A stretch of DNA of 64,000 bases from Quercus robur (taxonomy: Eukaryota > Streptophyta > Magnoliopsida > Fagales > Fagaceae): assembly GCF_932294415.1 (NCBI RefSeq), contig NC_065537.1, positions 52,771,802-52,835,801 of the forward strand, written 5' to 3'. Positions 1-64,000 of the stretch are shown here, piece by piece (position 1 is the first letter of the stretch; the number at the start of each line of letters is the position of its first letter). The notes beneath the pieces are model-generated. The model had not been told where the DNA came from and made no database searches. It saw only the letters and a program-made list of their open reading frames with translations. The position numbers and the translations under genes are program-made.

Positions 1-3000
1 GCTGTGACAAAAAAATTAGTTCCTAAAAGAATCACTTTATAGTAGCTCAAAATTAACATTATTTTAGATTCTCCTACATTATAGAAATTTAATGTAGTGT
101 ACCTGAGTATTTCCCTTTATATAATTAGGGAGTGAACATTATATAGTAAGTGTAGTACTAAAATCTCATCTTATAAGAGCAAGATGGAGCGGGTCATGGG
201 TTTAAGACACACTGGGTTTGTGTGTAATTTAATAATAAAAAAAATAGCATGGAGATGCTTAAAATTATAGTTCTTGGGTTTCTTTACAATCAACATCAAT
301 AACAGAACTAGGAAAAAAAAATAACATCAAGAAATTTCTTTATAAGAAGTTGTTGACATTTATTGCTCGTATATATGTACATGAAGTAGAATATAAAATA
401 TAGGCTAGAGCTTTCTGGGTAACCAAAACTTTAACACCCTTGGAAGTTCAGCATAATGGCAAATGAAAATTTGTTGCTGAATATGAAAAGCTTTATCCTT
501 TAGCAAGTTTAATTTGTGGGGATAATGAGTCACTGCAATATGCAATAAAAGTTCTGGAAAATGATTTCTTGAAATTTAATAGACGTTTTCCTTTTATATA
601 TATTTATCCTTTGAATTTTCATTTTTGATTGTCAAAGTTAATAAATACCATCTTGTAGCATTTTGAGCTTACTTGTAACTCCTGGCTCCTACACCATAAT
701 TATATTTACTATACCATGCCAGTCCTTGCTTTTCAGGAAAATGATAAAGCTGGCTTGGAATTTTCCAATTTTAATTTCAATGTTTTTCATCATGGTAACT
801 ATATGTGGCTATGGCATCTAAACCTTTGTGCCCTATACGGGTAAACATAATTTCTATAGTCAATGCCAGCTCTTGTGAAGGTTTTGGGTTGAATTTTGGC
901 ACCTCCTATGCACAAAGTGCTTGGAGGTGTAGGAAGGCAAGAGTTCGAGCTGCAATGTTAGTAGTAATGTTGTAACTATCTCAAAAAAAAAAAATTGCAC
1001 TTTATTTCTAGGGTGTCTTATCAGCAAAACCATGGAGTCAACTGGAAGGCGTGCAATTCAATACATTTTCATAGGAATCAATCATTCAATCTCTTTGTCA
1101 CATATTTCTATTCACCACCAGAAAGGTTTCATCACATATCCTACACAATTGTGGTAAATTGAATAGCACAAAACTTCAATCATCTTCCATTATGTTGTCA
1201 AAAAATAGATTTCACACTCATTTTCCAACCCCAAAAGACTCCAACGTAAAATTTTTTTACCCTTCCCACTATCTTGGCAACCATGAGAACAACCACTAGA
1301 ATATTGAAATTAGGATGGTATCCAGCTAGGATCCTGCTTTTCTAGGACTAAAATACTGGGCATTGCCTTTTTTAAAAACAAATTATGTTAAATGTTTGGG
1401 CTAGAAGGTGGGGTTTGGCTGAGTCTTCTAAGTTGTTTTTACTCACGAAAGCAATGATGGACCTACTATTATGATGCATGTGTAGCTCTCTTGAAATAAT
1501 ACAGTATTTGGTCTATTTGTGAAAGAAGTGACTACAATTAAGTTACAAACATTTTTCATAATTTGTTGGTAAATACAATTTTAGTCCTTACATTTTGTAG
1601 TTAGTGTCAATTTGACCCCTACATTTTGGTAACAATTAATTTGGTGGCTCCTATAAGGGTAGTGATATGAACTAACTCTAAGGGAGGAAAAACTAACAAC
1701 CCTAGAAACCTCAAAATCCTATATATGTACATGGGAAAGAATAACTTTTGAGCTTTACTAGTACTCCTATAGATATCAACAATGGTTTGAATAAACATAG
1801 AGGGAAAACACATAGAACCATTAGTAACAAGAGCAAAAAGAAATGCACATCTATCTAAGGGAACAGTATGAACATGAGAAATAGGATAGATGTTATGACA
1901 AGAAATCCTTAAGTACAAAGAATTAAGATCAGTGAGTTCACACTAGGGAATCAGATGCTAGGGGAATCTGGATTCCTTCTTTAACCTCATTTCAGTAGGA
2001 ATGTGGATTCCCTTTAAAACAGGTGGGTATCTAGATTCCCAAACTTAAAGGAAATTTTATTTTTTATAAATTGACAATTTTAACCATTTTTCCTTATCAT
2101 TTAAGCAATTGAGATAAAATATAAAACAAATCATCAATATCTTTTCCTTTGTCTTTATCTCTTCCTGCCAAAACAACATAAATAGACAATTCTGTTGATA
2201 TATTCATCTTTTCTTCTTTTAGACTATTGTTTTAATGAATTTGTCATAATTTATAGTTTATATTTTGTTTTTCATTATTTATTTAGATGAAGATTATTAT
2301 TTTTTTTAAAAGACTTATATTGGATTTACAAATCTAAGAATAGAATGGGAAAAATAAATAATTTAGTTAAGATTTCTGGAAATAAACCAAACATTATAAT
2401 CTCACGTTCCTAGGAATCTTATTAGATTCTCAATTAAACCAAATATAGGAATAGTTACATTCTTAGGCATCTAGATTGTAAGGCATCACATTCCAAGGAA
2501 TTTGGATGCCAAGAGTAATGAGGATTCCCTGTACGAAACGCCACCTAAATGGTTGTTTGGGACCTTGGGTGCTCTATCTTTCTCTCTTTCTTTGAGTTTT
2601 TATTTTACTTATTTATTTATTTTATAACTTAGTAATACTTGTTATTTTTTCAACTATTGGACGTTTAATGAGATAATAAATATGACTTTCAACTTTTTAT
2701 AGTCCACACCCCACAGTATGTCCTTGAAACAACCCTTTATCTAGCTTGAGGTGACAACCAACTATCATGCGTATTGCTTAGTTTTAGGTTGATTGAGATG
2801 CTAAATTGACACAAAGCTCTTCAATCAACTTGAGGAGACAACTAGTTGTAGCCTGTAGGCCGCTTATAAGCAAGTTTTATGGCAATTCGGTTCTAGGGAG
2901 ACTTTTTTCCAAAACTTCTCCCACATACTATATAAATAATTAAATACACATTCACTCAGCTAGACCAACTATGCCTTGCAAGTTTTATTATGCATTGTAT

Positions 3001-3125
3001 TCGTCTTTCACCTCTCATCTTCTTCATTGGTTTTCTAATTTAACCATCGGAACCTTCTTAGCCACTCCCTTTCGGATGGTATTGGTTGGTCTAAGGTATT
3101 CTTTTAAAGTAGTTGACCATTTTAG
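1..3125. other. AT-rich intergenic spacer, left edge
   Basis: No gene is supported here. The short open frames lack family motifs. The stretch holds a SINE-like copy near 885-994 and a piece near 1570-1650 that reads like the edge of a MULE-type repeat (runs resembling 'gtccctacattttg'). Around 1950-2545, repeated ggaatc/gattcc words face each other and suggest a decayed foldback element whose ends I could not fix. Confidence 0.6.
885..994 (+). mobile_element. tRNA-derived SINE-like copy (degenerate)
   Basis: A box B-like word (gagttcgagctgc, about 949-961) follows a degenerate box A-like stretch, and a 12-base poly(A) closes the copy near 983-994. The tail 'gttgtaactatctc' before the A run is of a type I associate with tRNA-derived SINEs of woody eudicots. 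No clear target duplication is visible, so the ends are approximate. Confidence 0.45.
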
Positions 3126-3202
3126 TTATGGCCCGTTTGGTTCCACTTTTTCAGCCCAAAACGGGCGTTTTCAAAAAAGCCAAGCCCGTTTCTGCGTTTG
3201 GT

Positions 3203-3246
3203 AAGTTCAAAACGCAACTTTTTTATAAAAGTTGCGTTTTGAACTT
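3203..3246. repeat. Perfect 20-bp-arm hairpin, Harbinger left end
   Basis: Arms 3203-3222 and 3227-3246 are perfect reverse complements around a 4-base TTAT loop. It lies about 75 bp inside the left terminus of the Harbinger element. A second, smaller palindrome (9-bp arms AAAACGCGC/GCGCGTTTT) follows at 3306-3326. Subterminal palindromes can serve as transposase binding sites or be remnants of a captured MITE. Confidence 0.9.
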
Positions 3247-5224
3247 TTAGAAAAGCTGAAGACAAAACGCGCATAGAAAATGGACCTTCAGCAGTCCATA
3301 AATCAAAACGCGCTATGCGCGTTTTGTTATATTACCGTTAGCAATAATTGAAAGACCGAAATACCCACAGACGCCCCTCATCTCTGATCTCTGCTCTCCC
3401 TTCGCATTTGACGCCTCCATCTCTTCTCTCTGCCTTGCTCTGCCTTCGTAAGTCTCTCTACTCTCTGTCTTTTTTCTTTGTCTTCCTTTTCTTCTTCCGC
3501 TTCGTCTTCCTCTTCTTCTTCTTTCTTTCTTTCTTTCTGGTTCTTCCTCTCCGTAAGTCTTTCTGTAGTTTTGGATTGTGGTTTGTTTTATGGGTAATGA
3601 TTTTTCTGTGTGTTCTTTGGGTTGATTTGTCATGGGTATGGGTTGTTTTGATTTGGACCGAACCGGGGTTGATTCTCATGGGTCTGATTTGGGTTTTTTT
3701 GGTTTTGATTTCTCTGTTCTTTGGTTGATTTCTCATGGATCTGGGTTTGATTTCTCTGTTCTTTGGTTGATTTCTCACTTTTGGTGTGTGGGTTTTGATT
3801 TCTCAGGTACCAAAAACACTGATCTGCTACCAAAAACCAGGTACCAACACTGATCTGATTTTTTTTTTTTTTTTACCGAGTGTGGGAAAAAAAATTTCGG
3901 ATCTTGCTATGAATGGGTATTGTTCCTTTACTTGTTTTGTTATTTGTTTTTGCTGATTGGAATATATAATGAAGTGTTAGTTTGATGAATATATAATGGG
4001 TATTGTTTTCGGATCTTGCTGATTGGAATATATACATGTTCTCATGAAGTGTTTTTGTTTATTTGTTTTGTTATAACAAAATTTCGGATCTTGCTATGAA
4101 TGTGTATTAACTTGGAGATATTGTTATGCTTCACAGACTGGTTGTAACATGTTGTACTCTTCGAAGAACTTATATATTTCAGTTGTGTTAGCTTGTGTTT
4201 TGGTTTGTAACATTTAATGTCTAGATAAAGAAATTTGGGCAGATCTATGTGTTAGGGTTTTTTTTTTTCTCTATGTTATGGTTTTTGCTTGTTTGTTAGG
4301 TTTAGATTCTTTATCTTTAATCACTGTTTAAAGCTGTAGTTGAAGCTTTCAATGTAGTAGTGTAGTCATTTGCACTAATGGAAATTGATTGCTTATGTTT
4401 AATTTTGGATCCTTTGAATTAGCACTAATTGGTGTTTTGGTTGTTGTTATCTCTGATGGGTTGTGCATTTTTAAATATGCTCTAAGTAAGGTTGCTGGTT
4501 ATTGATATTTTGTCATTACGTTTTTGCTAAATTAAAATGCATTTTGTTTCACAGTTTGGTGATGGTTGAGCTTGTTTGGTTTTCCACTGCTATCATTGTG
4601 GTTACTGCAGGCTCAATTTTCCATTTCTTGAGCTATGTTAAGTTTAACATGTCATTAAATTCAACTGCTTTCCTCTCATAGAATTGCACATAAGACAACT
4701 TCTATGGTATTTTCCGCTTTTTGGTATGGTGCATTACTGATGCCATCATTCATATGACAGTTACTAAGTCAGGAACCCAGTTGCAGTGCTTTTTGCTGCA
4801 AGTAATCCATGATAAGCCATATCATGCTGTCTTCCACTTAAGGGAAATGGAAGAACATGTTTGCTTTGCTTAGCCCATTTCTCTGTTCTGTGTCTTATGT
4901 GCAAGTATTTTTTTTTATTTTTTAACTAGCTATGCTTTCACTTTAGGCTTCTATCTTGTGCACATATTAATGACCATGTGACTGGTAATAGTCCTGCTGG
5001 TAATTTTAGTGTAAAGACTATTAATTTGTACAAGTTATATGCATTTGAAAGTTTTTCTGGTTAAAAGTATTCTCTGCAACGTGTAATGAAATATGTTTTA
5101 AGATGATAATATATAGGAATTGTTCTTAGAAACCATTTCTTCTTGAACTAAAACGTGGATATGTAAAGTATCCACTATTGTGTCTAATGTAATTCCTGTC
5201 CTGTGTTATGGATATTATATCTAA

Positions 5225-5781
5225 GGCTGTGATTGGCGCCCTATATCTAAAGGGTTGGATTGGATTGAATTGAATTGACTATTTTCTGTACTGTGCTTGG
5301 AAAATTCTTTGATTATATTAAATAGAGAAAACATCTTACTGAATTTTTCTGCTGGTGGATTGTGGGCGGTGGTAAATATTGGAGTTGGAAGGGATTTCTT
5401 TAAAAAAAGAAAGTAATTATCGTTGGTTAACCATCATCAACAAGCATAAGTACACAGCAGTTGGCCGATAATGGCAAATTCACATGGCTGGCAATTCTCT
5501 GCTGGCAGAAAGATTTAGTGATCAGCGGTAATCTTGAGATCATTTGTGGTGATCTCAAGGTGGCTAAATTGCAACTTTTGGACAAACTGATAGGGTGACA
5601 TATTATCCCCACAGGGTATATACAATTATACCACTTCCATCCTTGTGTTGTTATGTATGTCACATGGAAGATTAAAAATTCCAAAGGGATTAGTATATCC
5701 AATCCAATTGGTCATGCAAAATTGATAGATATGAATAGTTTTGTCCAATCCAACCTCTATCATGTCGCATCAAACACTGCC
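5225..5781. mobile_element. Probable MITE nested inside the Harbinger element
   Basis: The left end (ggctgtgattggcgccc..., then ggttggattgga) and the right end read on the other strand (ggcagtgtttgatgcg..., then ggttggattgga) align over about 40 bp with gaps. The flanking triplets are TAA (5222-5224) and TGA (5782-5784), close to but not a perfect Harbinger-type duplication. It has no coding capacity. The interior has ggattg/caatcc words that also pair across the element. Call it a decayed Tourist-like MITE; confidence is moderate because the TSD is imperfect. Confidence 0.42.
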
Positions 5782-6026
5782 TGAGAACATTATAAATTGC
5801 TAGTTTGTGGTTTTTTCCAAATGAAGTGACATTTCATCTTTTAGTGTATATTTGAGGTTGCATTTATTGGTTGATAGAGATGTTTGCAACGTTTCTGTTT
5901 ACATAAATTATAGAACATAGACTTCTCTGTATTGAACCTGCTAGTCCTTGTACCTATTTGTTTTGATCTTAATAAAAAATTTATAGTTTTGCTAATATGT
6001 TTCAACCTCATTGGTTAACTTTATAG

Positions 6027-7044
6027 ATGGGTAAAAACACAACTTCCAACCCCGAGGCAAAAAAGGCTAGAGCATTATGGGATAATAATTCAAGTTGGAC
6101 CACTACTTTTTGTAATCTTTGTGTGGAACAGATTCAACTTGGGAATAGGAATAAAGGTGCTGCCTTTAGTACCCTAGGTTGGACCAATATAGTGACCAAA
6201 TTTTGTGATGAAACCGGTCAAAATTATGATAGGGAGTAATTAAAAAGTAGGTGGGATGTGTTAAAAGGTGATTGGAGATTGTGGGAAAAATTGAGGATGC
6301 ATGACACAGGTTTAGGTTGGGATACAGCGAAGGGAACAATTCTTGCTCCTGATGATTGGTGGGACCGAAAGTTGAAGGTGAGTTGAGTATTTTATTAATA
6401 TGTAGTTAGTTGGAAATAGTTTTTTTTTATTGTTGTTATCTGAGTGAAAGCACTTTTACATTTTGTAGGAATTACCCAAAGCTAAAAAATTTCGAGAGAA
6501 AGGTCTACAGAATCCAGAACAACTTGATATAATGTTTAGGGATGTTGCAGCAACTGGAGAAGCTGCATGGACCCCTTCTTCAAATACACTCCCTCCAACA
6601 ATGCCACAAGAGGGTGCTGGTGATTCGGATGGTAGCTCCGAATTTAAGGATAATCAATGTGACATGAGTTTAGACATTGATAGTTTGCAACAAGGACATA
6701 CTAGTCAATCACGTAGTTCAAGACTTAAGCGAACTAGTGAATCTATACCCTCACAGAAGAAAAAGAAGAAGATAGGAGGAGCTGCAATGTTGGACAATCG
6801 TATTAGTGAATTAATAACTGTATGTAAGAATAAGTCTGAAGGTACTTCTCGAGAGTCACCAAGTTCAGTTGATAATGTCATGGCGATTGTGAGAGCACTT
6901 CCTAGAGTGGATAGTAAGTTTGTGGTTCAAGCTTCCTTAGCGTTACTAAAAAAGATACATAGGGATATGTTTCTAACTTTCAAGGAGCCAGAGTTACAGT
7001 TGGCATACCTACAAGAATTGATTTCTTGGAAGCAAAAGAAGTGA
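6027..7044 (+). pseudogene. Harbinger ORF1: Myb/SANT-like DNA-binding protein
   Basis: This is the accessory protein of PIF/Harbinger elements, which in studied family members binds DNA and helps bring the transposase to the element. Exon 1 is 6027-6377, a GT..AG intron runs 6378-6468, and exon 2 is 6469-7044, for about 308 codons. The first ~110 residues form the Myb/SANT-like fold, with Trp repeats (ALWDNNSSWT, SRWDVLKGDW, DDWWDRKLK). The second part carries a basic KKKKK stretch around 6760-6772 and a C-terminal region that usually contacts the transposase. One TAA at 6237-6239 interrupts exon 1 where relatives probably have CAA (a C-to-T change), just before LKSRWDVLK. The rest of the frame is open, so decay looks recent. 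Confidence 0.82.
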
Positions 7045-7400
7045 CCAACCTTATGTGATACTCTAATTAGCTTAGGACTAATATTAGCTTATGACTAATA
7101 TTAGCTTTATGTTGTATTAACTATGTTGTATCAACTTTAAACAATGTTATGTGATATTTAGTATTAGCTTTGGACTAATATATGTGTAATGTAAACACAT
7201 TTCGACTAATATTAGCTTTTTGTTGTATTAACTTTAAACTAAGTTATGTAATATTTAGTATTAGCTTTGGATTAATATATGTTGATTACTTTGTTAATAT
7301 ATGTTGATTACAAAGTTATGTAATACTTTGTTGATTACTATGTTGATTTATATTAGCAATGGTTGATTATTTGTTACTTTGTTGTGTAGCCTAAACCAAT

Positions 7401-9001
7401 ATGGATGATTATAATGGTACTTATGAGAGTGACAATTTTATGGAACTATTAATGGATGGGGATTACAGAAATTATTGTGATTATCATGATGCTAGTGATT
7501 ATAATAATGCTGACAATAATGATGATGGTGATAACAATGATGATGATGATGGTGATAACAATGATGATGATGATGATGATAACAATGATGATGACGATGA
7601 GAGTAGTGATAGTGATGATGACAGTGACAGTGATTCTGATGATGATGATAGTAACGACGATTCTGATGAGTTTTACCAGCTTGTGGCAGTTACCTGCGAA
7701 AGCAGTTGTGACATATTTCAATAAGTACATTAATAAGACTCCTTGTTATGATTCTGAACAAACAGGGTGGGTTTGGGTGAGACGTTGTATGGAAGGTAAT
7801 GAGGAATTGTGTTACAACATGTTTAGAATGAAAAATGAGGTGTTTCTTAATTTGTGTCAAGTTTTAGAACGTGACTTTAGACTTCAACATTCAAGGAATA
7901 TAAGATTAGAAGAGTCAGTGGCAATCTGTTTAATGATACTTGGTCATGGAACATGTAACCAAATGGTTCAAGAAATATTTCAACATTCGGGTGAAACCAT
8001 AAGTAGACATTTTGAGAAGATGATCACTCTGTTGGGTGCTCGCTTTGCAGCTGCATATGTAAAGCCTTCGGATCCAACTTTTAGTGAAGTTTCAACCAAA
8101 ATACAAGACCATCCAATTTATTGGCCACATTTCAAAGTATGTGTACTATTGTATATTTGAATAAGTGTTATTGTCTATAAGATAATACAATGCATGTGGA
8201 ACTGAAAACTATTAATGTTTTTATTAGGATTGCATCGGTGCGATTGATGGCACACATGTGACAGCGGTTGTACCTACTGAGAAGTCCATTCCATACTTTG
8301 GAAGAAAGGGATATCCAACCCAAAATGTGATGGCTGAATGTGATTTTGATATGTTATTCACATTTGTTTTGCCTGGATGGGAAGGTGCAGCACACGACAC
8401 TCACATTTTTCTTGATACTATTCGTAAACAGAGTAACAACTTTCCGCACCCACCACCAGGTTTGTAATTGGTTAATCAATTGTTCATTATAATTACATAT
8501 TATATGAGTGTGTTAAAACAATTGAATTTTTTTTTTCTAGGGAAATATTATGTAGTTGATTCTGGATACCCAATGATGAAAGGTTATTTGGCACCATACA
8601 AAGGGATATCATACCATCTTCAAGACTTTCGAAGGAGAGGTGGAAGCCCTAGAACTAGACATGAAAAATTTAATTATGCTCACTCATCTCTTCGATGTAC
8701 GATTGAGCGCACTTTTGGTGTGTGGAAGAATAAATTGAGAATTATCAGAAACATGCCATCTTTTCCATTCCATATCCAAATGCTTATTGTATCTGCTACT
8801 ATGGCTCTTCATAATTTTGTTAGACTAAATGATAGGGATGATAGGGGCTTCATAAATGCTAATCGAGATTCAATTTCTAGAAGAGAAAATAATAGTGAAG
8901 CAGATAGCAGTTATGAGCAGAATTTAGGATCTTTAACAGACCCTGCGATGGTGGTTCTTCGTGATTCCATTGCTAATTCCATTTGGGGGGATAATAATTA
9001 G
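7401..9001 (+). pseudogene. PIF/Harbinger DDE transposase (DDE_Tnp_4 type)
   Basis: Likely exons are 7401-8136, 8228-8459 and 8541-9001, with GT..AG introns at 8137-8227 and 8460-8540. The first catalytic Asp is in GAIDGTHV (exon 2), the second in AHDTHIF, and the Glu in IERTFGVWKNK (exon 3), so the full DDE triad is present. The N-terminus is an extreme Asp/Asn repeat encoded by a (GAT)n-type tract at about 7510-7660. The acidic reading frame and the transposase frame (VTYFNKYINKTPCYD...) are offset by one base. They must meet around 7685-7710, so there is a frameshift, or less likely an unseen small intron. The HTH-like region lies at about 7790-8030. The gene ends at TAG 8999-9001. Confidence 0.85.
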
Positions 9002-9339
9002 TAGTTGTCTTTTTTTTATAATATCCTGTAGTACAATTTAAACTTGGGTTATTGGTATGTATTTTATCATATTTTTTACATTTTTGTGTTGTACAATTTA
9101 AACTTAGATTATTGATATGTATTTTATATGTTTTTACATTTTTATGTAGTACAATTTAAACTTAGATTATTGGTATATATTTTATCATCTTTTTACATTT
9201 TTATTTTGTGCTTCATGTTGATGGAAATTATTTAGATTTAATTAATATTATTATTATTATTGTTTAGTAAGTATATGAAATAGATGATTTATAATAAGTA
9301 TGAAATAAACTCACATCCACAAAAAAAAAAAAAAAAAGT

Positions 9340-9560
9340 TTGAAATATCCCTTATATATACATTGTCCTTTTTGGTCATTTATCCCTCAAAAAGCCACTT
9401 TTAACAGTTTTTATCAAACACTTAGCTTTTTCATTATGCACTTTTTAACAGCTTTTACCAAACACTCAGCTTTTTGAAACTCCACTTTTTCATTATGCAC
9501 TTTTACAAAACTCCACTTTTTCATTATGCACTTTTTCAAAAAGCTGAACCAAACTCACCC
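9340..9560. repeat. Harbinger right subterminal short repeats
   Basis: Words such as ccactttttcattatgcac and aaactcc recur two to three times between about 9420 and 9545 just inside the right terminus. Together with the left-end hairpin they make asymmetric subterminal regions, where PIF ORF1 or transposase may bind. Confidence 0.55.
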
Positions 9561-10226
9561 TTAGTAATTTTAAGTCTTTGTTGCGGTTCCATTGTATCAC
9601 CAAATTTCATCCCCATATATATATTTGATTTTTTCCTTAAGGTTAGTAGAAAAGATCTATCCCTAAAATTCTGGTCCCCATCTCACATTTGAAAGAATTT
9701 AATATCGTTCCAATCTATTTCCCCTAAATTCTTAAAAAAGGGATGACTACTATTTTTTTTACTCGTATCTTTATTCCAGTCATTCTCAATTAGAATTACA
9801 GAATATAATAATTTTTAAGGCAAACGAATCTTTTAGCTAGAAAAATGTAGCGTTTTCCCGGTTGGTAATGGGTGAATAGGTATTACTATATATATATATA
9901 TAAAAGTGTGCTCTCAAGAAAATAAAATATTTTTCTTTTCAATATCACATACCTTGTTTTCTCTTTTTATATTTTTCTAAGAAAGCAACAAATAAAGTCA
10001 AACACCAAATCCGCACTCAACAAGTTGGTGATGTGAAGTTTCGTGGTAAAGAAAAAAAAAATAAATAAAAGAAATGGATTCTACTAAAAAAAATATAAAA
10101 GAAATAGATAAAAAAAAATTGTGTACAAAAAAGTTTAAATAATACTAATTTCAAGTAAAATTATATTACTAAAAATTATCCTAAGATTGAACTAATATCA
10201 GGCACTACTTAGATTTAAAAAAATAC

Positions 10227-10385
10227 GTGGATTCTAGTTAGCTCAACTGGTAAAATCTCTTATGGTTGTATAAGAGATCTGGGGTTCAATCCCGCCTACA
10301 CCAAAAACTGATTGGTATCTTGGTCTGATAATAAAGAGCTATTATCAGGAGCAGATGTCATAGGTTGAAACTCTCTAAAAAAAAA
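10227..10385 (+). mobile_element. tRNA-derived SINE with perfect 16-bp TSD
   Basis: Box A (tagctcaactgg, 10239-10250) and box B (ggttcaatccc, about 10273-10283) of an RNA polymerase III promoter are spaced as in a tRNA gene. They are followed by a non-tRNA body and an A-rich tail. The copy is bracketed by identical 16-bp repeats (agatttaaaaaaatac at 10211-10226 and 10386-10401). The perfect target duplication and clean boxes suggest a fairly young insertion by LINE machinery. It is not a functional tRNA: the 3' half runs into an unrelated body. Confidence 0.9.
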
Positions 10386-10559
10386 AGATTTAAAAAAATA
10401 CTAATATCTAATTTACTCTAAGCACAAACCACACTTAATAGTTAATACTGTTTGATTTATTTATTTATCCAACTATTTTTTCAACTTCATTTTTCATCTA
10501 CACTATTTAGTATTTAGTATTTACTGTCTGGATAGTCTCCTATGCATAAAATTTTCATA

Positions 10560-10889
10560 AGGACAAAATTTGACAAATCCACCGTTAAATTACATTTTCA
10601 TTTTATATCTTCTATGCTTGTAAAATTTTCAGAAAATCAAAAATTAATAGATATGTCATCAATCAAATATTTAAATTTCAAGTTTTTATAATTTTAAATT
10701 ATATATAAAAAAAAAGTTAATGGATCGAATAGTAAATAATATTTGATTGATATGAAATTTGACGTGTGTGTTAAAAACACAAATAACATGCAATCTAACG
10801 GTTATATTTTCAAAATATATAGCTTTATAAATGTTTTTAGTGGGAGTTATAGTTCTAGGCCATAATCAAGTTTGTAACCAAATTTTGTC
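10560..10889. mobile_element. MULE-type MITE copy (same family as 62.5-63.6 kb)
   Basis: It starts aggacaaaattt and ends aaattttgtc. Flanking 9-mers attttcata (10551-10559) and atttccata (10890-10898) differ at one base. The interior (caaatcc..gttaaattac, atgtcatcaatcaaatatttaaat, agtaaataatatttgattgat) matches the elements at 62501-63584. No coding capacity. Confidence 0.68.
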
Positions 10890-11409
10890 ATTTCCATAAT
10901 ATAATCACTCCGTAATCGCATTGTGGTAATTAAATTGACCAAAAATTATTTTTTAGAAAAATGAGCACAAACAATATTAAGTGCAGTTTGTGATTAGGGG
11001 AAAATTAGATATTTCCGAAAAGCATGGGTAATGCTAGACATTAGCCCAAATTTCAAGGATGATTTTTATATTTTACCAATAATTTTAAAGAAATTTTATT
11101 ATCAAATTAAAATTCCAATAATAAATCTAGTATAATTTTTGTGTGTAGGAATAAAATAAAGATAAGAGCAAGAAAAAAGTTATAGTTCAAAAAAGTCCAA
11201 CTCTTATATTATTTATAAATTTCTTATTACTATGACCTAAATAACATTTTAAAATGGGTTTGAGTGGTACTCCATTTGGGTTTTATTTGAACCCACACCT
11301 CTTCACTTAAATAATAATAATTTCAATCAATTAGAATTCAATCATTATAAATCCTATCATTACAAGTGGGAAATAATTAAAAAAAAAAAGAAATTCTATC
11401 ATAGAAAAT

Positions 11410-11446
<37 letters not shown>

Positions 11447-11644
11447 CAAAAATGTAATGACAGAATAGAGCAAACCTCCACCGAAGAAGCAACGTCATAA
11501 TACACTTCCCGCGGTATCCTCGGGGAATATCTTCTGCTAAGTTCTAACCCCAAAACACAACAAGCCTCGACGGAGTTGACATTGTTATTTGTAGCCAATT
11601 GCGACGGTGTTTCTTAAGTAGGCCCCACCCCCCACACACCCCAT

Positions 11645-11650
11645 TATATA
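11645..11650 (+). promoter_or_regulatory. Candidate TATA box of PHF1
   Basis: TATATA lies 128 bp before the PHF1 start codon, in an otherwise A/C-rich leader. Position and strand fit a core promoter, but no transcription start was seen. Confidence 0.35.
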
Positions 11651-11777
11651 CCAAAAATAAACAAATTAAAAAAATCCCAATCCACTTCTTAAAAACACAC
11701 AACACACAGACACAGAGTCTTTCAAAAATAAGATAAAACTGTTTTGAAGAAACAGAAATTTGTGTTAGCATTTTCAG

Positions 11778-14700
11778 ATGGAAGAAGAAAGCGGGTCGAG
11801 TCAGGGTCCGGTGGCGTGCGGGTCGTGGATCCGGAGACCCGAGAAAGTGAATCTGGCTGTGTTAGCGAGGTCCAGGAAGAAGCGTGGCGATTCTGATTCC
11901 TCTCCTTCTGTGCTTCAGATCTTCTCCTTCGACCCCAAGACCGCTTCTCTCTCTTCCTCGCCTCTGGTCTCTCTCTCTCTCTCTCTCTCTACAAAACGCC
12001 GTCGTTTTTGGAGTTTGTTATTCTGTTTTTGAAAAACAAACAAAAAAAAACAAATTTCCAACTGTTTTTATTAACCGTTGCAACTGTTTTGGCAATGACT
12101 TTCTCACCGACTTCTGGGATTTTTATCTAACTGGGGTTTTTTTTTTTGGGGGTTTAGACCACGTATGTTCTTGAAGAAGTAGATGGTGATCCAGTTACGA
12201 TTACGGTGCACCCAAGCGGTGATGAGATTGTGTGCTCTACCACAAAGGGTGGCTGCAAGTGAGTTTCTTTTTCATCAATTTTCATAATTTCTCATACCCT
12301 TTACTTTGTTCTTATTGGTTTTTATGAATCAATAGCACCTTTGTCAATTTGATTATTGGACATTAATTGTTCGAATTGAAAGTTTAAGAACCAAATTGGC
12401 ACTCGCTTTAAAGCCAAAGAATGATATTTGTAAAAATTACTGTTGCTTTAGAGCCAATTTGATCATTGGACACTAATTGTTCAAATTGAAAGTCTTCAGA
12501 ACCAGTTTGATCATTGGATATTAGGTTTCATTCTTAAACTGCGAGTTTATTGCATTGGGATCAATTGTATCACAATTTCTCATACCATTTACTTTGTTCT
12601 TATTGATTTTTATGACAATTGTTGTTATTTTTGTAGTACGGTTATTATAAGTTTTTTTTTTTTTTTTTTTTTGGATATCACCCTTGGAAAAAAAAATGAG
12701 TGTCAATTTGATTATTAGCAAATCAAACAAGTTATGTCAATTTGATTATTGGACACTAAATTGTTCAAATGGAAAGTTAGGGAACCGAATTGAAACTCGC
12801 TTTAAAGTCAAACAATGATATTTGTAAAAATTACAGTTATTTTAGAGCCAATTTGATCATTGGACACTAATTGTTCAAAAATCAAAAGCCTAAGAACCAA
12901 TTTGATAGTTGGAGATTAGGTTTGTGACAAATTAACAAGTTATGTCAATTGGTCAAATTGACAGTAATTGTTCAAATTGAAAGTCTAACCAAACTGGCAC
13001 CTGCTTTAAAGTTGAAGAATGATATTTGTCAAAATTACAGTTATTTTAGAGCCAATTTGATCATTGGACACTGATTGTTCAAATCAAAAGTCTAAGAACC
13101 AATTTGATCATTGGATATTAGGTTTCATTCTTAAACTGCGAGTGTGCTTCATTCAGAACTTGTGCTACTGTATCCGTCTGTGTGTTTGTGTGTCTGTTTA
13201 CTGATTGGTCAACAACTCATGCACCCAATTGGACATGAACCCATGATCTCACCTACTGGGCCATTCTAATTGGGGGTGGAAGTGCCATTTAACCCTGAGA
13301 TCAGTGGCATGGCCTCTCTTAATCAAGCACCGCTGGTGGCTTTTATAGGTTCACCTCTGGATTATATGTAATGGGGTTTGGAAGCTATTTGACCAGTCTG
13401 AACTTTTTAAAATAGATAGTAATATGTTAATGGAGTTTAGTAATGTTAGAATAATGGTTAAGTGCATAAATTATTTAAGATTTTATTTTTATAATTTGAA
13501 TTCTGATGAATTTGGTTTTAATTTTGAGGGTTTTATGGAATTTAATTAGATGTTTTTTTTAAAAAAAATATATATGTAATTTCTAAACCTTATTAAACTA
13601 GTGCTCTTGTAATCGTGAAGGAAATTAGAATTTGAATACGAATCTTATGAGTTGAGAATGTGTTTTGTTTGGTGGTGACACCAAACCTTAGGTGGTGATG
13701 CTTAAGGTTTCTGTTCTGTTCTGTTATGTTATTTTATATATTGCTGTTCACCTACACGTCCTACACCATTAGGCCTAGGCCTAGAGCTGGTCCTGCATTG
13801 GGCCCATCATGTTCAACAGTCATCGTTGACATAGATAGCCTTTTATTATTTTGGTTTATGGCTGTCTTACCTAGTTATAGGTAGTGGATTGTATTTTTAG
13901 AGCAAACTGGATGCCGGCATTTCCTGGTAGCAACAAATTTCGGTTTTAAGGTAGTCTGGAAGGGTCAGTTGCTGTCAGAAGGTTTGAGAAAGATCTGGGG
14001 TTTAAGGGTTTCTCAAGTTATGAGAAAAGGGTTATGGTTTGGAGCTTAAATGGAAGAAAACAGATAAAAAAAATGGTAGCTGTTTGAGGCTGTGTAATTA
14101 ATGCTACATATAGTGAAGTGAACTGTAAGTAGGAAAAAGAGAAGGAGAAGGGAATGAAAGAGAGAAAGCTTCCCAGTAGGGCACACATGCCTTCCATAAT
14201 TTAAAAAAAAAAATTATATATTCTCTATATCTGCACTTCTCTTAGTAAGACTATACTTTGAATAGTAACCAAACTCCTGATTGGATTGGACCAAAGTCTA
14301 CACAAAAGCCTATAAACTGATAAGACTTGCCTATTGATAATTTCAAATTTAAGTTCTACACCAAAAAATTATGGAATTGCGAAAATATGCTTGACTATTG
14401 AAAAGCCAATTACTATAAAAGAAAATAAAACTAGTTAACTACCATAGGCACTTGTTCTTGGACCAAAAAGGCTTTTGGTTTTGCCTTAATCTTAGGCTTC
14501 CAAAGAGGATGTTTCTTCTCTAGCCATGCAACAGTTGCGCTTCAGTTGTTCTATTGTAGGCTTAGTTGTTTTTGTTCAAGCTCTTGTGCTTTTGCAAGGC
14601 TTACCTAATAAACTCTAATTCTATAGTTACTGCTTGCCAGAATATGGGGAAGCCAGAAGTTAACTTCATCTTTGCTGGTGCTCTCTGCCGGATCCTTGGC

Positions 14701-17019
14701 ATTTTGTTTTATGAGAACATTTTCCCATTAATCTGCAGAACATCATTTTGTGCTCAAGATATTGTGTGAATATTATGATAGGTCTTTAAAATGATCTCTA
14801 AGAGAAAGGGGTTAAAAAAAGAGAGTGAAAGGCGGTCAGTACATTTTCTTGTAAAAATAGCAAGTTCTGCTTGCCACTCAATATCCTCTGGTCATTTTAT
14901 TGTCTTTATTATTTTTTTTTTTTGGAAGCTACATGTCTTTAAGCATTGCTAGCTATCCATACATTCGAAAGGGTCTAGAACTATAATAAGGTGATTTCTT
15001 TTTTAATTTGCAGATTGTTTGAGTTGGTCAGTCATGATTCACAGACAAGGCTATTGGCCAAGGAACTTCCTCCTCTCCAAGGTGTTGGTCCACTGAAATG
15101 CATAGCTTTTAGCGTTGATGGATCTAGATTTGCCACTGGTGGGGAGGTAACCAATAACATATAATTTAATCAATCATTATCGTATGCTTTCTGGCACTGC
15201 ATGTTTGAACTGTTTTTATATCAAACCACTGTGATGATATATTTATTAATCAAATATAGGATGGACGTCTTAGGATTTTGGAGTGGCCAAGCCTGCGCAT
15301 TATTTTAGATGAACCAAAAGCACATATATCTGTGCGGGATATGGATTTTAGGTAACTTTAGGTCATATGTATATGTATTGTCTCTTTAAATTCATTAAAC
15401 ATGTTTTTTTATTTTTATTTTTTATGGTTATTTTATTTTATTATTTTGTTTCTAAAGTAATGCATTTTATTCAAGAAGAGGAGAAACATCCTGGACTCTA
15501 AAGAATGACAGTATATGGAACTACAATCTCTGAGAGAGTAAATAAAATTTAAAATAGAATGTATCTCACTAGTCACTACTTCCTAGAACTCTAGATTACC
15601 TAAATAAGAATCTAAAAAACAATGACTTTATTTCAATGATCAAGACCTCCACTCAATTAAAAGTGCAATTGTTTCTCTCCCTCGATACCACCCACATTAA
15701 GCACAAAGGGGCAATGTTCCGAACAATCTTCTGTGCTTAACAAACCAATTCCTTCACCAAAATAGAATATCTTCTACTTTTATAGGCTTTACACTTTGAA
15801 CTCAATTATAGAACCCCACAATTCATGAACAACTGCACAATGCAACAGCAAATAATCCACAGTTTTTCTATTACTCTTACACATACATCACCAGTCTACA
15901 ATAATAATGCCTCTATGAATAAGGTTGTCCCCCATTAAGATCTTCCCCCATGCTGTTGTCCACACAAAGAATGCAACTCTTGTTGGAGCTTTAGTACACT
16001 GGATACTTTTCCAAGGGAATGCAATATCTACAGAGCCTCTTAAAGCTTTATAATAAGATCTGACACGAAACTTTCCATTAATATTCAAACTCCACCTCAT
16101 TTGATCTGGACCCTCGACTCATTCAATCTGCCGCAGCTCCCCATCACTAGAGTCACATATGATGTTTTACAAATGTGAGCCCCATCATTTTGAGTCTTCA
16201 AGTAAGAGTTAATTGAGGCATCCATTTCTACTGCAATATCATACAATTCTGGGAATAGTTGATTGATCCCATTTCTCCCTATTTCACACCAACAACTTGC
16301 CTCCATGACTGATTGCCTTCCTACCCAAAACGCCATAGCCATTTACCTACTATGGAACTGATTGTATGTGCCCAATTTTTGCATCCTCAAACCCCCATAT
16401 TTGATAGAACATATTGTGTTGCAATCCACAATATGGTATTCAAACCTTTTTTTCCATGACTTTCCACTAATGTTTATTTATCTTAGTTGATGAGTGCCAA
16501 GACACTAAAAACAATTTTATGCAGGAAAAACATAAATAATAAGTACACTTTTGGTTTAGTTGAGCTACTACGATATGGACTGTTTCCCTTTTGGTATTTT
16601 GATGAACTAGCTTTTTATGAGATTTGAATTTTTCAAGGAAGTTATTCATTAGCTTTTTCCATTGTTCACTACCGTGAACTCTTTTTGTTTCTCTTACTTT
16701 TCTTTTCTAATAATATTCTCTTCTTACTTATCAAAAAAAAGATTTCAAGGAAATGTATTTTTTTTTTTTTTTGTCCTTATTCTTTATTTTAGGCGAGAGA
16801 GAAAGACCACCACTTTTGTTTTGAAAAAGTGCTGGCTTCATATATTGCTACAGATGCAATTTGAGAGCCCTTCAATAAATGTATTCTTGGAATGATAGTG
16901 TGGTTGTATTGGAGAGTGAGAAGATTTCAAACTATTGTCTTGTAGTACTCTTATAGAGAATCATTTAATGTTATTGGAGATTCGAGAACCATCAGATTGT
17001 CAACTGAATATCCTTTTCT

Positions 17020-17056
<37 letters not shown>

Positions 17057-20000
17057 CATCAGATTGCCAACTGAATATCCTTTACTCATATATATAAAGT
17101 GTAAATAAAACAGTATTGCCTTTACTTTTTCCCCCCAATTGTTGGCGGAAAAGAATTTTGAAAGAGAGTTGGAGATATTGCAGAGCTAAGTGCTGAATTT
17201 TTGGCTTTCTCTGTTTATCATACTCTAGCCTAGACTCGGAGTTTTTAGCTTCAACATCTACTGATGGTGCAGCAAGAATATGGAAGACAGAAGATGGTGC
17301 TCCCTTGACTACTTTGACTCGCAACTCGGTATGGTTTATCTAATTTAAAAGTCTGTGGTGGTATTATGCAGATATCCCTTATATCTTGATGTCTCATGTG
17401 GTGTCTGTTTCCTCCAGGATGAAAAGATTGAATTATGTCGGTTTTCTAAGGATGGAACAAAACCATTCCTTTTTTGCACTTTTCAGAAAGGTCGTTAATT
17501 ATCAATCTCATCTTTATAGTGAATAAATTGTTTCATCATTATTTTCAGCAACTTATTTGTATCAAATGAACAGGTAATAAGGCCGCAACTGGAGTTTGGG
17601 ACATAAGTACATGGAATAAAATTGGGTATAAGAGGCTGCTTAGAAAACCTGCTTCTATAATGTCCATAAGCCTGGATGGGAAATATCTTGCTCTGTAAGC
17701 ACTTAATTTTGTACTTTGGCTTCTGTTATTTGATAGCTAGAATTATTTTACTATTAATTCCAGGAAAAAGGAAACTTGCTTTTACTGATGTATGAGCTTG
17801 CATTTTCAACATTACTGTAATTATTTACTTTCATCTCTACTATTTCATAAAGGTAGAGGAAGACCAAAAATAATGTTAGTAGAAGTAATAAAAAAGTACA
17901 TGTTAATTAGGGAAAGTAACAGAGAATATGACTTCAGATAGAATAAAATAAAAAAAAAGAATACATGTGGCCGACCCTAATTAATTTGTTGAGGATCCAT
18001 ATTTGACCCCAAAAATTTGGGACTAAGGCTTTGTTGTTGTACTATTTCATAAAGGAAACTCTTCCTGTGCATGGATGCTACATTGAATTATTTGACCACC
18101 CTTAATATCTTTCTTAACAAAAACTAGTGACTTTATTCACTTAAAAGTTTTACCACTGCATATTTGGAAATAACTCACCACATTTGTTTCTCTCTTGTCA
18201 GATGATGCCCCACTAACTTTTACATGAAAAACTTTTTTAAATAGCTATGGAGCAATAGAAGAGAGAGGAATGTTCTTTACATGTAAAAAGAAGAAATATA
18301 AGTTCAATTTGTTGTTTCGTTGGGGGAAAATGGTGCTATGATGACTTCATTAAGTAGATTTTGTTTTCAGAATTTTGTGATTGATTTTTTTTGAGTAATA
18401 TGTTAATTTTTATTCCTTTAGGGGAAGCAAAGATGGAGACATATGTGTAGTTGACGTAAAGAAAATGGAGGTCTCCCACACAAGTAAGAGGCTACACCTG
18501 GGTGCTGGCATTGAGACGCTAGAGTTTTGTCCCAGTGAAAGGTCAGCTCCACCAATAACAATTTCTTATCTATTGATGGAGAAACTTATTATTTCTTTGG
18601 TATTACTTTTTTGATAAGTTATTTCTTTGGTATTACTATGCTGAATTGCCATAACTTTCTTTTTATCACTTTTAGAAATCAATATATTCATAGAAAAATG
18701 GTCCTTGATTTTTGTAAGGAAGACAGAATCTGAGTATAGGTCAACATTTCAACATTGGATAGACCATTATACAGATAAATGATTTACTGAATGTTTTGAA
18801 TGTAGAAACGTGAATTTGTTTTCCTCTCTCTCTCTTGTAGTGTCTTCAAGGTCTATTTTGCTTTATTTCTAAGATTTTAACTTTTAGACACAACTTCAAA
18901 GGACTTTGTCTGGTATCCCCTATTCTTGAAATTCAGATCAGCATCATAAATTTTGTTCTTCCCATCTTTGTAAAACACTTGTTTTTATAAAGTTTGTAAT
19001 GCTTCCTGTGTCCCTGCCTACTTTATTCTGGGTGTACTTTGTAACCTTTTTATTGGTTTGGAAAAGTAACAACTCTCTCTCTCTCTCTCTCCTCACTATT
19101 TAAGGTCACAGGGGGTAAATCTGACGTTTGGTATTGTTCTTTTGTTGTTTTTCCTCCCTTTCTGTTGGCCAGTCATTGAGATCTTGTTGCATTTGGATAT
19201 GACTCTTTTTGGTTTATTGGCCACCGAGGTCCATGTTTACTTAACAGCTGCCAGGTCAATAAAGTTACAATCAATGGCTGAGATGATAGTGCCCACTCTA
19301 CATGTCAATATCCAGGATCACATCTGGAAGTTTATGTCAAAATTCTTTGCATGGATTCTTTTTTGACGTTCACCACAAAAAATCCTGGCCTGTTGACAAA
19401 CCTGGTTGCCCTCACTTAGTTTGAAATACATATCCTAAAAAGTTCTAGATGAAGGGTTCTCCCATAATGGTAGGGTTTTCTGTAGTAACTGAAGGAGTTA
19501 AAACACTCTTCAAGTGGCTGGGTGAACAACTGTGACATTTGTAACCCCTGTTAGAATTAGACCACATACTTCTAACAACCTCTAATAATAAAAAGTCGTG
19601 GAGATAAATGATTGATTGTTATTAGTCAAATATAAATAATTATATTAAATGTAGGAATGGAATTGATGCTAGAAGGAAAAATCCCCTTTGGAGCTCTTGG
19701 CTTATAAAGTGACAAGCATGAAGTAGGGGAAAACACTTCAAGGAATCATAACAATATAATTGCAGCATAATTGAATGAGTTAAGAAGAAAATCTAAAATA
19801 AAATTAGTGACTGGGAGGACTTTAGTCTGCACAAAAATATATATGACTCCAGTTTGTTCCCTTTTTGATTTTAGAGTTTGTTATGAGTTTAGTGATTGGA
19901 GGAGTTAAAAGTTTGGGAGTCTAGCTTTTAGAGTCGTTAATGTGGCTATAACCCTATGGAAACATACTCTGTGATCATGTATGCTATATGAATGATAAAT

Positions 20001-20432
20001 GCTAGCCCGCACATGATTGTTTCTTAAAGTTTCTTCTGGCATCTTTATGGTTACTCCATCCAGATAATTGATCCTGACATCTATTTTAATGATATTTTTT
20101 ATTCTTTAGTTTTTAAATGCTAAAATTTTAAGTCACTTGTCACAAGTCTAGGTATGTTTATTTCTTTTTCAAAATATCAGTCGTAGAATGTAATTTGTAA
20201 GAAAACAAAATTAAAAGACTTGATTGCAAAATGTTTTTTGAAGAGATACTCTTGAAAATCTACCTTGATATAAGCCTATTGTCATCAGTCTAGATCTTTT
20301 ATGGTTTTCCGTTCTGGTTTTGGCTTCTCAATTATATGTGGGTGGGATGCATTCCTGCAGGGTTGTGCTTACTACTACTACTGAATGGGGAGCTGTGGTG
20401 ACCAAGCTAAGTGTTCCAGCAGATTGGAAAGG

Positions 20433-20469
<37 letters not shown>

Positions 20470-20731
20470 TTATTTATTTATATAATGCGTGTGTGTGTGT
20501 TTTTATTTGGCCCTTTTAACCAGAATTTCTGTCAAACATGCAGAGTGGCAGATCTATATGTTGCTGTTAGGAATGTTTTTGGCATCAGCTGTTGTATTTT
20601 ATATCTTCTTTGAGAACTCTGATTCATTTTGGAAGTTCCCAAATCAAGCAGCTAAGCCTAAGATTGGAACCTTATTAGGAGATCCACAATCCTCTGATGA
20701 TCCAAATGTTTGGGGTCCATTGGATATGTGA
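11778..20731 (+). CDS. PHF1: PHF1 / SEC12-like protein 1, WD40 membrane protein
   Basis: Plant-specific SEC12-related ER protein. In Arabidopsis and rice, PHF1 is needed for ER exit of high-affinity phosphate transporters (PHT1). Ten exons splice into 395 aa with all phases agreeing: 11778-11966, 12158-12258, 15014-15146, 15260-15351, 17229-17328, 17418-17490, 17574-17694, 18422-18541, 20361-20431, 20544-20731. The N-terminus has the family signature (VACGSWIRRPEKVNL, IFSFDPKTASLSSSP). Several WD40 blades follow, including GGEDGRLRILEW, STDGAARIWKTEDG and GSKDGDICVVDV. One transmembrane helix (about residues 337-357) and a short lumenal tail (ENSDSFWKFP..) close the protein. I favour PHF1 over the canonical SEC12-like 2 because of this N-terminus. 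Introns 2, 4 and 8 are large and hold repeats; the exons look intact. Confidence 0.92.
12340..13145. repeat. Three imperfect ~200-bp tandem copies in PHF1 intron 2
   Basis: A unit of about 200 bp with the landmarks 'tttgatcattggacacta', 'gctttaaag' and 'aatgatatttgt' occurs near 12340-12545, 12700-12925 and 12944-13145. Copies 1 and 3 both end ttcattcttaaactgcgag. The second copy is interrupted by a poly(T) tract and extra sequence. No coding content. Confidence 0.7.
15440..16460 (-). mobile_element. L1-type LINE fragment in PHF1 intron 4 (antisense)
   Basis: Two open pieces on the minus strand (16342-16097 and 16100-15888) carry the region after the reverse transcriptase and the zinc-binding RVT domain (motifs FRVRSYYKAL, PWKSIQCTKAPTRVAFFVW). 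This is typical of plant non-LTR retrotransposons. The two pieces are in different frames, and stops follow, so the copy is dead and truncated at both coding ends. It lies opposite to PHF1 transcription. Ends are approximate; T-rich sequence near 15400-15450 may mark its 3' tail. Confidence 0.75.
16985..17095. repeat. (AC)n microsatellite between two direct repeats
   Basis: A TA/CA dinucleotide run near 17020-17056 separates two nearly identical stretches (accatcagattg.caactgaatatcctt..., starting near 16990 and 17056). This looks like a short local duplication with the microsatellite in the middle, in PHF1 intron 4. Confidence 0.75.
17855..18039 (+). mobile_element. 5'-truncated LINE tail in PHF1 intron 7, 16-bp TSD
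   Basis: The insert is bracketed by identical 16-bp repeats (tactatttcataaagg at 17839-17854 and 18040-18055). Its 3' end, 'tttgggactaaggctttgttgttg', is the well-known tail type of plant non-LTR elements that end in (GTT)n rather than poly(A). Only 185 bp remain, so it is a strongly 5'-truncated LINE or a SINE sharing that tail. It is in the same direction as the host gene and away from splice sites. Confidence 0.82.
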
Positions 20732-21233
20732 GCGCTCTACACGAGCCATTCTCCAGGAGTCATACGAAGTTGCATCAGAAATAGGATGCAGAATAAGTTT
20801 TTTCTATCTTCAAGACCTTTTAGATTTAAGACTGAAAGTCTTGTAGCATACTAAACATGCAAGTCAAAATTATTTAGGTTGGAAAAAAACAGGAAGAAAG
20901 AATGTGTAGTTTATCGCATATTTTTTTGCTTATTTATTTTTTTCTTGTATTCTTTGAAATTTAATTTTAGAGCATATTAGTAGAAATTTGTGTGGTTTAA
21001 GGTTAAGAGGATCATTTATATACTTTTTTTGAAAATGAAAGTGTTCTTGTGGAAGGCAGAATTTGATATTTGTGGCTGGTGTTATAACCTTCAAACTTCC
21101 AAGCTTGCATTAGTGTTGGGGTCAGCACTAAAAGTCATATGCACATCACTATTACCTTGTTCTAACTTGTAAGATAGAGTTTGAATGCTAAAAGAATCAA
21201 GATTCACAATGTCATTAGCTCAATCCTAGCGAG

Positions 21234-21305
<72 letters not shown>

Positions 21306-21557
21306 ATTTGCAAGTGTAATCATGTATAAATTTTATTCCTCTCTTAAATCAAACTGACTCCGCCACTGTTAGGAGCAATTTGGTAAAATAATAAATATTT
21401 TGATAAATTGATTTGTTTTAGTAAAATAGGTTTGGTTATTAAAGGTACCTAAAACACTCAAGGCCGAACCTCTCCCAAAATTGATTGGGTATTAAAAAGT
21501 TCAATCTAACCATAAATATGCAACTGTCAAATTTTTTTTTTTAGAGTGGGTTACATA
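20732..21557. other. PHF1 3' flank with (TA)n(GA)n microsatellite
   Basis: Presumed 3' UTR and downstream spacer. A compound microsatellite, (TA)n followed by about 22 GA units, lies near 21234-21302. No other feature is visible. Confidence 0.6.
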
Positions 21558-21579
21558 CCTGGAAATAGGGCTGTCCAAC

Positions 21580-21750
21580 GGGTTCAGGACCCGTTCAAAC
21601 CGCCCGAATCCGACCGACCCGAAGCCCAACGGGTCGGCCTGAAGCTTTTGGCAGTTCGGGTTCGGTTCCTTCTCTCAGGAAACCAGAATATTCGGTTCGG
21701 GTTGCGGGTTAAGGGTTTAAAAACCCGTACAAACCGACCCGACCGAAGTT
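21580..21750. repeat. hAT left subterminal CGGGTC/GACCCG cluster
   Basis: About a dozen CCCGA/CGGGT-type words in both orientations sit in 170 bp directly inside the left terminus. A matching cluster lies at 27365-27525. By analogy with Ac they are probably transposase-binding sites; that role is inferred. Confidence 0.7.
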
Positions 21751-23691
21751 TAAAAAAAAAAAAAAAAAAATTCTGATCCAGGGGCAGATCACGTGAACTG
21801 AGAGTCAGTGGACTGATAATTGACAAGATGGAGCACTGTTGTTTCTGCCTCATTGAGAACCACACGGCACCTGTGCTGCTGCCTGCTGTGCACCACAAAT
21901 TTCTTTCCACTCAAAAAGTAAACATCAAATCACCAGCTGCCCATAAGTCTTCAGAACGGCTAAAAAATTAAAACTAAACTCTAAGTCTCAACTCAAAAGC
22001 CTAAAATTGGAACTAAAACTCTAAAAACCTAAACTTTCCCAGTTTCCCTTCATTCTTCAGTCCGGCCTTCTCTCTCTCTCTCTCTCTCTGTAAAGTCTCA
22101 AAAGCCTAAAACTAAAAGCCTAAAATTGGAACTAAAAATCTAAAAGCCTAAACTTTCCAAAAGCCTAAACTTTCCCTTCATTCTTCACTAACACTTCAGA
22201 GTCCAGCCTTCTCTCTCTCACTCTCCAAGTCTCTTCACTCTTCTCTAGTCTTCGGCCTCCTCACTAACTCTCTTCCGTCTTCACTTTCCTCTAATTCTCT
22301 TCAGGCTTCACTCTCTCTCTCTCTCTCTCTATCTCTCTCTACCAGCCGGTCCAGCCCCAAATGGCTAGTCGGCTACCCTTCAAATCAAACTCAGATTTGA
22401 TCTTTCCCATGCCTCTGTTCATGAATCATAGTTTAGGGTTTCAAGACTCAACTTGGCTACACTTCTCAAAATCAAAATCAAAATCAGATTTTCCCTCATA
22501 TCTCTCTCTTATAAATTGGACTTTTCCCGAGTGTTCTACGTTCTCTCTGCTCTCTAGTCTCTCTAGTCTCTAGTGATTTCAAAATCTCTTATTTTTATTT
22601 TGAAACAAACAAATCCCTTTACTCCTTAACACTCAGCCTCTCAGACTCGGCTTCCTAGTCTCAGATCAGGTAAAGTTTCTTCCTTCCTATTTCATCCCTC
22701 TTTTTCTGTATTTTGTGTTTGTGATTCGGCAAATAAAGAGGAAAGCTTGATGATTTTCAGTCCTTTGTATGGTATAATCCGTTCTTCATTGATGCTAGAA
22801 ATTGCTAAGCTTTATTTTATTTTATTTGTTAATGTTGTGATCTGCTACTTAATTGCATTCGGCAAATATGAAATCAAACTTATTTGTTAATAGTTTCTCA
22901 GATTGTTAATCCGTTCTTCATTGATGCTAGAAATCAAACTTATTTGTTAATAGTCTCTCAGATTGTTAAATGCATTATAAGGAATCTAATTTTCATTTCA
23001 CCTTGTACAAATATGTGTTCTTTAATGTTGTGATCTGCTACTGAGTGTTATTTTCATTCGGCAAATATGTGTTATTTCCTCTTTTTTTGCCCAATCTGGG
23101 TTTATCATTTTGTTAGTGCTCTGTGTGTGATTTGTTAGTGCTCCCTGGGTTTATCATTTTCTTGCTTTGACTCATTATGGTAGTGCTCTGAGTGTGATTT
23201 GTATCTGCCCTATTTTATTCCTTGTTTGTTTTTTTTTTTAATGATCAATATACTTGTATCTTCACTGTAAAAAAAGAATATGAACCCCTATTTTAACAAG
23301 ATGAAATCCAAACACATTTTTATTTTCTTATCTGCCTGTTTTATTCTTTGTTTTGTTTCGTTTTCTATGATCAATGTACTTGCATCTTCACTGTATAAAA
23401 AAGAAGAAGATGAGCCTCTATTTTAAAAAGATGAAATCCACATTCTTATTTTCTTATGTGATTGTATTTTATTACTCGTTTGATTCATTTTGCTTTCTTA
23501 ACTTAAAATTTTGAAATGTTAATTTTATACAGGAGTTGAAATCCTAGGCTTTTTGCTTCCTTTTCAAGGTTAAATCCCTGATAGCTGAGAGTTCTTTGAG
23601 GTATCCTTTCTTTCTCTTTTAACTTCTTGTTATTGTTTGTGTGTTACTTTTATGGTTGTTTGCTAATCTATAAATTTGATGTTTATAGGTT

Positions 23692-25981
23692 ATGGAACCC
23701 TCAAGTGATGCATCCCCTTCCCAAGCAACACCTACTGCCACAACTGAACCTGTTGCCCAAGCTGCCCAAGCTGTACCTACTGCCCATGCTGAGGTTCCCC
23801 TACTTCCACCTAAAGGTAAAGGCAATGTCTGTACTAATAGGAAAAAGCCTATTGCCTGGAACCATTTTGAAAAAGTAGATATTGGTGATGGTCATTTTAA
23901 GGCTGTTTGTAATTACTGTCAAAAAACTTATCTAGCTGATAGTAAGGGGCATGGTACTGCTAATTTGTTGAATCATACACCAATCTGTGTTAAAAACCCT
24001 AATAGAAAGATACTTAGTGGGCAACAAACCTTAATGTTTGAACCTAAAATGGATGGGGAGGAAGGGTTTCAGCTTGTACCGACAGCCTTTACTGTTGAGG
24101 CTTCTAGAAAGGCACTTGCTGAAATGGTTATAATAGATGAGTTGCCTTTTAGGTTTGTTGAAGGGTATGGGTTTCAAAGATATGCAACAACCTTACAACC
24201 TAAGTTGCGAATTAGGGATATCCCATCTCGTCAAACTATAGCTAGGGATGTGATTAGCATTTATGGTGTTGAGAGAGAGAAACTAAGGGGGGCTTTGAAG
24301 GGTCGTAGGGTGTGTCTTACTACGGACACATGGACGAGTATTCAAAATCTGTGTTATATGTCCCTTACAGGTCATTTTATTGATGATGATTGGAAGTTAC
24401 ATAAGAGAATTTTGAATTTTTGTCAAGTTGAAGACCATAAGGGAGAGACTATAGGTAGAAAGATTGAGTTGTGTTTGCGTGAGTGGGGTATTAATGGCAT
24501 ATTCACTTTAACAGTGGACAATGCTAGCTCAAATGGTGCCACTATTAAGTTTTTGGAGAATGTAACTAAAGATTGGGAGGGGACTGTTTTAGAACATGAG
24601 TTCTTACACATGAGGTGTTGTGCACATATCCTAAATTTGATTGTGGGGGATGGTATGAGAGAAATTGATGCATCCATTGCAAAGGTGCGTGAAGCTGTGA
24701 GGTATGTGAAGTCCTCACCAAATAGGAATCAAACTTTTGTGGGTTTTGTGGAGAGATTAGGTATTGAGTCTAAGTCTCTTCTTTGTCTAGATGTACCAAC
24801 TAGGTGGAACTCTACCTACCTCATGTTAGAAACCGCACAAAAATTTGAAAAAGTGTTCATACGTATGGACTTTGAGGATGATAGTTATTCTTCATATTTT
24901 ATGAACAAGGAGAATAGTGGTGGTATGGGATCTCCTAGTAGTATTGATTTTCAAAATTGTAGGATATTTGTGGGGTTTTTGAAGCTTTTTTACAATGCCA
25001 CAAAAAAGTTTTCAGGTTCTTTGTATGTTACTGCCAACACCTTTTTTGATGAGATGTTTGTCATTCAAGAGAATATTTCCAATTTAAGTAAATCACAAAA
25101 CCACCTCTTGAAAAACATGGCAACTAAAATGGAATCTAAGTTTGATAAGTATTGGGGGAAAGGGGATAAAATGAATCATCTCTTGTATGTGGTTGTGATT
25201 CTTGATCCAAGAAAGAAGTTGAGGTTTTTGAAGTTCTGTTTTTCTGAAATTTATGGAAATGAAGTGGCTGATGTGATGGTTGAATTGGTGAGGGGTGCCT
25301 TGGTCAAGTTGTATGATTTTTATTCTCGTGTTGATTCATCAAATGTACAAGTAGCAAGTGAGAGGGAGAGGACACACATAGAAGGTGAGTCAATAGGTTG
25401 TAGTGATCCATATGTGATGGTTAATTCTAGGTTTGAACGGTTTTTGGAGGCTGAGCAGTCCATAGGGTGTAGCAATGAGATTGACAAATATTTGGCTGAA
25501 AATTATGAAAGTAGAAGAGGGGATGTGAAATTTGAGATATTAGGGTGGTGGAAGGCCAATTCAGATAGATATCAAGTGCTATCCAAATTGGCTAGGGATG
25601 TGCTGGCTGTACCTGTTTCTACTGTTGCATCTGAGTCAGCGTTTAGTACCGGAGGACGCATACTTGATCCATTTCGGAGTTCACTCTCCCCACTTATGGT
25701 TCAAAATCTGGTTTGTGCACAAGACTGGCTTCAAGCCTTGGTTCCAATTTCTTTTCGCAAATCAAAAGATGAGGTAGAGGTCTTGGAAGATGAATTTCAT
25801 GATTTAGGTAATATGTTAACTTCCAAACTTTGTCTATTAAGTGCTATTAAATGTGTCTTAAGCAAATGAAATTTAATCTAATAGTCTTCATTTCTTTCTC
25901 TTTCTAGTTATACGTCAAGCAGCAAGAGGTGGTGGAAGTTCAAGCTCAAGCAAAGGTATCTCAATTAACATTGATGACTAA
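23692..25981 (+). CDS. hAT transposase, BED zinc finger, intact
   Basis: A single open exon of 725 codons starts at ATG 23692. Splicing a GT..AG intron (25808-25907) would replace the last residues with a Gly/Ser-rich tail (IRQAARGGG...SINIDD) ending at TAA 25979-25981, giving 729 aa. From the N-terminus: a Pro/Ala/Thr-rich leader; a BED zinc finger (about residues 45-105, C-x2-C in CNYCQK, then NHTPIC); the RNase H-like catalytic core with LTTDTWTS and TVDNASSN carrying the expected Asp residues; a long alpha-helical insertion; and the C-terminal hAT dimerisation domain (WWKANSDRYQVLSKLARDVL, VPVSTVASESAFSTGGRILD). Length is close to Ac-family transposases. No stop or frameshift is visible. 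Likely source of any movement of related non-autonomous copies. Confidence 0.94.
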
Positions 25982-26574
25982 TCAAAAACTGGGTAAGTTT
26001 CTGCCCTTATATTGAGTTTGGTTCTGCTTTCTCTATTGTTTTTTGTTATAACTATTCTGTATTTGTTGGTCTTGTCCTTATATTTTTTATTGATAAATAT
26101 CTTTTTGCCCATTTTCTTGTAGGAGGAAGGACACACATTTTGTATAGGAGGCAGATTTTTGGATGCAATTTGGAAGTTTTTTTGGACAGTGCTTTTCTAA
26201 CTGATAATTGATAAATTAACTCTTGCTTATAGGAAAGAAAACTTATTAAGTTTAATAGGCTTTCTTTTCTATAAGTCATGGACTAAACTCTATATAGTAG
26301 TTGCTCTTTAAATGTTTTAGAAAAGCTATTTTTTGGAAGTTTGTAACTAATTATAGCTAGCTACTGCTTTACACACTTTCTGCCTTCTTTAACTCTATGG
26401 AAATATTGCAAGAGATGCTCTTATTATCTTTTGTTACCACACTTGTGATGTGGTAGTGATTGAATTATTTGTTAAAATTTGTTTGCTGGTTTGTTGGTTT
26501 GTTGCCATACTTGTGGTGTGGCTGTGACTGAATTATTTGTCAGAATTTGTTTGCTGGCTTGTGTTAGTTGTGTT

Positions 26575-26651
26575 ACATAACTTACATGTATGAGTGGTTG
26601 GCACAACTTGGTAGGTTTAATAGGCTGCCCAGGTTTACATGTAAGTTATGT
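26575..26651. repeat. 16-bp inverted repeat before hAT tandem array
   Basis: Acataacttacatgta (26575-26590) and its exact reverse complement (26636-26651) bracket a 45-base loop directly before the tandem array in the hAT 3' region. Confidence 0.85.
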
Positions 26652-27028
26652 ATTGTGAAGTTTTAACAGGGGGTTTACATGTTAATGCCTATAAAATTTT
26701 GGGCCTCCTCTTGTGCTTTTGCTGCCCAGGTCCTATAATGTTATAGGCATTTTGAAAAATTTTCTTTGTATTGTGAGAAGTTTTAACAGGGGTTTACACG
26801 TTAATGCCTATAAAATTTTGGGCCTCCTCTTGTGCTTTTGCTGCCCAGGTCCTATAATGTTATAGGCATTTTGAAAAATTTTCTTTGTATTGTGAGAAGT
26901 TTTAACAGGGGTTTACATGTTAATGCCTATAAAATTTTGGGCCTCCTCTTGTGCTTTTGCTGCCCAGTCCTATAATGTTATAGGCATTTTGAAAAATTTT
27001 CTTTGTATTGTGAAGTTTTAACAGGTGG
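26651..27028. repeat. Tandem array, three ~118-bp units, in hAT 3' region
   Basis: Units start at 26651, 26769 and 26888, with a partial fourth from 27006 to about 27028. They are almost identical. Each contains the palindrome CCTATAATGTTATAGG (first at 26732-26747). High identity points to recent amplification. The array is 3' of the transposase and inside the element. Confidence 0.92.
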
Positions 27029-27599
27029 TTAGAAAGTAATATCATGTGTTTTTTATGTGCTTGCAAATTGCAATTACCCAGGTTGTGTTGTTATATATTT
27101 ACTATATTTTTTTGTCATTAGATGTGAGCTAGAAAATTAAATTTGGACTGAAGGGCTAGAGACCCAAAGGTTTCAAAGTTGTGTAATGGGCCAATTTGAA
27201 ATAAAGGAGGTGAAAAAGGCCCATTTGATATATATATATATGATTTAATGATATAAATCTTTGTTAAAAGTAGTAAGCCCATTAATTTGGGCCCAAAAGG
27301 CCTGTCAAAAGTTGAATTAAAAAAAAAATTATGCAAATTCACAATTTTAGCCCAATTTTGGCCCAAACCCGCCTAACCGACCAAACCGACCCGTTCAACT
27401 GTTGACCCGAACCGTCGGGTCTGACCCATTATTGGGTCGGTTTCGGGTCAAATTTTTTATAACCCGATCCAGTCGGGTCGAGTTCGAGTCAGGCCCAAAC
27501 CCGAGCCGGCCCGACCCGTGGACAGCCCTACCTGGAAAATATAGTTTTATTGCCATGCGTGTACATATAGCAACCATAGCTTGACAAAATATTTATGGT

Positions 27600-29488
27600 A
27601 CAGAATAGTTACTGATGATGCACAAAAATCGTCAGTAAACTGATTGTCCTGATCGCTTCAATGGGTACTTGAAGAACAAGATACCAAGAACCTAACAGAG
27701 AGCACCGGTATGGTATCGGCCAAAGACTCTCCGAATGTCAAGTTAATGAATGAGAAATTTCTAAGAACTCTATAGTGAGAGATTTAGGGATTTTCTGCGT
27801 TCATGTACTTAGTAGCATTGTATAACATGTCGGCCATCATCTTTAGGTTGTTCTTGTAGATGGAGAAGAGGAATTCTCCTGATTGGAGTCCATTGGTGAA
27901 TGCGGTGACCAAGACTTTGTTGTTGGCCTCATCGATCAATAGGGTTTCTTTGTTGAAACAAGTCACGTATGACCTCAAACTTTCATTGTCCTGTTGCTTG
28001 ATGTTCAGTAGGCTTGCTGAGGACCTCTTGTACTTCTGGCCTTCGATAAAGTGGGTGACGAAATGTCTGCTCAGTTCCTTAAAGGTGGAGATCGTATTGG
28101 GGGCTAGCTTGTTGAACCGTACTCTTGCCAGTCCTTTAAGCGTGGTAGGGAATGCCCTACACATGATTTCATCCGGAACTCCTTGTAGGTGCATAAGAGC
28201 CTTGAAAGACTCTAGATGGTCGAATGGGTCTCGCGAACCATCATATGCTTCACTTGAGGCATTCAAAACTTGGTTGGAAGGGGGAAAGAAGTCACCTGTG
28301 CTGTGAAGGGTGAGTTGGTCCGCTAGACTAGTTTATCCAGGTTGGTGGATACCCATCCCCTCAGAGCGTTCATCATCATGTCCATCTTTTCTTTCATCAT
28401 CTTCATATCCTGTGCCATGTGCATCGCGTTGCTCTCCAATTCTGACGGACGGTTGGTGTCATTCGGCCTATCCCGCCTGCTGGGGATATTGCTTTCTTCT
28501 TGGTCTTCCCTTTCCCGGCAATCTCCCGTTGGGAGATGATTGCTATTTTGTTCTTCGTTGTTCCACTCATCATATGTTGATCCTTGGGGTGTCGTTCGTT
28601 CCTCTGGTTCAGTTGTTGTTCTAACTCCTAGTTGCGTTGGGTGAGTCGCTTAACTGCTGCCGCTAGGGTTTGCACTTGTCTTTCCAATGCATTGGAGGGG
28701 TTACTAGTCTCCTGGTTGATGGTAGCCATTGGCGCTGTTTGTAGGAATCGAGTGATTGGCCATATCCTCGCCTTTAAGATAAAAGAGTTGTACGGTCCAA
28801 ATGAGATCAATGACTACCATCAACCAATAATTATACTATGTTTCACTTTGGAAGATTTCCATCAATATATATTCTTGCTAACTATACAACTAAGATTTTA
28901 GTAGTTAGATTTGCATATGTTATATCTGTGCACGCCGGAAATGAGACTGTTGGACTTAACCTCACTTGGGCTCACAACTTATTTATAGGGTGGGCTTTAG
29001 GATTTCCTACTTTGGGTCGTTCTTGGCACAAAAACTCAAAGTAATATCCCTCCTTCCTTCCTCAAATACTGTTTTTGCTTCCTTTTTTCTGAACCCTTTT
29101 TTCTTCCCTAACTTCTCCTATTTATAGTTCTAAGTTAGTGGGGAGATCATGATTACTGCCATTGTTAGTGCAATTGAAGGTCCAATATTATCTGTTGTAA
29201 GTGGATGTTTAGGTGAGAGTGGAATGCAGCGATTATGGTTTTGGAACTTGGTTCCAACTCAGGTGAATATGCTCGGTAGTGATGTTCCCCGAACTGCCGA
29301 GCATCCTATGGTACGTCCGAACAAGGTTTCATTGATTGTTCGGGAAATTTATGCCGAGCATAGGTTAGGGCTGAGGCTCAAAACTCGTATTTCGTAAAGG
29401 TAGTTTCAAGCAGAACTTAAAGTGATGGGGCCGTGCCATTGGGCCTGAGCCCAGGGCCCATCTGGGTCTTGAGACCTTGGTGCCGTAC
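27600..29488 (-). mobile_element. Ty3/gypsy LTR retrotransposon remnant (LTR plus part of gag)
   Basis: A fossil copy on the minus strand. A probable 5' LTR of about 750 bp (28740-29488, TG..CA ends) is followed by a short leader and gag-like coding sequence (about 28720 down to 27784) with retrotransposon gag domain features (DPFDHLESFKALM, WQ-less FPTTLKG region). The rest of the element and the second LTR are missing here. It is broken, with most of the internal region gone. The left boundary is approximate, near the right flank of the hAT element. Confidence 0.75.
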
Positions 29489-31080
29489 AATATCCATTGA
29501 AATGTCAAAAATTAATCATATTGACAGTATCATTATTTCTTTATATGCAACTGAATTAGATTTTTTTTTTTCATTCAAAACTTTTTTAGGTGGTGCTCTA
29601 GTTGCTTGTGATGCTTAAGGGTAATGGCATTTGTATTATCATTAGTATGGGATGCTTAAGGGTAGTGCATAGCAGCATTGTTTGAGATGCTCATCAAACT
29701 TTGGTTATTCTCCATGACATTGGGGCCATTGCAGTGAGTCAGTGACAGACTCGGGACTTTTCTAAGAAACTTAGTCTACAAGATCTTATCATTGGATGTG
29801 CTTTGCTGCCAGTATATTTAGCTCTAATCTCAACCAACTTCAGTAGTTCCAGCTTTGGTCATCTAAAGAAGAGGCAATCTTTTCGTTGTATTAAGTTTAA
29901 ACTTTAAAATTTGTACCAAAGAAATGTAAGACAAGTGCCTTGTATAATACAAATGCTTATGTATTACAAAAGATATAGTAGGGATAGTTTAAAAATATGT
30001 TGTTGGAGGATCTTCCAAATTTCCTTGTTAAGTACATACTGGATGAAGTTTATCATTAGAATCAATAAATTCTTTGTTCAACAATAGTACAAAAATGGGT
30101 TACACCTTTGCAAAAGAAGACTTATAAGCCAAAATATAATGGAAAAAGCATACCCCATTATGATAATATAGAGATAGTGGTAGTGTTGCCAAGGAGGTAA
30201 CTGGGTAAAGGTGTTCTTGCTCTATTCATACTATCTATTGAGACCTTATTAAAAAGAAAATTCACTTACCTTTCCTCATACTTCGAGGTGTGACAATAGG
30301 TGTTGGTCATTCTTTTTATTAAAACTCCAAAAAGTTAAATGAGAGATACTAAATAAACAGATATCATGCATATGGTCTTATTTTAACAAGTTCTATTTGT
30401 TTATAGAGTAAAAAGTTTTACTAACAATGCATTTATTGAAATCTGCAATTCTTAAAATAAAAAAACCATTGTCCAAGCCTCATGTAGATCAAAATTGTTT
30501 TCCTATTTTTGAACATTACATAATGCCAAACTCTCATTTTTATATACAATACAATCTCAAATAGATAATCACCATTTAAATTTTCACTCACAAAAACGTT
30601 CAACATGCCCAAACCCCAAATCTCTCCTCCATCTGAATTATCCTCATTTTTAACCACAAATAGCTAACATCAAAATGACACTAAACTCCAATCCATTAGT
30701 GGACTATGAACCATCAAACTTGGCAACAAAATGTACAGTTAATCACAGTACTTGAATAGTATTCTCATATGGAAGTAGGAGGGACTGAAACAATAGATCA
30801 GTAATGGCCACTTCCACCACAATGAAAACCCATTTCCAATCTCCTTGAAGTTCCTAGAGCATTATAATTCAGCGACAAAGCACATAAGTGATTCCCCTCC
30901 CCTCCTAAAAATTTATATATAAAAAAAAAAAAAAAACCGAAGGGAGAGTTGATAATCAGAGACATTGTACAAAGAGCAAAATGGGAAAATTGAAAACTTA
31001 AAATCAAATTGAAGCAATAGCTTTAGCTACAGTACAGTTTAAGTTAAATCCAAAAAATTACAATGATAGAGCAGTAAATA
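29489..31080. other. Intergenic spacer, no gene supported
   Basis: AT-rich sequence with short unsupported open frames only. A gggtaatggc/gggtagtgca duplicate word occurs near 29618-29665. Nothing else is recognisable. Confidence 0.55.
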
Positions 31081-31090
31081 GACCAAGGAT

Positions 31091-31256
31091 TTTTTTTTTT
31101 TTTTTGAAAGGAACTCACCTACACTGCACTTGGATGTTGATTTTCGTAGTTCTCTTAGTTGAAAAAAAAAAAAAAAAAAAAGAAAAGAAAAAAGAAAAGA
31201 AAAGAAAAAAGAGTTAGTGTGAAATATGAGATGGGGGTGGCTCCTTATGGTTGTTG
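31091..31256 (-). mobile_element. Short retroposon with poly(T) edge and 10-bp TSD
   Basis: The 10-mer gaccaaggat occurs at 31081-31090 and 31257-31266. The insert begins with 15 Ts, which is a poly(A) tail read from the minus strand, as left by LINE-driven insertion. The body holds a further A/G-rich tract (about 31160-31210). It could be a SINE, a LINE tail or a retro-copied transcript; the body is not recognised. Confidence 0.6.
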
Positions 31257-31479
31257 GACCAAGGATACTTAGGTATTGCGGCGGTGCAATGGAGGGGAGG
31301 GTGAAAGAAAAGAAAGTGAGGATAAGTGGTGCGACGGTGTAGTTGGGTGGTGCCGGTTTGGGGTGAAAAGGAATTTGTCTAAGAGCATGGCGGAGGTTCG
31401 AATTGAAAATTTGGGACAAATGGGATTTAGATTCCAAGGAGAAGAAACTAGAGAGAGAGAGAGAGAGAGAGAGAAATTT

Positions 31480-32850
31480 GATTTAGGAGAAACCAGACCA
31501 CAAGCCTGGGACTTTATTGAATAAACAAAACAGAACTTAATGAACATCAAAGTCTATCAGCTCGGCAATGTCTAAAGGCAAAGCTTCCATCCAAAGCTGG
31601 CAGCCAACAATGGAAGAGGCCTTTTTTGCAAGAGCATCCGCTACTATATTACCCGAGCGGTTTACATGACTAAAAATAATTGATGAAAAACTAGGCAGTA
31701 GATGCCGTACATCATCTACTATATTTTCGAAGGAGGACAGTCTCGAAGTCCCCTGGGAAACTGCAGAAATAATTGTGGCCGAGTCACCTACAAATATTAC
31801 GTGATGAAGATCAAGCTCAGCAGCAAATTGGACCACTTTGAGGCAAGCGAGAGCTTCCATATCAGCAACTGTTGATGATAGCATAGCAGGCACAGACAGA
31901 GCACCAAGGTTAGCACCTCGCCAATCACGCACGATGACACCGAGTCCAGTTGAGTTCGTGTGTTTGAAGAGGGCAGCATTGAAGTTCACTTTAACAAATC
32001 CTTGTTTTGGATGGCGCCACTGATGCCGAACAGCAGGTCGAGAGAGAGAAGCTTCTGGAATCTGACTGGTAATGAAGTCGTGGAGTAGAGCACATGCAGC
32101 GGCGCTGATCTTCGCTATGGGTAGAGCATCACGTCCAAAATGGAGAGCGTTACGTCTATTCCATAAGCTCCATGTAATTGTTGCGAACATCTCCGTTTTG
32201 AATTCGTCACCTACCTGCATAAACTTGTTAAGTAAATCACAGAAATTCAGGGGAAGGAGAGATATCATGGACTGGAACCATTGGTAGGGCAGCCACACAG
32301 GAGCTACATGGCTGCAGAAACACAACGCATGGAGAGCATCTTTTGGAGCAGCTTTACAGAGCTCACACGCATCCGATTCTGCAATATGTCTTTGCTTTAG
32401 ATTGCATTTAGTGGGTAAGGCATTGTTACACACCCTCCAAACAAAATGTTTTATTTTGTTGGGCACCTGCATCTTCCAAAGACGTTTCCAAAAGCTCCTT
32501 TGGTTGGCCTGGTTGGACGAACTTGCATGTTTTGTTGAAGCCGAGGCAGCCAGCAACTTATAAGCACTACTAGTGCTGAATTCTCCGGTTGGGGTGCACG
32601 ACCAAGACACACAATCAGGGGGATTTCTATAGCTTAGTGGAATACCTAATATCATTGAAGCTTCATGAGGTAGAAAAGCATGGTTTACCTCCTCAGATTT
32701 CCACACACCCAAATCAGGATTAATTAGAGAGCTCACCCTTCTTTCTGCCATCACTGAAGGGAGGGGGGAAAGGATTACTCTACTCGTATAAAAGGCTGAA
32801 GTGTTGATGTGTTTTCTTTGATACACATGTCACTTTTCATTGGACTTAGA
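31480..32850 (-). mobile_element. 5'-truncated L1-type LINE, open zf-RVT plus RNase H frame
   Basis: A single open frame of 429 codons (32826 down to 31537) carries, in order, the end of the reverse-transcriptase region, the zinc-binding RVT domain (SAYKLL, FWKRLWKMQVPNKIKHFVWR, CELC..H..CF) and an RNase H domain (VKVNFNAALF, GLGVIVRDW, VGDSATII, NRSGNIVADALAKKA). No stop or shift is visible, so the insertion may be fairly young. Plant genomes often annotate such pieces as 'putative ribonuclease H protein'. Reverse transcriptase and endonuclease are missing, so it cannot be autonomous. An AATAAA on the minus strand follows the stop codon. Ends and TSD were not resolved. A domesticated gene is possible but unsupported. 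Confidence 0.85.
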
Positions 32851-33139
32851 AACACCACGTGGATGTTGACCTGGAGAAACAACATATACTTTCTCCAAAT
32901 GCACACCCATAAAGTAATTTTTATTTATTTATTAATTAGGATGTGTGATTTGCCACAATATTTATTTTTCCATGAAAAATTGAACCATTGGAAAAAGAAA
33001 TTGCGTTTCTTGAAGAGTGGAAACAGAGTTCCTTGGGGTGAAAGTCTAAGAGTATCTCCAATAGATTAGCCAAAGCCATTTTTTGGAGATTAAACCCAAA
33101 AAATCAATTCCAACAGATTCTCTAAACCCAAAACTTTTC

Positions 33140-33189
<50 letters not shown>

Positions 33190-33388
33190 TTGCTACAATA
33201 GTTCTCTTAATCTAGAGAACACTTTAGCAACTCCAAATCATTATTTTATCTTAAAAAAAATACCCTGCTGAATAAAAAAAAATTCTTTCTCTTTCCTCCT
33301 CTCTTCTTTGTTCATCTCTCTCTCTCAAATGTATTAAACAATAACACAATCAAAACACAAACACAATCTAAAATCAAAATAAATTTAA
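32851..33388. other. Spacer with a 45-base poly(T) tract
   Basis: A T run of about 45 bases at 33142-33187 sits inside a stretch whose edges (gagtatctccaatagattagccaa at about 33051; ctttagcaactccaaat near 33222) resemble a known class of plant MITEs. No matching second terminus could be fixed. Confidence 0.45.
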
Positions 33389-34705
33389 GGGATAATTACA
33401 GTAAACTCACCTGTGGTTAGGCCCATTTTCACTTTGCCTACTCGTGGTTTAAAACTTTACACTTTGCTTACCTGAACTTCAATCCATTACCCATCCGTTA
33501 CCCACCTCTCCCTTTGCCGTTAGAAAAACATATTTTTAAGGAAAAACAAACATAACAATGATCAAAATGTTAGGATTTTTTAATGCTTAAGAACTTCTAT
33601 GAGAACAAATTTTCTCAATGCAAAATGAATTTTTAACCAAGCCCTATATTAAACAAAAGATATATCGAAGCAAATAACAACAAAAACAAAAACAACAAGG
33701 ACAAGGACAACGTTGTCAAAACTGGCCTTCCTTGGTTTCTCCCCAACCTGGTTTCTCAATCCCATAATCTTCACCATCACTCCTAGACCCAGAAGTTGAA
33801 CTTGAATTCAAATTCAAATCCGCACCACTTTCCTAAACCCCACTTCCTTCCAATCCCATCAAACGCACCCCATGTCGTTTCTTATACTCAACTATCACAC
33901 ACCCCATATGAAACAAACATTGCACCACATATCCAACAACCCACACCCTCAACGGTGCAATCGGCCTCTCCTCCATCCTCAGCCCCAACACCATCAACCT
34001 GACCCTAATAAACGCAAAGTTCCTAAGCATATCCAAAACCAAAATCGACTTTGAGTACGCCCAATCACTCTGCCTCTCCTCCAACTACTCTGCTGCATTC
34101 TTCCTCACCCGAACCAATGGCTCCTGGAGTGGCGCTGCACAAAGGCGGTGGCGTGCGCATGATGCTCAACCCACAAGCGAATTTACCCAATTTCTTTGAA
34201 AATTTTTCTGGGTATTTTTTTCTTTCGGGTTCTGAGGTTATTCTTTTCTGGGATTTACTCCTGGGTTGCTGTGGTTTTGGTGTGTTCTTATTGTTAAGAT
34301 CTCACCGAAAATAGTGCTTGTGATAAAGACTAAGTTGAATATGCTCTTGAACACTTCAATACTTTGGGAGCTCTGTGCACGTGTTGGTCATTAGCTTGTG
34401 GGTTTTGAGTATATGGGTGCTGTTTTGATAAAAAGGAGGTTGCTTTTTAGGCAAAGAAACAACTAAGAGTACAGATCCAAACCAATACATGTTTGAATAA
34501 CCCATTCGACAAGAGAATAGCAATACTGTTGATTTGTGGGCTATTCCTCTACTTTGTTCTTATAGAAGTTCTTAAAGCAATAAAAAACCCTAACTTTTTG
34601 ATCTTTGTTATGTTTGTTTTCCCCTAAAAATATGTTTTTCTAACGGCAAACAGAGAGGCGAGCAACGAATTGAAGTTCAGGTGGGCAAAGTGTAGAAATA
34701 ACATA
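33389..34705. mobile_element. Foldback/MULE-like element with long inverted repeats
   Basis: The left arm (about 33460-33615) and right arm (about 34545-34695) are inverted repeats of each other over roughly 150 bp (cacctgaacttcaat, gccgttagaaaaacatattttta, aacaaacataacaa, cttaagaacttctat). The left arm extends about 70 bp further to ggataattacagtaaa, where the right arm seems cut short. No clean TSD was found. The interior (33680-34320) is GC-richer than the flanks and has a stretch of about 60 open codons on + (34 kb region, LNGAIGLSS...KIDFEYAQ) that I do not recognise. It may be captured host sequence. Confidence 0.6.
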
Positions 34706-36014
34706 TCAAGAATAGGGAAAAAGACAAATTTAATTAGAACAACAAAGCTAAAATCAAAACAAAAACAATAGATCAAGAACATGAAAGCCTATCTAAGCTC
34801 CATTATAATAACAAAGTGAATCAAAACAAGAAAAGAAGGAAGAAAAAAAGAGAGAGAAAGAAGCCAATCTGACCCAACCAGGTTTGCATGCACTTGGTGG
34901 TGAGGAGGAGGACTGGCGGCGGTGAGTGGATGATCTCCACCAGCCTTCGCAGTGGTGACCTCTCTCTCTCGGAGATTCCTGTGGGATGATTTCTCTAATC
35001 TTTTTTTTTTTTTTTCCTCTCTGAAACAAAAAAGGAAGGGGTGGAGAAAAAATGGAAAATGTGTGTTGTGGTGGAATTGTTTTTAATGATAATAATTATG
35101 TTAAGTTTTTTTTTTTTAAGGAAATTAATTATAATTTAATCAATAATAAAAAATAAAAGGAATTGGTCTATTCCGTGTGGTGGACTTTTTTTTAATGAAA
35201 AGTATGGTAAGTTTTTCTAAAAAGTAATTAATTATAAGTTAATGAATAAGAGAAATGATATGTCTATAATATTTTTACAACAAATCCTAAGTGGCAGGTT
35301 ATTACTGGTTGTTATTGTTAGGGCAAAAAAGTAATCTTAGTGTTAGTTTCAAATTTGAACCAATAACAATTAACCACCTGTGATTTGTTGTAAAAATGTT
35401 GTAAAAATGTTACAGACGTAGCATCTCTCAATGAATAATAGCAAAGAATTGGCATGAACATTTGGGAATAATGCAAGAGATACAAATATTATTACAAAGA
35501 AATTTACAACTTGCTGATGTGGTGAGTAGTTATTGGTAAATAAAAATGTGGTGTTAATGGTAGGCTTACATGAAAACTAATAAAAAGTTGGCCATATCAA
35601 CATTTTATAAAAATGTTGTAAAATAGTTTGTGACTGTAGTATTACTCATAAAAATAAAAATCCCTTAAGAAATATTACCATTTGAGAAATTTGATTATTG
35701 AAAAGTTTGAAGAAGTTTTTCTTTTTTTTAAAAATATAGTTGTTAAAAATTTTAAAAATATAGTTGTTGGGAATGAACATAGGAAGAATAAATAATGATT
35801 AAAAAAAAAATGAATGAAGAAATAATACTAAAATGAGATGAAGAAAATGATAGAAAATCTGTTAAAAAGTGTATTTGAAAAAGTAAATAGGTAAAAGTTA
35901 AATATAGCTGTTTATTGTCCAAATAGTACAAAAATTTAGATAAGTTGCTCTAATGTAGCCAAGCCAACGGTTCGATTTGTTTTTTTGCATAAATTTCCAT
36001 TAATCAATTGATCA
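34706..36014. other. Spacer with MITEs, no gene supported
   Basis: AT-rich. It holds a MITE at 35250-35429 and a possible relative at about 35475-35655 (starts gagatacaaatatt, ends gactgtagtattactc, with internal tttacaac/gttgtaaa words). Nothing else is supported. Confidence 0.5.
35250..35429. mobile_element. 180-bp palindromic MITE with perfect 9-bp TSD
   Basis: AATGAATAA flanks both sides (35241-35249 and 35430-35438). Ends are gagaaatgatatgtc and, on the other strand, gagagatgctacgtc. The arms share acaacaaatc..gtggcaggtta..ttgttattg words. The 9-bp duplication points to Mutator-type mobilisation. No coding content. Confidence 0.8.
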
Positions 36015-36029
36015 GAACCATTTTTTTTT

Positions 36030-37325
36030 TGGTAAAGAGGAGATAATTAGATTAGATTAAATGGAAACAGTTACACCTCGAGTGGTTCGAGTATACAAAA
36101 CACTAGTAGCATCATTAGTTAAGACCTTCATAACACCAAAAGGAGGGGAAACATAGTAAACAAAAGGATCAAGCTAGCTATGTCCTAGTTTAGCAAGGAA
36201 GTCAGTAGCACGGTTAGTCTCCCTGAAGCAGTGTTGTAGCTGGACCTCTTGGAAAGCTTGGAGAGTGTTCCTGCAATAATCCACAATGGGTTGGATTAGC
36301 CGATTAGTGGCTTTTGTGTGAGAGAGGAGGTTAAAAACTTCAAGTGCATCCACATTAATAATGAGTTTTTCAATATGAAGATCTCTAGCCATAATTAGCC
36401 CATCTCTTAATGCCCAAAGCTCAGATAAAAGGCAGCTAGACTTGCCAATTTTCCTAGAGAAACCTTTCACCCAGTCACCACTTGAATCTCTAATAAGACC
36501 TCCACCACAAGCATGATCCGAGGCTGCCAAAACAGAGGCATCGGTGTTGAGTTTATGCCATCCGGGGTTCGGCTTGATCCAAGAGATATGCAAACTTCTT
36601 TGAGGGATTGGCTGGTTGGCTCCTTGAGTGAGGTAGAAAAATTCTGTAGCTCTTGCAATACACTCTTTAATGCTAGGAGGGGTTGCTTGGTTCCTTTGAT
36701 GAACAACTGAGTTTCTGTTTAGCCAAAGTGACCGAAGCCCGAAGCAAAAACTGATTCCCCATGGTACACGATGGCATTGAGAGGTGAGCTTGGAAGTACC
36801 ATTGAAGTGTAGCCAATCAAGGAGGGGAAGTCCAAAGGATTGGATGACATTTGAAGGAAGACCAAGCTGGTTCCAGAAACTTACCGAGAAGTGACATTCT
36901 CTAAGGAGATGATTACTTGTTTCCTCATGGCTGTGACAGAGGGGGCAAGCTTAATATATGGTTAAACCCCTTGAACCCAAAACTTTTCTAACTGGTATAC
37001 TATTATGAGAACAGAGCCAAACAAAAAGGATGATTTTTTGAGGGGTGTTCATTTTCCAAATCCAGTTAAGATTATTAGTAGTAGGGTTCAAAACATTTAA
37101 ACCTTTAGCTAGCAGGTAGGCCGAACCCAATGTGAAATTTCCATCACTTGAAGGAGACCATGCAATAGTGCCACTACTTGGAGAGGTGGGATTGGTGGGA
37201 ATGGCTTGAATAACATCCAGGAAAGATTGGGGAGGAGAGAAGGAGAGGTTATCCCAATTCCAGCAACCATTAGAAGCAACAAAGTCACTGACCAAATTGT
37301 TTTCTTCCTGAGCATTAAGGGGACC
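36030..37325 (-). mobile_element. 5'-truncated L1-type LINE upstream of the kinase gene
   Basis: Minus-strand frame from 37295 to 36174 encodes the zinc-binding RVT domain (FTLGSAYLLAKG, WIWKMNTPQKIILFVW, ACPLCHSHEETSNHLLREC) and RNase H (WHKLNTDASV, GGGLIRDSSGDW, NVDALEVF, NRATDFLAKLG). One in-frame TAA (36951-36953) is the only interruption. The left edge is a poly(T) that merges with a target repeat gaaccattttttttt (36015-36029 and 37326-37340). The T-run part of this 15-mer is low complexity, but gaacca is unique. The insertion lies about 160 bp upstream of the kinase start codon. Confidence 0.85.
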
Positions 37326-37501
37326 GAACCATTTTTTTTTCTCTCTCGCACTCTAAACGCTCAAACACTTTCACCTTTTGAATATCCACTGATTCTCTCT
37401 CTTCTAGCTAAAGGGTTTTTCTCTTCCGGCTAAAGGGTTTTTGATTTTACCCTCAGAGATTCTCTCTTTCACTGTAAAGTCGCTTCCTTTACTTTTGTAC
37501 A

Positions 37502-38677
37502 ATGAAGAGAAAGCGAGAACTGGAATCTGAATATGAAGAAGGCGAGTTTAAACTACAGAAAAGTCTAATGGGAGGGTCATGGCAATGAGGCCCACTGCTT
37601 GGAAAAGGGGGTTTTGGGTCTAAATATTTGGCTGTTCTCACTGATCCTGGACTAAGTATCTCTGCTAATGCTACCCAGGTTGTGGCCGTGAAGTCTACTA
37701 AGGAGGATGATTCTGAGGAGCCTTGGCTAGACAATGGTTTTCTGGATGCTCTTCAGGGCTGCCCTTACATTGTTACTTGCTTTAGAGAAGATTTTACCGT
37801 TGATGCTGAGGATGAAGAGGCCCCTTGCATAGCCAATTACTTTATGGAGTATGCTTCTCAAGGAACTCTTGCTGATCTAATCAAGAAATTAGAATGTGGC
37901 TTGCCTGAGGAGGACGTGAAGCGCTTTACAAGGATGTTACTTGAGTGGCTGGACTTTGTTCACAAGAAAGGCATTGTTCATTGTGATATAAAGCCTCAAA
38001 ATATTCTGCTTGCACCTGATGAGACAGGTTTATTGGTTGCAAAAATAGCTGATTTTGGTTTGGCAAAAAGTACTTTAAGAGACTTGGAGATAGGTGTTAG
38101 AGGGACTGCCATGTATATTGCTCCTGAGAGCATTGTTGATGAGATTCAGCTTCAACCATCTGATGTTTGGGCACTCGGTTGTGTGGTTCTCAATAAGCTA
38201 ACAAGGAGGCCAATTTGGAAACTGAATTTGGATGAGGGTATTGAAGACCTTTGGAAGCAAATTGCCTCGGCAATAACCAGTATCCCAGATAGGATCTCAC
38301 ATCTGGCCAAAGACTTCTTGCTTAAATGCTTTGTTAGGAATCCTGAAGAGAGGTCAAGTGTTGGCAGCCTCTTATATCACTCTTTCGTCAATGTTGTTTT
38401 ACACGACATGCCCGAATTTGAAGTGGGTTTCTTATCCTCTTGTGCTGTTGCTTCTTCTGATCTTGAAGAAAAATTTAAAGAAGAAGAGGTGCAGGAGGTG
38501 TATGATGATGACATTATGGAGGACCCCTCTGAAATTGAAATTGGGAATCAAGTAACACTTTTTGGCTCATCATGGGCTTCCAAAGAAGCAGTGGAAGCTG
38601 CTGTAAAGCTTTTCAATTTTGTTCGTGTAGATAATATCATACCACTCGGTTCAGCAGTTAGATTCAAAAAAAATTGA
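37502..38677 (+). pseudogene. MAPKKK17/18-like protein kinase with early in-frame stop
   Basis: Intronless, as in the MAPKKK17-20 clade of plant stress-signalling kinases. The frame from ATG 37502 reads MKRKRELESEYEEGEF..., then a TGA at 37586-37588 (codon 29) directly before the ATP loop GKGGFGS. Relatives usually have Arg or similar there (SW-x-R-GP), so a CGA-to-TGA change is likely. After it the frame is open to TGA 38675-38677 and keeps the ATP Lys (VVAVK), the catalytic loop HCDIKPQN (HCD in place of HRD is normal in this clade), DFG, and the APE-like IAPES motif. An acidic C-terminal tail follows. The next ATG falls inside the kinase domain, so a restart would lack the loop and Lys. 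It is a recent pseudogene, an allele, or a case of read-through or assembly error. A LINE sits in its upstream region. Confidence 0.85.
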
Positions 38678-38836
38678 GATCTCAGATCAGCATCGTCTTA
38701 ATTTGATGGAGCGGGTACTTCCCAGAGTTATAATGATATGAAATATGGTTTCTGCTGTTTGATGGAGTGTAGCTGTACATTGACTCATTGTATGGCGACT
38801 TTTTTGTATACTTATTTTAGAGTAGGAAGCTTGTTA

Positions 38837-38870
<34 letters not shown>

Positions 38871-39095
38871 TTGGACATTGAGAATACAAAGTTTGAATAC
38901 TGAGTTCTATCCATATTTTTTAATATAAGGCTTTGGTTTAAATGCCCCACTCCCCTACAACTTGATTCAAGTCATTTCTTCTTCCTTTCCTTTAACTTAG
39001 ATGAATTCTATTCTATTTCTAACTGTTACTATTATATTATTCCAACAGAATGTGATTAGTTTTATTATGCAATGTTGGTTTCATATTTGTTTTTT
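38678..39095. other. Kinase 3' flank with (CT)n tract
   Basis: Presumed 3' UTR and spacer. A (CT)n run is at about 38838-38861. No gene seen. Confidence 0.5.
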
Positions 39096-39392
39096 GGTAA
39101 AAATCCAAAATTGACCCTCTAACTTTCATCAGTTGTCATTTTAGTCCACTAACTTTCGTTTTTGTTATTTTAGTCCTCTAAGTTTCAATTTTTGTCAATT
39201 TAGTGTTACGTTAAAAGTCAGTTAAGTGGTGTCATTAAGTGAATCAAAATGATGCCGTTTTGGCTCTTTAAAAAAAAAATTGGAATTAAAAAAAATAAAC
39301 AACTTTTATTAAAAAAAAAACACTAAAAATTAGGGGATTGAGAGAGAGACCTAGATTGACAAAATTGACTAAATCAAAGTAGTTCACTACTT

Positions 39393-39779
39393 TCAGACTA
39401 AATCCCCAAACTTCGCATACAAATCAATCAAAGCAGTCTGTAGAACTAAATTTTGCTCAAACGCAGTTCTCAAAACAACAAAATGAACCTCCTTTCCTGT
39501 CCATAATGTATTCAAAGTTGAACATGCCTTGATGACAAATGGAAAAGTATAATCATCAGAAGGGCAACCTGAAAATCAACAACTCAAATAGAGAAATAAG
39601 ACTTCTTTATATAGACAATTATTGCATAGACACCTGATCATCAAATTATGCAAGAACAAGCTCGGCTTTTCAATTCATCGGAATATAGAGAGAACTATAT
39701 TTGGGGCACCTAGATAAAAGCAAGAATTAAGGAATTCTCCTATGATAAACTCGTGCTCAACTAGACCCTTCACGATTAG
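39393..39779 (-). pseudogene. Captured PPR (PLS-type) gene fragment, main part
   Basis: The minus strand reads as a plant PLS-class pentatricopeptide repeat protein: LNSCFYLGAPNIVLSIF, then PSLFLHNLMIRCLCNN, DDYTFPFVIKACSTLNTLW, GKEVH, NLVLQTALIDLYAKFGDL. These are the usual 'FPFVIKAC..GK..H....GF...L..QTALIDMYAKCGD' repeat signatures. In-frame TGA codons at 39675-39677 and 39576-39578 (and the terminal one at 39393-39395) show it is not functional. Its upstream end continues on the other side of the copia insertion at about 44795-44870 (KPMKSVLI). The parent PPR gene is elsewhere in the genome. Confidence 0.85.
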
Positions 39780-39839
39780 TGAAGAAAACTGAGAAATCTA
39801 TGAACAATTATGATGCAAGAGTAGTGAGAAAAGGCTTAA

Positions 39840-39876
<37 letters not shown>

Positions 39877-40210
39877 GTGAGTGATGAGAACTGAAGAACT
39901 TATATAGATCCAGCCTAACACGCATAGACCTCTCTGTAGGGACTATAACAGACTCCAAATTATGCGGAGCTAACTAACTAATTACCAACGCTCTAACTAA
40001 TCTTTGATTACAAAATATCTAACTAATCTTTGATTCCAAAATATCTAACTGGCTTCAGAGATAGCGTCGCTTGGCTTTAGTCTCAAATCCTTGCTTGATG
40101 AAACGCTGTCGTCTAAATAAGTAACTGCTTGTATCATTGCTTGCTTCTTATCTCTCCCATGTGCGTCATTAGCTCGATAAGAAACAACAGCGTTTCTATT
40201 ATTGTCAACA
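39780..40210 (-). repeat. Copia 3' LTR
   Basis: 431 bp, ends TG..CA, with an internal (GA)n tract near 39842-39874. It pairs with 44338-44789. Confidence 0.92.
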
Positions 40211-43200
40211 TCCCCCTTCAAACGAATGGGGGAAGAAATAGCCATGAGTTTGCGAACAAAGGAAGAAAATAAGGAAGCAGTCAGAGGCTTAGTGAAGACA
40301 TCGGCAAGATTGTCTTTGCCAGAGACAAAATGCACTTGAATATCACGACAGAGGACTCTCACGAACAAAGTGAAAATCAACTTGGATATGCTTGGTACGG
40401 GCATGAAAGACAGTATTGGAAGCAAGAGACAATGCAAAGACATTATCACACCAAAGTTGTGGAACATAAAGAAGCACAAGGTGAAGCTCACGACACAAGG
40501 AACACAACCAAGATAATTCAGCAGTGGTAGTGGCGAGAGCACGATATTCAGCCTCTGTTGAAGAACGGGAAACAGTGAACTACTTCTTAGCGGACCAAGA
40601 AATTGAGCTAGAACCAAGGAAAACAAGGTAGCTTGTGTTAAACCGACGATCAAAAGGGTCACCGGCCTAGTCTGTGTTAGTAAAGGCTGAAAGGGTTAAT
40701 AAACCATGATTGAATTGAAGAGAATGATTGAGGGTGCCGCAGACATAGCGCAAGACTTTCTTAGCAGCTGCAAAATGCTGATTAGTAGGGAACTGCATAA
40801 ACTGACAAAGCTGAAGAACAACATATGAGAGATCGGGCCAAGTAAAAGTGAGATACTGGAGAACCCAAACCATGCTACGATAAGGAGATGAGTCAGAAAG
40901 AAGCTGTCCAGAAGTAGAAGTGAGTCTGGTTAAGGGGCAACAAGGTGTCTTCATAGGCTTGGCTTGTCCATGTCAAACTTATGAAGGGGATCCAGAGCAT
41001 ACTTGGATTGGTTGAGAGAAACACCAGTGCTAGTGGGAAGTATCTGAATCCTAAGGAAATAATTGAGAGGACCCAAATCTCTAAGCTCAAAGGCCCTGCC
41101 CAAGGCATTGACTAGAGAATTAATGTGATGAGGATTGGGGCCAATGATGATAGTATCATCAACATAGAGGAGTAGGTAGAGCAAGACATGTGGATTATGA
41201 TACACAAATAAAGAAGGGCCAGCAACAAAAGCCGTGAAGCCAAGGTGAAGAAGCTGGCTTGTGAACCGTTCAAACCAAGCCCTTGGAGCTCGTTTCAAAC
41301 CATAGAGAGATTTATGTAGTTGGCAAACATAGTCAGGATGAGCAAAATTAATGTAACCAGGAGGTTGAGCCATATAGACTTCCTCTTAGAGAAAACCATG
41401 TAAAAATGCATTGCTGATATCCAATTGTCTCAAAGGCCAATAGCAGCTAACAACAAGGGCAATAATAATCCTCACAGTGGCAGGCTTGACAGCTCGGCTG
41501 AATGTTTCTGAGCAATCCAGACTAGGTTGTTGATGAAAACCCTTGGCAACCAATCTAGCCTTATATCTAGAAATTGTTTTATCACTGTTAAGCTTCAACT
41601 TATATACCCACTTGTAGCCTACTAGATTCTTATGAGGAGGATGGGGAACAAGAGACCAGGTGCCTTGTTTCTGCATTGCTTGAAATTCAGTGTCCATAGC
41701 TGAACACCATTGAGGATACTTGGAAGCAATCTTAAAATTAGGTGGTTCAGTATAGGTGTAATCAAGAACAGAAGCATAACACACTTTAGGCTTGGTAATG
41801 CCACTCTTGGACTTGGTTTGTATAGAATTGATGAGAATTGGTGGTAGTGGGCATAAGAGGGAGAGTAGATGTGGCAGAAATAGCAGTAGGGATGGGATTA
41901 GGTGGAGATGGTGCAGATAGAGAAGTAGGAGGACTAGAGACAGGAGAAGGAACAGATGATATAATAGGGAAGGAAATAGCAGTAGGAAGAGGACTAGAGA
42001 CAGATGAAGTAGAAACAGAATTGGGCTGAGGAATGGGACCTAGAATAGAAGGAGCATTAGAGGAATGTGTGTAAAGAAAGTTGGACAACCAAGTGTTAAG
42101 CTGAGAAAGAGAATCACATTGAGATGAAGAAGGTGCAGAAAGTGTTGACCCGAATTGAAAAACTTCTTCATTAAACAAAACATGCCTAGATGTGTATAGA
42201 GTTTTAATTGATTGATCATAACACAGATAACCTTTGGATTGAGGTGAGTACCCTAAGAAGATGCATTCACAAGTTATAGGTTCCAATTTATGAAAAGTGT
42301 AAGGCCTAAGGTAAGGGTAGCAATTGCATCTAAATATCTTGAGTTGAGAGCGATTTGGGGTATGACCATAGAGTAGGGACCAAGGGGACTGAGAATGAAG
42401 AGTGGGTAACAGATTAATAAGATATATTGCAGTAGAAACTGCTTAAGACTAGAAAGAATATGGTAGGTGAGCATGAGAAAGAAGGGTGATAGCAGTTTCT
42501 ATAATGTATTTGTGCTTCCTCTCAACAAGGCCATTTTGTTGCGGAGTGTAAGGACAAGAAATTTGATGAACAATGCCATTGTTAGCAAGAAAAGACTTAA
42601 AGGCAGTAGAGGTGAATTCACCACCACCATCAGATCTAAAAGTCTGAATTTTAGTAGAAAATTGTGTCTCAACCATGGATTTAAATTGAACAAAGATAGA
42701 GAACACATCAGATTTATGTTTAAGCAAGTACAACCATGTATAATGATCAACAAACAAAACATATTAGCAAAATCCATTAATAGAAGGAGTAGGAGCAAGG
42801 CCCCATACATCAGAATGAACCAGTTCAAAGGCATGAGTAGCAACAAATTGAGAGCCATGAAAGGGCAATTTGTGCATTTTTTCCATGAAGACAGGAAGTA
42901 CAATGAATCATAGTAGTATGAGTCTTATTTCTAGATAAGCCTAGAGAAGAAAGAACATTATTAAGAATAGAATGATGGGGATGACCCAATCTAGAGTGCC
43001 ACAAGTTCCAATTAGGTTGTGTTATTGTAGAGAAAGCAGTAGAGAAGACACTGTCTTTGGGAGGAAGCTTGAGATGAGGAGTCAGAAGAGGATAGATGGG
43101 ATAAAACCCTCTTTCACTCTTGCCCTGGTAGAGTACCTTCCTCGTGAGGAAAGCCTGAATGGAAAGTTTATTTTCATCAAAATAACACTAACAATTATTA

Positions 43201-44337
43201 TCATAACACAGTTTATGGACAAAAGCTAAATTGGAAGTAATTTGAGGAACTCTGAGCACATTTTTAAGTTTAAGAAGAGAATGAGAATTAGGTAAGTCAA
43301 CATTACCTATGTGAGTGATTGGAAGGCCCTGACCATTGCCAACAGTTATGTGTTCTTGACCACCATAAGGCTTGGGAAAGGACAAATTGTTCAAGCTGGA
43401 GGTAAGGTGATCTGTTGCTGCACTGTCAGCCAACCATGGTTCTTGAGTATGACTAGCATTGGAAGTAGCTGACATTGCTGCTAATTTGGTGGGTGGATGT
43501 TTGCCTTGAAAGGCAAAATCCATCTTGTGATAGCAATCTAAGGCCGAATGACCTATCTTGCCATAGATTTTACAAGTTGGTCTAGAGGAAGAACCTTGAG
43601 AAGTGACTCTTCTTTTGCATTCAATAGAGTGGTCAACTCATCAAAAGTCAGCTGTGTACTTTTGGTACGAATAGCAGATTTGAAGGAATTAAAGTCCTTT
43701 GGCAGTCCCTTGAGTGCTATGTGAAGCAATTCTTCATCATCAATAAGAACACCAACAACCATAAGTTTGTCCCTTACCACTTTGATTCTTTGCAGATAGA
43801 CATCCACACTGTCAGTTCCTTTCTTTATATTGTGAATCTCACCTTTCAAATTCATGATGTGAAATCTTGATACTGAAGAGAAACGATTCTCCAATAATTT
43901 CCACATTGCTTGAGCAGAATTGCATCCCACAGTGAAAGCAAGAGTTGTTAGAGACAGAGTTGAGCTGATGAAGGTCATAAGTGCCTTTTCTTTAGACTTC
44001 CATATATGAAACTTAGGATTCAGATTGGTTGTCACAGCACCTGAACTGTCTTTGAGAAATTGATCTGTACAAGGTTGAGAGCCATTGAGCAATTCAATCA
44101 TCGAATAGGTTTCAAGTACCATTGTTATTTGATGTTTCTAAACTATGTAATTGGAATTTTCCAGCTTCACTGTCATCATATTTGACATATTGGACAGCAA
44201 GAGTAATGGCTGATTTGTAATGTTTATGGCAATGCCTGAATTGGTCGAGGAAGCCATTGTTGAAGTTGTAGAAGCAGTAGTTGCAGTTGAATGTGTTGTA
44301 GGAAGAGTGGTTGAATGAATTGTGGGCTCTGATACCA

Positions 44338-44397
44338 TGAAGAAAACTGAGAAATCTATGAACAATTATGATGCAAGAGTAGTGAGAAAAGGCTTAA

Positions 44398-44431
<34 letters not shown>

Positions 44432-44789
44432 GAATTGAAGAACTTCTTGCATAAAAAGATAATTAGCAATATACAAAGCTTATATAGATCCAGCCTAACA
44501 TGCATAGACCTCTCTGTAGGGACTATAATAGACTCCAAATTATGTGGAACTAACTAACTGATTACCAACGTGCTAACTAATCTTTGATTACAAAATATCT
44601 ACTAATCTTTGATTCCAAAATATCTAACTGGCTTCAAAAATGGTGTCGCTTGGCTTTAGTCTCAATTCTTTGCTTGATGAAACGTTGTCGTCTAAATAAG
44701 TAACTGCTTGTGTCATGGCTTGCTTCTTATCTCTCCCACGTGCGTCATTAGCTCGATAAGAAACGACAACGTTTCTATTATTGTCAACA
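44338..44789 (-). repeat. Copia 5' LTR
   Basis: 452 bp, ends TG..CA. Its length differs from the 3' LTR mostly by one block near 44450-44480 and by the (GA)n tract. Confidence 0.92.
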
Positions 44790-44998
44790 ATTAGAACTGA
44801 CTTCATAGGCTTCAAGTCTTCTACGTTTCAACAATGCCTTATTTAACGAAGACATTTGGTCCCTAAGGGATTGCTTACATTTGCATAATGTAAAGGAAAG
44901 TTGTTCACGGCAGGGGATTGAAAGATTGACTTAGACTTGATGGCACCACTTAACTGATATCTAATGGAATACTCTAAATTAACAAAAATTGAAACTTA

Positions 44999-45410
44999 GA
45001 GGACCGAAATGACAAGAATGAATGTCAGAAAATTGAAATGACAAAAAATGAAATTAAGTTAGAGGGCCAATTTTGAATTTTTGCCTTGTTTTTTTATATA
45101 ATAGGACTAACATGGTTAGTGGTATTATTGAGTTGATTGAATTGTTGACTGTTTCTATTATTTAAAAAGAATGTGTTTAGTTTTTTGCTATTCCTACTTT
45201 GGTATAGAGGACTGAAATGACAAGAATGAATGTTAGAAGACTGAAATGACAAAAGATAAAAAGTTAGAGAGTCAGTTTTGAATTTTTGCCTTGTTTTTTA
45301 TATAATAGGACTTACATGGTTAGTGGTATTATTGAGTTGATTGAATTGTTGACTGTTTCTATTATTTAAAAAGAATATGTTTAGTTTTTTGCTATTCCTA
45401 CTTTGGTATA
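44999..45410. repeat. ~207-bp tandem duplication across the MULE right edge
   Basis: Unit A (44999-45206) holds the end of the MULE right terminal repeat plus about 120 bp of flank. Unit B (45207-45410) repeats it with a few differences (gaggac.gaaatgacaagaatgaatgt ... tttgctattcctactttggta). The duplication therefore includes the last ~87 bp of the MULE, its TSD and neighbouring DNA, and came after the MULE insertion. Confidence 0.9.
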
Positions 45411-47264
45411 TGGAGCAATTTTATAAAACTAGCACGCTTCATCGATAATACAATCACAGACTTTGCATCTTGTTTAAGCTAATGGTTTCTGGACCAAATG
45501 GCATTTTCTCTTCTTAGCACACAGCCACATGACTAAATTGTTAAATTGTACATGATTTCTTCAACCTCTGACTTAGGGTGGAATGTATGCTTATGTGTCT
45601 AGGCATCTTGTTGTTTGTAATTTAATGCTTATCTTAAAGCATTCATTAAATAAAGAAAAAATTGTTGAAGCCGCATTATATCAGGAAGCAGACTAGGCAG
45701 AAATCACTCTAGCTTACCTTTTCTTCTTGGTAGAATTACAATGATGGAAGGTATTTTTAGCATAGACCACCCAAACAAGATCACCACATTCAGTTTAGGT
45801 AAAATAGTAAAATGAAGGTTCCTGCAAACACAAAAACAAAGTCTGCTGAGCCACTATATTCATTAAATGGAATGAATTTGAGCTTAAAGGACCATCCTTG
45901 CATAGGAAGATATCTACCATCTCAGAGCTGAAGAGAACCATTGGATGACGGTCTCTCAATCGCCTATTCAAGAGTAAGCTTTGTACTCACACTCAAGTTC
46001 AAGCAATTTGAATTGTCCATGTTGGCTTGTTTTTTAATTAATGGATCAGTTTTGCTTGCCCATCAAAGCTTCATGTGTTTGGAAATAAAAGAAGGGGGCT
46101 CAATTATATTTCTTCTTTCTTTGCCCAACAACGATCGACAACCCAAACAGGTCAGATTTTTTTTAATCACTATTTTGTTTTTGCTCATTTTGATGATAAT
46201 ATGTATGTATGTATGCAATTTCGAAGTAGAGTATGGAGTTTAGCTCCAGCTTTTTTGATATGGCAGATTGAGGGGAGAGGAATAGAAGGACCTTCGAAGA
46301 GCAGGAGACACCTACAGAGAGGGTGAAATCCCATTTTGTTGGAACTTTATTTTGCTGGGTGCCTTTTAGATAAACATGTTGGAAATCTGAGAGGTCCTCT
46401 AGTTGGAGCTTAATTTTTTTTATTTATAGAAGGAAGCTGTTAAGGATAAGGAAGTGGCTCCTGGGAGAGCCATATCATCTACTTTTGCTGATTTCTTGCC
46501 CCAGAATTAAAGGGGAAAAGATGACAGCTGCACTTGTACGGTATAAGTAAATTGACCACCTCAATCAGGTGATTTCAGAAGCTTGAGAGTTATGAAATTC
46601 AAATATTAACACACACACATATATATTTTAATATTATAAGGGAAAAATTAATAGATACCCTATTTGCATTGATCTAATTAAAATTTTTTTAGTACTCATT
46701 AGTCTCATCACATGCACTCCGCATATGCAATGAGACTATTTATTTATTTATTTATTTTGAGTTTAATGTAATTTTTCAATTAGAATTTATCTATGGTTAA
46801 GGAATTTTTAAGAAACTAAAATTTAGGAATTAAAATAAAATAAATTGCTAGGTTTAGTGTGTGCTAGTTTTTAGAAAAAAATGTATTAAACGAAAGTGAG
46901 ATATATTTAAATGAGAAACTACTTTTTAGGAAAAAAGTTTCTCTAATGGTTTTGAATTTTTTTGAATTACAATTTTAACCATAATTTTTTTTTTTTTTTA
47001 AGAATAAGGATTATCTAATTAAATTATAAGTATTTTTGACATTTTTTTTAAAGACATAACTAACTTTTTGAATTCTCTTAATATATTAAAATAATACAAA
47101 TTTAAATCTTGTCTTCAATATTTCATATAAAAAAAAAAAAAAAAAAACAAAACAAAACTTGTCTACGTTACACTAGTCTACATTCTGCGGTTTGGCTTTG
47201 CGCTACACTAAAAGCAGAATCTTATTTTTGGTGTCAACTTCACAATTGATCCATGACTACACTT
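45411..47264. other. Spacer before S28 copy 1, one exon-like piece
   Basis: Mostly AT-rich. An exon-like piece is at 46430-46510. The last ~150 bp (from about 47100) match the 3' flank of S28 copy 2 and are probably 3' UTR. A (TTTA)n run is near 46739-46757. Confidence 0.5.
46430..46510 (+). other. Exon-like segment, unidentified
   Basis: A good acceptor (T-rich tract then tatttatag) precedes an in-phase stretch KEAVKDKEVAPGRAISSTF.. ending with LPQN and TAA (46508-46510). Composition is coding-like and unlike the flanks. I do not recognise the protein and found no convincing upstream exon. It may be the last exon of a broken or missed gene. Confidence 0.22.
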
Positions 47265-47928
47265 CTATCCAAACTTACGCAAATCTTCGTAGTACTTGTT
47301 AAACCACTGTTCTATTATCTTGGTTATTTTTAGTCGCTGGTCGACCAACCAATCTGGGTCGTCTTCACTTGCGTTCAATATATCAAGGCAATGAGAACCT
47401 GCAGAAATTAACTTTATATTAGTAAAGTTGTTCCTCAATAAAGGCCAGCAAATTAAAGATAATTATTTTGATATTTTTTGGGGTCACAAAAATTCAATGG
47501 AACTAATATGACAATGACAATCTCACATCCATACACATTATTCCTTTCACATTTTAAATATGGACATCGCATTTGAAATTGTGAATGCAATGTGTTCGGA
47601 GTGTATATTATGAATTTACCATTTTTTGTAGTCAAGGCAACTAGGGTGTCTGATATGTCTTCCAATATCCTGAAATAAGAACATATTAAATCATTCTAAC
47701 TAAATAAAAGGATCAATATTTTTGCCCCCACAAAAAAAAAAAAAAAAAATCTAGATTATATATTTTTGAAAAGTTACCCTGCACTACTATATGGGTCACG
47801 GAGGCCATTGGTGAAGATGATGTTGCTACCAAACTTGTGGAGAACCCTTTTTATATGCTGCAATTTTACATTGAGAAACCAAAAAAAAAAAAAAAAAAAA
47901 AATTCATTTACGTCATTTTTAAATCACT

Positions 47929-47966
<38 letters not shown>

Positions 47967-50900
47967 CCATACTTCACCACCATAATAAGTTGTGACCCAA
48001 TGGGGCGCAGGTTCGACTCCAAATTTGTCCACGCAGTAGTCCTTATAATCTTTGTAATCATATGATATTTCAGGAAACATGGTTTCATTTGGGCCACATC
48101 CAATTATTGTAACCTCTTCATTACATGTCTACAAAGGCCAAGGAGAGAGGTCTAATCAAAATAACGTTCTGTAATTGTTGAAGCTGTATGAATTCCATGA
48201 TTTAATTTTGTAAAGTAAAATGACCACAAAATTAAAATGACTATGTAATTAAGAAAAAGAAAATTGATAAAAATTTCATATGCATTACCTGCCAGTCCCA
48301 ACCATCCAGTGTTTCTGATGAAAAGAATTCACCTAAATCATAGCACTTTCTACTTTTCTCGTAATAAGCAACAACTCCTGAGAAAATTCGGCCAAGAATG
48401 TCGGTTCCATTAGCTCCTCCGTCAATACCTCTGCAGACAGTGTCCACTGGATAGTCTGGAGGACTATCATATTGAGCCGCGACTGAATACAGACTGTTCA
48501 AGTAATCCTTTAACTCGGATGCCTTCTTCAATGGCCTAATGGGGAAAAAAATGTTATATAGGACAAAGAAAGAGCTATATAGTTGAAAACTATGTGTAAG
48601 ATGAATGTACCAACATAATTGTATATTATGAATGTACCAACATACATAATTGTATAATATGAATGTACCAACATACATAATTGTATGTGATGAATGTATC
48701 ATGGATAATGCAGGAGGCTAGTTGGAGCCGTTAATATAATTGTATAAGATGAATGTACCAACATACGTAATTGTATATTATGAATTTACCAACATACATA
48801 ATTGTATGTGATGAATGTATTATGAATAATGCAGGAGGCTAGTTGGAGCTGCTAATGTAATTGTATAAGATGAATGTACCAGCATTTTCCTTGGAAAAAC
48901 AAAAATACAGTCCAATGAGTCACCATACATTTTAATCTAAAGTTAACAAAGAAATGGGATATGGAGACAATGAAGAACTCAGTATTATTACTTGCAAGTT
49001 TTGAATTTCTTGCTGAGTTCGGAAAGACCATTGGGTTTTGCAGCAACTCTATCAATCTCAGACCATGAACTCTTTACGGTTTCATAGCAGCTCCAACTAG
49101 CCTCCTGCATTATCCGTAATACAAATTCAGTTTCAAATTTTCAATCATTACAAGTGAAGGAGGGGGGATTTGAACCGTAGTTCTGTTTAAAAAAACACGA
49201 CCAGACTATGTCACTGAGCTATAGGCTTTGTGAAAAAATAGAGTATATATAAACTATTGATTTTAACCTGAAAGTCCTGGGTAACAACAACATAATATGA
49301 ATTTGGTGGCACAAGGTCATCGAAGTAAAGAATGGGTGCTGAAGAGGCTAATGCCCCCATTGCAATATGAGGATACTTCAGGCGGAACCATGCTGCAAGT
49401 TCTGTTGGGAAAAAAAAAAAAGTGGAAAACATTAGGAAGTGAGATTAATATATGAAGTTTATAGTTTGAGTGGGATTTAATTTCTAATATTCATAAGACT
49501 TACCTCCACTATAAGATCCTCCAGCTACTAAAACTGGAGAGGAATCGGCTGATAAATTTTTCTTCAAGCTTACAATTAATTCTGCATAATCTGCTAGAGC
49601 TTGATTTGAGCTACAGTAGCCGCGAATGGTAGCATTTTTCAATGCTCCTTCTCTTGTAAATCCATGCGGGATTGATTGTCCATAGAAGCGATGCTGCACG
49701 AAAAATAGTTAGGACCAACAACTTTAGAATATATTTCTTTCATGATGCCACCAGTGAATTTGTTCCAATAAAGGTTAAACAAAAAGGAAAACAATTTGGA
49801 GGTCAATAAATGAACAATGTTAAATTTCTATATAATTAATTAATTACCAACAGTAGTGGAATCATATATTTAATGTAGTGAATCTAGTGATTGAACCAAG
49901 TAAAGATAGAAATTCAATCTCTATGCTATATAGGCTTGTAGCAATCTTGTTATTCCCATATCGAGTAAACATTGTTCAGTAATTAACTTTTAAAACATAA
50001 TTTATTCTAAATTCAAGATTATCCGAGCTTGTTGAATATTTTTGCAATTATATTAACGCTTGTAACAGTATAGTCTCTTGTTCTGGAATAAGAAATTTGT
50101 GTTCGAGTTCCATCAACAATATATTCATATATATCTTATAGTATGTATCAAAACAGTATATTACAATTGGATATTCTAAGAGCATTCTAGCAATCTTATT
50201 ATTCTTCAAGCGATTTTAATTTCTCATAAATTGATTCTCAAAAAAAAAAAATTTCTCATAAATTATATAAATTTGTATAATTACTATATATATATTCAAT
50301 TCATATCAGAACATTTTCTTATTCGGTGTGCAAACAATGAGGTTATTTATTTATTTTCAATTCAAAATGTAGATATAAAAAGGCAATTTTTTTTTTTTTT
50401 TTTTTTGTGATGTGGCCATAATTTTCTTTGTTTTGGAGACATTAAGAAGCAAATCAATGACGTTATTTATTTATTTTAAAGAAAGTTTATACACACAAAA
50501 CTATAAAAATCAAGTTTACCCAATTAATAACTAACAATATGCTTATACTCACCTCTGCATACACCTCCAAACCACCAAACCTGCGAGCATTATCCACCAT
50601 GAATCCTGTAGAACCAACATCATCGTCTGAAGAAGACTCCCCTCCGAGATATACGAATATGGGAGCAGCCTTCTTCGCGCCACCCCAATGTGTAAAATTC
50701 ACGATATATCTTTGCCGGAATGTGGTATAGCTTTCGGGCTGATAATTAAAGTGATCGAGCGGTTGGTCATAATAGAACGTTTGATAATCATTTTTTGATC
50801 TAGTTGCAGTTAGAGATTGGCTGTGACTATTTTGTGCCCTATTGTTGTATCCTCGTCGCACACCAAGCCTTGGTCTCCCTGGTTGTGAAGCACAAGTGAA

Positions 50901-50978
50901 CGTAACGAAGAGTAAAAGAATAAACAAACATGGAAGCCATAGAGTTGCCTGGAATGACCTTGGAGCTCTAATGGCCAT
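47265..50978 (-). CDS. S28 serine carboxypeptidase copy 1 (Pro-X carboxypeptidase-like)
   Basis: Peptidase family S28 enzymes remove residues after proline and work in vacuole, lysosome or apoplast. Nine exons on minus: 50978-50553, 49693-49504, 49401-49268, 49104-48992, 48535-48289, 48128-47973, 47857-47778, 47669-47620, 47398-47265. All have GT..AG junctions and agreeing phases, giving 509 aa. A signal peptide covers about residues 1-30 ([19 protein letters not shown]). The triad is Ser202 (VAGGSYSGE), Asp443 ([11 protein letters not shown]) and His468 (GSHCLDI). HRFYGQS, the [11 protein letters not shown] helix and Cys residues fit the family. The residue two after Ser202 is Ser where the family and copy 2 have Gly (GGSYGG). 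An in-frame upstream extension is only a poly-Lys translation of a poly(T) run and was rejected as start. It is the leftmost of three tandem copies. Confidence 0.93.
48590..48880. repeat. Tandem units in S28 copy 1 intron 4 with inverted exon-4 copies
   Basis: About 2.3 units of roughly 122 bp, rich in 'gaatgtaccaacatacataa' words. Each full unit contains an inverted copy of the gene's own exon-4 acceptor region: 48703-48728 (26 nt exact, versus 49090-49115) and 48826-48854 (29 nt exact, versus 49085-49113). The same intron in copy 2 (60236-60439) lacks them. It keeps a simple 'gaatgtactaacattttcc', so this is an expansion specific to copy 1. Confidence 0.93.
49155..49232 (-). mobile_element. 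tRNA-derived SINE head in S28 copy 1 intron 3
   Basis: On the minus strand, box A (tagctcagtgacatag, 49221-49206) and box B (ggttcaaatcccccc, 49176-49162) have tRNA-like spacing. The corresponding intron of copy 2 keeps the box A side (cttgtagctcagtg, about 60595-60572) but has lost box B. The insertion therefore predates the gene duplication. Ends are approximate. Confidence 0.65.
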
Positions 50979-51052
50979 TATAATATGTGGGAGAAATGCA
51001 CACAGTTCTTGAATGGGAAACTCGGTATTATTTTTTAAATGGAAAGGAACTA

Positions 51053-51060
51053 CTTCTATA
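51053..51060 (-). promoter_or_regulatory. TATA-like box, S28 copy 1
   Basis: TATAGAAG on minus, 75 bp before the start codon. It sits in a block shared with copies 2 and 3 (aactaaattt..ttg..cccaaaa on +). The equivalent positions are TATAAAAG in copy 2 and TATTAAAG in copy 3. Confidence 0.5.
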
Positions 51061-51093
51061 CAACTAAATTTGAGTTGGTCCCAAAAAAATTGC

Positions 51094-51142
<49 letters not shown>

Positions 51143-52914
51143 TATTCAAAGTATGTTATCTGTAATGATTCTTGACTTTGTCATGTTCTTGCAGTATTAA
51201 TTTATCTCTTTTACATTTATAAACAAAATGTAACGAAGGATTTCTATATTTGGTTCTAAAAGAAGTGCAGGCATTTTGCTTTGGTGTACTAATAAAAAAT
51301 AGTAATTTAGAAAATTATTTTTTTCTTTTGTTAATATGGCTTTCATTATATTAGTTGTCATGTCAATTTGTAAATTATTTATAGTAAAATTTGTGACAAT
51401 TTTAGAATTTCTATATATAATAGCAATCGCTTTTGATATATATATATATATATATATGCAATAGGACTTTACTTTATAAATCTAAAGCTTTGGCAAAAAA
51501 GAATAAAAAAAGAAAAAGAAAACACAACCTAAAGGAGTATTGTAGTATGAATTGTATTATCACCACCTTGAAAATAAAAGAAAAACCAATAACGTTTCAC
51601 TCAAAATAATTTTTTTTTTAATGTTTCCAACATAAATGTTCAAGGGTTTAAATTTGCTTTCATGGCTTAAAATGTATATATATTCCAATAATTTTTTATA
51701 TATATGTATATATATGCTTTTTATCTCTCTTAAAATTTACATGCTTAGTATTTGCAGTGGGAATTTTTATTTTTATTTTTTCACTACATGTTTGTTTTTT
51801 ATATCTACTATTAAAGGTACCTCTACCTCTACACCTCTACACACCTCTCTAAACCACTCTCCCTTTGTACCTCTCTACACCTCTACCCCTCAACACCTCA
51901 ACACCTCTCTACCCCTCAACACCTCTCTACCCCTCTACCTCTCTTTAGCTCTCTATACCTCACACAGAGAGAGAGAGAGAGAGAGAACAAAAACAAAAAT
52001 GCAACTATGAAACAAACTTGTCATCAAAATTCCTAAGTTTGTCGGTTATAAGAGGGATAAAGAGAGAACATATTTATATCTAAAAAAAAGGGGGATGAGG
52101 AAGATGAAAGGTTGGAGAAGATGATGAAATATTATACATGTAGATAATTGAAGTAAATGTTATTGTAATTGCTAAAATAATGATCTGATATAAAAGCAAA
52201 AGGAAAAAATAGATACACACACGTTTGTGTAAAAAAAAAAAAAAAAAAATCAAAAGCTAAAAGTTAGGAGAATATTGTATACATTTTAGTACTATATGTG
52301 TACAATTTTAATTTTATATGTCGAGAAAGGGAAAAAAAATGACTTCTAGGCTTCTTTCTAATTGTGATGTATTTAATTATGGTTCCAAAATAAGTTTTTT
52401 AATAAACCCAATAATATCTAATAGATAATTAGATTACACATATTTCAACAAATTACTTTTTTTAGAACAAAATACTTTTAGCTTTTGAAAATTAAATAAC
52501 AAATTAGGAGAATAATCTTAGAAGGGGAATGATTAGGAAAATAAGTAGATAAATAACAAATTAAGAATTAGTGGTCATAAATAATAATAAAAAATGATCT
52601 TAAATACCATACTAAATAAATGCATTTATTTCATTCAAAATTTTAATTATAGATGCCACGTGTCTAGTATTATGGCAAACACATTGAATGTACAAATACT
52701 TTAGAATAATACTATGTTTGTTACATTTTCACAACAAATTTTAGATGCATAAGCAAAGTTGGGGGGCCATGGCCCCTGGCTTTTTGAAAAATTTCAGTTA
52801 TAAAATATAGACTAAAAAAAATGATATATTATATGTAAATTGAATAACTGGCCCCCCTAGAATTTTTAGGAAAAATGTATTATTGGTTTAGTCTCCGAGT
52901 AAAATTTGAGTTTA
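51061..52914. other. Spacer upstream of S28 copy 1
   Basis: A poly(T) run (about 51097-51140) stands where copy 3 carries the MITE cluster. The sequence after it (tgtattcaaagtatgttatctg, to about 51250) matches 63590-63710 and marks the edge of the duplicated block. A CT-rich minisatellite (acctctctacccctcaac words, 51818-51960) and a (GA)n run (51966-51985) follow. No gene supported. Confidence 0.6.
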
Positions 52915-52923
52915 AAAAATCAA

Positions 52924-54725
52924 GGCGAAAATGCACTTTTAGTTCCTACATTTTGGGCCTATTCTCAATTTGGTCCCTAAATTGATTTAGCTCCTAGGTT
53001 AGTTCCTGATTTTTAAAAATCGTTTTTAAAATAGTCCTTGCCGTCAACCCGGTTATGGAATAAGCTGATGTGGCAAACGGAGTGCATAGGTGGCATGTTA
53101 ATCGCTGACGTGGCAAATAAAATAATATTAAAAAAATTTATTTTGCTTTTAAAAATGACAAGTCAGCATTTTAATTAATAAAAAAATAAAAATAATTAAA
53201 TTGAAAAAATTCAAAAAAAATTCAAAAAAAAAAAACCTTTTTTCAATTTTAAATATTGAGAAAACAATTTATAGTTTCAATTTTTCTTGAACTTTCTTAA
53301 CAAACAAACATTAAGTTAACACCCCTTCTCATTCTAGGCTGGCATGTCTGTGTTTGTGTTTGTATCTATTTCATTTTCTTCTTTCTTTTAAGATAAACTA
53401 AAAAAAGAAAAATCAAAATAAAAATAACTTAATAAATAAATATGGTGAGTGTTTGTGTGATTGTGTCTGTATCTTTCTTCTTTTCTTTTCCTTATTTTTT
53501 TTTTCAGATCCTCTATTTCTCTATCTCATGGTGCGTATATTTGTTTGTATCTTTCTTTGTTCAAGCTTTCAATCCCTCTCTCTCTCTCTAAACCTGACTC
53601 TCTAATCTTTGGGTTTTTCTAGTTTTCCGTGGGGTGGCCGGTAATGGAGGTGGAGATCGGTAATCCATGGGTCTTGGATTATGGGTTTGGTTGGAGATGG
53701 AGATGGCTGAGTTTGGTTGGAGAGGGCTGGGTTTTTCTGGGTTTGGTCGGGGTGGAGATCGGTGGTCAGGGTGGTCGTTTTTGTTGGAGAGGGCTGAGTT
53801 TTTCTGGGTTTGGTCGGGGTGGAGATCGGTGGTCGGGTGGTCGTTTTTGTTGGAGAGGTCTGGGTTTTTCTGGGTTTGGTCGGGGTGGAGATCGGTGGTC
53901 GGGGTGGTCGTTTTTGTTGGAGAGGGTTGAGTTTTCTAGGTTTGATTAGGGTGGCGATTGGTGGTCGTTTTTGTACTGTTTAGTGGACTGTGACTCGGAT
54001 TGGGCTTTGACTAGGTGGATTTGGTGCTGTTGATGGCGAGTTGATGGTGGATTTGGGTTTGTTGATGGTGGATTTGGTGTTGTTGATGGCGGATTTGGTG
54101 TTGTTGATCGGCGGGGTGTTGTTTGATGAAGTTCTGGGTTAGAGGTTTGATGATTTTTCTGGGTTGGTTTTCTCATGTTGGTTTTGGTTTGGGTTTGATG
54201 AATTTTTCATGTTCTGGAGGTTTTGGTGGAGGATAGGGATTTTGTATGAAATATTGCATTGTTTTGGGTTTGATTGTGCGCTTGTTCTGGGTTTTTGGAT
54301 TTTGAAGAACAAGTTAATGTGTTCTTAGCTAAACAATAATGAAAGCAATAATAATAATAAAAATAAAATCAAATTTAAAAGTTTGTTTTTGTTTTTGTTT
54401 TAATTTAGTTTGAATTAAATTGAAATTGAAAAATATAAATTATTTTTATTTTTTTAATTAAACTAACGTGGCTTTTTTTAATTTAGAAAATGCTGACATG
54501 GCATTTAAAAAATTTTAATTATATTTTTTAATTATTATTTTATTAGCCACGTCAGCAAACAGTACATTCCGTTTGCCACCTCAGAATTTTTTGTCACTGG
54601 GTTGACGGCAGGGACTATTTTAAAAATGATTTTTAAAAATCAGGGACTGATCTAGGAGCTAAATCAATTTAGGGACCAAATTGTGAATAGGCCCAAAATG
54701 TAGGGACCAAAAGTACATTTTCGCC
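52924..54725. mobile_element. Mutator-like element (MULE), 1.8 kb, perfect 9-bp TSD
   Basis: Identical 9-mers AAAAATCAA flank it (52915-52923 and 54726-54734). Terminal inverted repeats of about 200 bp start ggcgaaaatg.actttt.gt.cctacattttggg and run through 'gatttttaaaaatc', 'gccgtcaaccc' and 'ctgacgtggc'. No transposase is present. The interior (53470-54330) is a CT-rich stretch followed by GC-rich tandem repeats and could be captured sequence. It is non-autonomous. Confidence 0.92.
53700..53945. repeat. GC-rich ~66-bp tandem repeats inside the MULE
   Basis: Three to four units contain ctgggtttggtcggggtggagatcggtggtc followed by gggtggtcgtttttgttggaga; the words are broken up by small changes. 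The long open frames here are products of the repeats and not genes. A shorter gttgatggtggatttgg repeat follows at 54030-54110. Confidence 0.85.
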
Positions 54726-55039
54726 AAAAATCAATTGATACAAAGCAGTCAAAAAAAAAAAAAAAAAAAAAAAAAGCATCAATTAACCCATCTTTGGACA
54801 GTTTGACCCATTATATCTTCTACTCCAATAAATCCCCTTACGCCGTCGTCGTCTCACTTTCGTCGGATTCTCTCTACTCCAATATAGCTTCCAATCAATG
54901 ACTGGCAAACATTATAATTTATATCCATTATGCTTATTATTTGTTTTATATCTAAATTAGCGACTTTTTATAGCTTACACTTTTCTATTCTACTATTTAT
55001 GTTGTAATTTTATATTATATTTAAATGGTTTACCATTAA

Positions 55040-57059
55040 TTGTTGATGCTTGTTTTGGAAGCCCTATATTAGGAAGAAGCCCAACAATATGAGTAGAATA
55101 GAGTTAGTAGATTAATAGAAAAACCATTAAGTCCGAATGGCAGGAACAATGGATTATAGGACCATAAAGTAAATAAATGGGCCTTGAGGAAAGCAAATGG
55201 GCCTAAAGGAGCCCAGAGAGAGAAGTAGTAAACCCATGGGCATTATGTGATGTAGAAAAGTAAGAATGGGCCACAATAAGCCCGAGATAATGAAGTAAGG
55301 AAGTAAGGGGTTGATGGAAAGCCCATGAGCCTCAAGGATGAAAGACAAGGTAATTAGGCCAGGGAAGTCCAAAAGAGTTAGTAAAAGTCCATGTGAGTGC
55401 AGAATTAGAAAATGGGTTAAGGATGTCCAAGGAAAGCAAATGGGCCAAGGATGCCCAAGAAGAAAGAAGTGAGACAAAGGAGCCCACAAGTAATGTAATG
55501 GGTCAAGAAAGCCCAAAGTGGCATGAGTATAAGTCCAATGACCATATTGAGTCATTGAGAGAAGAACAGGCAGCAAGCCCAAAGAGGCCTAGCAAGCACG
55601 AGTCAAATACCACCACGGCAAGAATAACAGAGTGGTATGACAGGAATGACAAGAAGACCATGGAAGGAGCAAAGAATGGATTGAATAGAGGAAAATCTAC
55701 AATCAAACAAGGCCTGACCCTTGAAAGAAGCCAATAAATGAGGGAAAATCAGAAAATAGTTCACGCCATAAGAGGTCAAGAATAAGCGGCAGAATGCACA
55801 AATGAGCCTTTAGACCGTGGCAAACGCGTGAGTAGCAGACAAGCTTTCAACGTACATAGGAAGTGGAGCACACGCAAGGCCTAAGCACTACCAACATGTA
55901 CTCTGCCAATACAGGAGTGGTGGGTCATGGGCCAGAGGTAAGAAAGGGTATGGTCTGGAGGTGAGGAGAAGGGAAAGCCTATTTTGGGGTTCCTACTCAT
56001 ATTCTTTTGGGGGTGATGTCTTGCTGGGATGGCATACCACCCAAAATAAGAATGAGTTGGAACCACTAGGTGCATGTCATAAGGGATAGTAAGAGAGAAT
56101 ACCCACACTATGATGGATAAGAATGTGACAGTGTGCAAGCAAACAAAATAGTCTTCTTTGTCTGGTAATGGGGAGTGGCACAGCCAGCACAGGTAAGTGG
56201 TGGTGGCTAGATAGCTGACAAACCAGTGGGTGGTTGGGAGGAATACTCTAAACTAGACAAAAGTGGTTAAAGGCTAAAATGGTAAAATCAGTCACGATAG
56301 GCAGTATATAAAGGGTCCTTACTATGCACAATAACATCATCACAACCATAGTAAGCTCTAGAAGAGAATCATAGTACCACCGTCACCATTACACCACACA
56401 AGCAAGCATTAAGAAAGAAAGAAAAGAGTGGGAAAGAATCAAGGTAACAAAACGCAGAGAAAAGAGAAAGAAAAGAAATAGGGAGTATAAAATGGCAGGC
56501 ATGCACTAATAGGCTAATCTCTTCTCTCCCTTTAAAGGCCTACCCTTTGTTAAGGGAAGAACACGTTTGGGCACAAGCCATTCGGGCTCATTCCCTCAAA
56601 GTGGATAATTTCTATAGCAGGATCATCCTGTGAGGTTACCCACGTTGAGGAAGTGGTTTTCTCCTTGGCCTTAGCCTCGTAATACAATTGAACGTAGCAA
56701 ACTGATCTTTCATTCTTTGATTTTACCACTTATTGCTATTGTTTCTTATTTCATCTTTGCAACTTCACCCATAATGTGTTCTTTTTCTCTGTTTTAATTA
56801 AGGATCCCTTGCTTGTTTCGCCTAACATTAACGTATTTCTTTTACCATTGTTTTATTGCATCTATTTGCCATAACTCTTCTGTAGCAACTTCGCTTGCCA
56901 TAGGCATGTGACTAAGGTTACGGCAAACGGGGCATAGTTTGTGCACAAGCCGGACCAAGGTGAGTTGCAATTGGACCGGTCCCAACTATCTTATCCAAAA
57001 CACTCGGGCCCAGTGCAGCAAGAGGCAGTCCAGCCCAAAATCACAAAAGGCCCACCACA
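55040..57059 (+). mobile_element. Probable solo LTR of a large gypsy-type element
   Basis: A GC-richer 2 kb block rich in gggcc/gccc words lies in AT-rich DNA, with no coding content. A good TATA box (tatataaagg, 56305-56314) is followed by a leader-like region, as in the U3-R-U5 layout of an LTR. The block seems to start tgttgatgc and end cccaccaca. No matching second LTR, primer site or target duplication was found, so both ends are approximate. Fossil; family inferred from composition only. Confidence 0.45.
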
Positions 57060-58551
57060 ACCGTTTACCAGTTGGTTGAATTTTTGTTTTCTTGATAATG
57101 ATTTTTGTAATTAAATTATGTTATTTTTTTTAGAAGAAAATTATATTATTGATATATGTTTGTTTATTATATATTTATATTAGTAGTATGTGTGATTAGT
57201 TTTAAAGTGAGTAATTTAATGGGAGAAACCATCCACAAATGATGCATAATAATTTAGTACCATGAAAGAACATAAACCATAACTTTGTTGAGTTAAAGTT
57301 AATTTATACAATAATATTTTTTATTTATTTAAGAATTTGTTATATTTAGCTTGGTCCCCTTAGAATAAATTCCTGAGTCTGCTAATACCTAGACAACAAG
57401 TTGTTAGTTGTTTTAAACTAGGTTTACCATTGGTGCTAGTCAAAACATTATTCCCAAACATTTTTTACATATTTTTTTATTTATATAGAAACATTTATTA
57501 TATTGGTAATTTGATATTGCATCGTCTTTTGAAAGTTATTATTTATCTAAAAAGTGAACCTCTAACTTAAAGTAATCTAAGTGATCATTTGGAAACAACT
57601 TATTTAATTGAAATTAAAACTTTTTACTGAAAGTACTGAAGATAAAGCTAAAAGGTAGTTGAAATTGTACAGTGAGACTCATGAATAATATCAAAAAGTG
57701 CAATAAAACTCATGAATAATACCAAAAATAAGTTAAATAGTGGCAAAAATAAGTTAAATAGTAAAAAAATGTTGGCTTTTTAAGCCAATGGCAAACACAA
57801 CCTAAGAGGCTTTCATCCAATGGAAAATTCAATGCTAATATATATATTTTTTGAAACCAATACTACTTTGAATTTATTTTCATTTATTTTTTTTTAACTT
57901 TTTTTTGAGAGATAGTTTTTAATGATGATTGCTTTTTATCATAAGACCAAAATGTTAATTGGTTTTTGGTGAAGATGATGATCAAATCAAGTACCTCTTA
58001 TTTGATGTTAATAAACCTTACCAGTTGAGTTCATTGAAACCTAAAAGAGGGGTAGAGAGACCAAAATATTTGAAGAAATGAACAAAACGAGTCAAAGGAC
58101 CACAGGCGCTTTCTTAGGCAATGGCTTCAACCATAGATTATTAACCTATTTGTGTCCCTAGACTAGTTCTCTCTCGTGTAATAGTTTTAGCTTACATTAC
58201 CATCTGTTTTCCTGTACATTACTATCTCTTTGTGAGTCAAGTGGACTTTTGGACTCTTTGCTTTTGGTTGTATTTTTGTTTTTTCTTTGTGAGACGTTTG
58301 GCCTGCTGTACTCTTTCCTTTTGGTTATTGAATGTTTATCTGGTATTACCAAAAAAAAAAAAAAAAAAAAAAACCTATTTACTACTCTCTCTCTCTCTCA
58401 TTTTATTTTATTTTATTTTTATTTTTTTTTGTTGAAAATTTTAAGATAGGATAGAATTCCAACTTATAGTTAGCATCTACTATACGATGATTGCTCTTAT
58501 CATTAGGTTGAGACACCAATTGATTTTTTTATGTAAACGGGATTTGAAACT
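57060..58551. other. Spacer, no gene supported
   Basis: AT-rich with a poly(A) run near 58350-58373 and a short (CT)n run. Nothing recognised. Confidence 0.5.
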
Positions 58552-58554
58552 TAA

Positions 58555-58694
58555 GGGTCCGTTTGGTAAGAGATTTCTAGTAACGTTGTTTGTATTTTTT
58601 AAAAATACGTGTGAGTAAAAAAGTGTGTAAAAATACGTATAATGTAATTTAAACACTTAAAACTGTTGTTTAAACAACAGTAACAAACTGACCC
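58555..58694. mobile_element. 140-bp Tourist-type MITE, TSD TAA
   Basis: TAA flanks both ends (58552-58554 and 58695-58697). Ends are gggtccgtttggta and, on the other strand, gggtcagtttgt, typical of Harbinger-derived MITEs. An internal palindrome ctgttgtttaaacaacag is present near 58663-58680. It lies in the 3' region of S28 copy 2. Confidence 0.78.
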
Positions 58695-58989
58695 TAAATT
58701 TCTTGGGGTATGATAAAAGACTTTTCTAATTAATCTAACTAAATCCTACTACTAGTCAGTTCTTTATTTTGAGAGAGAGAGAGAGACATAATACACCCTT
58801 TTATTTTTACTCTAAATACGCATTTAAATCTTGTCTTCATTGGTTTCTAAAAAAAAAAAAAAAAAAAAAATCTTGTCTTCATTACACAAGTCTGTAATGC
58901 TGCGGTTAATCTTTGGTCCACACTAAAAGCAGAATCTGATTTTTTGTGTCAACTTCATAATTCATATGAATACCATTATGTGTGAACTT

Positions 58990-60820
58990 CTATGCAAACC
59001 CACGCAAATCATTGTAGTACTTGTGAAACCACCATTTGATTACCTTGACTGTTTTATTTCGTTGTGCGGTAAGCCACTTTGGGTCGTCTGCCGTTGCAGG
59101 CACTATGTCAAGGCAATGAGACCCTGCAGAAATCAACTTTAAACTAGTAAACTTGTTCCTCAATAAAGGCCATTGATATTTTTTTGGGGTCCAAAAGTTC
59201 AATGGAACTGTTAATATCACATTCATTTTTGTACATATTATCCCTTTCACATTTTAAATATGGATATCGAATGTGAAATTGTAGACTCAATGCGTTTAGA
59301 TAGTACGTTAATAAGTGTGGAAATATTTATTGCATAAATTATTATGATTTTATGAATTACCTTCTTTTGTATACACGGCAAGTATGGTGTCTGATATGTT
59401 TTCCAACACCCTGAAATAAGCACATATTAAATCATTATTAGGAAACTAAATACCAAATATGACAAAATATCATAAAAGGATAAATATTTTTGCAATAAAA
59501 AAATCTAGATTATATATTTTTGAAAAGTTACCCTGAATTACTATAAGGGTCACGGAGGCCATTGGTGAAGATGATGTTGCTACCAAACCTCTTGAGAATC
59601 ATTTTTATATGCTGCAATTTTACATTGAGAAACAAAAGAAATCATGTCCATTATTTTTACATCACTTACACACATAAACAAACAGAGAGAGAGAGAGAGT
59701 AGCCATACTTGACCACCATAATAAGCAGTGGCCCAATGGGGCCTAGGTTCGACTCCAAATTTCTTCATGCAGGAGTCCTTATATTCATTGTAATCAAATG
59801 GTGATGCTTGAAACATGGTTTCGTTGCCTCTCCCAAACGGCGAGACCAATTCGCTACATGTCTACAAAGGCCATGAAGAGGTTTAATTAGAATAAAGTTT
59901 GGAAATTTTTGTAGCTGTGAATTCCATAATTTTGTAAATGAAATTGATTAAATTAGAAAAAGAAAATTAATAAATGCATGTGCATTACCTGCCAATCCCA
60001 AGCACTCAGTTTATCTGTTGAAAAGAAATCATTTAAATCATAACACTTTCTACTTTCCCCGTAATAAGCAATAACTCCGGAGAAAATTCGGCCAAGAATG
60101 TCGGTTCCATTAGCTCCTCCGTCGATACCTTTGCAGACAGTAGTCACTGGATAGTCTGGAGGACTATCATATTGAGCCACGACTGAATACAAATATTCTA
60201 AGTAATCCTTTAATTCAGATGCCTTCTTGATTGGCCTAATGGTAAAAAAAAAAAAAAAATGTTAAAGGACAAAGAAAGAGAAATATAGTTGAGAACTACG
60301 TGTAAATTAATCATGAATGTACTAACATTTTCCTTGGAAAAACAAAAATATATTCCAAGTAATCACCATAAATTGTAATTTAAGGTTAACAAAGAAATGG
60401 GATATATGAAGACAAATGAAGAACTTATAGTATTATTACTTGCAAGTTTTGAATTTCTTGCTGAGTTCGGAAAGACCATTGGGTTTAGCAGCTACTCTAT
60501 CGATCTCAGGCCAGGAACGCTTCACGGTATCATAGCAGCTCCGACTAACCTCCTGCAATATCCATAAAGGAGACCGGACTATAACACTGAGCTACAAGTT
60601 TCTTAGCACAAAATATAAGGTCTGGTTCAAAGTATAAACTATTGATTTTAACCTGAAAGTCCTTGGTAACAACGACATCATATGAATTTTGTGGCACAAT
60701 GTCATCAAAGTAAAGAATAGGTGCTGAAGAGGCTAATGCCCCCATTGCAATATGAGGATACTTTAGGCGGAACCATGCTGCAAGCACTGTTGGGCAAATA
60801 AAAAGGTGGAAAACATTAAT

Positions 60821-60852
<32 letters not shown>

Positions 60853-61960
60853 TGATGCTGAAACTTGGAAAAATATCATTCCAACCTGAAATTGAATTAG
60901 AACAGAGCTAGGACACAAGGCAGAAAAACAACAAGAGAAATTACATCAAATCATCCCTAAGAATCTGCTGAATGAAAGGGGGGTAACACCCTTCCATATC
61001 TGAGTTTGGCCCGAGAGTTTTGCTTCTCTGGCTAACACGAGCAGCTCTGGGAAAACATTAATATATGAAGTTTAGTTTGAGTGAAATTTAATTTCTAATA
61101 TTCATAAGACTCACTTCCACCATAAGATCCTCCAACGACTATAACTGGAGAGGAATCGGCTGATAAATTTTTCTTCAAGTAAATAATTATTTCTGCATAA
61201 TCTGCGATAGCTTGAGCTGAGTTCAAGTACCCACGAATGGTAGCATTTTCCAATGATTCCTCTCCTGTAAATCCATGTGGGATAGATTTACCATAGTAGC
61301 GATGCTGCAAGAAAAATGGTTATGAATCACAACTTTAGATTAATACAGTTCCATGATGGGATTGCCATAAGTGAATTTGTTCAAATAAAGAAAATAAATG
61401 TTTGAAGGCACAATGTTATGATTTCTATATAATTAAATAATTATCAACAGAAGTGGAATCATATATTTCCTAAACCAATGCACTTAGAGCATCTGTTAAT
61501 TTTTTCCAATTGAGAATATGTTTATACTCACCTCTATGTACAGCTCCAAAGCACCAAACCTGCGAGAATTCTCAGGCATGAATCCTATACTACCAACATC
61601 ATCATCCAGGGAAGACTCCTCTCCCATATATGCAAATATGGGAGCACCCGTCCGGGCACCACGCCAATGCTTAAAATTCACAACATATCTTTGCTGGAAA
61701 GTGGTGTAGCTTACGGGCTGATAGTTGAAGTGATCGAGCGTTTGGTCATAATAGAACGTTTGATAATAATTATTGTTTGAATCTGATGCAATTAGAGATG
61801 GGCTATATATTCTATTTCTTTCTTTATTGTGTCCTCCTAGCACACTGAGCCTCGGTTTCCTTGGTGCTAAAGCACAAGTGAATGTAATGAAGAGCGAGAG
61901 AATAAGCAAACATGGAAGCCATAGAGCTGCCTGGAATAATCTTGGAGCTCTAATGGTCAT
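58990..61960 (-). CDS. S28 serine carboxypeptidase copy 2 (Pro-X carboxypeptidase-like)
   Basis: Second full tandem copy, same intron positions and phases as copy 1. Exons on minus: 61960-61532, 61304-61115, 60786-60653, 60552-60440, 60235-59989, 59861-59709, 59611-59532, 59410-59361, 59123-58990; 509 aa. Signal peptide about residues 1-30 ([19 protein letters not shown]). The triad is Ser203 in the canonical VVGGSYGGM, Asp443 ([11 protein letters not shown]) and His468 (GSHCLDI). Exon 1 is one codon longer and exon 6 one codon shorter than in copy 1. Exon 6 has diverged most ([15 protein letters not shown] against [16 protein letters not shown]). Sequence looks intact. Its upstream region directly meets the truncated third copy, so the array runs copy 1, copy 2, copy 3 fragment in the same direction. 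Confidence 0.94.
60821..61050 (-). mobile_element. 5'-truncated LINE tail in S28 copy 2 intron 2, 12-bp TSD
   Basis: Gaaaacattaat flanks it (60809-60820 and 61051-61062). The left edge is a (TA)n/poly(T) tract, a tail on the minus strand. The body reads as the last residues of an L1-type element (..[14 protein letters not shown]..) and 3' UTR. Copy 1 intron 2 keeps the unoccupied site (gtggaaaacattagg, near 49420-49435), so it inserted after the gene duplication. Confidence 0.82.
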
Positions 61961-62025
61961 GATATGTGGGAGAACCGCACGTAGTGGGAAATTGTTGATA
62001 TTATATTTTACGTTAAAAAGAACTA

Positions 62026-62033
62026 CTTTTATA
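62026..62033 (-). promoter_or_regulatory. TATA box, S28 copy 2
   Basis: TATAAAAG on minus, 66 bp before the start codon, in the promoter block shared by all three copies. Confidence 0.6.
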
Positions 62034-62136
62034 CTACTAAATTTGAGTTGATCCTAAAATGATTGCGAGATTTTTGTGTGGCTACCATTATTTATACTAC
62101 TTTTATACTACTTTTATTTATGTGTGTGTGGCTACC

Positions 62137-62373
62137 ATTAAAGTGATAAAGCGTTTTGTCATAATAGAATGTTTGATAATCATTGTTTGAGTTAGATGCA
62201 ATTAATAGAGATGGGCTGTATACACTATTTTTTGCCTTATTGTATCCTCGTAGTGCACTGAGCTTCGGTCTCCTTCGTGATGAAGCACACGTGAACATAA
62301 TGAAGAGCAAGAGAATAAACAAACATGGAAGCCAAAGAGCTGCCTGGAATGATCTTGGAGCTCTAACGGCCAT
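62137..62373 (-). pseudogene. S28 carboxypeptidase copy 3, truncated to part of exon 1
   Basis: From ATG 62373 it encodes the signal peptide ([24 protein letters not shown]) and about 79 residues alike to copies 1 and 2, up to TFYYDKTLYHF. Similarity then stops at about 62137. The remaining exons are missing, and the upstream region of copy 2 begins almost at once. A direct repeat gtgtggctaccatta (near 62076-62090 and 62126-62140) lies at the breakpoint and fits a deletion between short repeats. Its upstream block with a TATA-like TATTAAAG (62455-62448) is kept. Confidence 0.88.
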
Positions 62374-62662
62374 GATATCTAGGAGAACCGCACGCATTTC
62401 TTGAATGGAAAACTCGGTGTCATATATATTTATGTGGAAAAGAACTACTTTAATACAACTAAATTTATGTTGATCCCAAAATTATTGCAAGATTTTTTTG
62501 GGACAAATTTTAGTTACAAAATTGATTGTATCCTTATGTTACAATCTTATTTAATATCTTTTTATTGGAGGTGAATTTTGACAAATCTACTATTGGATAA
62601 CATATTTTTTTTATATTCTTCATGTTTGCAAAATTTCTATAAAATTAAAAGTTAAAAACTAT

Positions 62663-62883
62663 GGGTCCATTTGGATTGAGCTTATTTTTGCTGAAACTGA
62701 AAATACTGTAGCAAAATAATTTTTAAATGTGTGAATAGTACCGTAGGACCCATTTTTAATTTTTTTATGAATAAAGTGGCTTTGGGTCCTATGAACAGTA
62801 CGTGAACAGTACCGGAATAGTGCGTGAACAGTGACATTTGTCTCATGAACAGTAAATTTTGTCTCCTCCCTGAAACGTGTGAA

Positions 62884-62922
<39 letters not shown>

Positions 62923-62963
62923 CAACGCAGGATTCAATGGAAACGCTGAATCCAAACAGCATC
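62663..62963. mobile_element. ~300-bp MITE inside the outer MITE, TSD TAT
   Basis: Ends share tttggatt[gc]agc in inverted orientation (gggtccatttggattgagc; gctgaatccaaacagcatc). The flanks tat (62660-62662 and 62964-62966) restore the outer element's 'aactatgtcatc'. Its body has the repeated 'gaacagt' words common in such plant MITEs and a poly(A) of about 34 bases (62887-62920). Confidence 0.78.
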
Positions 62964-62983
62964 TATGTCATCAATAAATTGTT

Positions 62984-63381
62984 GGATAAAGTTTAGCTAC
63001 AAAATTGGTTGTAGTCTAAGACTATAACCTTACTCAATAAAATAAATATCATTACATATTTTGAAAATCTAATCGTTGAATTGCATATTCCTTATGCTCT
63101 TAATATACATGTCAAATTTTGGATCAATCGGATATTATTTACTATATAATCCATAAGTTTATATTTTATGCACAATTTTAAACTACAAAAACTTGCAATT
63201 TAAATAATTTATTGATAACATAGCTATTGATTTTTAATTTTTTAGAAATTTTGTAAGCATGGAGGATATAAGAAGAAGATGTAATCTAATGGCGGATTTG
63301 TCAAAATTCACCTTTAATAAAAAGATATTGAGTAAGGTTATAACCTTAGGCTAGAATTAATTTTGTAGCTAAATTTTGTCC
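62984..63381. mobile_element. 398-bp MULE-type MITE inserted in its own relative
   Basis: Perfect 9-bp duplication TAAATTGTT (62975-62983 and 63382-63390). Ends are ggataaagtttagctacaa and, on the other strand, ggacaaaatttagctacaa. It belongs to the same family as the outer element and the copy at 10560-10889, in the opposite orientation to the outer copy. Confidence 0.9.
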
Positions 63382-63592
63382 TAAATTGTTTAAATTACAA
63401 GTTTTTGTAGTTTAAAATTATGCATTAAATATAAGCTTATAGATCATATAGTAAATAATATTTGATTGACACAAAATTTAACGTGTATACTAAAAACGTA
63501 AAAAACATACAATTTAACGATTAGATTTTATTGAGTAATGTCATAATCTTAAGTTACAACTAATTTTGTAGCTAAATTTTGTTCTTTTTTTG

Positions 63593-64000
63593 TATTCAAA
63601 GTATTTGTTATCTATTATAATTTGCAAATTGACTTTGTCACCTTCTTGCAATATTTTCTCTTTTATCTTTTCTATTTTTCAAACAAAATGTCATGAAGTA
63701 TTTCTTTGAAGGTGTCATTGCTAATTTCAATTTAGTAAGTTCTAAGGGTTATCATTCCTTAAAATAAAAGAAAAAAAAATTATCATAACATCAAAGAGGG
63801 ATTTTTCTAAACAAGTTGTGTGTCACCCTCATTTCCAAAGCATCAAGCTTGCTTAATATGAAAATTGGATTCATAAAGTTGACATATTTGGAAAGTAGAC
63901 ATCACAAAACTTCATTACATATGTTGTTGAAATTTCACTTAACATTCTGGTAAGAAATTTAAGTTCCACCATATAATATTCAACTTATTATTATTCTGTG
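63593..64000. other. Right edge, flank of the S28 duplicated block
   Basis: 63590-63710 matches 51141-51250 upstream of copy 1 (tgtattcaaagtat, caaacaaaatgt). The rest is AT-rich with no feature. Confidence 0.55.

Follow-up and report, generated by a model that had tools for sequence, protein, structure and literature searches.

The analyzed window, a 64,000-nucleotide stretch of the Quercus robur genome, contains on its minus strand (47265-50978) a gene for an S28 serine carboxypeptidase, hereafter copy 1, with nine coding exons that encode 509 amino acids; the spliced model forms one frame with one terminal stop. Residues 72-489 of the protein match positions 1-433 of the 434-position Pfam profile PF05577 (Peptidase_S28, E = 9.9e-74), so that the domain is full-length, and the best relative of known structure is Lysosomal Pro-X carboxypeptidase (PDB 3n2z, E = 1.3e-84). 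Exon 4 of this gene (48992-49104, minus strand) is 113 nt long and starts in phase 0, with intron 3 ending at 49105. The second S28 copy, at 61960-58990, has an intact frame in the gene model and shares 73% amino acid identity with copy 1 (508 codons, dS 0.249, dN 0.172); its exon 4, which serves here for comparison, lies at 60440-60552 on the minus strand. A third copy, partial and limited to the exon 1 region, is located at 62373-62137 and suggests a tandem S28 cluster with one incomplete member.

A 39-nt stretch of copy 1 that spans the intron-3 acceptor (49085-49123, minus strand; the final 19 nt of the intron followed by 20 nt of exon 4) recurs twice in inverted orientation within intron 4 of the same gene. 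Arm B (48816-48854, plus strand) lies 230 nt from this source and is 95% identical to it over 39 nt, with 29 nt exact; arm A (48695-48733, plus strand) lies 351 nt away and is 90% identical over 39 nt, with 26 nt exact. The presence of inverted splice-acceptor copies in intron 4 of copy 1 is confirmed, and the preliminary description had given the exact lengths and coordinates correctly, namely 26 nt at 48703-48728 against 49090-49115 and 29 nt at 48826-48854 against 49085-49113. When the window was screened for exact inverted matches of at least 14 nt within 1 kb under a complexity filter, the two arm-source pairs proved to be the longest of the 20 matches found, followed by a 22-nt match in the repeat-rich stretch at 62.5-63.6 kb. 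Because the 29- and 26-nt cores top this filtered list and the longest exact inverted match in 100 Markov-1 null windows was 17 nt, the inverted arms are not a product of chance. With the filter switched off and mismatches allowed, longer inverted pairs do occur in the window; among the 25 of 42 pairs listed, these were SSRs near 20.4 and 21.2 kb, the cluster at 62.5-63.6 kb (78-86% complementary) and a 75% pair at 35.3 kb. The arms had been described as missing from copy 2, and this is the case: a search of the whole window with the 23-nt core, allowing up to three mismatches, found elsewhere only the acceptor of copy 2 itself, with three mismatches.

The arms are embedded in a minisatellite of 27-31-bp units (48593-48885), and intron 4 is 456 nt long in copy 1 compared to 204 nt in copy 2. 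Read on the minus strand, the intron 4 blocks measure 90, 31, 90, 31, 27 and 25 nt, all starting with TGGTA, the last of them ending with the extracted stretch; both 90-nt blocks consist of a single arm flanked by two partial units. Tandem Repeats Finder reported periods of 31, 59 and 121 bp in the array. At the longest of these periods, two tandem units (48612-48853) each combine 31-bp-type subunits with one arm; the tandem unit noted earlier is thus real, but its length is 121 bp rather than about 122 bp, with 10 of the 121 sites differing between the units. Copy-1 positions 49119-48870 align to copy-2 60567-60313, and copy-1 48616-47093 to copy-2 60328-58815; because these flank alignments meet at copy-2 60313-60328, intron 4 of copy 2 contains a single array unit (near 60313-60329). 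Automatic alignments of introns 4 and 8 were poor near the rearranged stretches and were left out of the results.

The array has a second splice-site sequence in common with the gene, given that the exon-8/intron-8 donor of copy 1 (47602-47621) matches the array unit at 48772-48791 in direct orientation at 20 of 20 positions. The five remaining TGGTA units match this donor sequence at 16-19 of 20 positions, and donor 8 of copy 2 is different. In 100 Markov null genes, the closest 20-nt match reached 18 identical positions.

We infer the following order of events, which as a whole we consider probable. A single ancestral sequence of about 30 bp would have grown into a minisatellite in intron 4 of copy 1; one break-repair or replication event would have introduced a strand-switched, inverted templated insertion of about 39 bp from the nearby intron-3 acceptor/exon-4 boundary; and a subsequent 121-bp tandem duplication would have produced the second arm. 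The arm closer to the acceptor would be able to pair with it in the pre-mRNA and loop out exon 4; splicing most likely tolerates this arrangement and is affected only slightly, if at all. Both arms have identical extent and surroundings inside the 90-nt blocks, so that one insertion is enough. Copy 2, with its single unit and no arm, points to an ancestral state without an arm, the polarity being taken from one paralogue. Among other routes to the present arrangement, two independent inverted insertions were set aside because the ends and neighbors are common to both arms, and copying via a spliced mRNA was rejected because the arms contain intron-3 sequence.

The arms are reverse-complement copies of a nearby source, which supports the earlier proposal that they originated by strand-switched copying. 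Read from the sequence strings, microhomology amounts to 4 nt (TACA) at one junction and is slight at the other; judging from these features, template switching and polymerase-theta filler synthesis would both fit the insertion. A study on Arabidopsis break repair documents templated insertions in which microhomology averages 3 bp, and T-DNA junction fillers that map in forward and reverse-complement orientation (PMC10923293). An inverted repeat is reported to arise in one step through template switching (PMC8794818), and template-switch events in great apes are reported to be enriched in introns, with short-range switches surveyed within +/-100 nt (PMC7954356). The arm-source distance of 230-351 nt exceeds the range of that survey and was counted against our preferred explanation.

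At several sites of this boundary that differ between copies 1 and 2, the arms agree with copy 1; at site 49116, the arms and copy 2 have T and the present source has C. Because the arms follow copy 1 elsewhere and share T with copy 2 at this site, the source would have been copied on the copy-1 branch, before the change at 49116, and this source base appears, from the sequence comparison, to have changed after capture. The preliminary description took the exact identity of arms and source as a sign of recent origin, a conclusion that is not supported: four of the differences between the 121-bp units (JC 0.088) fall inside the arms, and site 49116 apparently has been altered since capture. Because the divergence of the units amounts to about 0.35 of the dS between the gene copies, a rough ratio that rests on ten changes only and that array homogenization could make an underestimate, the event is not demonstrably recent. 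There was no sign of extra conservation of the arms relative to the rest of the unit, with small numbers of differences (4 of 39 versus 6 of 83 sites) and with two arms and one source providing little power; the probability of no difference in the 26-nt core at that rate is 0.11.

Pairing between the arms and the acceptor, as had been suggested, would be thermodynamically favored according to the fold of a 926-nt pre-mRNA that extends from exon 3 into exon 5. A stable duplex over the intron-3 acceptor is predicted, with a pairing probability of 0.97 for arm B and 0.03 for arm A, and the predicted energies of the isolated duplexes are -66.9 kcal/mol for arm B and -64.0 kcal/mol for arm A; pairing has largely survived because some of the changes in the arms keep a G-U pair. 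Over the region from -20 to +3, the predicted mean unpaired probability was 0.10 with the arms, compared to 0.31 with the arms scrambled (20 scrambles), 0.32 with the array removed and 0.32 in copy 2, and from -1 to -19 it was predicted at 0.07 with the arms versus 0.38. When the other seven acceptors of copy 1 were folded, each in a 701-nt stretch, the exon 4 acceptor was predicted to be the least open of the eight (0.09-0.10 versus 0.33-0.75). The AG itself, however, had an unpaired probability near zero without the arms too (0.03 with the array removed, 0.08 in copy 2 and 0.07 with scrambled arms), and the predicted openness from -20 to -45, outside the arm, changed little (0.36 versus 0.47). 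No YTNAY motif with its A between -20 and -45 was found in copy 1, the nearest A being at -51. Of the 11 shorter transcripts folded, those ending at 48854 or before it lacked the pairing, and those reaching 48830 or farther showed it; a limit of 150 or 250 nt on the pairing span abolished the duplex, and limits of 300 or 400 nt allowed it.

These predictions bear directly on the possibility that the arms hide the intron-3 acceptor of copy 1, so that exon 4 is skipped or intron 3 retained in a regulated or leaky manner, with early stops and decay lowering the amount of protein. We consider this unlikely. The strong predicted duplex, the reduced openness from -20 to +3 and the largely preserved pairing were counted against our preferred explanation, and masking draws further on the probability of pairing with arm B, on the formation of the duplex in the folds once this arm is transcribed and on the rank of the acceptor as the least open one. 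Moreover, exon 4 is 113 nt long, so that skipping would shift the frame and end it at codon 273, and retention of intron 3 would end it at codon 269; the expected outcome of masking is therefore decay or truncation, with no new isoform. Against masking, the AG is predicted to be paired in copy 2 and also in copy 1 once the array is removed; the zone from -20 to -45, where the branch site is expected, is not covered by the arm, and its predicted openness hardly differs; transcription reaches the nearer arm 230 nt downstream of the acceptor; and the pairing disappears from the fold at the 250-nt span limit. In plants, hairpins at 3' splice sites were reportedly not strong blockers in the work of Liu et al. 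(EMBO J, 1995), where the stems are said to have been about 24 bp and a second acceptor downstream is said to have been needed, a part that the intron 4 acceptor could play in copy 1; similarly, Eperon et al. (1988) reportedly found that long loops fail in vivo and short loops are needed. These studies make strong masking unlikely, yet the 39-nt stem is longer than those reportedly tested in them. In Arabidopsis nuclei, splicing is reported to go along with openness of branch sites and of two nucleotides that precede 5' sites (PMC7784297). In a more elaborate version of the idea, the two arms would compete for pairing with the upstream acceptor and act as a copy-specific RNA switch that adjusts the inclusion of exon 4, depending for instance on temperature or on the speed of transcription. 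We regard this as very unlikely, although, if true, it would mean that one DNA copying accident made one sister gene conditionally splicing-silenced. The regulatory reading of the arms is, in our assessment, improbable.

Two further explanations do not involve masking. It is highly unlikely that the arms form a young hairpin feeding Dicer-like enzymes, with small RNAs from the exon-4 boundary acting as a proto-miRNA or in siRNA silencing of the S28 genes. The predicted 39-nt stem is near-perfect, but the 230-nt loop is long by the criteria for plant miRNAs, and Rfam gave no match at the gathering threshold over 46800-51500, a search that a new family would escape. A precedent for small-RNA production exists in IIL1 of Arabidopsis, where an intronic repeat expansion is described together with 24-nt siRNAs (PMC12177298). 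The remaining alternative, an assembly artefact in the tandem repeat, appears extremely improbable. Tandem arrays are difficult to assemble; however, the two units in the assembly are not identical, each arm has changes of its own, and both flanks of the array align to copy 2.

Although their geometry looks unusual, the arms most likely belong to a familiar class of mutation that hardly affects splicing. Compared to polymerase-theta fillers, the copy 1 event is natural, known by its outcome alone and longer than most of them are reported to be. It resembles the fillers described at plant breaks in being a short insertion from nearby sequence, with small microhomology and in a class that occurs in either orientation (PMC10923293). 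As described for template-switch mutations (PMC8794818, PMC7954356), a nearby stretch would have been copied in reverse complement, making a stem possible at once; the copy 1 case differs from those in the gap of 230-351 nt between source and copy, in having landed in a minisatellite and then been duplicated, and in spanning a splice junction. In IIL1 of Arabidopsis Bur-0, too, repeat growth is reported in the intron of one allele or copy (PMC12177298), but that repeat is a GAA/TTC triplet and the array of copy 1 is a minisatellite with an inverted gene fragment, and an effect on the gene is on record at IIL1 only. Among the papers listed in literature searches, judged by title and the opening of the abstract, none describes the present configuration, which does not prove its absence. 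The nearest parallel in geometry is provided by the artificial plant splice-site hairpins of Liu et al. (1995), in which the 3' splice site was likewise covered by a stem; the copy 1 structure is natural, with a 39-nt stem and a 230-nt loop that holds nearly the whole exon.

The locus offers a natural test, in plants, of whether a 3' splice site within a long-range duplex is still used, with neighboring sister genes that do and do not carry the arms in the same nucleus. It would also be an example of an inverted templated insertion that was amplified together with its host minisatellite and that is roughly datable against a paralogue. If splicing of copy 1 is normal, the case is one of an ordinary intronic rearrangement.

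Several other elements were detected in the window. The cluster of long imperfect inverted repeats at 62497-63580, which adjoins the partial S28 copy, is perhaps a transposable element. A 726-aa open frame at 23689-25866 contains hAT dimerization, RNase-H-like and BED domains and is possibly an intact hAT transposase, and a 177-aa open frame at 8468-8998 matches the DDE_Tnp_4 transposase. Retroelement remains, consisting of zf-RVT and RVT_3 frames and a copia-type gag, are located at 31540-32829, 36177-36950 and 43556-44137, and a protein kinase domain lies in a 362-aa open frame at 37589-38674. At 53712-53967, a tandem array with a 66-bp period (3.9 copies, 91% matches) is G-rich on the plus strand.
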